Shown here: piece by piece, positions 1-64,000 of the stretch
How positions within the stretch are numbered: the stretch's first letter is position 1
How the letters are laid out: each line of letters opens with the position of its first letter
Origin: Ectocarpus siliculosus
Lineage: Eukaryota; Sar; Phaeophyceae; Ectocarpales; Ectocarpaceae
Length of the DNA: 64,000 bases
Reading direction: 5' to 3'
Assembly: GCA_000310025.1 (NCBI GenBank)
Contig: FN649741.1
Location: forward strand, 7,077,854 to 7,141,853
Notes under the pieces: generated by a model
What the model saw: the letters and a program-made list of their open reading frames with translations, nothing else
Databases searched by the model: none
What the model was told of the DNA's origin: nothing
Made by a program: the position numbers and the translations under genes

Positions 1-194
1 CCTGCATACGTGGGCAGCATTTCTTGCAAGGGATGCTGCCCACGTATCCACGTATCCCTTCCGACAAACCAGTGGGGGGCAAGACGGAAACGGAACCATG
101 TGGGCAGCAACCAAGCGGAGACAGTAGTCACGCGGCGTGTGACTGCTGTGCGTGTTCTACGCCACCCCGGGTGCTGCACCCTGAGAGAACAAAC

Positions 195-825
195 CTGCTG
201 GTCTCGGACTCGATCAGGAGGCGCTTAAGCTCGCTCCTCGTCTCGGCTGGAAGCACGTTCCAAGCCTGCGGAAAAACGAAGAGCCCAGCAAAAAAAAAAA
301 CACCCGCCCTCACGTATACGAACAGATGGAGGCGCGCAGCGAGCTACAGCAGCAGTAGTCAAACGAGCATGGCCTTCGGGGTACCCACCTGGCTACACAA
401 CCTTTCAAGATGCCAAGATCTGCGGCTTCATGCGTGTGCGTGTGTCGGTTTGGTGATCGACAACCTTGCATATCATTCGTTTCCACCATCATGGTTGATG
501 AAATAGCCGAAGAATAGAATTGCGTCTACTGCTGTAAAATTGTGCGTAAGTCAAATCTCCAAAACATGTGCATCATCATGCATCGCCCTGCGAAGAAGCC
601 GAGTCAGCCACGCCTTGAAACACCTACCCTCAAGTTCTCGCAACGCACCAGCCGCACGAGCGTCAAACCCACCTCTAATATACACTTCATGGTCAAATCA
701 GGGGGCATCGCTGCTCCTCCTGCTTCCCGTAGCTGCTGCGCGCCCTCGTCATCTACCGTCGCCTGGCCGATCGGGACGTCCATGGTCTTCTCCGGCGTTA
801 CCGCGCTGAGCGGGCGCCCACCAAC
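195..825 (-). CDS. two exons of an unrecognised gene (partial)
   Basis: Two neighbouring minus-strand segments look like consecutive exons. The first, 825-673, follows a CTCTGCAG acceptor, reads 51 codons without a stop and ends at GAG|GTGGGT. It includes the stretch TPEKTMDVPIGQ and ends MKCILE. The second, 265-195, follows CCGCAG, starts AWNVLPAETRSELKRLL and ends in the codon split AG|GTTTGT. Both are phase 0 at their shared junction, so they can be joined in frame to give ...MKCILE-AWNVLPAE.... I do not recognise the family. The second exon is amphipathic and helix-like. Upstream exons (beyond 826) and the 3' end (left of position 1) are not identified. The evidence is only splice signals and phase, so one or both exons could be chance. 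Confidence 0.35.
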
Positions 826-3675
826 CTGCAGAGCAACGAGGCAAACGGTGTCGGTTCCCGAACACTGGCGACGACGGGAGCAAGAGCAGGGACAGCAAGG
901 AGCCTGCGAACAACCCGACCAACAACACGCGGGAACGAACAAACGCATGTGTATGTACCTGTTCCTGAATGGTCTTCATGACGTAGTGCTATGTCAACAC
1001 AATGGCGGACGTGTTGTGTGTTCGAAGAAAAAAAGGGAGTGCTTGCTGCGCGGGGCGGGCAAGTGCAGCGCTGGCGGAAGCGGCGGTGATCGACCGGGGG
1101 CAGGGTGTTGGAGTCTAGGGAGAAGCAGGAGTGCAAGGGGGGGCGATTGAGTGGGGCAGCAGTGCCGGGCTTCTGGAAAAAAACGGCCGCAGGGTAGAAT
1201 AAAAATATACGTCATCACCCGGGGGCGGGTTCCAATTACTTGCCAAGCGCTGCTCGGAATACGAATATTAATACATATTCGTTTCATGAAGATGTGCCGC
1301 ATTTTTTCGGCGATAGACTATGTGGTACTGCATACAGCAGTTGTTACCGGTAAACCGCCGAGAAGAATAACTGCTGCATGTCCACCACCGAAACGGAACC
1401 TAGGGCCAAAGGGGTAAAGGACACATTTATTTGTTGTAGCAATAAACATAAACATATACCTACACGTCGTTGCACAACGCCATGCAGTACGGGGCGCGTG
1501 TGCAGCAACACATACATGTCCAACCAAGATGTCCATCTGGGCCACGTCAACACCAACCATCAGACGAAATGAAATTGCAGATACACACCAGGTTGTTGCT
1601 AAAACAATGGGTGGGGTGCTCTTCTTTAGAAACCGATGATTTTGTGCGTGTGCAACACAACGACGTACTGCTGTCATATTCCTGATGGTGTTGACGTGGC
1701 CCAGATGGCTTTTGTTTTGAGACTTGTGTTGCTGCAAACTCGCGCTTGTTTTGTGTCGTATTGTGCTCGAGATGTGTGCGGTAAATGCAAGATGAGCGGG
1801 GTTGGTCTACACAGGGTTCTCAGGATCTTGTGTGGATGTGGTGTACAGTAAAATACTTTAATACTGCTGTGCTCCCTGTTTCCTTGGTTGGTTCTTGATG
1901 GTTTGTGTATAATGGGACGTCGGCAATTCCAAGTTTAATTTCCATTCCGGCGGGAAACAGCAGTCTCCAAAAAGAGTGTTAGTTTTTGGGCAGAGAAACA
2001 AACTACATGTAAACGTGTTTTTACGTGGTGTGCTCCTCTTCTTCATGTAGGCTTCGAAAGTACTTCGCTGAGCGAAATAATGTGCATGTGTAGTCAAGCC
2101 GTGCTGAGTAAAGGGCTTGCAATCTCAAACGTTGCAAGTATTCCTGTACGAAGCTTCTTTTCTCCACGCACACGTATGTATAAAGTCCTCCTGCACACCA
2201 GGAGATATGTCGCGCGGACACCACGGACGGGCGTGTGTTTGCGCCCGGCGATAGTTGTGCCAACCCCTCTTCGTCCGTTTCAGTTTCTCGTTGGTGCGGT
2301 ATGGCATGCACAAATGTGGCTCAGCAGGTGTTCTTTTTCGTGCGAAGCCGGCCCCCGTAGTAAATAGCAGTGCCGCCGATTGTGAAACGTTTGGTTAGCC
2401 GGTATGGCCAATCAACCCATGGCATGCCTGGATTGGCACAGCAAAACGCAAGGATGATGGCCAGCTTCTGGTTAATCCTTGTGAAACGTAGCCTGGCCCG
2501 GCGGAAACCCGGCAAATCGCTCCGTCCTGGCATTGTAGGGATGCGATGTCTATGGTCTAACGACATTGGCACGCGTTTACACGAGCACATCCTGTAGTAC
2601 TAGTAGCCCTCGGGCGAGCAAGCCCTCCTCCCTACCGCACCGACCCCACCCTGAGTCATGGGGTAGTAGGTAGCAGGAATGCTCTAAATGTGGCGTTGCA
2701 GGAGTGAGTGTGCTCTAGGTGACCTAATGCCCTCCATCCCTCAGGCGATGCCAGGGTACCCGCGATTGGCGGAAAAACTGCGATCAACTGCCGCCTCAAA
2801 AAAGCTTGCGAATTGTCGGATTGGTCTTGCCAACAAGGAAGGTCTCCCCATAAAAAACACGACATATCAAATAAATCTACACCACGAGGATCGATTCATC
2901 AACAAAACCAGCAACAATGCGATTGGACAAGAAAACATCGACTTCATCGACAAAAAAAGCGGTATTATTATACCAGACAACATTCACTCGGTGCGAGCGG
3001 TGCTCTCGTCAACGACCGTAAAAAAGCGGCACGTTCGAATTGTTCGCTCCAGCAAGCGCACCATCACGGCGTGGCGCGCATGATTGATTCGGGTGAGCAG
3101 GACACGCCTAAGCAGCGGCTGCAGCCTTCGTTTCGGCGACGCGACTTCGCCGGTTGAGCCACAGCAGATGCATCCCGAACTCCGCAACTCTGTGCACCGA
3201 GGAACCACAACACCGGGAAACATCGCACATAGCACACACAGAGGACGAAAAGAAACGACCATTGAGCCGGGGAATAGCCACCGTTTCATGTCGTGCCGCA
3301 AAGCATACAACAGGGAGGCACGAGAGAATTGAGTACTGAAATACCTAGAAACGAAGAGTTGGCTGGCGGTCTGAGCACATTTTGGATCGGAGGGTATGTC
3401 GAAGCCAGACCCAAAACGCAAGGAGATGGGTAAATGTAAAGACAGCAGTGTGCAGGTTCTGATCCACGGCGTGACCTCGAAGTTTCTTAAAACGCTAGAG
3501 CTACGCTTCAGCAGCGACTTGGGGGGGAGGGGCGCTATGGTAGTGGCATTCGATGTTGCTTGTACTGTAGCGCACGATGAGCTTGGAATCATGTGGCGGC
3601 TGCTAGGTCGTGTGTTACCGTCGCCAACAAACACCTTCCTGTAACCGACATCGATGATGCCTAGAGATGCACACT
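826..3675. other. gene-poor stretch, left side
   Basis: I see no convincing exon here on either strand. The stretch is AT-richer in places (1190-1320, 1420-1480, 1850-2080). It contains one copy of a dispersed C-tailed repeat at 2491-2580. A 238-codon minus-strand open frame at 2984-3700 overlaps the end of MATE1 and shows no recognisable domain. The 3' untranslated region of MATE1 and the 5' exons of the gene at 195-825 should lie here. Confidence 0.4.
2491..2580 (+). repeat. dispersed repeat family A, copy 1
   Basis: One of five related copies in the window (others near 10552, 48191, 61138 and 63589). Shared landmarks in order are GCCTGG(T/C)CCGG, a GAAACCCGG-like block, GCTCCGTCC, TGTAGGGATGCGA and ATGGTCTAACGAC. 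This copy is diverged after ATGGTCTAACGAC and lacks the cytosine tail. On the opposite strand the family has a tRNA-T-arm-like segment, so a tRNA-derived SINE is one possibility. The family identity is inferred from comparison inside this window only. Confidence 0.55.
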
Positions 3676-6600
3676 TTAGAATAAACTCATCGCTGAACAA
3701 ATGGGCTCGGGATTCGCAGACACTGGCTGCCGTCGTGGTTTAGATGTTGGTTTTAGCTTGCCGCCATGGGGGTACAGCCGGGTGTGGGTGTTTATTGGTC
3801 CGCTGAGGACATGTGTCTGATATCGGCGAACAGCGGCCTCGGCTTGCCGCCTGCGCTTCGTCCATGAACGAGCATGTATTGGCCCCATTGATTGGCCGAA
3901 ACCAGGGGTAAGACTCGCCTGATTATCTGCAGCAGCAACAGCCCCATCCACGCGCCGTGCAAACCCCGCGTCGCAGGCCACGTCCTGACCCATTGCATGA
4001 AACTCACTAGCACCACTGTGTTGATAGCGTAGCACCTTCCGAGAGAGAGATCGTTTGGGCCGGGACGCGAATGAATCAAGTGTATCAGCCGTACAAATCG
4101 CAGTCGCGTTTCAGTTTAGTTCTGTAACAATCTGTGAAATCTGTAAAGGTAAGTGAAGACGTAGGCTAACGGGAAACTGCGGTAGAACATTCGTCTATTG
4201 GCTGTGTAGAACGAAGGAATAGCCCGTAGCTATAGCAGCCAAACCGACATGCTGGTAGGAATGGTATGGTTCCCCCAAGACTGAAATAAACGCGTACGAA
4301 TACGCTTGGCAAACACAGGTCGCCCCCACGTAGCCAACAAAATACTTCCAACATCAACTCCAGGCGGACGGTACACCCTCATTAGTGCCTGACGTCCCCG
4401 GCTTGTTTTCCATAAGCGGAACACCGTGAAGTGCACGGGGGCTCGCTTCAACAGCGGCGCGGTCGGCAATGAACCACCGCGTGCACGCAACTCGGCGTCC
4501 CTTCCAACAAGTCTCGCTCACCCCGCAAGGAAACCAAGCCGCCGTTGGGCGAGCAGTATCCCCTCCAGGCCCATCACGCAGGCGTGGGTGAGGAGGCTCC
4601 ACGACAGCAGCGGCGTGAGGCTCCGCATCCCGGCTGCCACCTCCAAGGAGTTGGTGAAGAGGTGGGGCAGGTGGAGAGGGACAAGCCCCGCCACACAGGC
4701 GTTGAGGCTGCCGACTCCGACACCAAGAATGAGCACCTTCCTGCGGTGGGGGCCCCGTGACGTGAACCAGGGGGTATCGAGGGCACAGTTCTCGCATTCA
4801 AACAACTAAGTAGGCTACGTGTGAATTTCAAGGTCGGCGTTGTTTCAGGAGGGGGTGCGGTACAGTTTCCTTCGGCCTGGCGGCTTCGGGCGCCTAACAC
4901 GCACGGCTCTTGCATCCCCAGACGGATTCATCGTGCATGTGCCGGGATGGAAAGCGCTCGCACCGAATCGCGCTTCAATTGCAAAGGAGGTCCTTGCCCC
5001 CCTCCTGCTCCAACCAACCGAGAACCCAAAACAAACACCATTCTTTCAGCGCGTTTGTATCCGGACGAACCGGCCGAATCAAGGACATTTAGAAGCCGAA
5101 ATCAAAACTTTAGACTACAGTTTGATTCGGCTTGAAAATGAAATGGTCGTGGGATCCGAACGACCCCTTCAACACCCGGAAGCAAGCGGGCAAGGCTGCC
5201 ATCTGTAAAAAAAAAAGAAGACATTCCACTGGACCTCATCATTGTTCGGGCGGGACTGAGCCGCGGGTCGGCGCTACTGTCCTCGGCAGCGGCTGTGTCC
5301 CCGGCCACCGCAGCCGCAGCAGCCCGGGCGGCTTTCTTGGCCGACTTGATGCTCCGCTCTCTGGCGAGCTGCCCGGGGATGAAGGCTTGGGCCGTCTGCG
5401 ACAAGGCCTCTCCGAACGTGGCGAAGAAGAAGAACACTCTCAGCATCACCTGGCGGCCGCAATGGGCAGGGGACAGGGGACGGAGCTGTCGATGAGACGG
5501 ATGGCAGGGAGTGAACATATGTACGGCAACGAGTGACGGTCGGAGGAGGTCGAAAACAAGCAGGATGGCGGGTAAATCTGGTTGTGTGGGGAGGCATCAT
5601 TGGTCGGTTTCGCTTGAAAATCGTGCCGAAAGCAAGCATTATCTTTCGTTGCGGGACGATGTGAATACGTGAAGCGGGTGCGGTGTGGGGGGGATCGAGG
5701 TAAATACACTGGGGAATTCTCTATACTTGTGAAAGGACGATACTTGGTGCCCGAAATCTTTCCCAGTGGTCATTTCAAATGTCGTTCATGTCTCATGAAT
5801 CGAAAATCCTTCACAGATCGGTAGAAATGTAACCGCAAGACCCTGACGTTCTGCGCGCAAAGGCTGGCAAGCTTCCAGACCAGGCGCTTACATGTAGCTA
5901 CTTTAAAGTTACAGACAGCAAGCGCCCACGAGGTGCTAGTCTTCTCCGCTCACATTGTGAGTCGCCAGCGGTAATGGCCCTATCGCGGTGACCGTGAGAG
6001 TCATGACGGAGTAGCAGAGCACCTGCCGGGGCCGGGAAAGAGACCAGAACCGCACCACGCATCGGGGTTGGATGCAAGAAAGCGATCGCCGTCGAACACG
6101 GCAGACAAAAGAGAGAGAACGGCCGCATGTGGCACGAATTCTTGGTCATACTGGTCGAAAGAAAACGGGTGAACATGGCGATCGACCGGCCAGAACCACC
6201 AACGGCACGTCAAGCACTGAAAAACAAAAACGCCGTCAGGAACTGAGATCCGAATAATCCAGGGACACCGGAGACACCAGCAACATTTTTCGTCTTGAAG
6301 CGTTGTAATAGAGCCAATCTACCGCTGCCCGGGGGCGCAAGGCAAACAGACGGAGCAAGGCGCTTCGTTAGTGTAGAGCATTCCGCCTTGCCCGAACCCT
6401 CACCAACACGCGGGACACCTTGTCTACACATCTCGTGGAAAATGCGAGGCTCCATCAGCAACCCGGCCTCTGGGCATCGCCGACGCTGTAGCGCTGAACC
6501 GGAACGTATTCGTTCGTCCGCTTCTCCAACGTGATCAACACGGGAAGGATACGCCTCACGAAACCTCCACAGCGACCCCAGCCAACTATGACAAGCGACA

Positions 6601-9600
6601 GCAACACCTCCTGCAAGGGCCGGGGCTTCACCTTTCCCAGCAAGGCGAACGCGATGGGCCCCGCGAAGTCGAGGAAGACCTTCAGCTCTTCCGCGGAGGG
6701 TAGCTCCACGAACTTGTACACGCGCTCTCCTAGACAAGGTGTATTTATTCCCACCCGAGGGTTAGTGTCGGAGCCGTGTGTGGTGGTGGCATATCTCGAT
6801 TATTTTGGTAGCGGAAGGACCCTAGACTACGAACCCTCGCACACATGTTGCGCCGGGTGCATTTTGCCGCCGCAGCAAGTTCGACGCTAGCGCTAAGGAT
6901 CCTGTGCTCTGTTGCGGTCGCAGGTTGTTTAGGCGCACGCAAGCAGCGTGTGCGCCTCACCTGCTGCCGTGGATAACCTATACTGCCCGTCCTGCAACCA
7001 GAAAAGCACGCGAGGGTGTGACCTCTTTTCTTTGGGTAGTCGCCTCCAACACGAGCTACTTCGTTCCCACATTCACATCCCCTCGCTTCCAGAAAGGCAG
7101 AGACCGGTCTCACGAGAAGATATCGTCTACCCACTCGCGGGAACACAGAAACACCCCGTAACAAGCTCACGGAGGACGACGCCTCCCTCCTCATGAAACC
7201 TACGTCTCCATTATCAAACAGCATGCCCTCTGAAACACCCGCGCTCACTCACCCTGCGCCCTCCACACGGCCAAGCCCAGGAGCACCATGCTCACGGTTT
7301 CCGCAGACGCGGTGGCCGCCGCCGCCCCGAACACACCCATGCCCATCCTGCAGACGGTGACCCAATCCCCCAGCCCGTTCACCGCGCTAGCTATCAAAAC
7401 GACCCCCAACGGCGTAACCGAATCGCGAGCTCCGAGGCAAGCCGCCTGCAGCACCATCGCGGCGATGGAAGCGGGAGCGCCTAGTATCCGCATTCTCGAG
7501 TAGACGAGCGCCGCCGGTACCACCTGTCATGCCAACCCGGAGGAACGAAAAAACGTAGGGGTCCTGTGGGGTATGCCGTGCTTTCGGGGATGGGGCGTGT
7601 GGCATCTGCGAACAATTTTGCTGGGGAATCTGTCACTACAACCAGCGCGGAGCGTAACTCCACGTCTAGATTAAGCTCCATGGCCTCCCTCGGGGTAAGC
7701 TCAGACAGCACCAGCAAGGAGAGAAGCGGCGTTTTGGGCGATCCCGACCTTTAGCTAGGCTCGTTCGCCACTTGGACCTACAGTTGGGGGTCTCCCAATA
7801 AGGCGGTCTCAATAAGGCGGGTCGCCCTATATAAGGCGGGTGAAATTGGTAGGCATAGAGGGAGTACACTAATCAAGCAGTTCTAAACATCGCATAAGGC
7901 GGCTGCCCAATGTAAGGCGGTCATTATCAGCTGCCCCACCACCAACGTAGTCGGGGACCCCCCACAACTGTACCTCCTTGCTCTTCTCTCCGGCCAATTG
8001 CGCCAGAACTCTCGGTCCAAACGCCTGAACTCCCACCGCGACCATCAACCCTATCGAGAGAGCCAACCCCAATGCCTGGGCTACCACCTGTCCAAGGCGG
8101 CGTGTGCGACGGCAACGCAGATCATCAGCGGTTGAACCGAAACAATCAACCAGCGGAGCGGAATATATTGCGAGGGGTGTGCGTGCACGCCAAACTTCAA
8201 ACGGGCGGTTTTCAACTTGAGGAAATACTATCTGGTGGTGGTGCGATTGGCAGACAGGACAGGGAGGCTGAGGGCACGAAACTATCGCGCTCTGCGTCAA
8301 TAATCGCTGCGGTGTGGGATCATCTGTTGTCCCAGAGCCCCGAATCAGAAAACCACAAGCTATTCGGCAAACCGCGGTCAGATTCATATTCTTCCACCTT
8401 ACCTTCTGGGCTTCTGCCCGCTTCCCATCGGCCAACGCTGTGGCTTGCAAATTGGTTACTGCGATTGCCAGAAACGTGCTGCAGTAGATCAAACTTTCGC
8501 AGAGCACGGTCGCTGGGCCAAGTGATGCCAGCTCCGTCGCGCTCCTCGTCCCTGATTATCCGTGCGACGATAATACAAGACGGAAGGGTTTGAAGGAAAT
8601 AATGGCTCCGTTGCGGCGGCGCATACCGAGGGTCTAAGGAAACCGCAAAAGGATGCAGCGTACTATAATACGGCACGGCACGAGACAGCGCGAAACGGGG
8701 CAAGGGGATTGTGCTTGGTTTCTTCGCATTCTCCATGGGCAGAACCAGCAAATACTTCAACCCATCCCCTTCGACCGCTGTGGTGTGAAAATACTCTCCA
8801 GCGGGTGAAGTATTTCTGTGAAAATATGAAAAATAAATTGTTCTAGTAATCTTTCGGACGAGCAACGCCGCCATAACCCGCTCACAGCACTAACACCCCA
8901 CAAACCCGTCTGGCGATACCGTTCTTACGGCAGCTTGCGTGTGCGGATTCACTAATTTTTTCTTGCCCTATAGTTGCACACCATCTCCCCCGAACTCACC
9001 AACCACCCCAGCGTCCACGAGGCTCATTATCGGAGACGCCAACCAGATGCCCAGCGTCGGCAAAATAAACTTGAGCATCCTCGTGTAGGACACGTTGCCG
9101 TCGTCTTTCTGCTCCCCCCACCCCCCCTCGATCGTCGCCGCCACCCCCTTGCTGTCCTCCTCGACTTCAACCCCGTCTATGGCCATGGCCGATCTCCGCC
9201 ATGGCCGTCGAATCCCGTCCAGGCCATGACGATCACCGCCCCCACGGGCGTGGATACCTCTTGCGCACCGGACCCGTAACCGCTCCCCTACGCGAGCGGA
9301 GGACACTGGCGTTCTACCTGTTGCGCCTGCCGGAGGAGAGATGTGATCGGGGTGTGATCAAACGCGTACCATGTAGCAGCACGGTGGCATGCGTAAGACT
9401 CGTTGTGTTTGAAGGTCAAACAATTACTGGTCTTAGAATCGCTGCGAGCCAATCTTCCACTGTGTTTTAGTAGAGCGAATATTGCACCGTGTTCATTCCG
9501 CACCAAGAAGCATGACTAGAAGCAAGACACTAACGCGCGTCCCCCGCCCCCGGAATGCACACATGTCCAAGGTAGCGGAAAAGGGCAAAGCACGAGCAGG

Positions 9601-11539
9601 GAAGCTGCACCCAATACTGGCAAACCGGCGCCTCAATACACGCATCAAATTGACGGTTTTGAAGAGCGTAATCGTACCGCCGCTAGAGTACGCCGGAGAA
9701 GTATGGGAAGGAAATAAGAAGGTAGTGAAAGAATTCGAGGCGGCGCAGATGAACCCAGCGAAAATCATCCTAGGATGCTCCAAGCGCACAAGTAATGCAG
9801 TCGTCAGGGCAGAATTGGGGATCCAATCCCTACGGTCGGGAAGAGACGCAAGGAAGCTGACATGGCAGTATCGCATGTGCGGGATGGGAGAGGAGAGGTT
9901 GCCGAGAATAGTATGGGAGGCGAAGTGGGCAAACAAAAAGAGGGGAAGACAACCCACGGAATGGGTCAAGGTTGTAGAGGACGTATGGAAGGGATTGGAC
10001 ATCGACGAAGATGAAACGCTGGAAACGGAGGGTCTAAAGGGGTTCAAGGAGAAGATATCTGTTGCTTGTGCCGAGAGAGAAAAACAGAATCTAAGGAAAG
10101 TACCCGAGGATAGGGAGGGTCTAGAAGTGTACGGAATGTTGAAAGAAGCAATAGGGTTCAAGGATTACCTACATGGACCAATGGATGCAGGGGCAAAGCT
10201 TAAGGTCAAATTCAGGACCGGGGACATAGGCCTTCGAGAACGTCGACGAAGACATAGGACGGTAGACGACGAAGACGACAAGTTCAAATGTGATTGCGGC
10301 TTCGAATGCGAAGACCGTGTTCATGTAGTCGCGGAATGTCAGTTGTACAAGAAGGAGAGGGAAGGGTACATGTAAGGGAGGTACAGGGAGATGTTTGAGG
10401 CATGGAATAGAGAGGAAAGGACGGTAGCTGTACTGGGGAGTAGGAAGTGGTTTGAAAAGGCGGGAAGGGATACCGTTAGGTTAGACAAACAATTTTTAAG
10501 CGAAGACATTTTTGAGCCACCTTTGGCAAAGTAGGAAGGAATGATTGGCCATCCGTGATCGGTCCTGTGGGAACAATGCTCCGTCCTCTCGAGGACGCGT
10601 GGTCAATGGTCTAACCGCTAAGGCATGCAACACATAAGAGTACGCCCCCCCCCCGCCCCCGGAATGGTTGTTGGTATGCACGTAGCGATTGCTTGGTGTT
10701 CCAATACGGACGTCTAAGGCCTACTGCTGTTTTGGCATCTTCAACAGCGGGGAGATTCCACGGTATTTCCCCGCTCAAAGGTGGTGCTCTTGATCCACAG
10801 GAGCCAGACAAGCAGTCCCACCTCCCACATGCAAAAACACCGCTGAAGCACTGATCAACAATCGTTCCTTGGTTGCCGATGCGGGTACAGTCCAGCAGTA
10901 TATCTTATCTAGGTCCGCAATAATAGAATGCCACAGCCAGTCGGACCGCTCCTGCCGTTGTCATCATGCGTTACACGGACCGGTTCTGGTGCACCGTACA
11001 GCGGTACCATCCGTGTGTTTTTCTCTTGGCGTCAATTGAGCAAGCTCTGCAACGACCGGCCCACGATACGGCTCTGCTACAGCAGCGGTTATTCAAGGCT
11101 CGGCTGGCAGACACAGCAACCAACGCAGTGCCGGTTGCGGCAACATCCCAATCAATATGACAGCAGTTTTGAACAGCTGATGCGAAAGTACGTGATTCGC
11201 AGGAAGGGGCCTAAATGGGCCGACATCTGCATACCGATACGCAGGTTCCCTTCACACAACCAGGTTTCCTCTGTTTCACAACTGAGGCGCGACGGCAATT
11301 AAGAACGACATGTTGCCACTGCCTCAGCTGACCTGTTGCAGCAGAGGGAAGCACTTCGTACAACACACATTGCTGTTGCTGCAGGGGCAGAAAAAGCCAC
11401 GCATGCGTCCATAACCGTCTCCGCGTGTCGACTCACCATGCCCTGTAGTGGACCCTAACGAAGTGGGAGGAGAGAACCCAACTGCAACAGAGACTATGGA
11501 AGACGCCAATGCCGTCGAAATCGCCCACGGGATGATCAT
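3676..11539 (-). CDS. MATE family efflux transporter, probably plastid-targeted (MATE1)
   Basis: Eleven exons close in phase to 611 aa: 11539-11437, 9305-9000, 8551-8403, 8087-7974, 7523-7253, 6729-6632, 6022-5954, 5449-5235, 4740-4522, 4035-3919 and 3850-3676 (stop). Exon 1 encodes a hydrophobic signal ending V-G-F-S-P-P, like the heterokont plastid-targeting motif with Phe at +1; exon 2 starts with an Arg/Ser-rich transit-like stretch and then the first MATE helix (LPTLGIWLASPIMSLVDAG). Later landmarks are LASLGPATVLC, the QAACLGARDS turn, FLDFAGPIAFALLGK|VLCYSVMTL and EALSQTAQAFIP. Members export small organic compounds or drugs in exchange for H+ or Na+. The join of exons 10 and 11 needs a GC donor (AG|GCGAGT). 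Intron 1 (about 2.1 kb) contains a LINE fragment. The substrate cannot be read from sequence, and the first and last exons are the least certain. Confidence 0.85.
9555..10533 (+). mobile_element. 5'-truncated, decayed LINE (non-LTR retrotransposon) 3' end
   Basis: An open frame resembles the region after the reverse-transcriptase core of LINE polyproteins: NRRLNTRIKLTVLKSVIVPPLEYAGEVW, here seen as consecutive short blocks, followed by a basic and acidic linker. Near the end is a zinc-knuckle-like C-D-C...H-V-V-A-E-C segment. A TAA at 10373-10375 interrupts it, but the same frame continues with a coherent sequence (YREMFEAWNREE...RKW) to a TAG at 10531-10533, so this is a disabled copy. The RT catalytic core and endonuclease are absent, as expected for 5' truncation. 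It lies antisense in intron 1 of MATE1. The exact 5' junction (about 9530-9560) and any target-site duplication were not resolved. Confidence 0.8.
10552..10655 (+). repeat. dispersed repeat family A, copy 2
   Basis: Carries the family landmarks TGCTCCGTCC, GGTCAATGGTCTAACCGCTAAGGCATGC and AAGAGTACG, then a run of cytosines. It lies about 20 bases past the end of the LINE open frame, which may be coincidence or may mean the repeat uses or derives from the LINE 3' tail. Confidence 0.6.
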
Positions 11540-11918
11540 GACGTTGCCGGTGTGCAGCACTGAGCAGGCGGGTGTTGTCTTGGGCAGGCAGCCGGGCTTC
11601 AGGTTTTGGGGGGTACGTTGGTGTAGTTCTATGAAATTACGGAGTCCCTCTTGTGTGCATCTAGCCGCGTGCACACCAACAGCAAGGGCATACGAGAGAT
11701 ACAAAGGAATCCAGCAGGAGGTGAGCACCTTAGCGTGTTGATATCTCGAGGGTGATCTAGATGCATTGATCGATTGCCGTATTTTCTCTCGAAAGCCAAC
11801 CCAACCTCCCCCCCGACCCCATTCCACATTTTCGAATCAAACTTGTCACATGTTACTCCTCTTGTGTGTTGCGCATTTTTACCGCGGTCACCAACCCCTA
11901 GGAGACAGTGTGCTGACC
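11540..11918. promoter_or_regulatory. divergent intergenic region, MATE1 / membrane-protein gene
   Basis: The start codons of MATE1 (minus, 11539) and the one-helix protein (plus, 11919) are 379 bases apart head to head, so both 5' untranslated regions and promoters should lie here. I see no clear TATA box. The stretch has C-rich runs near 11808-11820. The assignment rests on gene order alone. Confidence 0.45.
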
Positions 11919-12635
11919 ATGATGCCGCCGAAGAAAAACTACAGCTACACCAACTTGGCAGATACACCACAGGTCAGTCCCCTCTCCTTTCATTGCACGA
12001 TTGTGGCGTTATTTTTGCACGTTTGTGGCGTTATCCTTTCGAATCTCCCTGCTTCCTAAAAGCTTCGTGTTGTCCAATTCCGCAATCGCAAATGTCATGT
12101 TTTCATGTCCTTGCTCTCATGGTGTTCCCTCCCCCCACAGCAGCGTTACAGCATTGCATGCAACAGAAGCCCCTACTGTAGTGTTCCATGTTTGCTTGCC
12201 TGCGAAGCGCTTACCCCGTAACAATATTGAAATCACAACCCTGTTCTTGGTTAACGACGTGATTTTGTATATGAAAAAGTTTAAGTTCCACCGCGATGGA
12301 TCCCGAGGATGGGATAGTCTTGTGTCCAAGCAGATCTTGTTGCCATCTGTCTGCCCTCTTTCAATTTCAGCATGGGGAGATCATCGAGTCCTCTTACCTG
12401 CTGGCAGAAAAGGGCCCCAAGTCAATTTGGACCAAGGTGCTGGAAATGGTGGTGCTCGTGGCCACTATCGGTGGATGCGCGTACCTGGTGGTGTTCCTGT
12501 TCCACCACGCCAACCATCACGATTCCGCGACAGCAAAGGACTCGGCATCGCACCCGCACCCTCCGGTAGGGGCTAGCTCTTCCACGTCGCAAGACCCTGC
12601 GTCTTGCAACAGTAACTCCAAGTGCGCAGAGCTAG
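11919..12635 (+). CDS. single-pass membrane protein, 5' part
   Basis: Exon 1 (11919-11972) encodes MMPPKKNYSYTNLADTPQ and ends at CAG|GTCAGT. Exon 2 (12371-12635) follows TTCAATTTCAG in the same phase, beginning HGEIIESSYLLAEKGPKSIW, and ends GAGCTAG|GTAAGC, leaving one base. The 106 residues show a short hydrophilic N-terminus, one strong hydrophobic helix (about residues 41-58, VLEMVVLVATIGGCAYLVVF), then a His/Ser/Pro-rich linker and a cysteine segment, C-N-S-N-S-K-C-A-E-L-G. I recall C...C-A-x-L-G followed by G-x-C-C-P-T in secreted or surface proteins of stramenopiles, so the missing next exon may carry that motif, but I did not find it. The 3' end is unresolved. It is divergent from MATE1. 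Function is unknown. Confidence 0.65.
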
Positions 12636-14401
12636 GTAAGCCAGGCGATTTGCTGCTTCCCAACACGTTTGGTGAAGAGTTGCTACTCCTCTCTTTTACG
12701 GGTTCACCTGCTACGTTCGGTCGGGTTGTTCGGCAAGCAAGGTCGCCTGCTCTCGCTCAAGCACGCCGAGCGTGTGTGCGCTCGTCTCATTTCGAGCATA
12801 GAGTGGCCAGCATTTGTTTGTCGACATGGTTGCATCTATCAAATCCGGGCCTTTGCTGACGACAAATTTTGTGTGTCCATCTGTCTTGTCTGCCTCTCGC
12901 GCTCTGTCATTTTCCTCGCTGCTTCGCTTGCGTATTCCTGCGCCGGAAAGAGCTGAATGGCTTTTGTTGCCCTACTGCGAAGGGCGACTATCTGGCGTGC
13001 TGCTTCGAGAACTAATGGGCGGCAGTTTATCTGGCCGGCACCCTCGATGTAGCCCTGCCGGCACGGAAGGCGGCCCCCAATCAGCGAGCTTATAGTTGGT
13101 AACCCGATAGACACCCCCCCCGTTGGCGGAGGTGTGTACCATTTTAGGTTCCATATCGCCATGTACAATTTTGTAGCGCAAGGCCACCGGCTTTGTCAGT
13201 CCTCTGCGGCGGGATTTCGAATTCGCTCAACTTTTTCGGTTCATTTGTTGTTGTTGTTGCGGCGATTGTGAGCAGGTCCCGTCGTGGCTAGATTTTGGTT
13301 ATTTTTCAGTAGATATATAGACGAGTCCCTATGTTGTTGCTACTGTTCTTCGCAAGGGGTTGCAGTGGGTCATGAGGCATTCGTTACCGATTTTCTCGTG
13401 GCGTGGGTGAAGCCTGCAGAGGAATGGCAAGCGGATGCCTGTTAAGCCCCACCCACGGAGGCTAACGCCATGGGAGCTGTGCAACGGTTGGTTGCATCAC
13501 AGCGCACGCTTGCCCACGACGCTGCTTTGGCTGTTGAGAACATGCTATAGCTGTGTCGAGTGCACCGCGCAATGTGGTTGAATTTTGGCCGCTCGTCGCG
13601 GTGGGCGGCAGGCGGGAGTAGGGTAGGATGTGTCAAGTCATTTTTGCGGTGAGTTTCCCCCAGTAGTATATTGGTTGCGGTGCATTGGGTTTGTTGTTAT
13701 ATTTTTGTGGAGGGGGGCAGGTTCGTTCGGTGTTGGCTCTCGCTCTAGACGTGCTAACTCCGTGTGCTGTGTGAAAGGATTTAGAGGGGCGGTATCGATA
13801 ACTAATGATACATAGTTGTAAAGAGTGCAGCCGTGGAAGAAGTGGCAGACCACTGCTCTAGTGCGAATTCTCTTTCTGTGCTAAATATCTTTGACGCCGA
13901 TCTCAAAGCTCCTGTGCACGGTAGCGGTATCTAAAGTCGTTCGTTGTTTTGTTGGCGATGATGTTTTTTCGGATTTTGTTGTCCCCATCTCAACATCAAA
14001 CAACCAGGATCCTTGGAGAATCGGATACTTTTGGGACAGGACACCCGAGGAAACACGTGCTCTCGAACGCATCAAACCCAATGTGCAGTGTGACGCCGTT
14101 GCTGCCAACCAGAGATGCGGATGTACAGATGTACAGTGCTGCATATATGTGCTGCGTATGTGATGGTACCAGTCATCCCTCATCGTGGTCGATGATAGCA
14201 TGGGACAAGTCATGCGTACTTAAAAATACCGGTGACGCAGCAACACCCGCTGCAGCCAGGTGGGAAATCAACGCGCTGCTGTATCACACTTTTAATTGTT
14301 TCTCATGCGGGCTGAGAGCACAACTAACCCCCAGGCATCCAAGCAACACCCACAGACCATACACGGCACAAGCGCTCTGCCCCGTTCAGGTCGACGACGA
14401 C
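12636..14401. other. unresolved stretch after the membrane-protein exons
   Basis: The remaining exons of the preceding plus-strand gene should be here, but no segment has both matching phase and a recognisable sequence. One phase-compatible candidate follows an AG at about 13276 and runs to a TAA near 13444, with a cluster of cysteines (CCCYC), but it is weak. The 3' untranslated region of the thioredoxin gene enters from the right. Confidence 0.3.
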
Positions 14402-15792
14402 CTACTGGACCTTCTTGTCGTCTGGAGGAGACGCGCCGCTGCCGTCCTCTTGTTGTTGTCCCACGTGGTCCGCCACCAGTTTTCGAAGCTTGCTCTCCCC
14501 AGACCCTGTGACACTGTCCACCTTGACACCATTCTTAAACACCTGGTAGCATCGGAGCAAGACGAGACGTTGCGCGGCAAGCATATGAGGGAGAGCAATG
14601 AAGGTATTTTCTCTGTTAGCACCTCACAGCAGTTGTTGGTTTGTTTAGCCGTACCGCAAAAACTAAAAGTGCCAAGAGCAGCGTCCTTCGACATTGGCGC
14701 AGCAGCTATTTTGGTCTCTCTCACAAACAACGCAGGCGAGCGCCAGCAACCGTTTCACCGTCACTGACAGGATCGGTCTCTTCTCCCACAAAAGATACCA
14801 CGCATTCTAGAGCGTGTCTTATCTTCACACATGAAACCGGTTGCAGACCGTCCATCACAGCAGGGCGCCGGGGGGCATCCAGCAAACCGCCTCGTGCAAA
14901 GTGCGTACCTACAGCTGTGGTCACATGCGGCGGTACTGGCAGACTCACGTAAAAGGCAGGGATGCTCGTTCCGTCGAAGGTTTCCGGGAGGTTGTCGATG
15001 TCCACCTTCGCGAACACCGCGGCGGCGCCTTTGTTCTCCTTCGCCAAGCCCTCGAAAATGGGGGCCATCGCTCGGCACGGCTTACACCACGACGCCGTGA
15101 AGTCGACCACCAAGAGAGGCTCCGTCCTGTGTGTGGAGGGAGCAGCAAACGGGCGTTAGTTTTGTTGGTCACATGTTGCATACTCCGTACGTACATATAT
15201 TGAGGGCGACTCGACGGCCAAAGGCAGCCAGCTAGTACACATGATGGGGCACGTGCTTGACGGTTGTTCACTAACCTTTTGAGGAAGACTGCAAAGACAG
15301 AGCTGGAGCTAGGTAGAGCTGCTGCGAAGACTACGAAGGAAGGCAATAATAATACCGTGTCTATGGGGCAACACATTTTTTCCTGCCGGGCATGTCATAT
15401 CATGAAAAGTGTATGAATGCCAACCCGGAGGAACCAGTGCTTAGGAAAAGAGTGCAAGCAACACCAACCGGCACGGCGGGCTATTAGCAGGTGTTTCGCT
15501 GTCTCCGTACGACCCCCCCGTCTCACCCATCCCCTTTGTCTTCCTTAAAGAGCGAGTTGCGAAAGAGTTTGCATGAAAGGGCCATTCTACCCTAGCGGCC
15601 CTCTCACCGTTTCAAATCCTTCCAGTGTTGCAACGACTGGACTGTCTTCACATCGCCTGTTCCGTCGTTGCAGCTAGCGTCCGAGCAACATCCCTTGGAA
15701 TAGGAACCGCCTCCGCTAGCTTTGGCATCCAGGTAGGGTAAGTACTTGGCTGTCCGGGCGGTGTACACGAGAAGAAACGGATGACACAACAT
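14402..15792 (-). CDS. thioredoxin
   Basis: Three exons (15792-15608, 15126-14949, 14542-14402) join in phase to 167 aa. The joined protein reads through the thioredoxin fold in order: VKTVQSLQHWKDL (first strand and helix), LVVDFTASWCKPCRAM (active site, with CKPC in place of the usual CGPC), FAKVDIDNLPE, then the cis-proline turn TSIPAFY that joins across the last intron to VFKNGVKVD, and a C-terminal helix followed by an acidic, Gly/Ser-rich tail. All donors are GTGAGA or GTGAGT and all acceptors CAG. The protein should reduce disulfides in target proteins. The N-terminal about 45 residues, with a CC...C segment, are atypical and might include part of another exon. An ATG at 15376 also opens a signal-peptide-like frame but would omit the first strand, so I prefer 15792. 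Confidence 0.88.
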
Positions 15793-15886
15793 TAGGGCAC
15801 GGCGCCACAGAGTAGCCTTTGTAAGTAGGTTTTTGGTGTAAAGTCAACATGTTGGATATAGAAGCACACATACAATCGGGGAGGTT

Positions 15887-15909
15887 GGGTTATAGGGTTA
15901 GGGTTAGGG
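15887..15909 (+). repeat. short interstitial telomere-like repeat
   Basis: The bases read GGGTTATAGGGTTAGGGTTAG and continue GG: two perfect and one altered TTAGGG unit. TTAGGG is a widespread eukaryotic telomere repeat. Such short runs can be scars of repaired breaks or chance. Confidence 0.5.
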
Positions 15910-17339
15910 AATATGGTCTGCGTCCCACCTCCCTGTTCAATATCCTCATAAACATATTAATCGCGCGAAGGTGGCCCCGGCGCCATGAGGTGGGACAGCC
16001 GTAGAAGCTCAAAATGCTGGCAATCGACGAGTTTTGCGCGGCGGAAAAGAAGGAATCGCTATCGCTGTTTGCCACCGTCGTCTGGCGGACTCAGGATTGA
16101 TTGTACACAAGCGGTAAAACAGGTTGCGGGGCAGATGGAAATCAGTGTGGGTCCCAAAGAAAGGTGCTGGACTATACACCATCTGACCCGGCCACATGTT
16201 GACGCAGAAAGATTTCGAACGACCTGTGCGTATACCTTGGTTGTCCCTGGTGTTGACCTCGCGGCGAAACAAGTGCTACCGCTGACCCACCCTGCTGTCG
16301 GGTGGTTGTCAGAACATCGGCGCTTTATCATTCCACTCTCAGATCACTGTACCATGACAGATGGTTGGCGGCGAGAGTGTGCACGCATGGCGAAGGTAAG
16401 CCATATGCCCAGCGAATCAACCAAATGGAATGCTTTAGGACATGTCGATATCAGAAGGCCCTTTTTCGATGTGCGAGGGTCTTACTGGGGGTGACGCCGA
16501 ATGGATGAGGCGAGAGAGACTGTCGGACAGACATTGTATTTTAAAATGTGCAAATGAAACTGCCGAAAAGCCTCAAACGGTCTTTTCTCTCCAGCCCCCT
16601 GCTCCCGCCACAGCATGCTTTCGTTTTCGGTGCTTTATTGCGAACCATCTTCTCTACCATGTAGTCTGTCTCGAACTGAGTATTTGCTCCGCGTCTTCGC
16701 GCGAAATCTCGGAAATTGAGCGATAGTTGCACTTTCGGACGCCTGAACGAACCCTGCTAAAGACATGTACCCACTTGTCAGACGTCGGTCCAAACAACAC
16801 TCAAAAGATGTGCTCGAGACTTCGCAAGATTAACTTTTCCAGAGGGAATGAAGTTGAAAGGAACTCCAACGTTTAACTGGTAATCGCCGACACTGAACGA
16901 GAGGGTTATAATTATCCCACACACACGCACCCCAGAGACAAAACAAAATTGTTGGACACAAGGACGAGGGTAAGCGGCGGAACCCTCCGCAGGAAAACGA
17001 TGTTTGATTGTCCCAAGCCTAATGCTGCTGGATGAGCAAGGCGGGCCCAGTAGATGGGCGTGAAAAGATGTTGCGATGGTAAAGTCGTTGACTAGGTTGC
17101 CCTTGTCGAAAAGGGGAAGGAGAGTGAGCATTAGGTGGCGAACACCCGCTCCACACTCCACACCCCAGTGGCAAGGAGCTCAGAACTCGGAACATTTACT
17201 TTCATTAGGAAAAATAAATACACACACGGAAAGACTACGCAACATGCCAAAGATACAGAATACCAGGCACATCAGAAGATACCCCGAAGATCTATGCATT
17301 TTTTTATTTTATTATTATTTATTTTTTTGTCTTCACTTC

Positions 17340-17645
17340 AAATCAGCGCTCACAGCACTAGTGCCGTTTACTCCAACCCGTGGTCTCACAGGAGAGCCCC
17401 TCTCTACCCTCCCCTCCTGCGGTACTTTGCCTTCGATTTTTAATGCGAGAAGAGTTCAGCACTCTCTTCCCTCTGTATGCACACGAACTAGCGCTATCCA
17501 CTAGGCCAGGAGCGGAAGCGAGAGAAAAACTCTCTTTGCAAGAAAAGCTCGCTTACGCCGGGATTCGAACCCCTGACCTGACCTCTAGAAGGATTCGAGG
17601 TAACCAACTATTAATAAATAGACCACCGGGGCGATACGCCCCTTT
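17340..17645 (-). repeat. tRNA-related (SINE-like) repeat
   Basis: On the minus strand this stretch has a near-perfect tRNA B box, GGGGTTCGAATCCCGG (near 17560-17575), and further along an A-box-like GGCCTAGTGGATAGCGC (near 17500). The order B then A means the two belong to different tRNA-like units or a rearranged element. The far end (plus-strand AAATCAGCGCTCACAG at 17339, then CCTCTCT) recurs at 40083-40150, which supports a dispersed element. No intact cloverleaf can be drawn, so it is not a functional tRNA gene. Confidence 0.5.
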
Positions 17646-18877
17646 GAACGGTCACTTTGGCTCCACGGTACAAACCATCGTACGTGAGAAACTACAGCAG
17701 TAGCCTTCGTAAGGATGACATAATCACCTCCACGAACAAACGAAGCGAGTGTCGAGTTGAGACCTACACTTACACCACGAGTTTTCTTCTTCGGAACTGG
17801 GTACGGGTAAGCTTGTGGCCACGGACAGCAGTTTCTTCCCCTTTTGAATATGTAGACAGGCTGAGGATGCTGGGTGTAGAGCCCAGACGTATTTTTTATT
17901 TCATCCGTATGACCCAACGAATCCATCTCTATCGAAGAAAAGAGTCAATGAACCCACATGTAGCGTCAGCGAAAAATCTGTTCTTCCACGATTTTCTACA
18001 CTGCGGTGGAGCCTCTTTGAGACTTGAAAGACGACAAGTAGACGAGACGTGACGACTAGACTAGACTTGCGCAGGACTGCTGTCTCCCGAACTCTTCTAG
18101 AGTGTTAGCACGTCTACTGCTGTACAGGACATCGTGCTATAGTCCAGCCGACACTGCCGCTTGCCGTACTTAGCTCATCGTTCGTTGTAGAGACAATCGT
18201 GTAATGCCTCCCGCGACGAATGCTGCTGCTGTCGCGAGAGCCTACAGCAGCAGTTCTGCGGGTAAAATCGTAAAAACTCCGCTTGGCGCTGGGAACGTTC
18301 ATTACCTAGCGGCGTCTTTCGGAGTACATTGAGCACAGGCTTCAGCAGGAGTAGGAGAAGAGGAAAGAGCGCCGAGACAGGGATGCAGCAAGGTCCGATG
18401 CAGATCATGGTCCAGCCAGCCGATCAAGCAACCGCGGAGGGGTGCCTTGGAGTGTAGCGTGCGTCGAGAGTGCACGAAAAGGTCGAGCGGACCAAAGGTC
18501 TTGCTCTTTCGACGGAGCCCCTTGAAACCCACTGGGTGCAACGGGTGGTCCACGCGAAGAAGGCTTTCCGGCAGTTACAACATAATTTTTTTTAAGTTTG
18601 TTTTCGAACGACCGCCGACGTCGTTCGACGTTTCCCGTTCGCGTACACACAGGTTTTTACGGAATGTCTGCGTTTTGTACCGTAGTCTAAACTGACTGGC
18701 AAAGAGTGCATCCGTGAGATATTTCACGAGTGGTGGCAGGGGGTCATGTTCTGAATGTTATTCCCCCGCCTCGCCGGTACAATTTTGCCTGATCGAGTAT
18801 TTTACAGCTTGCGTCGACTGCTGTCGACTTCGTGCAAGCCCGTGCGTTTGCCTCCTGCTGATAAATGAGCGCTAGCG

Positions 18878-21800
18878 ATGCAATTCGAGCCCGAGGAAAG
18901 CGGCGAAGAGCGCCGTCGACGGCAGAGGGACTATCATGCGTTTCTCGACGCTCAAGTCGAGGCTCGCAGTAGGAAGCCCGCTCCAGAGGATGACCGGACA
19001 GACCCCGCAGGCAACCCCCGGCTCCCGGTCCTCCCGCTTTCGGCAAGGTTGAAGTACCAGCCTAGCCCCGGATCCTATGGCGCGGATTCTTTCACAAACT
19101 TTGCACGGCCGAATGGGAAGGGCCCGGCGGTGGGCGATGGTAGCGGGTGCGGAGTGAGAGGGACGGATCATCGGGCGGAAATCGCTATCCGTGAGGAGCA
19201 CGTCAACCGCATAGAGCAAAGACTCGAGGAAGAGGTTCAGCGGAGACACCTCGTCGAGCGGAATCTAGCAGCCCTTGGTCAGAAGGTAATGTTTCATTGA
19301 ACTTTGTTCGTGTAGCAGAATGGCGATGCTGGGCAAGAGCAGACGGAAGATATCTACAGTACTTTCATCACATATAAGGATATGGGAAGCAACTTCGTAC
19401 ATATCGAGCGGCATGCTCCATGAGTAGAAATCTGTCTTTAATACATCCCCTGTTGCCACGAAAGCGTCCGGCTTGTTAGAGTCGCCGAGGTACACCAACA
19501 CCTGATTGCCAACTGTATGACAATTCTCTTCAACACAGCTGGAGAACTGGATGTCGGACTCTACGGTCAGCTTGAAGTCGCTTGGCGCCAGGGACGAGGT
19601 CGTCACGAAGGTAACACGGTCAGGCGAAGATAGATTGGCTGCAGGGAAATCTCCAGCGTCTGTATCTATCACATGCCTCCGGTAGATGCGGCATCGTGTG
19701 TGTGCATAGAGTAGATAACCTTTCTGGAGGGGACGAGCCTAAAATCCGACGTATTGTCAGGTTCAACTTACTACGGCCAAACCTGCACCTCGTACAGCCT
19801 TGTTGCCTAAGCCGAGAGGGTGCTGCTGCTCGAATGTGTTTCGTCCAGGTTCGAGAACAAACGCGGAGTCTTGATACGGAGCTGGCTCGCATTCGAGAAT
19901 GGCAAAATCGCGTAGATGCCACCCTGTCCCTCGCTCCTAAGGTGAATATCGCTAGCAAAACTACAGAGCACAACCTCCAGTAAACAACATGCAGCTTACC
20001 CTGGGCCATTGGACACATGGGCCGCTACTTGTAGGATCTTCGTCCCCGAAGAACGCAATACAGGCCACGAAAAGCGTACGCCAGCCAGTTCGTAGCCGTG
20101 AAGGGAGACCGGTTGTGGGGTGGATCTATCGTCGACAAGAGGGTTCGATCACTTGGCGCTATAACGCTTTGGGAAGTCCGCGCGGCTGCCTCACACGCAT
20201 CCTCCTTCAGCATCCGTACTGCTGTATCGTTTCTTTAGGTGCAAGAGATGACCCAGCAGCAGGTCAAGGCTCTTGAGGAGGAGGCACGCACCAGAATACA
20301 GGCCGATGAGACGAGGTCTTCTCGGTTTCGCCAAGCGGTTGAACGTGTGTCTGGTGACGTGGAGAACCTTGCCCGTAAGCTAGAAGCTGAGGATAACGGC
20401 ACTCTTCAACGAGTAGCGAAGTTTGAGGTGAGGTTTAAGTGGCGTATCGGGATGTCAAGTAGGTGTTGGGTATGTAGGGTTTTGACGTGCTGAGTTCACT
20501 GGTGCAGCTTACCGCACAACTATACGCGGTTGGCTGATGAAGTGGATGATAGCAAAATATTCTCACAGGAGCCAGACAGTGCGGGCGAAGAACAGTTTTC
20601 ACGACGCGCCGCAACTTGCCGTATCATTATCTGCGAAGCATCGTGGGAGCATACGCTCTCAATGTGCCGTTTTGTGAGCGAACAATAGTACACGCGAGGA
20701 TACCACAGCAGCACTTATTCCTTCGTGTTACGACACAACGCAGGCTGCGTTCAAGGGAGAAGCGAAGGGTGCGAGAGAAGCGACCAAGCAGCTGGTAGCC
20801 CAGGTCCAGGCGTTGGACGCAGACGTTGCTGGGTCGGAAAGGAAAATGAGCTCGCTGTTGCAATCGTTGCGGCAGATCGAAAGCCGGCAACGCGAGCAAC
20901 TTTCGGTCGCAGCAGAAGCAAGAAAAGCAACAGATGGGACGGAGCAGTTGCGCGAGCAAGTCCGTACATTGAGCGCAGCGGTGTCTGGGTCGGACAGTAA
21001 GATGAACTCGCTCCTTCAGGCGCTTCAGGCGCTTGAAAAACGGCAGCAAGATCAGCACTCTGTTGGGAACGCGAGAAAAGAGGAGAAGGTGTCGAAACAG
21101 CAAATTCAGGTGAGGGGTGGGCGGCGCATGAACGTATGAATGACTATGATCTACATGACATGCATTCGAGAGGCAACACGTCGCGTGTTCCCGAACGATG
21201 TTCTTGTGTATGTATCTAGAGTTGCGTATCCCATGCCCCCAAGACTGCAAGTGAGACCGAGGTATAACGATATGACGCTACCGTGGCCGCACTTTCGGAT
21301 TTCTGTGACCGAATGCAGGAGTCGTTGATGGCCGCTACGAGCGTCAAGCTAGATCTTTTGAGGTCGTCTCTCGCTGATGAGGTAAGCGCAGAGTACACAA
21401 ATCGGCGGGTTCGTTGAGCTGCGGCCATACCTCCATCTCTTTCGCTCAACGTGCACGATGAACCGCTGTGTGGGCCCAACAACAGCGTGGAGGACTACCC
21501 GCCTTTACCCCGTCTTGAACCCAACACTCGCAGAGATAGGGCCAACCACAGGCGATCAAGTGACGACAACCGAGTTTTTCAAACTTTCAAAACTCAGATG
21601 CCGCCAGTATATCAGCGTTTGGTTGAAAAACTTCCTTCTCTTGGTGTCATGGCGCAGCTGTCCGGTATGATGGGAGACATCGCAAAGCGAGCTGTGGAAA
21701 GCACCAACGTGCCACAGCTGATGGCAGCCCTACGAGGTCGAGTGGAGCATACAGAGGAGCGACTGAACAACATGGCAGACAAAAGTTTCAGGGCCATGGA

Positions 21801-24800
21801 AGATGAGCTTTCCGGTGTACGCACTGAGGTACGATTGAGCGCCAATGGACATCCGCTCCCCGGCAGTTGGAACGCGTTTCTCGTTTGATGATATAGTTTG
21901 GTAGGTGGTTTTCCATGGTCCTTCGACAATACAGAGAACCTCTGGCCGTACGGTACATAAAACTTAGCCGGCAATGGTGTGATGACCGTCGAGGCTCGCC
22001 TAGCAGGTCAATCAAGGTTATCTGCGCCGCCGTGACTAAATAGTACGCAATGCCCTTGTCTTCACCAGGTGACACGGCTAGAGGGTCGAATCGATACCGG
22101 CCCAATCGCCGCTGGGCTGAAGGTCTTATCTGTCAGCACAAAGGAAGCGCAAGCTGCAACCCAGAGTCAACTGACGGAGCTCCAGGTGAATATGAACCAT
22201 TCGTGGAATGCGGGGAAAAGTAGGTCGCGACCAGGGCCCAGGAAGTGGCCGACAAGGCCCATTCTCGTTTTATCTATGCGCTACATAGACTCAGTAGAAG
22301 AGAGCTGTTGGGGTCGACAGTAATGATCTTTGAGAGATCGACCCCGGCAGAAAAGTATTCCGTGATAAAGAAGAAACACCTCTAATAGTCGGGAGATACA
22401 CGAGCGCATCTGACTTATAGAAGTCTCTCACGGCTGACTAGTCCTGTCTTCGTATCGTCACGTCCACCACGGAAGGCCTCCAGAGCACATGACATCGTTC
22501 TACAACAGAGGTATCCACGACGAAACAAAATTCCTTCGCTTTCGGTCCCAACATACACGCCCACATATTTTTTAGCATACCAGATGGTACCAACTAGACT
22601 AAAACAGGAGCCGCTGTGCCAAAGAAGGCAAGCAGTCTGACCGACTCCACGTTCTTACCTGTCGCCGAAAGGATGCTCTATCGGCTGAGATAACCGCCAG
22701 AAGGCGAAACGCCGTTCGACTAGCCGAGGCCCAGGCGGCAACGAAGGAGGGAGGGCGGGAGAGCGCAGTTCAGGCAGCGTCAGGACTGCGTGCACGATGT
22801 CTAGAGCTCGAGGAGCTGGTCGCCCGCTTGACACGAGATATCAAGACCGCGCAGGAAGATATCTCATCGCAGGTGAACTTCAGTTGTTGCCACCGTTGTG
22901 CGACCGTCGCAACATGGCTCATGGGACTCTCATGCTTGAGCTTTGTTGCACTCGATGTAACTGTCAGTACGGAGAAGTGCGGGATATTCCCTGCTGTACC
23001 GGAGGCAATCATCAGGGAATAGTGTGTCGAACTCCATGCCTTATCGGTGTCCGTATTCGGAAGCTTCCCGCTCACATCACCAGTGTTCCACCTCTCTCTT
23101 TCTTTTCTAATCAACCAATGTCGTTAAGGCCAGACTATCGGCCAATTTTGGAGTCCTCGATGCCCCTCTATTGCTCATCTCCCTTGTTCTCGTTTGGGTG
23201 CTGCTGCCTTGTACATTTTCCACGACATTGTTGTGATTCGCAGACGCAGACCCAGCTCGCTGCATCCCAAGAGCACAACTCCCGTGCTGTTGGGAAGCTC
23301 GAAGAGAGCTTGGCAGGCGAGTAGATCTCCTCTCAAAGAAGTACGACGACAACATTATCATGTGTCGTGTGTGGTTGTGGTGCAATACTATTGTAGGCGA
23401 GTGTTTCGTATCTTTTCGACCAGATTATTGTTGACACAAGAAACAATAGTGGTTTGAAACGGTGTGCGCTTTCCGTTTCATCTCTGTCGGTGGTCTGGCC
23501 AGCGGAATTCCTCGCGAGATGCGTCCTCTGGGGTGTCCTTGTCGATCAGTCAGCGGGAAAATCGAAGCCTCGATGGAAGGGTAACTTCCGTCAAATCTGG
23601 ACCATTGTGTCTCCCGCCTCCAGCCCTGCGGTCCATATTTTCGAAATGCATCCCCGCTGATGATGAGCGTGGTGGACCGGGCTGTGACGGACGTTTTCTT
23701 TTCGGTTTGTATTAAATCTCAACTGGGGATATCGCCGGATCGATCTGAAGTTAGATGGTTTCACGGTCGTCCGTGCTCGTCACTCATCTCTCAGGGATAA
23801 GGATGCAAATGGCCCAACAGGTCTCTGATGGAGATCGGAACATCGCTAGAGTGACCGCAAGAGTGGACGAGCTCGAAGGGGTTATCACCACAAACAAAGA
23901 CCTGGTGAGCGAGTGTACGCTGGAACGGGTCGTATCGACGCCAATTTTCTTTGCTCCATACAAGGAAGTGGAGCCGCTTGTTGAGGCTGAGGATCGACAT
24001 CTGAAGAAATGCATTGTTTCCAGATTCTGATGAATTCAGTTGGCCCTTCAATGGACATTATATTAGTTGCCCTATGCTCTAAACTACATGGTTCGCGCTG
24101 AGTCCAACGTCTACGACGGGAAATAAATCTTCAGGAAGGCAAGAATACCCTTGCCTTCGTCTTCCACTCCTTTGAGCCTGAGCGCAGCACAGTATATTTT
24201 GTAGAATTATTTCTTGAGGTCTTTGTCACGGTAGGCCCTACCAGGCTGGCATAGGTTGTCAGCCAGAGAGTTATATAGAATGCACCCTTCTCCTGCGTGG
24301 CACGCAGTTGCGAGAGGCGGAAGAGAGAGCTCGAAACGGTCTTGCGGCAATGGAGGCAAAGCGTCAGGAGCAAGCCAAGCAGTTCGCCGACAAGATAGCC
24401 GGCGTCGAGTCGGAGGAGATGGCACGGATACAGGCGATAGAGCTAGCCATGGCAGAACAAGGGAACACCCTCAAGGAAGCCTTCGAGACCGGCCACCGCA
24501 CGAACAAAAGGCGTTCCGACGAGATCTACGCGGAGGTGAAGCGTTTGGAGGGCAGCTTGAGGACGGCGCTGGCGGATGCTCAGGAGGATGAGTCGGAGAG
24601 GGTTAATTCTCTACTCCACCAAGCCCAAGAGCAGGTGAACGCGTCGCTTTTGCGGCCGTCAAATACAACCAGAACCGTCAAATACAACCAGAACCCACAC
24701 GGTCTACTGACAGAGGCGTTCCAAAGATGCGAAGGGGTGTTATCCACCAGGATTCCACAACGGAGTCGTTTGCGGGTTACGGATGCCACGTGACAGCTAT

Positions 24801-27800
24801 GGACGAAATCAGAGTCAAATTTGTGAGGCCGCAACACAGGCGGGGTCGGAGGTGCACGCATGCACTCTGAGTGCTTACTCACCTGTGAGCTTGATGGTGA
24901 ACCGCTATAATAATAGTAGCGTGCCGTATACGTTCCTTTGAACTACACATACAGGTCAACCGGGAGGTGTCGAGAGTACGTCAAAGCGCCGACAGGGTCG
25001 CAACGGAGACCAATGTGAGACCAACGGCTACGCATTCAAATGAAAAAACAAAAATGATTTTTGAAGAGTGATCCACGCTGGGCCGAGTTGAACAGACTCA
25101 TAAATTCTACGAGAATCGCAACAGGAGTCTCGTTCGATGATGAGCGTTGGACTTAGATTTTATTTCGACAAGATGCCGATATATGACGTCCTCCTGATTC
25201 TCCACGTTGTGTTAGTGGGTGTGTTGGCACTAGTATTGTAGGCCGCCCCACCCACAAGAGGATAGTCGACCGATTTCAGACTACGGTTTGTGGGCACCTT
25301 GTGCCGTAACTATCACCAACATGCTTCCTTCAACTGCGTTCGAGAAGACACGCATGCTCGAAGCGCAACACTTAGCCTCTGACTATCGGCTCCGCCATGT
25401 TCTTCTCGTGCACGCCGTCTGACACCACAACCACAACCCTTACTATCTTTCGTGGGGCTTGGCTCTACTGCCGACAGATACTTCGAGAGAAAATAACTGC
25501 CGAGGAGACCGCTCGTATTGACGGAGTGCAGGACCTACACCGAGACTTATCTAGGGCAACAGAAGCTTCGTACTCGCGCACGCGGCTGTGGGCAGAAGAC
25601 CAGCTGCGAAAAGAACGCGCGGCAATGGAAGAGTCCTTGGAGCGCACTCAAGCGCAGAGCGGGATGATCCGCACCCTACTCGACGAAGCTGTGAAGGCCG
25701 TGTCGAAGGAGCTGGATATCTTGAGGGCGGAATCTCGCGATAGGAACCTGGCGCTTGAGGAGGTGCTTGACGAGCGAGCGTCGGGGCTGGAGGAAAGGAT
25801 CACCGAGATCGACAACGGATCGGCGAAAAAACGGCGAGTGAACGAGCTGACCAGAGAAACTGGGGCGCGGATCGGTGAGGTCGAGCGGCGGGTCCGCCAG
25901 GTACGTGACTATTATGTATGGTGCTGTAGCCCTTGCTGTCTGATCTGGTCGACGGGGAGGTTTGATCTATGCACCTGCAGACACCAGTGTACCTTGACCA
26001 GATGATGGACATGTTTCGAGCACAAATGCCTAGACTCATCTCGTGCACAGAGAATATTATTAATCGATACACAGCAATGCGAATCGTTTACTGTTGCGGC
26101 AGCGCCACCTCGCTGATCGATCTCTCACGATGATTGTGCGCGACCGTTCTTTGGGTTCCCGAGGACTGGCTCGGGTTAACCTTCTCACACCCACAAACAC
26201 CGGCGAAGTGATTTTGAATCAACGTTTAGTTGAACATGATCGGAATGAAACTATGATGAAAATCGACTGATGTGGTGGCCAGGTGGTAAAATATGACGCC
26301 TTGCTTCCGCGCGGCTACTAAATAACACAGGCCGAGAAAGAACTCAAGGAAGAGCTAGAAGTCAAGCTAGCGGTTTCGTCGATGGTGTGTTCAGTTGCGG
26401 ACAAGGCATCAACGCAAAGGCTAGAGCAGAGCTCTTTGGAAGTAGTGCGACTGGAGGAGGTGCGCAAGGCTGGTGCAATGGAAAACGAGGCGAGCCTGAA
26501 GGCGGAGCTGGCGAAGACAAACGCCGTTGTTGCAAGCTTGAAGGCCGACATAGGTGTTGCCAGGGCATGGCAGACGGGCGTGGACAACCTCGAAGTGAAA
26601 CTGATGGCGCGCATTGAAGAACTTCGAGCCATGGCCGAGGTACGGCTGTGGGATCGATGCAAATGGGAGAAGCCTTTATATGTATCTACGAGTTTCCAAA
26701 CTCCGTAATTGCCCGGGTCCACCTTCGCACAACGTGATATCTGTTTTAGTTCGCAAGACAGAACACCAGCCTAAGATATGGCTGAGCGACTTCCACTGTC
26801 TTAAATGACCAAAACAACTCCATTCTGTGTAACGATCCGTTTTGTTCGGTGTTTTTTGACGCAGGCGGCAGAGTCAGCCGCAGCAATTGCGAAGGCCGAT
26901 GCCTCTGCCGCGCTCGAAGCCGAAGCTAAGCACACCTCCGAGGATACCAGCAGCAGCGTTACTAGGAATGATCTTGAAGTAAAAACTCTCCGTGGCACGG
27001 AACCACTAGACGTCGAAGGGGCAGCGAAGGCTCAAGGGCAGCTGGGCAAGAAAGGGTTGACGAAGAAGGTAGGGTTTGCATCTCGAGAAGCCCCGGTGAC
27101 ACAGAGCGTCAAAGTTTCCTTTGGTTCCAAGCAAAGGTCTGTTTACATGTTCCAGACCATGTCAGCCGAGAAACATGATATTTCGACCTCCACGACAGTT
27201 GACGGAATAGGTGATCAAGGGAAACTTTCACAATGTTGGCGACCATGGTTGGTTATCGCTTTTCGTTCACCTGCAGACAATCTTTTGTTTCAATTACAAC
27301 ATGCGTTGGACCTATTTGACCGTCAACAACGTATCATATTTCTGGTCCTGACACTCCCTTGAAATAGAGCAACTGGGTACCAACAGGCATAGCGGCGATA
27401 CACATCGTTGGCGGTACCAATTACCCTGTTCTTATGTCATACCGGCGCGCTCGTCTGTGCCTTCAGGCAATGGACTTCGCCGCCATGAACGACGAGCTCG
27501 AGGCCGACGAGAAGAGCTCCACCCAATCCTCTTCATCCAGTAGACCAGATGAATCCGATGCGAAAGAGGATGACGACAATACCAACCGCAACGATGACGC
27601 ATCAAACTTAAATCCCCGGGTAAGCGACATTGAGAAGGAGCTGGTCCAGCTGAAGCAGCGGTTGGAAGAAGGAATTGCGGAGATGGATGCCCTCAGGCAA
27701 GAGATTCTCGGCGCGGGGTCAGCAGTCAGAACTCCCGTTGACCCTGAAAGAGGAACGAGCGCTTCTCCCCAGCCCAGCTCACAAAGGGACGCTAGTTCAT

Positions 27801-28909
27801 CCCAAGAGGGCACCAATGGTGATCGCCAAGACGCGGTGGGTGAACGCCGTCGATCGCGCAGAGTCGCTGATCAAGACCAGGAAGGGGTCAAAAGAGCGGG
27901 CGATGAAGTACAGCAACCAAGGCGTCGAGATAGCAGGGCGCGCTCTGCGACAGAGGTGACAGATGGGAACGACGCGCCGACCTCCTCGGGCTCGGACGTT
28001 GACAGTAGAAGTAGACAAGGAGCAGAAAACCCAGATGAGGAAAGACAGGTCAGCAGCAAAGAACCTTCGTCGCCGGGAGCAGCACACATCCGCAACAGGG
28101 TACCTTCCTCGCAGACATCGCGTGCGAGCTATACCCCCCCCTTGTCGCCAACATCGGCCGCCAGCTACACACCACCGATTTCACCAAAATCGGATGGCTC
28201 AGGCACTACAGGGCGGAGGACGGACGCATCAAGGAGCCAAAGCGAACGTCAAACCGAGGCTAGTGGGTCGGAAAATGAGGCCAGTGGTAGCGACAGGGGA
28301 AGCCAAAGTGATAGTGAAAGCGAAGGAGGTCGTTCCCGTCAGAGCTCTGCGGACCAAGGAGATCAGGCTTCGAGGCGAGAAGAAGAGGGTTCTGCAGGCC
28401 AGGAGTCTGACGAGGCTAGAGACAGGGGCGTCGACGGCTCATCCTCGAGGGGCTCTGAAACAGCGTCCAACGCCTCGGAAGAGGATGGTAGCAGCGGGGT
28501 GGACGACGATGGCCGCGGCTCCGAGCGAGGCACGGAGGATGCCCGAAGTCGAGGCAGCGGAGGGGGTAGCGACGAGGAAGCCGCGTCTGAGAGCGGTTCG
28601 GTGTCGGGGTCCGACCGTTCGGGCGAAACACGGGATCGTAGCGCGAGTGACGACGGTACAGGGTCAGCGTCTGGCAAGGATAGTGGTCAAGGTTCCCAGG
28701 ACGGCCGAGATTTATCGCCAGCGAGATCGTCCGGAGGAACATCAGAAGCATCCGATGAAGACACCGAAGGCAGTTCCACCCCGAGAAGATCAGAGAGGAG
28801 TAATAGCAGTGGGACCGTAGGCGAAGGGGAGGACGACGAGCGTTCGGAATCGTCGAGATCGAAGGCTGGCAAGACAAGATCGCGAAGTCGGAGTTCAAGC
28901 AGCGACTAG
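18878..28909 (+). CDS. large coiled-coil protein with Ser/Arg/acidic tail
   Basis: Sixteen exons give 1,538 aa: 18878-19285, 19849-19941, 20239-20427, 20744-21109, 21319-21381, 21598-21828, 22069-22185, 22672-22872, 23244-23316, 23795-23904, 24308-24634, 24955-25014, 25478-25900, 26331-26639, 26865-27068 and 27467-28909. All junctions are phase 0 except exon 9/10, which is phase 1 and implies a GC donor (AG|GCGAGT). The N-terminus has RRRQRDYHAFLDAQVEARS, resembling a short motif in some ciliary and centrosomal proteins (weak inference), then about 1,000 residues of Glu/Lys/Arg/Gln/Ala-rich heptads. Exon 4 contains an internal duplication (GSERKMSSLLQSL and GSDSKMNSLLQAL, 52 residues apart). 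The last exon (480 aa) is low-complexity Ser, Asp, Glu, Gly and Arg, ending RSRSRSSSSD. I do not recognise an orthologue; a structural or scaffold role is inferred. Short exons may have been missed, because phase-0 exons leave no trace when skipped. Confidence 0.85.
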
Positions 28910-29286
28910 GGTTCTACGGCTTGACGAATGCTCTACTGTAGATTCAGCAAGTCTAATCCGACTGGGAACACGCCCGCATGAGAGATACAACTGTTTGATC
29001 AAAGTCCGATCTCGGCAAGTGTACATTGTGCATGTGCGCGTTCACGCATTAAAACCGTTCTTTTCTTATGCAGGGAGACATGCACCTACATTAGGCGTTA
29101 CCCCCAACAATAATGTTGTGTGATGGTGACCCGCATACACCATCACCCGCCTCCGGTACCTCGCGTGCAAAGTCGAACAATAGCCGCGTCTCGTACGGCC
29201 ACAGACCTCCCTCTATCCGTTGACACGCTTGTCTCCGAGCACGCTGCCTATTATTGTCTGCATTATTCCCGGACAGACCCGCATCC
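28910..29286. other. convergent 3' intergenic region
   Basis: The coiled-coil gene (plus) and the TMEM260-like gene (minus) end tail to tail 377 bases apart, so both 3' untranslated regions and polyadenylation signals should be here. There is no clear AATAAA; ATTAAA occurs at about 29048 on the plus strand. No coding signal is seen. Confidence 0.5.
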
Positions 29287-32200
29287 CTACATGTGACTCG
29301 TTTCCCTGAGCTTAACGTACACTTTCCCAAAAGCTTCAGCATCTTTGTCGTCGATGGCCTCTAACAAGAACCGCGGGATAAGCGTGAGACAGTGCTCCTT
29401 CGCCAATATTATTTCCGCGTACCGTCTCTCCGTGTGAGAGACGGAATCTACCGATGACGAGTGCTTCTTGCTGAGGGGATTAGACGCAGCTTCCGCCTGC
29501 AGAGCTTGGAGCAGACGGATCTTGGCCAAAACAGTGTTCTTCAGCAGGTCTGACCTCGAGGAAGAGAACGTTCCATGCTCATCGGCAGCCTCCAGAGTAC
29601 GCTGAAGAAGCGCCGAGGCCTGAACCGATATTCCGCAACATCATAATCGAGAAGACAGTTTAGACAGACGTTATCGACAGATGAATAGTCCGCTTGACGA
29701 TGCATTTTCTGTAGAGAATCGACGATCGCAATGCACACTAGACGGATATCGCCCTAAACACAGTTTACTGCACTCACATCCCTCAGAGCCGGGAGGAGAT
29801 GCGGGCGTTGCGTTGCCCTGGGCGCGTTATCCCACGCCCCGATAGCGTAAGACAAGAAGAAGAGGCCGGCTTGATAGTGAGCATCCCAGTACACACTTGC
29901 TGCCGAAAATTCCCATGTGCCAGGACGATACCGGCTCACTGCAACGGGCTGCATACACTCGCTGAGGCTGCAGCAGGCGAGACCGAGTGCCAGGAAGAAC
30001 AGAGATGAAAAGTCGCACGCAATGCACACGTACGACAAATGAGTTCGTTTCTCTGAAGTTGGGTAGAAGTCACGGGGGAACATCCCAAGGATCCGGTAAA
30101 AAACAAGAATTGATAGCAGCAAGCTTTTCGTTCGACGTTTCCACCACCTTGGTGGGGATTGCTCCCTCCCTGGGGAAAGGGACAATCCAGCTCTCACCAC
30201 GCGGATTGTGTTGAAACTTCCAACACCGTACAAGCTCGCGGGTTCATCACCGCATAAGTGAGCTTGCTCCAATCTAGGTTGAGCTGAAAAATCACAATGC
30301 AAAGGCTATTAGGGTATCCTTTGCTCAATTTCCAAACCCCGAAGAGTTAAGTTGATCCCGGAGAACCTCACCTTCGAAGTTGCTTGACAACTCCCTCGTG
30401 CCAACTCTCACTTTCCTGGAGCGTCAATCTCGGCAGGACACGATACACCAACCCATGCGGCACCAAGCTGAACCCGCGGTAGAATCCTACCGCCCCTATC
30501 TCTCTCTCATCCACAGCTTGCATGTCCAAAAATATTTGACGTCCTTGCGGGAGGTTGGCCGCCAGGAAGCGAGTTACCAGGGCGGCGTTGCCTTCGCTTT
30601 CGCGTCTCGTGGACACCCCCCGAAAAATCGGAGGAAACACGACCCCTGGGTGTAGATCCGCTTGTGTAGATTCCCACCAGGGGTAGGGCATCATCTGGAG
30701 GCTGATGTGGGTGACATCCGTCCTTAGGCCCTCACACACTGCCAGCCACAGGTCAAGGTGTTAGATCGTCATTTTTCTCTTTCTTCACATAATTGTTCCT
30801 CTACGAGACCAACAACACGGTGTCAAAAGGACTCCCCGTTCTAAAAAAACAAGTGCGTCTTAAGGATCACTTTCAGTCGGAGTTTCAAATTCCGAATCCC
30901 CAAGGAGCGAGAAATCATCTCATTGGCCTTCTTGCACTACTTTACACACTCATCAGCAAGTTATAGGCTTGATTGGTACCTCTTGCGCTAATGACTGTGT
31001 CGGTGTTTGGTTGAATCCACCTCGAAACATGATGTATCTTTTCATGCAATTGGGCAACCTCTGTGGTGGATGACGTTCATTCCTGCCGATACCAACAGCC
31101 CCGTCGTGTTGCAGCTGGCTGGTGTCAATATCGTTGTGACGAGTCGATTGAAGGCTGGCCATCCCGCCGATTTCGCCAAAAAAAGCAAGAAAGCAAGAAG
31201 AGAGAGACTCCTTCCCGAGTCGCCGAAGAAGTCTCGCGCTTGCCAAGGAATTAAGCTATTAACTGCATTTCAAGTACGAGATTTCTTGGACGACTCTGTC
31301 TTCTTGCTTTCTTGCTCCTGACGAAATCAGCCGGATAGTCAGCCTTCAATCGACTCGTCGCAGCGAAAATGGTACCAACCAGCTGCAACACGCTGGGGCT
31401 ATTGGCGTCGGCAGGGATGAACGTCATCCACCACAGAGTTTGACCGACTTTCATGACAAGAGAAATCGCGACCATGTCCTGATGGTTCAAGCCTCGCCAG
31501 AATGGACCGATTCTTTCCATGGATAGTAGGAATTCAAAACGGCTTACCAGGTGCATATCTTATTCCATCGTCCCCTTTTCTTCTTTCATATCGTTTCAAC
31601 ATCCGTACTGCGTGCGTTTCCACTGCCCCTGCGCTGTTCTACCAATGATTAGCTAGTCGGACGTTTAACCTTCATGTCACAGAGCGATGCCGGATCAGCT
31701 ACAATAGTATGAAAATACTGCAACCGTTATTGGCAAGTGCTTTACGCACCTCGGAGATACCGCGCTGCGTTGAGGTCGAGATCCGTATGGGATAGAAGCA
31801 AGGCCCGTTGCGGAAGGGCCGATAGGAGGGCCTTTCAGGACAGCCGTGCGGAAAAGAAAAGTTACACAAAGTGATGAATCAACTATGGCATGCCATTCAC
31901 GGGAGAAACACATCGTACGGTTAGACCATATGTAGAGGTCCAAAGCGAAGCCTTAAGCCTTGAAGAGAAGAAAGGACGTTGTACAGCCCGCTCGTTACGT
32001 GTAGTGCTTGTGAGGTTTGAAGCACGGGCGTGAGCGTTCACCTGGCCATAGAGATGCATCGTCCAGCCGTGCGACCCTCCAATCCAAGAACCTCTGTCCA
32101 TTGAGTCCCAACGTTGCCAAAACATCGTTGTCGATATCACCGTCGGCATCAGGAGAGATACACTTGCCCCGGCGAAACGTTTACCAAGCCGACAGCTAGA

Positions 32201-34066
32201 TGGACAAACACTCCAAAGTTTAGCAGCGATGGTGTTTGCTGCCAGGCCCAACCCACAACCCGCCGCGACGCAGAGTAGCAGATTCGGCTGTATCCAAAAC
32301 CTTGCATGCACCGCTCTGCTCATGGGACGATGTAGCGAAATGTTTGAAAAAATGCAGTGCCAGATGGTGACATAGAATGCCCACGCCGTCGCCAATCCCA
32401 GACCGAAGTGGCGAACCCTCCGTGAATGTTGCCGGTGTTTATCGGAATGCGCACCCGTGTGAGCTACGACCAGCGCCCACCCGACTCCAAGTGCCGCCAT
32501 TGGTGGTCCTACATGCATCGTCTGGCTGCTACTGTCCATAAAGTACTCTCCGATCCGTTCTACCGCGCCTTCAGCATTTGGGACGGGAATTCCAAGATTG
32601 AGCGTGCCGTACTCAGAGCGAAGAACGTGCCGAAGAAAGCCCGCGGTCGAGGATAGATCCCCCCAAGAACCTTGCTGTGGGTTTCGAGAAGACACGACCA
32701 GGGCTGCGTGGGGAGACAGCCCGAGGGGAAACCACAGTCCTCCCAGTTCGGCTAGCGACCGACAGGACAGCAGCGACTCTTCCGTGAGGGCCTTCAAAAC
32801 GGAGACGGCCAAGGGCCCCAGCACAAGAATGGAAGCGTGCTGATTGCAAAGTGCCAGGCCGCAAACCTGCATTCGAGATGACCGGGCGGGCACGGCGCCA
32901 CGTCTCCCGTTGACGGCGTACACAAAGGAATCATAACCAACCAAAGCGTGTTCCCCACGTTTGCCCGGTAAGCCACATCTGATTCGGATACCCCAACGCC
33001 GTGTCTGTCGGTATGCATCGCATCATTACGTCTACAAGAAGGTCGACAAAAAGCGTGAATTCTACGAGACGGCTCGCCGACCCACAAGACCAAGGGGAGG
33101 CAAAGCCCAAAATGAGTTCCTGGTTCTCCCAACGTGTGTTTTGAGACCGACCGATGTATGCCGTAGATTCGCTACAGATTAGGTTGTCCTCTCACCACTG
33201 CGCCAATCCTCGCCGAAGTCATACTCGGTCGCGTCACGATCCGTGCAGTAACATACAGCGCCACCGCCACCAGCACATTGTTGAGGGCGAACACCTCAGA
33301 GCCGGTGTTGTATTCCCATGCAAGAGGGCTGAAGCTGAACAGCAGGGCAGCGGCGGAAGCCGCCCCTGAGTTGTAAGCCTGTACGGAGGAATGAGTCCAC
33401 TCCTCGATCGTCAGATGGACAAGGACGGCCGCTATTGACCCAAAGACGCCAGAGAGAATGTTCGCCGCCAAAGCGACGGTGCCAGGGACATGGTCAGCGC
33501 AGGCCGTTGGCGGTGCTATCGACGGGAGAGGTAGCCCGCTGAGAAAGAAATAAATGGTGCCGAGGAGGGGGTAACCTGCCACGCGGTGGTCAATAAGAGC
33601 GAACACGTTAACAACCTGTTAGTGGGCGATCCAACAAGTCCCCAACAACCAAGACGGTCTCCAAGCTTGCTGTCTCGACGAACTATTTTATGTATGAGAG
33701 ACGTCGGGCTCTCGCACGAAGCGATCGACAGCAGTAGTGAATTATGTATTGTGCGCCACTGACACCACATGCAGCTGTTTATTTTCTACGAGGAAGCGAG
33801 CACGGCAAAAGTTGACATCGTTTATGCAGGCATGTTCAAGTCAAGGTTATTGCGTTGAGGTTAGCATCATCATTCTCACCAGGCGGATGTGGCGTCCCCA
33901 GTTGGCATCCCGAAGCAAGTAGCTCTCCAGCGTCTCCACCCGGTACCGAAGGCATTACGGTGTATATGTACACAACTAAGACAAATGCACCCAACATACC
34001 ATGCCTATAGCCCAACGCAACACCATCATTCCCTCCTGTTGCTTGCTTTGCTGCGCGTATCTTCAT
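29287..34066 (-). CDS. TMEM260-like membrane glycosyltransferase (DUF2723 family)
   Basis: Eight exons close in phase to 806 aa: 34066-33880, 33575-33196, 32866-32042, 31831-31750, 30738-30372, 30273-30198, 29948-29778 and 29619-29287. The N-terminus has the family hallmark PSVPGGDAGELLASGCQLG followed by PHPPG|YPLLG across intron 1. Next come EYNTGSEVFALNN, VCGLALCNQHAS, GSWGD...TAGFLRHVLRSEYGT and several hydrophobic segments. The soluble C-terminal part has HTDLDLNAARYLR|VCEGLRTDVTHISL, with the Val codon split by intron 4, then QMMPYPWW. Human TMEM260 (707 aa) is an ER protein O-mannosyltransferase that modifies IPT domains of receptors; the donor and acceptor here are inferred. The final about 110 residues are more diverged, and exon 6 is the least certain. 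Intron 4 holds a large inverted repeat. Start 34066 is the first ATG before the conserved region; an upstream ATG at 34312 is possible. Confidence 0.9.
31060..31440. repeat. inverted duplication of a protein-like segment in TMEM260 intron 4
   Basis: Bases 31060-31202 and the reverse complement of 31299-31440 are clearly homologous, with a spacer of about 96 bases. Read outward-in, the arms encode related peptides: the left (plus) has LWWMTFIPADTNSPVVLQLA and the right (minus) LWWMTFIPADANSPSVLQLV, followed in both by TSRLKA..PADF. The arms differ mostly by substitutions plus a 3-base length change, so the frame is kept. Weaker similarity extends outward to about 31005 and 31500. I do not recognise the protein. 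The transcript of either strand would fold into a long imperfect hairpin. Confidence 0.85.
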
Positions 34067-34630
34067 GACGCGATCTGGGTCTTCAGTCCAACGTCTGCTT
34101 TTCCCGCAAGTTGTTGCGGATGAGGCATGTACAGCAGTAGTTCTGGAGCCACAACCCTTCTTCTTCAATCGGAGCCTGCACCTTGCACCTCTCTGCCCCC
34201 CTGTCGCTCTCTCGTTCCGCTCTCGGCTATCCCAGATGCGAAGTGTGTGCGGTAACAGCGTGTCTGCCAGTGCGATCTTCCTTTTTTCTTTTTTTCGTCT
34301 CAGCCACGCCATATTGCAATCTTGTTTGCAACCCCCCCCAAAAGGACACCCAGCTGCAGAGCCCCGTTGTAGCTTTTTCGTCTATTGGGTCTTGCTTGGT
34401 CTGTGTGTCGTCTTGGTTGTGCAAGGTAACGCCCCAGCCAGCAGATAGCTATACAGTAGAACCTGATCAACCTTTGGCGGGCGAAGACGCGGGGGACGAG
34501 CTGCCTCAGCACCCACTTGTCTGTGGTGTTTCCGCATCGCAGAGCTGATTCGAATCCTGCTACAGACTGCCTGCATCATCATCATCTGCGAAATCTACGT
34601 ACCATCTCTCTCGTCGTCCGCGGCTCGAGC
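34067..34630. promoter_or_regulatory. divergent intergenic region, TMEM260-like / MATE2
   Basis: The start codons are 564 bases apart head to head, so both promoters and 5' untranslated regions should lie here. Notable content: a T-rich block on the plus strand near 34270-34300, TTGCTTGGTCTG near 34390, and a repeated CATCATCATC near 34575. No TATA box is evident. Confidence 0.4.
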
Positions 34631-37600
34631 ATGCCATGCCGCACCACCACGCTCACCCTCCGCCTTATCCTGCTGACCTTCCTCAAGACCAATGTCCAGG
34701 CGTTCGTCTCCGCTCCGGGTTGGAGCTACACGTGAGTGGTGATCGGGAATTTGAATGATAGATTCGTACGTTTGAAAATTGAAACCAACGTCAGCAGTGT
34801 TGCGGACATGAACACCCCAAACCGCAAGTCTACTCCGAGTATGTAGTATCAGCCGCGTTTTTTCCCACCGAGTTTTCAATTTTTCCGCACCCCGCCTCTC
34901 TATCGGTGCCGTTGGCTCCCGGTACCACTGCTGTGTTGTTCCTATCCAGGGGTTCTACTGCCTGGTATCGTAGAGAATTCTCAGCGTCAGCTTCACGGCG
35001 GCCCGTCCTGGGGATGGTGATGGCATCGGAGGACGCAAGCCTAGTTGTGCCGCCTTCTCCAGCTGATGATGATGACGGCACCAGGCGAGTGTGTTTTCTG
35101 AGGACCACACAGAGTGGGTGGGTTCGTCTGGGCTCTCGGAGCTCTATGTTCGCCTTTCCCTGCGTAAAAAGACCAACGTCAACAAACCCAGTACGCGACG
35201 ATAATTGGTGCACGCAGCCGTGGTTGCTTTTTGTTCTGCACCACTCTCGTCGTCATCCGCTCTTTTCTTTCGCAGATTGATTTGTAGTTCAACCTTGCAG
35301 TGCCAACGAACAAGGTACGCAGCCATGGCTTCGACACTGCGTGCAGCTACGTGCCTTGGCTTTTTGCTCTAAGTCTGGGCGTCGTTCCAATCTCTCTTTC
35401 ATGTGAATGGCAGAAGTTCAACCTGGAACCTCCAGGAACAGATAGTGCTCAATGTGAAACGTCGATGTTTGGGTGTAGGTTACTTTGCACACACACTCTT
35501 TCTGGGCATGATAAACCCTGGGGTGCCGTGCACCGTCCACGAACGAGATGGCAAAGCGCTAGGTGTTGGTCGTTCATCGTTGATAAGCAGCTTTGACGTT
35601 CATAAGGCACAATCTATGCGCTTGTTGTGACAACAACATATTTTATATGAGAGGATGGCAGCGAGCCTTGGTTTTGATCCATATGAGAGGCGTTTCGCGT
35701 TTCGTGAGCCTTGGAAGCCTGGACTTTGTTCCCGTAAAGAATATGACGGACGACTATAGATGATGGTCGAGCGATGATGGTTGTGGTAGCGAAGAGTAAC
35801 GAAGGCTGCTCTCTAATATATAATATATCGCGTCGCCAACCATCTCTCAAACGATCACGTATATTGGCTTTCGCCCTCTCCGCCTCCTTGTGTAGCCCCC
35901 AAAAACACTTGTCTGCATTGTCCGTAGCCCTCCCATCGGCTGATGAAACAGACAGGTAGGCTCGTCGGCGCAGACGCAATAAGCACACAAATTCACCGGT
36001 TGACTCCCCCTTCCTTGGCGTCTGTGTCCCAAACGCACCCTCGTTCGCCTGCGTGTCCAAAACGTACCCCTCTTCCACGCAATCAGTGCCAGTCTACCGC
36101 CAGCAGCAACACTCGTCCGAAAACGGACCCGCGCGAAGCAAAAGATCAACTCCGCCGTCGAGGGCGTCTCCAAGCCCCACGTCTTCGACAAGGAGATTTT
36201 CGCGCTGGCCTTGCCCACCCTCGGGGCCGTCCTGATCGACCCCTGCCTCTCCCTGGTCGACACCGGATACGTGGGCAGGCTGGGGGCTCTCAGCCTTGCC
36301 GCCATTGGCCCTTGCGCCGCGGCGTTCAACTTCGTTTTCGTCACGGCGAGGTGCGTGGGGAAACTGCTTCGCGCCGGGTACTTGTCCTGTCGTGCTCTCG
36401 CGCAATGCTGGGTTTGTGTGCACTCAAATGGTTGTAGCTTCACTTTGTTGGTCGTTGTGGTGCGTTTTGTCAGTATTATTGTGCATTTTATTGAGAGCAC
36501 GAAGGCGTTGCTTTTTGGGGGCATGCATAACGACCAAACCACACACTTCCTTCTTGATCACGCTGCTGGCATCGTTTTCGAAATTTGCGTGTCAATCCTC
36601 TCCCTAGGTAACAATCATGGGGGGGAAATACTGTTCATTCCGATAATGTTGCTCTTTAACTGGTAGGGTCTGCGGTTTTCGAATCGGCGGCGTTCTATCG
36701 GACGGGGGTGGGTGAAGCAGATGATGTCATTGGCTATATGCACGCACGATTGCTCTCTGTTTCCTTGAACGGTGCCCCTTCACCCGCTTGCTGCAGCCCC
36801 CGTTCCCCCATGTTGCTGGGACACGAGTTACTGACCGGGCTGTTTTGATGCGGGTGTCGTCCCCTTGTCCCTGTTCGTTGTGCACGTGCAGCTGCGCTCT
36901 TCTGGTGTCCACGTCCGTGCTGGTCTCGGAGCAACGGTGAGAGATCGAGTGCGCGCGTGGGCTTCTGTTTTCGGTGGTAACCCCGACCACCTCCTGCTTG
37001 TACCCGGGGTCTGGCTCAGTCTCGACTCCGTAACGGGGTGCCCCAGGAAGCCGCCCGTTTACCGATTAGTCGTTCACGTACAAGACAGAGCAGGCCACCG
37101 CTGAGCAACCTCCCATAGTACGCTGAGGATCGCGTCTCCGCACCAGCGTACAGCAGAGCGCCACTGCTGTATTTTGCTTCGACTTTATCACCGGTCTTGA
37201 TACCAAGTCATCAATTGCCTTGGCTTGTGCTCTTTGATACAGAGCCATGAACGACCGGGCTGCCATCGGACGCACCCTCACCCTTGCCTCCGGGTTGGCA
37301 GTGTCGATGGGGGTCATCATGGCGGTGCTCTTCTACGTTAACTCGGCTGGGCTGCTGTCTCTCATGGGGGCTCCGCAGGAAGTTATGAGCCTGGCGGTAC
37401 CCTACCTTCGATGGCGGGCGTCGGCGTTTCCCGCCAATCTTTTCTTGCTCGTGGCGTGCGGGGCTTTCAGGTGCTTGAAGGGAGCTTGCCAGCTCGTGCT
37501 AACAAAAAAAACACAGCCGTTTTCTTGCAAGGCAGCAAGCTGTGGTGGTGGTGTTTGCGAGGTCTGTCAGCACGACATGCGTACATCCGACGTAGCATTC

Positions 37601-40592
37601 TTCAAGCCAAAAATGCTGAGTTCAAGGGCAGTAGCGAAGTAGCCAGCTCTGCAACAGTCAAGGTGTGGACGTCTCCAATCTTATACATGGCTTGCGCGTA
37701 CCCCGGGATTTCGGCGGGATTGGGTTGAGCTCGCACCGTCACCAGCAGTAGCGTGGGAGGCTTTTCGTGCGTGCGTGACCGCCGTTTTGTCTCGGGACTG
37801 CCTGTCAACTGGAGCGCCGGTTAGAGGAGAGGGATAGGCGTTGGCGAGTGATGTTTGTGTCGCAAACCTAGTTTTGTTTCGGTAAAAGCCAAGCATACGG
37901 CTGCGGTGTCTTTGATTTGACCGGCAGTGCGATAACTTTATCAGAGCCAGTGCGAATCGCCCGGACTGAGCCTGCGGCACGCATTGCTTGCTGTGTGCTA
38001 CTGCGATTGCTGAACAATTACACATGCCTGAACACCTGTGTTCCACACGTGTCGCGGTGGTGCCACTGCAGGGGAATGGGCGAGCCCAAAGCGGGCCTGA
38101 ACAACGCGATAGTGGTCGGAGTGGTAAACCTCGTGCTGGACCCGGTGCTGATGTTTTCGTGTGGCCTTGGCGTCACAGGCGCGGCGATGGCTACGGCAGC
38201 GGCGCAGTGGGTGAGCTATGCAGACGGGTTGGCTTGAGGTCGTCGTCAGCTTCATGTCCTCGCATGCTTGACTCCTGCCTGCAGCGGTTACGTTGTGAAG
38301 ACCCCGCGACGTTCTGTGTCACGTTGTGCCGATTGAGGCTTCGGGAATGTTCCGTTACAAGCGAAAGAAAGCTCGGTGGTACATTGTCGTGGAGGCGCCA
38401 GATATCTAGGTTGCAGTACGTAAGGTATCACTCCCCTTTGACCGATTTTCAAAGCTCGATTATTCTGCAGCATTTGCAGTGACGGCGCCGAAAATGGCGG
38501 CTTGGAGAACATTCTCGTCTAGAGCTTTCTTTACCTTTTGGTGTTAGCATCCTCGTCGTCGTGGAGTAGTCGAGCTTTGACAATCGGTCCAGGGGGTGTT
38601 TCATCTTGCACAGCCTTCGGTATGCAAACACGAGCGGCTTTCGTCTGCACCAGGAGGAGAGGTTGTGCTTGCAAGCTCCAAGCTCAACCCCTGCCTGCAA
38701 CGGTCTCGACGGAACCTCCGAGTCAGTTTCGTTGTTTCTTTATCACGTTGTGCCGGTTGAGGCTTTGGGAATGTTCCGCAGCGAAAAAAAAAATGGTTGG
38801 TGGCAATTGTGGAAGTGGAAACGCGTGTCGCGCGCTCGAAAAAGTAAGAACATGTGCACCTGGTGAAGGAGTTGTGTGGAGTGTCGCGCAATCGGCACAG
38901 CCGATAAGTAGGCCTACGTCTCGCGGCCTGATAATCAACCACACCCGCTGCGGTGCTTTGCTGTTTTCGGCTGCTGTCGCTTTAGGTGGGAGCCTTGGTG
39001 TACACCAAGTACATGTGGGACAGAAGGGAGAGGCTTGGATTGGCGGGGGGGGTAAGCCTTCCAGGCTTGGGGGAAGTGAAGCAGTTTCTCGGAGCGGGAG
39101 GGGCGATGGTGTTTCGTCAGGTACAAGAGAGGCTCCGCAAATTCCGCACCTTGCGCCGGTCTAACCTTATGTACGACGGGGGTCCCGCAGTAGTGTCGGT
39201 ATATGCCCGCCAGATTCACCGGCACTATTCAGAGTGTGAGACAGCCTGAGTATCGCATTCTGTCCGTGTCACGCGAATTCACCCGCTGCACAATACCGGG
39301 CAGTGGCACTGTCCAAATGGCACTATTGAGGGACCCCCGCTGTATCCCACCCACTTTCCCCTCTTGGTGGTGGCCCGAAACCCGTCCCTGTCCTTTTTTT
39401 TGCCAAACCGTTCACTCGTAGGGCCTGCTTGCTAAGCTGGGCGAGTCTCACGTTGACCCCGGGACATGTGTGTGCATTCCGTACTCCACACCGTCATGAC
39501 CGTACTCCCGAGTATTTTTGGGACGTCCGAGTGCTAGCGGACTAACAACGTGGTTGGTTTCCTTTGTGCTGGCCGACTTCTGAAAGAACGTCGAAATCCT
39601 CTGATTTTTTTCGGGACTCCTTGTCCATGGATAGAGATACGATTTGTTTTGTTGCTGTAGTGGTCTTTTTCATAGAAGGCTCAATCTCCGCTATCGTACT
39701 TTTGTGATGGATTGCTCGCTTTTTTTCGCCTCGTCATCAGTTGTGCAACGTGGGAGCATGGACGGTAATGGCGTCGGCTGCTACTCGGATGGGGATCCTG
39801 GAGGTGGCTGCGCACCAGCTCATGCTGTCGCTGTGGCTCGTGATCGCTTTCGTTCAAGGTGAGGCCTGGCTGCATATGCCTACCACAGGCAGAGGTGGTC
39901 CCGATATAATGCCGGGTACCCGGTATATTGCCGATGAAATCGCGTGACACGGATATTTAGGTCGTTTTATGTTCCGAATATTGCCGGGTGCCCGCTATTA
40001 AATGCCCCGGTTAAATTGGTGTGACACGTACCGGCTTTATGTCGGGACCACCGCTGCTGTAACCCAGGATAAATACAATTTAAATCAGCGCTCACAGAAA
40101 TATGCCAGGCAGATCTCAAATCCTTGGCCACACAGAAGGGTTCCTCTCTCTTGACGTGCTTGCAAGTGTTTTTTAACGCTAACGAATGGTGTGTTTTTCT
40201 ACTATCGTTGTTGTACCTTTGTTACCGGCCTGCTCTCTCTCGGTCGGTGCCCAAGAGTCCCTCGGCTCCTCCGGCCAAGTCCTTGTGGCACAGTACCTGG
40301 GCTTGGCCCGAGACTCTCACAAGGCTTCGGGGCTGGACCTGAAAGCGGCATGGGACGGGGCCGCTCTTGAGTCGAGGGAAACCGCGAGATCCATCGCCAA
40401 GCGTGTTCTCACGCTCAGCCTAGGCTTGGGGTTTAGCCTGGCGGCGTGCTCGAGGTTGGTGTTTCCGGCGCTGCTGTCTGTGGTGTGCCAGTCTCGTGAG
40501 GTTGCAGCCCTCGTGTCTCAGGTGGGTGTGGGCTGTGTGTGATTGGGATGGGTGTGTATTGCGCTTGTACGGAGGGTTGCAGATGTGGTGTT

Positions 40593-40627
<35 letters not shown>

Positions 40628-41861
40628 GGGCGTGATTGCCGTATCAGAAGAAAATAACACAACACGAAAGAAGGGCAGGGTATTTTTTTTCGTGTGGTCT
40701 TCATAACTGTTTGGTGCTTGAAAATGCCACCGACCTATTTAGCAGGCAGGCTCTCGTTGTGAGCCCAGGGAGGTATCTTGAGGGCAGCACACGAACCTCG
40801 TGCCGGTTCTGCCATCTTGACTGCCATGCCAGGAGCCGTTATGGTTACGGAGTACAGACAAAGGACTGGCTCCTTGCCTCGCGAGATGAGCCGCAAACAG
40901 GTTGCTCTCCATTAACAAGCTCAAATGAAATGAGTACCGTATGAACGCTACCTACTAACAAGGGCTTTCAAACGAGCGTATGTCCAGAGCTCACAGACAT
41001 CATGGTGAGGAGTTACGCTACGTTTACCTTGAGGTAGCCTTGTTTTTGTGACGGGACTCCCAGATTTGCCTTCTTGTTCTTGCCGACCACCACGCGCCTG
41101 CCTGCTTGCCACCCGCTCCCCGCTCCCCGCGCTCGATCTCCCGATAACGATGTCCACACGCCGGATACGACGGCGGTGATACCGCCCGGCAGGTGTTTCC
41201 CACCATCCTGTACGCCTTCCCGATGTGCTGCGTGGTGTGGACTTGGGACTCCCTATTTTACGGGGCCTCTGATTTCGTGTACAACGCCAAGACCGTAGCG
41301 GTGGCTTCGCTGTGTGGAGTCGTGGGTAAGTCTTGTTCCCGCATTTTTTTCACTGGATAAAAGCGTCGTGTTTTTGTCTGTTGCATGCTTGCGATGGTAC
41401 GGTATCCGCGCGCTCATGATAGTATTTTGTCGCTCGGTCGAGCACCTCGTTGTCTCACCTTCCCCCCCCTGCGGTAATTTAGGTCTCGAGTTTTTTTTTG
41501 TTCCCGTATGCTGATGCGGCGGCAGTCGTTGCAGTCGCGTTCCCAGCTACACGAGAGCTAGCCGCTAGCCATCGCCCTCGCCACACCGCCACCCCCACCC
41601 CCCCCCCTCTCTCTCTCTCTCTCTCTCCCGCTGCTCGCGTACGGCGCAGGATCGGTGCTCTCGCTCCGGCGAGGTTGGGGAGTCCTGGGCCTCTGGGTGA
41701 GCATGACGTACGTGCTGTTCGGCGTCCGCATGGCCGCTCACCTGTGGCGCTTCAACTCGAGACGAGGCCCCTTCGGCCCGAGCGCCTTCATGGACGAATC
41801 TCGGCGTATCGCCGAGACCGCGAGCGCGGTAGACGTGGCGCCAGCTTCGCCATCTGCGTGA
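34631..41861 (+). CDS. MATE family efflux transporter, probably plastid-targeted (MATE2)
   Basis: Eleven exons give 589 aa: 34631-34731, 34950-35084, 36093-36350, 36892-36936, 37243-37470, 38072-38210, 38986-39120, 39741-39858, 40256-40521, 41193-41325 and 41650-41861. Exon 1 is a signal peptide (RLILLTFLKTNVQ) with Q-A-F-V-S-A-P at its end, the heterokont plastid motif; exon 2 is Ser/Arg-rich like a transit peptide, then acidic. MATE landmarks follow: ALPTLGAVLIDPCLSLVDTG, CALLVSTSVLVSEQ, LRWRASAFPANLFLLVACGA|FRGMGEPKAGLNNAI, VVNLVLDPVLMFSCGLGVTG, TRMGILEVAAHQLMLSLW and SGQVLVAQYLG. The protein should be a cation-coupled exporter with twelve helices, its substrate unknown. Exon 2 ends at AG|GCGAGT or, four to six bases on, at a weaker GT. 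Intron positions differ from MATE1 at most sites, but the break before LCNVGAW matches MATE1's before VLCYSVM, so the two are old paralogues. Confidence 0.9.
38275..38840 (+). repeat. diverged direct duplication in MATE2 intron 6
   Basis: The block starting TGCCTGCAGCGGT near 38278 recurs near 38693 as TGCCTGCAACGGT, about 415 bases on. Shared blocks include TCACGTTGTGCCGATTGAGGC versus TCACGTTGTGCCGGTTGAGGC, and GGGAATGTTCCG. Between the copies, GACCGATTTTCAAAGCTCG (38439) and CGAGCTTTGACAATCGGTC (38568) form a short inverted repeat. Confidence 0.65.
40083..40150 (+). repeat. fragment of the tRNA-related repeat at 17340
   Basis: AAATCAGCGCTCACAG followed by TGCC, TCAAATCC, TGGCCACACAG and CCTCTCT matches the same order of words at 17339-17405. 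It lies in intron 8 of MATE2. Confidence 0.5.
40597..40624 (+). repeat. (GA)n microsatellite in MATE2 intron 9
   Basis: About fourteen uninterrupted GA units. On the minus strand this reads (TC)n. Confidence 0.95.
41608..41628 (+). repeat. (CT)n microsatellite before the last MATE2 exon
   Basis: A C-run and about ten CT units end 22 bases before the acceptor at 41649, so this tract doubles as the polypyrimidine tract of the last intron. Confidence 0.9.
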
Positions 41862-43172
41862 GAGTGTCGTGAGTCCCGCCGTTGTTGGGGGAGTCCGCGA
41901 TCAGCTGTCACACGACTGTTGATTTTTTCTGTCGATGTGTTTGGGCAGCAAAGGAAGTGCCGTTACGAGAGGTGTAACTGCTGTGGCGTGGAAAAGCATA
42001 CGCGCTTGTCAGCTTCCGATGAAATCTTGTATTTGCTCTTGGGGTTGGGCGTCAAAACGTTAAGCGCGTGGGATTACGGGTGCCCCAGTGTTCGTGACAG
42101 GTTGCCGCCTTGAGACCGGCAGCGCTCGCCTGACGCGCGGTTGGTATAAATGTTTTTGATTCATGCATATTTAGGAGCCAATTTAACGTTGCAGCGCGTC
42201 TTGTAGTTTTGTTTGTTTGGCGGGGTGTTCGGCAGGGCAGCGTGACGGTGATTGCTCCGTAGTGGGGGGCACGTACAGCTCTTACAGCTCTTTGCTCTGA
42301 CGCCCGGTGATTTTGATGCACTTAAAGGGTTACGGTGTTAAACGCTTATTCGTTTGTGGGCATTGTGTATTGTGAGGGAAGAGTAGACTTGCCACAACGA
42401 AGGTGTACAAGGCGCTTCGCTGACATGAGCGGTCTCTACAGAGCGGGGGGTTATCTGCTCATGAGACGTATGGATTGTACTTATTTTTTCAGCGAAGAGG
42501 AGGCGAGATGCTGTGCGTCAAAGTTGCGACCGAGGCCTTCTGACCGACCGTTCGTGAAATGTTTGCCGTCTCACGCGAGGGTGACAAATGATGTGATCGG
42601 CCCTGCGATGGTTGTATTTTTCGGCAATGGAAACGTCGGTTGCGTCGCAGTGCGTTTGATACTTGGGAGCTACAAGGAGTTGAAACTTTCCCCGCAGGAA
42701 ATTAGAGGCAGTGGTAGTAAATAGGAGTATGTGTTTTCGCAGCCGTGGGCCTTAGATACTACAGGCGCGGGCAAGCTCGTCGAAATTGAAGTCTTGGACA
42801 GCGGGAACGGAAGGAATTCTGGCAAGAAACCTCCGTACAAATTGTTCAGTTATTCTGCTGTTGTGCGCGCTACATCCCCGTGGGGAGAGCCTTCCTTTGC
42901 GTTGGCTGATGTTGCTCTAGTCTGTTTTGTTACGAGAAGCGACGGCGGTGGAGTATGTTGTAGATGCGTGTTGTGTGGGGGTTAGGCCGGTGTAGACGGT
43001 GTAGGAGATGCAAACAGCGTCGACGGGGGGGGGTCGGCCGTTGCCCCTGCCGGAAAATTGTTCTGACGATTTCGTCGCATGCGCTTGCTAGCCTCGCGTT
43101 ACTTTTCACCGATTCTCAGCGCTGTGCATACGTTGCACATTAGAGGTTAAACCAACATGTGTGCTGGTATTT

Positions 43173-43280
43173 GCAGCGTAAGTTGGTAGCAGTGGCTGGA
43201 ATGGTTCTGTTGATAACCTGGCGTGTGGGACGTGGGTTCGAACCCCCCGGCGCAGTCATACGAACTGCGTTTTTTTTTTC
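43173..43280 (+). ncRNA. tRNA-like Pol III unit (possible SINE, tRNA-Asn-like)
   Basis: A perfect B box, GTGGGTTCGAACCCCCC, at about 43238-43254 forms a T-arm with four of five pairs. Upstream, GGTTCTGTTGATAACC can form an anticodon-like hairpin whose loop contains CTGTTGA (GTT, Asn), and TGGTAGCAGTGGC lies where an A box would be. Downstream, GCAGT-CATACGA-ACTGC is a small hairpin followed directly by ten thymines (43270-43279), a strong Pol III terminator. The acceptor stem pairs only partly, so this is more likely a tRNA-derived SINE or decayed tRNA than a working tRNA gene. Confidence 0.5.
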
Positions 43281-43539
43281 ACTATGGATGTCAACACAAT
43301 GTAATGGAAAGCGATGTACGTAGTATTCCGTGGGTACTGCTGCGCGATAGAGTCGACTTCACGGTCGACGAGGAAAAGGAACAGCCGACCCCTTCTCGCG
43401 ATAAACAGGGGTTCGAGCACCTCTCAGAAGGCAGACAGAGAACATTGAATCCTGTGTGGCTTTTCCTCCTGTAGACCTCCGGCTGATGCACCCAGATGAA
43501 GATACCGAAAGGCATATATACCGTAAGAGTCGGAGTGTT

Positions 43540-43695
43540 GGCACCGGGTGCGATCGTTTTTTTTAAATGTTTTTTCCTCGTGTTTTTTATCGCACCCCGG
43601 TGCCATCTCTCCCACCCCGGTGCGGAAATGCAATTAAATCTTTTCGTTTAGAATTTTCAAGGCACCCCGGTGCGATCTCTCCGACCGGTGCGATC
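43540..43695. repeat. small palindromic element cluster (GCACCGGG family), locus 1
   Basis: At 43544-43606 GCACCGGGTGCGAT and ATCGCACCCCGGTGC face each other around a T-rich centre, so the element has inverted ends like a MITE. A second unit follows (CACCCCGGTGCGGAAAT...AATTAAAT...CACCCCGGTGCGATCTC). Related copies lie at 44853-44990 and 58556-58632. Confidence 0.6.
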
Positions 43696-44852
43696 CCCGA
43701 TGAAATGCACACAGGTGTTGTATGCACGCACCCCGGTGCCATCTCCCAGTGTAGGTACCCATGCACACACACGGTCTTCTGCACACACACGCATACAGAA
43801 CGGGCGCGGAGATAAGAAACGTCGAAATCGGGTCGAGCCTCAATTTCTTATTTTCGCCCGAAGAACCAGCCGATGTCGGCCAATTTCTGAAAACGGATTT
43901 CTTAATTCCTTGGGGCTGTCGCATCATCCTGCTGCTCTTATTTTTTTATTTCTGGCGAAGAAACCAACAACACACCAAGCCTTTTCATGCAGAGTTTTCA
44001 ATCGACAGCTCGGTAGTGGCGAACATTGATTGGGATTTTCGCCCTCCTCCTGAAGTTCCTGACTCCCGTGATTTGTGGCAGTAAGGCAATACAACAGCAG
44101 TGAATACCGCAGCCCGCATCGGCGCGGGGGGCCGGGGGGCGACCCGAAAATAACCACTCTCCCCCCCTACAAAAAAAATACTACATGATGAGCTATGATA
44201 GCATAGGTATAGTGGTGGGAGCTGGCAGCACCATGGGAGGTTTCTTATTGGACACGCTTCCTCAGCTATCCGTTGTTTCTTTTTTCTCGTGGTATTCCAC
44301 GATCATGTTTCTTATTGGGACGTTTCTTATGTCTTGGCCGAGATTGAGGTGAGTTTCTGAGCCCTTTTTCTTGTTCTTCGCATACATGTGAGCTTTTTTT
44401 TCTGAACAGAATTTTTCTTAATTGCGGGCCCGTTGTATATCTGAGCCGGAAAAAAGGCGGCGAAATACACATACAACATTCCCCGAAAAAAGTGGCGAAA
44501 TAGCGCATCTGGTGGTACCAGTACACACGGTGCCAATTGGTCCCCGCTTTCGTTTCGGTCTTCTTCTACGGATACCAGTACGTACGGATAAGCACAATAG
44601 CTCCGGGTTGTGTAAGGTGGGGTAGGGTGCGGCTGGTACGTTGTTGTGTGTTTGGTTGAGTGTACGGTTGGCAACTTGCATTCCAATATAGATATGAAAA
44701 CAACTGGCATCCCGCGTGAACCGCGACCATCCAATCGTACGTAAAGGAGTGGCGCTCCGCTGACTCCGTCCCCACATGTAAAAGGTTCGGACATGTACCT
44801 CGTTCCGGCAGCTGAAAAGGAGTTCAATCTTGAATTTGGGGGTCGGAGAGAT

Positions 44853-44990
44853 CACACCGGGTGCGATCTCACCGACCCCGGTGCGTAAATCGAATTAAAT
44901 ATTTTGTTCTCGGGTTTTTTATCGCATCCCGGTGCCATCTCTCCGACCGGTGCCATCTCTCCGGCCCGTGCCAACTCTCCGACTCTTACG
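44853..44990. repeat. small palindromic element cluster (GCACCGGG family), locus 2
   Basis: CACCGGGTGCGATCTCACCG opens the copy, followed by AATCGAATTAAATATTTTG, TTTTTTATCGCATCCCGGTGC and then repeats of GTGCCATCTCTCCG. The inverted ends and AT-rich centre match locus 1. Confidence 0.6.
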
Positions 44991-45813
44991 ATAGTGACCT
45001 CCAGGGTGACTGGGACGACACACGCGGCAAACGAAGAACGCCACTGGCTCCGGCGGTGTGTAGTCCGAACACCGACGGGCGCGGTGCTGCGCGTGGCGCC
45101 AGTTCTGGTGGTAGCGGCCTGGCGCGTTGTCGGAATGAGGAATAGAGAGAGGACGCTAGAGAGGAATCGACTGCCAACCAACGTCCGACCAATCAGAGGC
45201 GTGGAAAGCCTGAGTCCTGAAGATCCTCTACAATCAACGTGTCATCCGTACTGAATCCATGGCGACGTCGCAAGGCAATCGAAAAGGGTCTGACGGCAAG
45301 ACCAGTGTGCAACATTTCCTACAGTGCTCCCGCGGACGGCGTATCTTCTCAGCTTGTGATGCACTTCATAAAGTGATCAACGTCGAGAAATCCGCGGGTG
45401 GCTGAGGCGGCAGAGAGAATATCCAGATAAATCTTGCTCGTGTACCTTCTTTTTACTTCTACAGTAGACGCTACACCACCAACAAGATCGCGAACGGTAT
45501 GTAGGGTGGGGTTCACCAGACAGAGGCGAATCTGGGGCGTCGCATCTGGTGCATGCTGTGGCTGTGACTGGTCACTGTGATACTCTCTGCTCGCTGCTCT
45601 CTGCGCTCTTGCAGCTTGAAGCTTGCAGCTCTGAACTTGGTTCGGAACCCTGGTGCGGTTGGTTCTCCCGTTTCCGAAGCGGCACAGGCGGAAAGACTCT
45701 GCCACTCTTCATTGCAGCAGTTGTTGTTTGAGTGCGTCAGGGGAGAAGGGAGGGGAGCGGAGAGCGAAGCCCGTTGTACAAGCAGCGTACATGTTCACCA
45801 ACGAGAACTTACC

Positions 45814-48800
45814 ATGACCACCAGAGAAGAAGAGCTGAAGGTATGGCGGCGAGAGCTGTTGTTCCACTCCCCTCCAGAAGTTTCCACAGCAACAGCACCA
45901 ATCGAGGAGAGAGAGAGATCGTTAGCAAACGGAGCAGGGCGCGTGATTCCCCATCTGCCATCGTTTGTCAACCGAGACGCCATTGTTCCATCAACTGACA
46001 CGCTTCTCTTGCAACTGGACCACAACCCCACAGGCCCAGCTACTGGCCTACTTCTCTCCGGTTGTGAAATTTGATGCGGGTGAAAAGCACTACCCTGTGT
46101 CCGTCGAGACGTTCATTTCCTCGTCGCTACTGCTAAGGAGACCGAAGACACCCGGGGGTATTGAACAGACTATGGAACAGATTGATCTAGATGATGAAGA
46201 GGAGGAGGAGGAGGATGCTAGTACCAACACAGCAGATGGCGATGGTGGGGCCGCTGCTCACGATCAGCACCAACAAGAGAGAATGCAACAGGCTTGCGGA
46301 GAATGCGGTCAGAGGCAAGGCTGGCGATTCCCTTCGAAGGGAGGATGGGTGCTAGTGTCCCTACCGTTGGGTGCCCAGAGCTGGAGTACTGCAACATTGC
46401 TAGAAGCGCAACAACGAGACAAGGGTCTCCATGAGTTCAGGTGTGGTTGCCCCTCTTGAAAAAAGTGTACGGCGCATGTTGTCCAGGAGGAATAGACAAG
46501 ACCAGGTACACGTTGTTACTGTAGACGCAACCATGCATGCCACACACACTACCAAGTGCTCTTCGAGATGAATGCTGAGCTCGAAGTCGTACACACCAGC
46601 CTCCGTCGTCCTTGTTGTCCTCGGTCCAATCAATCATCAACAAGTTCCAAGTGGTGCTCTGGCCCACGAAGTCCAGGTCGCTGATGTCGATTGGTGCCTT
46701 CAGGGACGACTGAAGTGCCAGCGTGGTCTTGTACTCAGTGGTGTCGCCGAACCCGAGCTGGCGAAGATTAGCCTTTTCCTGCGGTTGTGAAGCGTGTACG
46801 CGTAGTCCATCACGCTGTCCGTTCTCCAGTACACCTCGAAATCGTCGGCCTTGTGGGCGGGACGGCCGTTTTTGTGTTGGTCTTTCACGTCCTCGCGGAC
46901 GAGAATCTTATCGTCCACGATGATGTAGAAGACCACACAAAACGGCCGTCCGGCCTACAAGACCGACGATCTCGAGGTGTACTGGAGAACGGACAACGTG
47001 ATGGATTAGGCGAACGCACCTCAGAACAGCGCGAAAAGGGTGGTCGTCGCGAATAGGCTGTCGAAGATCCGGGTTTGGCGACACCAGTGAGTACACGACG
47101 ACGCTGTCGTACCTGTCGTCCTTTAAGGCACAATTCGACATCAGCGACCTGGACTTCGGGTTTGAGGTAGCTCGACCAGCAGGTACAGCATGGCGCAGAA
47201 GTCCTCCTTTGCCGTTGTGTATCTCGCGCAAGCTGTCGTGTCGCTGGCATCCGGCTTGGGGTTGACTTACCCGTAGAGGAAGGATATCCCAATGGGTAAC
47301 GCCCAAGACGACCCAAAGCTTCTTCATGCACCCCTTGAATTTGCCCGGGCTCTTTCCGTCGAACTTTTTGAGGCCGCGAATGGTGTTGACGAGGCTGTTA
47401 GCGCTGTGACCGGTGGGGTGGATGCTGTCGCGTATGTTTACATCCCTCACCGCTTCCACGGTTACCCTGGCGATGCTGTCGCCGGTGAGATTGTTTCCGG
47501 CGCTCCCGATTCCCGACCGTTTCCACGGTACCTTGTCTCGTATCGGGGTGTCCTCGATAGATCTTGATCGCTCCCCTCGTACCCTCTCGAAGCGGCGCAG
47601 AGGTCTCCGTACCCTCTCGAAGTAGTGTCGGGGTCGATCGACCGCTGTTGCTTCCTTTGTGCCTTACGTCGGCAGGATTATGCTCAGGATGATGCCGGAG
47701 TCTTGCCGAGCACCGCGCCTCGAACCCTCTCGAAGTGATGATGTGGCCGATGTCGTCCCTGCTGTTGCCCCTTTGAGCATTACAATCATTTTTAGGGAAG
47801 GATCACACACCAGCCCTAGCAGCGTGTCGCGACGAAGTGATGTCTACAGCGGTCTTGCTCGAACTTGCGATATTCGAGACTTCCCGATCACGGCTCCTGC
47901 TATCCTCATGCAGTGGTGTTGAGGCCGATGTCGTCCGTGTTGTTGCTCCTATCTGAGTCATACAGCCCGCGTTTTTAAAGGATCATCCATCCGTTCAATC
48001 CTAACTGGCGGATACAACAGTCTTGCTCGAGTAGTAAACTTGAGGCTTCCCGGTCGCGGCTCCTCGTACCCTCCCGAAGTGGTGTTGAGGCCCGTTGCGT
48101 GCCCTACTCTGTTTCTTGCTGTAGTCGTAGATCGCTCGATGTGCATTGTCTGTTGCGGAGTGCGTCGTAACCCTCCCGCCCAACACGCCAGCCTGACTGC
48201 TGAAGCAGTGCTACCGAGCGCGTGGCTACGTAGGGATGCGGGGTCAATGGTCTAACGACTACGGCATGCGCGGCTACGAGGATACCCCTACCCCCGTGCG
48301 GTCAAATACCGACACGCAAGCCCAGCAAAAGAAAGAAGCGAAGTACGGGGAGGCGTCATGGTGCCCCGTGACTGTCTTCAGGCAAGACAACGTTCCACCT
48401 CTTGGCTCGTCATCTCCTCCCATACCTAGTCGCTATCGCGCGCTGGCGGTCTCTATGACCGTACACCTGCCTTCTGTAACGTAAAACCTATCGGGAAGGG
48501 ACGAGACGGGTCAGATAAAGTTCTCGACAGTTTCAACATCGAGAAGGGCAACATGCTGTTTTCCAACCAAACGGTGTAGGGGGTACACGCAGGGCGCTCT
48601 GACGACTGCATGAACTGCAGCAGATACCTTTTTTTCTCCTTGTCACGCACTCGATCACTTCAACATTGAGAAGGGCAACCAGCTCCAAACCAAACAATAA
48701 TGGGGTACTGAAGGGCTGGCGACCGAATAGTATGTGTTCTTTGATTGTCCCGTGCCACGGCACTCGATAATTTCAACATGGAGAAGGGCAACCAGCTCCA

Positions 48801-49432
48801 ACCAGCAAGTTGGGGGGCACATGAAGGACGCCTGCGGTGACTACTTCAATTATATGCCTCTGTTGTCTCGTGCCACGCGTACTACACGGCGGTGACCGCA
48901 GGTTAGAGCCACACTCCTGCGTTTGGGGAGGCCAGGAGAGCCGGTTGTCGAAGGTGCCCTGCTACGCTTTTGCCGACCCACTCGATCCGTCCGCAATCGC
49001 ACCGTTCATCAGGAGGGCTGGTGAGCTTCCGAGGTAGCCTTTCCACGCTGGTACGATCAACGAACCCGGCGTTATCGGATCGTTGGCAATCCCAATGGCG
49101 GTAAAACCCAACCTGTCCGTTATCGTTGTCAAACCGAACGCAATTTAAGCTTTCTGTGACAAAGTATTTGCGATCGCTGGAGAGTTGGTTCGTTCTACTA
49201 TCATTCCGTACAAGAATCCACTCTGACCACATCTACCACCGCACGCACGGGCAGCACTCGAATGGAACAGTCTTGGTTTCTAGAGGGAAAATTCTGACAT
49301 GGTCGTACTGGCGTCTTGAGCCGGAAACACACAAGCCACTTTCCTCTAGAATAACGAAAGAGATTGGGCCTTTCACCCACCACTTGCAGTCTGTGCTGTG
49401 TTCCAGTTCTGGATACACGTTGTCGAGATCCG

Positions 49433-49472
<40 letters not shown>

Positions 49473-52400
49473 GTTTTTGTTATTGTTGTGTTTCGGGCGT
49501 ATGCTGGTAGGCCGCATGGTGGCGACGGTAGCGGCTGTTGTCGGTCACTTTTCTTGCTCTTGTTTCCGCAGCGTTTGTTGTCGGTGTTTTCGTTTGCTGC
49601 TGTGCTGCCACTGCAGCTGTATTTATTGCTGTGTTCTGTTGTCGTTTCGGGTGTTGATGTCCTCACAGAAATAAACGTTCTGACGTCCATCCAGTCCCTG
49701 GTATCCTATTCTTCATAGCAAAGACAATATATTCAGCGTCACAAGTTATCCAAAGGGAAGGTTGTGAATACGAAATACTGCACACACGTGTTCCTCTTCC
49801 ACCCGGAATGCGTGCATCGCCGCTGTCGTTAACTTTCCCCTCATGTTCTCACTACTCACCACGCCCAACGACATCAAGGGGTGGGACCCGTGTACGAGTT
49901 GAAGTACGCCTTCCTCTATGGCTACAACGGGACGACTTTCGCCATTCCGGGCACCTCCGTGGGGGTACACACCGGAGACCTGGAGCACGTTACCATCCGC
50001 GTGGACGCGAAGAGAATGATGTGGGTGCTGAGTTACCGTCGTGACAGATCGTGGCTGGTAGGCAAAGATATCGACGCCCAGCCTGGAGACAGGATGACGA
50101 CTCGTGTTCATCAACAGAAGGACCATGAGGGGCTGATTTCAAGCCCAAGCGTGTGGATGATTTCTGTTCTTACGCTTGAAGATATTCGGATTCCGATGAA
50201 GATTGATCATGCTCCCCCCCGTGTTTTGCGAGTAGTCCAGCGATTCGATCGGTTGTTTTCCTGCCCCCACCTTAGCATGGCACGTAACCCGGAATCGTGT
50301 ATCTACATGGATTAACTCACACCGATCCGCTACAACGACTACCTATTATTACCACTATTTTTTCGTAGGTCATTGTTAATGTAGTTGCCAGAATGTGTGA
50401 GCAGGAGTTTGTTCCGGTGGACGCAGCCTGACTGCCTGCCCGAGGGCGTTGTCATGATCGTGGGTAGGGTTACCTCTCGTGGTGTGCAAACAAATATCCT
50501 TGGACCTCAGGCGCTGCCTAAAGCACCACTACATATTTTTTGTTCGGCGGGGGGGGGGAGTTGTACACCAACCCAAACGATACTAAAATCTCATCCCTCG
50601 AAGAAGCTGTTCATCAATCCACCAATCAACGCTGTGCGTATGACCGTTCGGTGCCTGGCATCACCCGTTAACCTTCTTATGATGCAGGATCTTGGAAGCG
50701 TTTTTCGCCGCTCATAGCACCGGCGAGGGCAAGTGGATTCCATCGAAAGAGTTCTACCGCCAGGTCAGGCCTTGAGGGGCGCTAAAAATACGGCAGTTTC
50801 GACACATTGATCTTGCTTCAAACGGCGGTACTTGTCAGCCAGTCGGTCGCGCTCGATGTTCAGTCGCCTGCCTTACCCTCCGCCATCTGCCCCGAATGCC
50901 CGGACAAACCGGTTTCTGGACAACGCTACTACTGCTGCTGCCGACTGCTTCTGGGAGGCGCGTGTGCTGCATATTGATGGACATCTACTGGCAGCAATCG
51001 TACCCGTCTAAACTGTGTTTTCGTACGTTCGTCTGCTGGCAAGCAACACATCTGTCTGTTGGCAGCAACAGTATGCGCGTATGCTGCATACCGATAGATT
51101 TTGTCCGTTGGTAGGAAAAATATACTGGTCTGCTGGCAGCAAAACTCACGCCGTTGGCACAACGCATCTATCTGGTTCCACCGGCAGTACTACGGAAGTA
51201 GTCGTGTTGTTGGACGACCAACTCTGCCTGACGACGGCAGAAATTGTGCACGCCCCCTCGTGTAGGTGGAGGCCTGGGAAAGAGCCGTGCACCCAGGCGT
51301 CGCTCCGGAGGCGCCAGAGTCCACGCGCGAGTTCCTCGAGATGGATTTTTCTGAACCATCTACGGTAGGGGGCGCCGGGAGTGGCGGCGGTGCTCCAGTG
51401 CCCTGCGGGGCCGCTGACGCGGTATCGCAGGGAGGTATTGGCAGCGGTGGCGGTTGCGTCGGCGGCGAGCGATTGGTAATTTATCCCGCCCGAAATGGCC
51501 ACGCGAGCTACCACACCCCGAAGAGGTGAGTGACCGTATGTACTTTGCGGCGGTTCTGGGAGATGGCTCCCCGGCGGCCCTTTTTTTTAAAGTAATTTCA
51601 ATGCGTGGCGTTTGTTTCCAGCGCCGACAAGATGTCCACGGCAATTTCGACGTTGCGTTTGATGTCACTCAGATCCGTCCTTCCGGCAGTCCGAGCGGCG
51701 GTGAAAGTGCTTGTGGGAAGGCATGTTAGTTGGCTTGTATTTCTGAGCCTGCTGGCGCAGGGAACAGAACTATGTAAACTATTTAAACGCATCGCAAAAG
51801 GTGCCGGTGGGCAATCTAGAGCATTGGAATCATGACGAGCTTGTACGCGGTTGCACCCGGGCCTGTTGTTGGAACTCCAGGCATTAGCTTTCGGCGTTAG
51901 TTTCTCAAGGCAATGGCTGAATCCCTTGCTCTCGATGGTTTGCAATATCACCCAGCCTTTGACTCGCCACTGATAGTTTTCGGGGGAACCCCAAGATAGC
52001 CGGTTCACTGTTCGGGGTCCCCAACAGTAAATATTGTTTTTTATTATTGTAGTGATCGAGAGCTGGCCCGCGCGCCTCTCTCTCTCTCACTCTAATCTTC
52101 TACTATCAAAACCAGGCCCTGGGGTCAGCCTGTATTAACGACATCATCAACAATATCTTGCATCTCATCGTTCTGAGGGTCACCGAGTTGCGTAACAGCA
52201 CTCAGCAGTGTTCCACCTCTCGCATACAGCAGGTTGTCTTGCTTCTGAGCGAGCACCTGCGGTAAGCTTTCCAAAGCGGTCAAGCCCGACGCAATACCGC
52301 CGCAAGTATATCACCAAGACCTAGTACCCAGTCCCTCTGCAAAAAGAAAATGTCGCAAAAATGTTTGTCAGCCATTGGTCGGGGTGCTACAGTCCCTCCA

Positions 52401-55400
52401 AAGAATCTGAGCTCCTTGCCAGACAAAGGGTGACTTGGCTTCAGTATGAAAAGTGTCCCCAAAACACGTGGGAACACTTTTCATACTGAAGCCAAGTCAG
52501 CCAATTTTTCTAGTACCAGGCGATGTACAGTTTTACGATCTAGGGGACACGTGGTTGGGAGATGTGTACAGCAAGTCAGAGGCCCAGGAGAGGCATCGCA
52601 CAGCATGTCACACAGCGTACCACCTCAGCCAGAGCAAAATAGACCCAAGGGTTCCTACGTGCGTGCACACAGCGGAGCCTAGGGTGACTACAGTGAGTGA
52701 TGTAAGCAGGCATTTGAGTGCTGTGTCCCCAAAGTGTCCCCATTTGGGCTTCCGTACTAGGAGGGTTAAGCCGAAAAGGTTAAACCGAAAAGGTTTTAAG
52801 CCGAAAAGGTTAACGCGAAACAGTTAAGCCGAAAACGTGAAACCGAAAAGGTTAAGCCGAAAACATTAAGCCGAAAAAGTTAAGCCGAAAACGTGAAACC
52901 GAAAAGGTTGAGCCGAAAGGATAAACCGAAAACGTTAAGCAGAAAACGAGAAACCGAAAAGGATAAGCCGAAAAGTTACACCGAAAAAGTTAAGCTGAAA
53001 ACGTGAAACCTAAAAGGTTGAGCCGAAAAGGATAAGGTTAGGACTTAACGAAGAAATCAAATCTCGATTCACATTTCGATATGAGAATACAAGAGTCGGA
53101 TCTTACCAAATCCGAACTGAAATGGTCTGTGTCTTACGGCAGATCTGCCAAACGGAAACGAATCTCTGCAGTCCACCGCGACAACCCGAGAGGTCCGCCG
53201 CTTACCAACTGCCAGATTGCTGTTGTGACGTACTGCTGTGACGTGGCCACACCACATGGGGAGCTATCGCTCCCGAGAAGCACACACCAAACGCGTACAT
53301 GGCCTCTGTGCGGTACTGACACGATGTCTATGCATGTGAGACTTTGAATCGAGCCTCGTCCGACGGAAAGCTACCAATTCGTCCGTGCATTTGAGGTTCG
53401 ACAACCCACGGGAGATTACCCCACAGACCAACACACCCCACACACGTTTTTTTTCGGCGCCAGTCACGTGCAACAACGATGCACAGTCACCCTCCCTTTG
53501 GGTTGGCTTTTTGTGCTCTCTCTCTCCTCTGCGCTCGGCGGTGGATGGAGTTCGTGTGGATGGGGGTAGATGGGCACGCGCCGTGCAATGCGAGTAGACC
53601 ATGGTCCCAGAACTATGGTTGCGGTTCACCCACATCGGGATTCGATTTAATCATTTTGGGTCGTCCTGTTTTAAGTCCAAAGAGGACGCCGGCGGATGAA
53701 CTTTTTGCCCAATCAAAAATATAGTTCTTTGGATCTTCCGGTCTCATCACCAAATCTGAATGCGAAGTCGAGATCTGAATCCTGCGTTAAGACCGGCCCT
53801 AAACCGAACACAAACGTGAACCCCACAACGTGAAACCGAAAGGTTAACCCGAAAAGGTTAAACCGAAAAGGTTAAGCCGAAAAGGTTAAGCCGAACACGT
53901 TAAGCCGAAAAACTTCAGCCGAAAACATGAAACCGAAAAGATTGAGCGGAAAAGGATAAACCGAACACAAGTGTGAAACCCAAAACGTGAAACCGAAAAG
54001 GTTAAGCCGAAAAGGTTGAGCCGAAAAGATTAAACCGAAAAACTTAAGCCGAAAACATGAAACCGAAAAGGTTAGGCCGAAAAGAATAAACCGAAAATTT
54101 GAAGCCGAAAACGTGAAACCGAAACGGTCGAGCCGAAACTAATAAACCAATAGGTTGAACCGACAAGTTCAAGCCGAAAACATGAAACTGAAAAGGTTAA
54201 GCCGAAAGAGTAAACGGAAAAAGTTAAGCCGAAAACGTGAAACCGAAAAGGTTGAGCCGAAAAGGATGAACCGAAAACAAACGTGAAACAGAAAACGTGA
54301 AACCGAAAAGGACCGAAAAGGATCAGCCGAAAAGAAAAAGCCGAAAAGGTTTGGCTGAAAAATCCGAAAAAGTTAAGCAGAAAACACGAAACCGAAAAAG
54401 GCAGAAAATATAAAACGGAAAAAGTTAAGCCGAAAGCGTGAAACCGAAAAGGGTAATTAAGCCGAAAAGGATAAACCAAACCCAAACGTGAAACCGGAAA
54501 GGACCGAAAAGGATAAGCCGAAAAAAATCAAGCCGAAAACATGAAACGGAAAAGGTTAAAACCGAAAAGGACCGAAAAGGATAAGCCGGAAATATTACAC
54601 CGAAAAAGCTAAGCCGAAAACGTGAAACGGAAAGGTGAGCCGAAAAGGATGAACCGAACACAAACGTGAAACCCAAAACGTGCAACCGAAAAGGACCCAA
54701 AAGGATAAGCCGAAAAGAATGAGCCAAAAAGGTTTAGCCGAAAACATGAAGCCGAAAAGGACAATAAACCGAAACAAATTAAGCCGAGAACATGAAAGCG
54801 GACAAAGCTAAGCCGAAACGTGAAACGGAAAAGGCAAAAGCGAAAAGAACCGAAAGGATAAGCCGAAAAGTTTAATCCAAGAAGGATAAGCCGGAAAAAG
54901 TTAAGCCGAAACAATTTAGCCGAAAACATGAAACCGAAAAGGTTGAGCCGAAAAGGATATACCGAAAACGCGAAACCGAAAACGTGAAACCGAATTGGAC
55001 CGAAAAAAATGAGCCGAAAAGGTTAAGCCGAAAATATTAAGCTGAAAAAGTTAAGCCGACAACGTGAAACCGAAAAGGTTGAGCCGAAAAGGACGAAAAA
55101 CCGAAAACGTGAAACCGAGAACGTTGAACCGGAAACGTGAAACCGAAAAGGACCGAAAATGATAAGCCGAGAAGATGAAACCCAACAGATTAAACCGAAA
55201 CCGAAAAGGTTCAGCCGAAAAGATTGAACCGAAAAGGTTCAGCCGGAAACACGAAACCGAAAAGGATAAGCCCAACAGATTGAACCGAAAAAGTCAAGCC
55301 GAAAACGTGAAACCGAAAAGGTTAAGCCGAAAACGATAAACCAAAACGTGAAACCGAAAAGGAACGAAAAGGACAAGCCGAAAAGGATAAGCCGAAAGAT

Positions 55401-57587
55401 TAAACCAGAAAGGTTAAGCCAAAAACGTTACACCGAAAAGGTTGAGCCGAAAAGGATAAACCGAACACAAACGTGAAACGACAAACGTGAAACCGAAAAG
55501 GAACGAAAAGGTGAAGCCGAAAAGGTGAAACCGAAAACATTAAACGTGAAAAGTTAAGCCGAAACGTGAAACCGAACACGAACGAAAAGGACAAGCCGAA
55601 AAATTTAAGCCGAAAAAGAGTTACACGAAACAAGTAAAGTCGAAAACGTGAAACTGAAAAGGTTGAGCCGAAAAGGATAAACCGAACACAAACGTGAAAC
55701 GACAAACGTGAAACCGAAAAGGAACGAAAAGGTGAAGCCGAAAAGGTGAAGCCGAAAACATTAAACGGGAAAAGTTAAGCCGAAACGTGAAACCGAAAAC
55801 GAACGAAAAGGACAAGCCGAAAAATTTAAGCCGAAAAGAGTACACGAAACAAGTAAAGTCGAAAACGTGAAACTGAAAAGGTTGAGCCGAAAAGGATAAA
55901 CCGAACACAAACGTGAAACGACAAACGTGAAACCGAAAAAGACCGAAAACGATAAGCCGAAAAGATTAAACCGAAAAGGTTGAGCCGAAAGATTAAACGG
56001 AAAAAGTTAAGCCGAACACTTGAAACCGAAAATGTTGAGCCGAAAAGGGTAAACCGAACCCAAAGGTGAAACTCAAAAAAGTGAAACCAACAAGGACCGA
56101 AAAGGATACGCCGAAAGGGTTAAGCCGACAAGATTAAACCCAAAAAATATAGCCGAAAACATGAGAGAAACCGAAAAGGTTAAGCCGAAAAGATCAAACG
56201 GAAAAAGTTAAGCCGAAAACGTGAAACCGAAAACGTGAAGAAACCGGTTAGGACCGAAAAGGAAAGGCGAAAAGGTTGAGCCGAAAAGATTAAGCCGAAA
56301 GGGTTAAGCCGAAAACATGAAACCGAAAAGGTTGAGCCGAAAAGGATAAACCGAACCCAAACGTGAAACCCAAAACGTGAAACCCAAAAGGTCTACCGAA
56401 AAGGACCGAAAAGGATAAACCGAAAAGTTTAAGCCGAAAAATTACACCGAAAAAGTAAAGCCGAAAACGTGAAACCGAAAAGGTTCAGCCGGAAAGGATA
56501 AACCGAAAACAAACGTGAAACCCAAAACGTGAAACCGAAAAGGTTGAGCCGAAAGGACAATAAACCGAAACGTGAAACCGAAAAGGACCGAAAAGGATGA
56601 GCCGAAAAGATTAAACCGAATAGATTATACCGAAGCCGAAAAGGTTAAGCCGAAAAGGATAAACCGAAAACGTGAAACTGAAAGCAAGCGTGAAACCGAA
56701 AATGACCGAAAAGTTCAAGGCGAAAAGATTAAACCGCAAATATTTAACCGAAACCGAAAAGGGCCGAAATGGTTACGCCGAAAAGTTTAAACCGAAAAAA
56801 TCGAAAAGTCAAGCCAAAAACGCGAAACCGAAAAATTTGAGCCGAAAAGGATAAAAAACCGAAAACGTGAAACCGAGAACGTGAAGCCGACAAGCCGAAA
56901 AGATTAAACGGAAACCGAAAAAGGTTAAACCGACAAGGACCGAAAAGGAAGCGGAAAGGGTAAAATCCGAAAGCTTAAACCGGAAAATTTAAGCCACAAA
57001 CGCGAAACCGAAAAGGTTGAGGCAAAAGGATAAACCGAAAGCATGAAACCGAAAAGATTGAACCAACACCGAAAAGGTTTAACCGAAAAAGGTTCAACAT
57101 ACCGAAAAAAACGAAAAAATTGAGCCGAAAACGTGAAACCGAAAAGGCGAAACCGACAACATGTAGCCCTCCCACGGTTACGCCCGGAGTTCGATTCTCC
57201 GTACATACGTGTACCATGAAACAGACAAGGCTTTATCTCGATATTAACCAGGTCATCATTCAAAACAACTCACCTGGGCAGAGATGGTGCACTAGATCTG
57301 CGGAGAACGATCTACTTCGATAGTATTGTGTAGAACAGCAGTCAAGCGGCAGTATGACGACATCCAACAGCGATCACGCAGTTCCTCGCAAGCTCAGCAA
57401 TCGACGTATCAGGTTCAGCACTCACAGGGATTCGCACTTGGCGAGCAAAGGCACAGGGTATGGCTAATTTGATGCCGAAACCCGGGGGCGGTGTCAAGTG
57501 AGACACCTGGGTTGATGCCGAAACCCGCGTCTGACAGTCCCGCCTCTGCGCCTCTCTGTCTGTCTCTGTCTGCCTGTGTGTGTGTGT

Positions 57588-57660
<73 letters not shown>

Positions 57661-58979
57661 TTGGAAGGTGGCGGCGCTTCGTCGGCCTCGGCGATGACAT
57701 CTGCGGGGGCGACGGGAAGGTGTGGCGGCCGCACGCCGTCCAGCTGGACCACCCCAGAGGAAGCGAGCCCCCGTGGTTGCGGTTCCGAGGGCGGTACGGG
57801 GGGACCCGCTGCATCACGTCGGAGGCGTTTTGGAGGTGCGGGGGCGAACCTCCCCGGCGTTGCAGCGCGGAGGTGGGTGCAGGAGAAGGGGACGCCGACG
57901 GGGGGCTAACTATTTCCAAGCGGGGACTAGACTAGATGTGTCGATGCTCGCGGTGCCCTGTTCTGTGCCATGTTTCCGCAAGCGAATTCTGATGTCTACG
58001 AAGCACGTGACTGAGGCATGCACCGGTACATGGTTTGGCGGTTACGGAACATACATTGTTCAGGCTCACCAACCGGCACCAGCGCGTGGACAGAGGGGTT
58101 GCTGCAGCCAACGAGAAAGAATTGACGCGGTCCTGTGGTCGGGAATGTTCTGCTGGTAGGGGTGGTGGTCGGAATGTTCTCATGGCACCTCAAAAAGGCA
58201 GTTGTAATGAGCCAACCTGCTTTCCCGTAACCGGCAAGTTGTGGGATATGACGGTGTCCGGGCTGGCGGGGCCGACATACCCATGTATCGTCACACGATG
58301 CGAGAGACAGTAATCCGCTCGAATGGATGCGTGCGTGCTACAAGCGCTCACCATCACAGGACAAGCCGCCAAACCCATCTCTCGCAAGATGCGTTGTCGA
58401 GAGACTTAGACGTCCAAACCACCGGCGGCGGCGGCGGCGTTTTTTATCTTTCTTCCTTTTGGCCAGGCGAAATACCGCAGCGTGTTGGAGGAGGGACTGG
58501 TACCAGACCGAGGGGTGAGTTTCCGTAAGGGTGCGAGAGAACGTACGGGGGTGCAATATCACGTACATGCGATATCACCGATCGTCGTGCGATAATCGAA
58601 TTAAATAATTTCGTGCTTGTATTTTTGTCGCACCGGGACGCTGCCTCGGCGTTTTTGTAGTGTTGGTGTTGAGGCATCGGTGGATGAAAAACGGAGTGAG
58701 CCACAACAACAGCAGTAGTATGACGATGGTCCACCCGGACACATTGAGAGAACTACGGAAAGTTGTTGACCTTGAACGTCCCTACTTTTTGCTCCATTAG
58801 CCGATTGGTGCGACGTGGTCACCTCGAGCTCGGATTGGTCCAATCGGCTTGTTCCAGAAGGCGAGAGGTATACACGTTTGCACATGAAAGAAATTTCAGT
58901 CTTAAGACTGTTTTTTTTCTCGTCCCCCTAGGCTACTATCCAAGCAGAACACGCGACGTCATGTTTTTTTGCCAACCAG
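45814..58979 (+). CDS. Vps62 / DUF946-domain protein
   Basis: Exons I can support: 45814-45840 (MTTREEELK), 46034-46440, about 49878-50020, 50688-50763, 51266-51525, 57668-57835, and probably 58481-58514 and 58932-58979. In order the protein reads LLAYFSPVVKFDAGEKHYPVSVETF, an acidic insert, VYELKYAFLYGYNG, SVGVHTGDLEHVTIRVD, FFAAHSTGEGKWIP, a Gly-rich loop, VIYPARNGHASYHTPKR|WRRFVGLGDD and EPPWLRFRGRYGG. This is the order of motifs in Vps62/DUF946 proteins, whose biochemical role is not established; yeast Vps62 is linked to vacuolar sorting. The joins 50763/51266, 51525/57668, 57835/58481 and 58514/58932 are in phase; those around the 49.9-kb exon are not resolved and an exon may be missing. 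The intron 51526-57667 (6.1 kb) is mostly minisatellite. A further phase-0 segment at 60395 and an exon-like segment at 61356 could be the C-terminus. Confidence 0.75.
46671..47154. pseudogene. inverted duplication of a gene fragment inside a Vps62 intron
   Basis: The arms 46671-46890 and 46922-47154 are inverted copies. The minus strand of the left arm reads KNGRPAHKADDFEVYWRTDS, while the plus strand of the right arm reads QNGRPAYKTDDLEVYWRTDN and then hits a stop. Further out both encode a TL(A/S)....S.KA..DISDLDF segment, in shifted frames. So both arms derive from one coding sequence and both are broken by stops or frame changes. The protein family is not recognised. RNA through this locus would form a hairpin with stems of about 220 bases. 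Confidence 0.8.
47560..48130 (+). repeat. diverged tandem repeat, about 175-180 bp unit
   Basis: The words CGTACCCTCTCGAAG, GGCCGATGTCGTCC(C/G)TG(C/T)TGTTGC, TTTT(A/T)(G/A)...AAGGATCA and CTTGCTCGA recur in the same order with spacing of about 175-180 bases, giving roughly three degraded units. Confidence 0.65.
48191..48290 (+). repeat. dispersed repeat family A, copy 3
   Basis: Contains TAGGGATGCGGGGTCAATG and GTCTAACGACTACGGCATGC and ends GAGGATACCCCTACCCCC. The 5' half (GCCTGACTGCTGAAGCAGTG) is more diverged than in copies 4 and 5. Confidence 0.6.
48510..48830 (+). repeat. tandem repeat, three units of about 115-130 bp
   Basis: TTTCAACATCGAGAAGGGCAAC (48530), TTCAACATTGAGAAGGGCAACCAGCTCC (48658) and TTTCAACATGGAGAAGGGCAACCAGCTCC (48772) each begin a unit that continues with CCAACCA...GGGG and a C(A/C)CGCA-like start of the next. 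Confidence 0.75.
49432..49472 (+). repeat. (GTT)n microsatellite
   Basis: About thirteen uninterrupted GTT units. Confidence 0.95.
52431..52499. repeat. near-perfect 30-bp inverted repeat (hairpin)
   Basis: TGACTTGGCTTCAGTATGAA and the following ten bases pair with the reverse complement at 52470-52499 with a single mismatch; the loop is nine bases (52461-52469). It ends about 265 bases before the minisatellite. The near-identity of the arms suggests a recent origin or selection. Confidence 0.9.
53041..53794. mobile_element. 754-bp element with terminal inverted repeats inside the minisatellite
   Basis: A non-repeat island interrupts the 14-bp array. Its left end (GGACTTAACGAAGAAATCAA) and the reverse complement of its right end (GGTCTTAACGCAGGATTCAG) match at about 75% over some 42 bases, including an internal ATCTCGA. 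No transposase-like frame is seen, so it would be a non-autonomous DNA element. No clear target-site duplication is visible, as expected if it is old or inserted into a repeat. Confidence 0.6.
55441..55930 (+). repeat. higher-order duplication within the minisatellite, about 220 bp
   Basis: The segment beginning GTTGAGCCGAAAAGGATAAA followed by CCGAACACAAACGTGAAACG occurs at 55441, 55662 and 55881. The first two 220-base copies are nearly identical throughout, differing at a few bases and one or two small indels; the third is partial. This is much closer than neighbouring 14-bp units are to each other, so a recent segmental duplication took place. Confidence 0.9.
57575..57661 (+). repeat. compound (TG)n(TC)n(GC)n microsatellite at a splice acceptor
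   Basis: Eight TG units, about 29 TC units and seven GC units end six bases before the acceptor TTGGAAG|G at 57667. The TC tract is very likely the polypyrimidine tract for the Vps62 exon that starts at 57668. Confidence 0.95.
58556..58632. repeat. GCACCGGG-family element, locus 3
   Basis: Diverged copy with TGCGATATCACCGAT, GTGCGATAATCGAATTAAAT and TTGTCGCACCGGGACG. It shares the AATCGAATTAAAT centre with the copy at 44853. Confidence 0.45.
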
Positions 58980-61355
58980 GTGGGCACTAACTGCATGTGG
59001 GGGGGAGGGGGGCAGGACAGAGTTCGTGTACTGCTGTGACTCTCACCGCTACGAAGGTAGTCAATGTCTGTTGCTTTACGGCCCATCGACTGAGCCCTTG
59101 CTTTCCTCCTGTGAAGACACTTGTGGGGGGGGGGATACTTACATCCTTGTTCCGTTTCTGACCCGCTTTTGGACAGGTGAGGCTTGGCCCTTCTCGAAGG
59201 ATGCTCCACGGGAACGGAGACCGAGGTGTTTGGCTCGAGAGACACCGACAAACGGAAACCCGAGTACCCTTTCTCAACACGTGAGAGACGCGTTTTTTCT
59301 TCTGCCACGCCATGGCGTCACGTGTTTTTGTTTGTCTGCGACGCCATGGTACAACTACGTGCTTTGAAACCGCTGTTTTTTGTTTCCATGTGTGTGGACG
59401 GAACACGGTCAGTTTGCCGCGTTTCGCTGAGGTGTTATCGGGGGTCATTGGCTTTCCCCACCGTATTGATCCTGTCAAAAGGATGCCTGGCGGTATCTTG
59501 CTTTCAACACGGAAGAGGCACGACTATATCGGCGACAGGGCAGCGCGCGTGGTGGGGAGGGGAGTACGCCGTCTCAGTTGTGAACGTGACCCCACACGGT
59601 GGCAACGGTTTCTGAAACTCTTGGGGGTGTTTTTACCTGTCTCGTTGTTGAGCTATCCGTCGCCTATATACAACTCTTTCAACCTGCCTTGGGACCTGAA
59701 ATAAACATCCCCTAGAGCTCGCCCGACCTACAAAGCTTGAGCCCCCGTCCGATCGGAAATTGCCACACCCGTAGGTGGACAGGAGTGCCGGGATTGGGCT
59801 CCTCCAGACCTCGAGATCAAGACCCTCCGAAGTAAGCAGTCGCATTTTCCTTTGTGCGGCAGGCTAATTTCTGGATAAATATGATATGTTCACCTAACGC
59901 TCCTACAGTAGCAGTAGCCGTAGAATGCAGTTTTAGTTCTCGATGACTGCGTCACGAAGTCGAGATGCACTCCGTGGACGGTTGAACAAGCATACCTTCC
60001 TGACAGAAACAAGATAGAATCGTCTACCCGTGTAGGTACTTTTCTTCTTTACTCATGACACGGGTATTGGTCGTCAATCGGTGTGTCATATGGGCGGTGT
60101 TGCGTAGATATGAACACCATGACCTTGACACGATGCGCGGAAACTCAGATATGGCGCGCGGCAATCTCTTAAGAAACCGCTTGTTTGTCTGTGCTGTTGC
60201 CGGTAGGTGGGGTGGCAGAGCCAAAAAGTGGGGTTTTCAAGGCTCTCTATAACCTATTGCGCGTGTTGTCCACCAACTCGCGTGAACCTACAAGAGCACG
60301 GTGGCTGTGTATTTAATCCTTCCTCGTGCGTGGCTCCATCTGATCTGCTTTGTCCGATCGCTACCGTGCATCAAACGCTTTTGCGCACAAATGCAGGACG
60401 ACTGGTCGCATGTGGCTGGCCGGTTGGGGCTTCCTCCGAGACTTCGACGGGGGCTCGACAGACAGTCGCGGCAAGAACAGACCCCCCCACCCCTCCGAAC
60501 ACGGTTGATGCCCGTCAGGGAGGGAGTAGTTCAAGACGAGCTCGACATATACCACTGCTCGCCCTCTGAAGCAACTGCCCGAATAACCCCCCCTCCTACC
60601 TCATCTTGTTTTGTGCCAGGTTGGTCATACCACAGCAGCCAAGCAGATTACGCCGACACTGGCATTGCTGGGACCCCGAAAAACAAGGGGATTCTGGCGC
60701 ACCGCTCTCGGGGGAGGGTGTGGTTCCGCGTTGCTGCCACACCCGAGGTGGCACGAGAGGTGGAGGTGAAAAAAGAGCACGACTTGTTGTGTGGCTTATT
60801 TTTCGGTATCCGCTTTGGTTTGTTTGGAAGGTAGTCTAAACGTTTGTTCAAAAACAAATGTCAAAAATAGAAACACGGTTTGGTCTCTTGGCGGTGTGGG
60901 CTCGCCTTCTACTGTACCTGTTATACGTAGTGGCCCACGCTCACATGTGAGGACTCCCCACAGCCATCTGCATGGGTGTGGCTCTATTCCGGCGATAGGG
61001 CAACAGCTCACGAACACAACTATTATACAGTAGCACACTCTCGTGATTTGCAAAAGAACATTTTATTTGGAGCTCTCCGATGTACAACGTTTCTGTCCGA
61101 TGAACACACAGCAATCCCTCCTCCCTCCCCCCCCCCTGGCCTGGTCCGGTGAGAACCCGGCGTGCTCCGTCCCGGCTTTGTAGGGATGCGAGGTCAATGG
61201 TCTAACGACTACAGCATGCACAACTATGAGTACACCCCCCCCCCCCCCCTGCCCAACCACTCCACTTCTGCGGGGGGTTCGTCCCCCTCATCCAGGAGGC
61301 CCGCCGAAGAGATAACGGGCGACACCCCCCCCGGGCCCTCGCGCTTGCAGCTCTA
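58980..61355. other. unresolved stretch after the Vps62 exons
   Basis: No exon here is secure. A segment following AAATGCAG at 60394 opens DDWSHVAGRLGLPPRLRRGL in phase 0 and could extend the Vps62 gene, but no clear donor follows. Repeat family A copy 4 lies at 61138-61240. The rest shows open frames without a domain. Confidence 0.3.
61138..61240 (+). repeat. dispersed repeat family A, copy 4
   Basis: One of the two best-preserved copies. In order: GGCCTGGTCCGGTGAGAACC, GTGCTCCGTCCCGGCTTTG, TAGGGATGCGAGGTCAATGG, TCTAACGACTACAGCATGCA, ATGAGTACA, then about 14 cytosines. It matches copy 5 (63589-63685, opposite strand) at nearly every base across about 100 bases. Confidence 0.8.
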
Positions 61356-61511
61356 GACGTGGCCGGTCACGGAGAGACGGTGACGGCTGCATCTCTCCTG
61401 CGCACCCTTGGGGACGGCGTCCGCAGTGCTAGCAGCAAAACCGGAGCCCGGGAGGCTGCCGTCAGTAGCGCCACCGCCTCTTCTGGGGGCGGCGGCAGCG
61501 GCGGCGATGGT
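61356..61511 (+). other. exon-like segment of unknown gene
   Basis: It follows a GCTTGCAG acceptor and reads LDVAGHGETVTAASLLRTLG, continuing as a Ser/Ala/Gly-rich stretch to a GATG|GTGACC donor. The codon use is gene-like. It may belong to the Vps62 gene or to a separate plus-strand gene. The opposite strand is also open here, so the call is weak. Confidence 0.3.
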
Positions 61512-62177
61512 GACCATTGTACCGCTCGACGCGAGCTGGGTTCCGACAGAAGCGCGGGACATGAAGGGATCGTATCGTTTGGCAGCGTTGCCGCGCGCAA
61601 CCTTGGGTGACGGTGCTGGCAAAGACCGAGTTTTCACGAGTACAGCAGTGCGCCTGCTCGACGTGACAGTAGACGTCTCGAAAATCAGTGGAACTGCTTC
61701 CGGTTTGTCGCTGACACAAAAGATGGCTGTGGCGATCACAGTTTCAGCGGTGCTGCTTTCGATTTCTTGCCGTTCTGTTTGTGTGGATGCCAAAAATCGC
61801 GGCTGGTATTAGAGTTAAGACCGTTGGACACAGATGTGCCGATTTATTCCAACCGAAATCCCAGATTCGAGAGTGTGCGTCTGCCTCCCTGCGAAACGCG
61901 AGCTCGTTTTCTCTCATGCAGCCCCGATATTTACAATCCGCTGCCATACCACCCCCCCTTCTTTCCCCCTCTCATACGCAAGCGCACAACTCTCTGTTTT
62001 TGCATATCTGGGGGAAGTTCAAGCGTTTCCTAGCTAATCTTTCAAGTGCTTCCTCTCTTGCAAATCTCATCCATCTCGCTGGAAGTCCGAGGGAAGTGCA
62101 AGTGTTTCCTGCAACGGGGGTTAGCCTTCAGCAACCACAGTCATTGTAGCGACGAACAGCGAAACGCTACACAAACA

Positions 62178-63447
62178 TCACAAGCCGGTTCCCTTGCCGA
62201 CGTCCTTCTCCTCGCCACCATCTTCCCTCTGCGAAGACGGAGACAGGTCTTCCGCCTCCGTCTTAAGGCCACCACCACCATCACCGCCAGCAACGTCGCC
62301 GGCCCCACCCCTCGCCCCGTGCATCCAGAACAACATCGCGTACTGCTCTCGCTCGTGGCCCAAGACCTCCAGGGTCTGGGTGGAGACGCAGTCGCTGCGG
62401 AACATGACCAGTCGGTCTGCCGTAGGCTCCAACTCGACAACTGCCCCCTGTCCCACAGTAGACTCTTCACCCCCCTTCCCCCCCCGCGGTCCTGCAAACC
62501 CTAAACCATCGGGCGCGCTTCCGCCGCCATTCACGTCGGTGTTTCTGCTACCGTCCAAGGTAGAGGTGTTGACTTCTTCTCTTCCCTGCGGCGGGTTACC
62601 TTCGAGAGGCGATGCATTACCGCTGCTGCCACCGACAATGCCTTCCGCGAGAGGGGCGTTCGTCTCCATGTTCTTGAGTCTCAACTGCCCTCCGGCGTTG
62701 ATTGCGTCGCCTTCTTCGCTCAAAGCCTGCTGTGATTTGTCGGCATCACTGCCTCCCTTTCGCCCGACGAAGTACACCGCGGAGATCTTGTGCCCTGTCT
62801 CCGCCCCACCGGCGACGCTGTCCAGACGAACCGGCACCCGGCACCCTTCTGTTAGCCTTAGCAGCATCGTCGATCCTGTCGCGGGCACGGCCGTTGGGGC
62901 AGCGCAAGAACTTCAGGCGAGAAGTCGGCGAAAAAAAAAAACAAAGCGTTGCCGCTGGAGGCATCTGTCCGACACTACAAAAGCAGTAGTGGTTTCGTGA
63001 TCTAGGTGTTGCAAATGAACGGCGAGAACGCACCAGCCAGATTTTTCCGGTCCTCACTTGTCCTGTTTCCGGCCCCTCTTTGAGACAAAAAAACAACACT
63101 CAAGGCTGCACTCTGCCAGAAATCCCCCCCCCGCCCCCCCCGGAGATGCTCCCAAGCCTGGGAATCAAACAAAAACCAGGACAGATGGATGCCACCCTCT
63201 GATTACCCTGGAATGCCCGGCGGAGCCCCAGCTTGGGATCCTTTAGATTGAGCTCGAAAGCCAGAGCGTGCAAGTTGACGACCAGCTCGTGAAGGGCGGG
63301 GAAGCCGAACTCCAGGTTGTCGGGCTCAACCCACGCCATCTCGCCGTGCTCAGGCTCGAGGCCGAGGGGGTGCAGCTTGCCGGCGGCCTGGAACCGAGCG
63401 CTGTCCTCCAGCAGCGGGGACACCCACTCCTCGCCAAGAAACGAGTC
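62178..63447 (-). CDS. 2-oxoglutarate/iron oxygenase-like protein lacking iron ligands (3' part)
   Basis: Two exons, 63447-63207 and 62875-62178, join in phase (the Gly codon is split) and end at TGA. The reading is typical of the prolyl-4-hydroxylase-like oxygenase fold: DSFLGEEWVSPLLED, EHGEMAWVEPDNLEFGFPAL, LNLKDPKLGLR, MLLRLTEGCRVPVRLDSV, KISAVYFV, GGQLRL, VVELEPTADRLVMFRSDCVS and REQYAMLFW. The usual H-x-D iron motif reads R-L-D here, and the second histidine expected just after FRSD..S is absent (STQTLEV). The arginine that holds 2-oxoglutarate (E-R-E-Q-Y) is present. A disordered Gly/Ser/Asn insert of about 90 residues and a Gly/Asp/Glu tail flank the last strands. Upstream exons are not found. 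It is either a catalytically dead relative or a diverged enzyme. Confidence 0.75.
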
Positions 63448-64000
63448 CTGGATGGAGGCGATGGGCAGGAGGAGGCGTGTTTTTCGCAGCGCGAGGAATC
63501 AGCCTTTGGGCGCTACGTATTCCGACGGGTTTTCGTGACTCGCTCAGAACACAAACACTTTCGGGGGGGGGGGGGGGAGGGGGGGGGGTACTCATAGTCG
63601 TGCATGCCGTAATCGTTAGACCATTGACCTCCCACCCCTACAAAGCCGGGACGGAGCACGTCGGGTTCTCACCGGACCAGGCTCTCACATCACCAAGCGC
63701 GAAGCGCCGTGAAGTATTCGGCGAGTCGCATGAAGGGTGAGCTGCATCCTGCTAAGGGTGTTCGGCATCTTGTGCTTACTTCCTTGCGTAAGTAACAGCT
63801 GCGTATGACTTAAATTATGGTGCTTTAACTTCCAGAGATAGTTGTAAGCACTGTGTAACTGCCTCGAGGATGCTTGACCATTTTAACACAACGTGGTGCG
63901 ATCATCCCCCTTGCGCAGAGTGAGGGTTTTCGACCCCGCACAACATGATCTACTCGACCACCATTATGGTTACCGCAAAAAAAACAATTTCGGGGGGGGG
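63448..64000. other. right edge of window
   Basis: The 5' exons of the oxygenase-like gene should lie here or beyond the edge; none is evident. A poly-G tract (63563-63588) and repeat family A copy 5 occupy 63563-63685. The window ends in a poly-G run. Confidence 0.4.
63589..63685 (-). repeat. dispersed repeat family A, copy 5
   Basis: Minus-strand copy nearly identical to copy 4, with its poly-C tail seen as poly-G at 63563-63588. On the plus strand it contains CGGGTTCTCACCGG, a 7-base loop on a short stem that resembles a tRNA T-arm. Confidence 0.8.

Follow-up and report, generated by a model that had tools for sequence, protein, structure and literature searches.

The 14-bp minisatellite in the window (the whole 64,000-nucleotide stretch of Ectocarpus siliculosus DNA analysed here) is, judged by sequence, the largest of eight dispersed and related arrays in an intron-rich genome of 189 Mb. 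We argue that it probably belongs to a passive family of minisatellites, riddled with transposable elements and ordinary in kind, and that no function is needed to account for it. The arrays show the dispersal of one small repeat family, mostly in apparent introns, and the window shows a 6.1-kb intron assembled from an array, MITEs, an LTR piece and a microsatellite. This weakens the argument for a functional element at this place and provides eight loci that could be typed between strains. For specialists it is a tidy example and not a surprise.

The array and its host intron

The array is real. TRF reports period 14 in both of its blocks (Table 1), for the second at 53839-56670 with 203 copies and 65% matches. 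Longer periods continue up to 56947, and a final array piece lies at 57125-57160. The doublet CCGAAAA-N7-CCGAAAA occurs 62 times in the window, always on the plus strand, against 0.00 expected from 100 dinucleotide shuffles. Short units that run head to tail well above chance make this a minisatellite, a kind of array that typically, though not always, varies in length between individuals. Array DNA sums to 273 + 3356 = 3,629 bp between bounds that we set from the runs of the motif, which agrees with the roughly 3.6 kb given by the first-pass annotation. That annotation had one array running from 52764 to 57160. The array is there, but it is not unbroken, since a 764-bp MITE splits it in two. 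The longest stop-free run in the two blocks is 151 codons.

The array had also been called both old and still active, and the sequence supports an old array that was recently rearranged. Its units are diverged, by TRF and by the unit profile described below, and one tandem duplication at 97.8% identity points to recent rearrangement. The block of about 220 bp had been placed at 55441, 55662 and 55881. The copies at 55441 and 55662 are 97.8% identical over 225 bp and this duplication is, on that identity, recent, but the one at 55881 is incomplete (83% to 55441 over 150 aligned bp and 80% to 55662 over 178).

Table 1. Features of the intron and its flanking exons, in window positions (a slash marks a junction)
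Feature	Position	Strand	Remarks
Vps62/DUF946-like exon before the intron, ends ...PKR/gtgagt	51260..51525	+	start is the start of the match
Dispersed MITE-like repeat, ends CCTAGTAC...GTACTAGG	52320..52761		abuts the array 5' end
Array block 1, CCGAAAA 14-bp	52764..53035	+	TRF period 14 at 52764-53036, 19.5 copies, 74% matches
MITE within the array	53036..53799		TAA on both sides (53033-53035, 53800-53802)
Array block 2, about 3.36 kb, diverged units with multi-unit order	53803..57161	+	TRF (periods 14, 42, 58, 79, 136, 152, 221 and 304 among others), unit profile, multi-unit seed test
Tandemly duplicated block of about 220 bp, in two full copies and a partial third from 55881	55441..55882	+	
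tRNA-Gly(CCC)-like 3' half ending CCA	57158..57216	+	on the minus strand a long primer-binding site beside the LTR
Truncated retrotransposon LTR	57217..57517	-	similarity to L006
(TC)29 microsatellite	57591..57648	+	TRF period 2, 100%; just upstream of the 3' splice site
Exon after the intron, R/WRRFVGLGDD...	57668..57800	+	in-phase open frame; match 57663-57800, end is the end of the match

The intronic position of the array, already proposed in the first-pass annotation, is well supported by the sequence. The intron is about 6.1 kb long, between the exon end at 51525 and the exon start at 57668. Its splice sites read AAGAG/GTGAGT at 51525/51526 and TTGGAAG/G at 57667/57668, the phase matches on both sides, and the join PKR/WRRF leaves an open frame. 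A protein search of the genome gave three matches only, all pieces of the host gene, in order and on one strand, with the upstream exon matched at C16:7129113-7129382. No Vps62 paralogue or second copy was among these three. The Vps62/DUF946 name comes from the first-pass annotation and from a Pfam match below the cut-off (17.3 against 22.1 bits) that covers only residues 18-38 of a joined protein, in an upstream exon. The 174-aa join across the array matched no Pfam family, and HASYHTPKR/WRRF was not confirmed as a conserved motif.

Repeat unit and order of units

The units of all eight arrays, 13,160 bp together, were aligned to a cyclic 14-mer consensus that we typed in. In this profile the seven CCGAAAA positions are constant at 0.88-0.93, two further A positions at 0.84 and 0.93, and one position is A or G (0.48/0.47). 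The other four positions form a variable box at 0.56-0.75, against 0.84-0.93 for the core. Constraint could also give this difference, inseparably here from the history of amplification. The motif had been described as strictly spaced, which it is not. Of 189 intervals in the window 93 are 14 bp long, and of 636 across the eight arrays 280 are; in this larger set the next commonest are 28 (46), 13 (38), 10 (33) and 18 (20). The 186 exact doublets have 71 types of spacer, led by CGTGAAA (27) and GGTTAAG (21).

The units also keep an order. A 95-nt multi-unit seed, built from the text of the window, occurs 31 times in the eight loci, with matches in every one, compared with 10-23 times in 20 unit-shuffled sets. 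Inside the window there are 16 occurrences against 3-11 in 40 further unit-shuffled sets, and outside it 15 against 3-12 in 40 sets. It must be noted that seed matches in all eight loci also arise in 2 of 40 shuffled sets.

Related arrays in the genome

The first-pass annotation asked whether such arrays are unique, centromeric or dispersed. They are dispersed. The 189-Mb genome has 75 exact CCGAAAA triplets, every one of them in one of eight loci (three on contig C2, one on C14, two on C16 and two on C17), and 186 of its 198 doublets are there as well; 5 more are isolated elsewhere and 7 were not listed. A control with the reversed pattern gave six matches. A similarity search, with a query ending in about 130 bp of array, scored 24 candidates and found arrays at none but these eight places. 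Worn copies may have escaped these searches. The window has the largest share, 62 of the 186 doublets. A centromeric or subtelomeric satellite would be expected as long homogeneous arrays at one place per chromosome. What is found instead is eight short arrays with diverged units on four contigs, three of them on one.

Six of the eight loci look intronic, five with the array in sense and one in antisense. The window is one of the sense cases. At L005 the exon of a predicted membrane protein ends ...GGTGCAAG/GTGAGG with the array immediately after it, in sense, and the 3' side reads TTACCAG/CGTGGTGCCG in phase. This host has no fitting Pfam family and the case is built on exon continuity. At L007 an IFT74-like exon is followed by GTGAGC and the array, in sense, and a long N run near the array hides any following exon. 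The IFT74 name reflects an E of 0.057 to a solved IFT74 structure, a match that a longer query does not give, and Pfam returned only unrelated weak matches for this exon. L003 has its array in sense between predicted exons of an IQ-motif protein; IQ is above the cut-off with two predicted exons joined and below it for one exon, and the upstream exons matched no Pfam family. The least certain host is that of L004, where the array follows, in sense, a weak TIMP-like exon pair (below the cut-off) and the downstream exon is predicted by coding score only. The sequences scored were also those on which this score was trained, and its output includes many non-genes. The apparent antisense case is L002, whose array lies between two predicted exons, on the opposite strand, of an ABC1-kinase-like gene. 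That name is taken from PF03109 matches on the strand of the exons, about 12 kb upstream of them; the two C-terminal exons matched no Pfam family and nothing relevant in the PDB. L001 and L006 were not assigned a host gene and are left out of the sense and antisense count, and at L006 the L007 exon is present as a copy interrupted by an in-frame stop. The hosts show no apparent relation to each other.

In the Ectocarpus genome, introns make up 46% of the sequence and tandem repeats are described as relatively evenly distributed (PMC12477816). With the first figure as a yardstick only, six intronic loci out of eight is not significant (P = 0.098). A rule that arrays lie in sense was expected from the window, L005 and L007. 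The apparently antisense array at L002 speaks against it, and five of six in sense is not significant either (two-sided P 0.22).

Mobile elements and other neighbours in the intron

The repeat that abuts the 5' end of the array has 39 other places at 83-88% (40 scored of 288 candidates, window included) and carries an internal 34-nt inverted repeat. The MITE inside the array has imperfect terminal inverted repeats (GG......CTTAACG), and its other scored copies are at 83-91% (40 scored of 196 candidates, window included). Harbinger-type elements typically duplicate TAA. The text across the MITE, GGATAA/ACCGAACACAAACG, recurs in the array, for example near 55458-55480. With TAA on both sides, this implies that the two blocks were once one array.

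The tRNA half on the 3' side matches L008 at 98% and L019 at 94% identity, each over 47 bp, and is also found in L004, L006, L009-L011 and L018. Its name is our reading of the arms in L008 and L019 and not the output of a tool for those loci. ARAGORN finds no tRNA gene in the window. The 3' flanks of the window and L006 are 84% identical over 362 bp including the tRNA half, and the LTR part is 84% over 312 bp. The two LTRs of a related full-length element at C5:445322-456414, 99.0% identical to each other over 498 bp, are both 71% identical to the L006 LTR. This element has RVT_1, RT_RNaseH and Integrase_H2C2 over the cut-off and rve below it. Its 10-kb stretch contains CCGAAAA once on one strand and not at all on the other, and the motif is absent from the adjoining 2.2 kb, where its primer-binding site lies. 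The array is therefore not a normal part of that LTR family. A reading of the 3' flank as a SINE was dropped, because several copies have no tRNA part, the body of the alignment is bounded by TG...CA-like ends and there is a full-length element with two LTRs. The (TC)29 microsatellite is a possible polypyrimidine tract.

Spread of the arrays

A common junction of tRNA half and LTR closes the arrays of the window, L004 and L006. L006 and L007 share the other kind of border, on the 5' side, where the IFT74-like exon, its GTGAGC and the array start are 87.5% identical over 377 bp. Within the arrays, identities must be read against 60 random 120-bp registers, which have a mean of 79.5% (sd 5.1, maximum 90.9%). 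From the LTR junction the window and L006 are at 83-90% over seven 60-column bins, in a gappy alignment with 8-27 gap columns of 60. The window and L004 are at 85-90% for three bins and then drop to 71%. L006 and L004 are not clearly above the control, and L006 and L007 drop to 70% after one bin. Block copying or common descent is thus evident at the borders and only suggested inside the arrays. Since some of the arrays share borders, and multi-unit order is found in all eight loci, we infer that blocks were copied and then decayed. The shared 3' flank of L001 and L002 was rejected as proof of descent because that flank is made of an abundant repeat (168 candidates, of which 40 were scored).

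We propose that an ancestral multi-unit array, made of a core of about 10 nt, AA(A/G)CCGAAAA, and a variable 4-nt box, would have grown by slippage, unequal exchange and block duplication, of which one recent case is seen in the window. Multi-unit pieces would have been copied elsewhere together with flanking DNA, as the two kinds of border indicate, most simply by templated break repair or segmental duplication. Insertions of MITEs and LTR pieces would then have broken the arrays up while mutations wore them down. The window array would be carried passively in its intron and lost from the transcript with it at splicing. Read in the CCGAAAA orientation, the arrays lack polypyrimidine-YAG sites altogether (0 per kb, compared with 1.05 and 1.10 for the two strands of the remaining window), which follows from their A-rich make-up. 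This lack of acceptors may ease the tolerance of an array in an intron. In the same orientation AGGTRAG is at 0.23 per kb, against 0.19 and 0.14, and AATAAA is denser in the arrays, at 0.91 per kb against 0.22 and 0.26.

Alternative explanations

One can imagine a scenario where a non-autonomous LTR element, consisting of an LTR, a long primer-binding site and the minisatellite as its internal (leader) part, was retrotransposed into introns. The three loci where array, primer-binding site and LTR adjoin at one junction fit this. However, L001, L002, L003 and L005 have no such border and L007 runs into N. An LTR search of the eight loci and their flanks found one place each in L006, the window and L004 (two pieces there) and no second LTR. 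An LTR thus stands on one side only, in three of the eight loci, although N runs could hide one at L007. The full-length C5 relative has no array, and the copies with the long tRNA part at L009, L011 and L018 share no similarity beyond that part. We consider this origin unlikely. Misassembly, or the wrong joining of two genes across the array, is the least credible scenario of all. Degenerate arrays are hard to assemble, and the N run near the L007 array is a reminder of it, but 120-bp tiles of the window align at more than 95% to another place only in the 220-bp duplication. The MITE has clean TAA borders, and three pieces of one gene were matched in order on one strand and nowhere else, with splice sites in phase.

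The first-pass annotation had suggested that the array could bind a protein, shape chromatin or slow splicing. In the fullest form of this argument the CCGAAAA core serves as a protein recognition site, or the A-rich strand acts on chromatin or on the speed of splicing, and selection favours the position in introns. The constancy of the core relative to the box fits this, as do the six arrays of eight that look intronic, five of the six in sense, and the missing acceptors. Yet the spacing varies, one of the intronic arrays is antisense, the intronic excess is within chance on the Ectocarpus figure and the hosts look unrelated. The enrichment in AATAAA is the opposite of a transcript-safe design. 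In the CCGAAAA orientation there is no polypyrimidine-YAG site, and motifs like a 5' site are about as dense as elsewhere in the window. With spacing not strict and orientation to the host not fixed, none of the three suggested roles is supported, and we regard a working array as most improbable. Equally doubtful is a single mobile minisatellite family, made up of all eight arrays, that would enter introns by multi-unit block copying with neighbouring DNA, be tolerated through the near absence of polypyrimidine-YAG acceptors and have its AA(A/G)CCGAAAA core kept by recognition by a nuclear protein.

Comparison with known systems

The passively carried family that we favour has parallels. Minisatellites can arise in transposable elements and be spread by them, according to a review (PMC6947457). 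The dispersed minisatellites treated there are alike in being short-unit arrays at several places, which here adjoin or are interrupted by LTR pieces and MITEs. They differ in that no single element surrounds all eight arrays here, and one of the two kinds of shared flank is the exon of a host gene. Helitrons can also pick up gene fragments, to which the gene fragment at L006 may be likened, and their ends are 5' TC and 3' CTRR. Our comparison of flanks by BLAST and by eye, which was not specific to Helitrons, found no ends common to all copies. The central tandem repeats of Helitrons, such as DINE-TR1 (named in PMC6947457), are likewise tandem repeats.

Among the matches listed in a literature search for CCGAAAA and minisatellites were Xanthomonas typing, Trypanosoma, yeast and Theileria. 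VNTR6-1 of TERT is likewise a minisatellite in an intron of a protein-coding gene. It has a 38-bp unit, differs in copy number between alleles and is reported to be linked to splicing (PMC11830802), whereas the units here are strongly diverged. Helenus TRIMs, whose LTRs are tRNA-like, resemble the window in having tRNA-derived sequence at an LTR. In Helenus the tRNA part is inside the LTR (PMC10886601), whereas here it is outside, at the primer-binding site.

LTR copies joined to a tRNA-like piece

A piece resembling tRNA-Gly(CCC), up to ~50 nt long and with the CCA end, adjoins the LTRs in the window, at the array loci L004 and L006, and at four other genomic copies (L009, L010, L011 and L018). 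In the full-length relative L017 the tRNA-like match is just ~16 nt, judged by eye. Strong-stop DNA can carry extra copied primer tRNA and then be integrated. The long tRNA part would fit such an integrated strong-stop DNA, with copying extended further into the primer. The DNA past the tRNA-like piece is dissimilar. L009 and L010, on two small contigs, are identical at 1,000/1,000 bp; the pair is perhaps an uncollapsed assembly duplicate.

Other repeats at the array loci

Two copies of a ~960-bp repeat lie inside each of the L004 and L005 arrays, and the best-matching pair between these loci is 95.8% identical over 974 bp. L002 carries an abundant dispersed repeat of ~680 bp (168 candidates, 40 of them scored). 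One part of it (query 406-611) is tandemly repeated at many copies. L006 and L007, ~580 kb apart on one contig, share a duplicated IFT74-like exon together with the adjoining 5' splice site and the beginning of the intron. The L006 copy has an in-frame stop.

Coordinates of the features
Feature	Locus	Position	Remark
tRNA-like piece	window	57158-57216	
~960-bp repeat	L004	2737-3647, 5748-6689	
~960-bp repeat	L005	3849-4926, 5379-6352	on reverse complement
~680-bp repeat	L002	3300-3990	- strand
IFT74-like exon duplication	L006	1975-2349	
IFT74-like exon duplication	L007	4844-5210	on reverse complement
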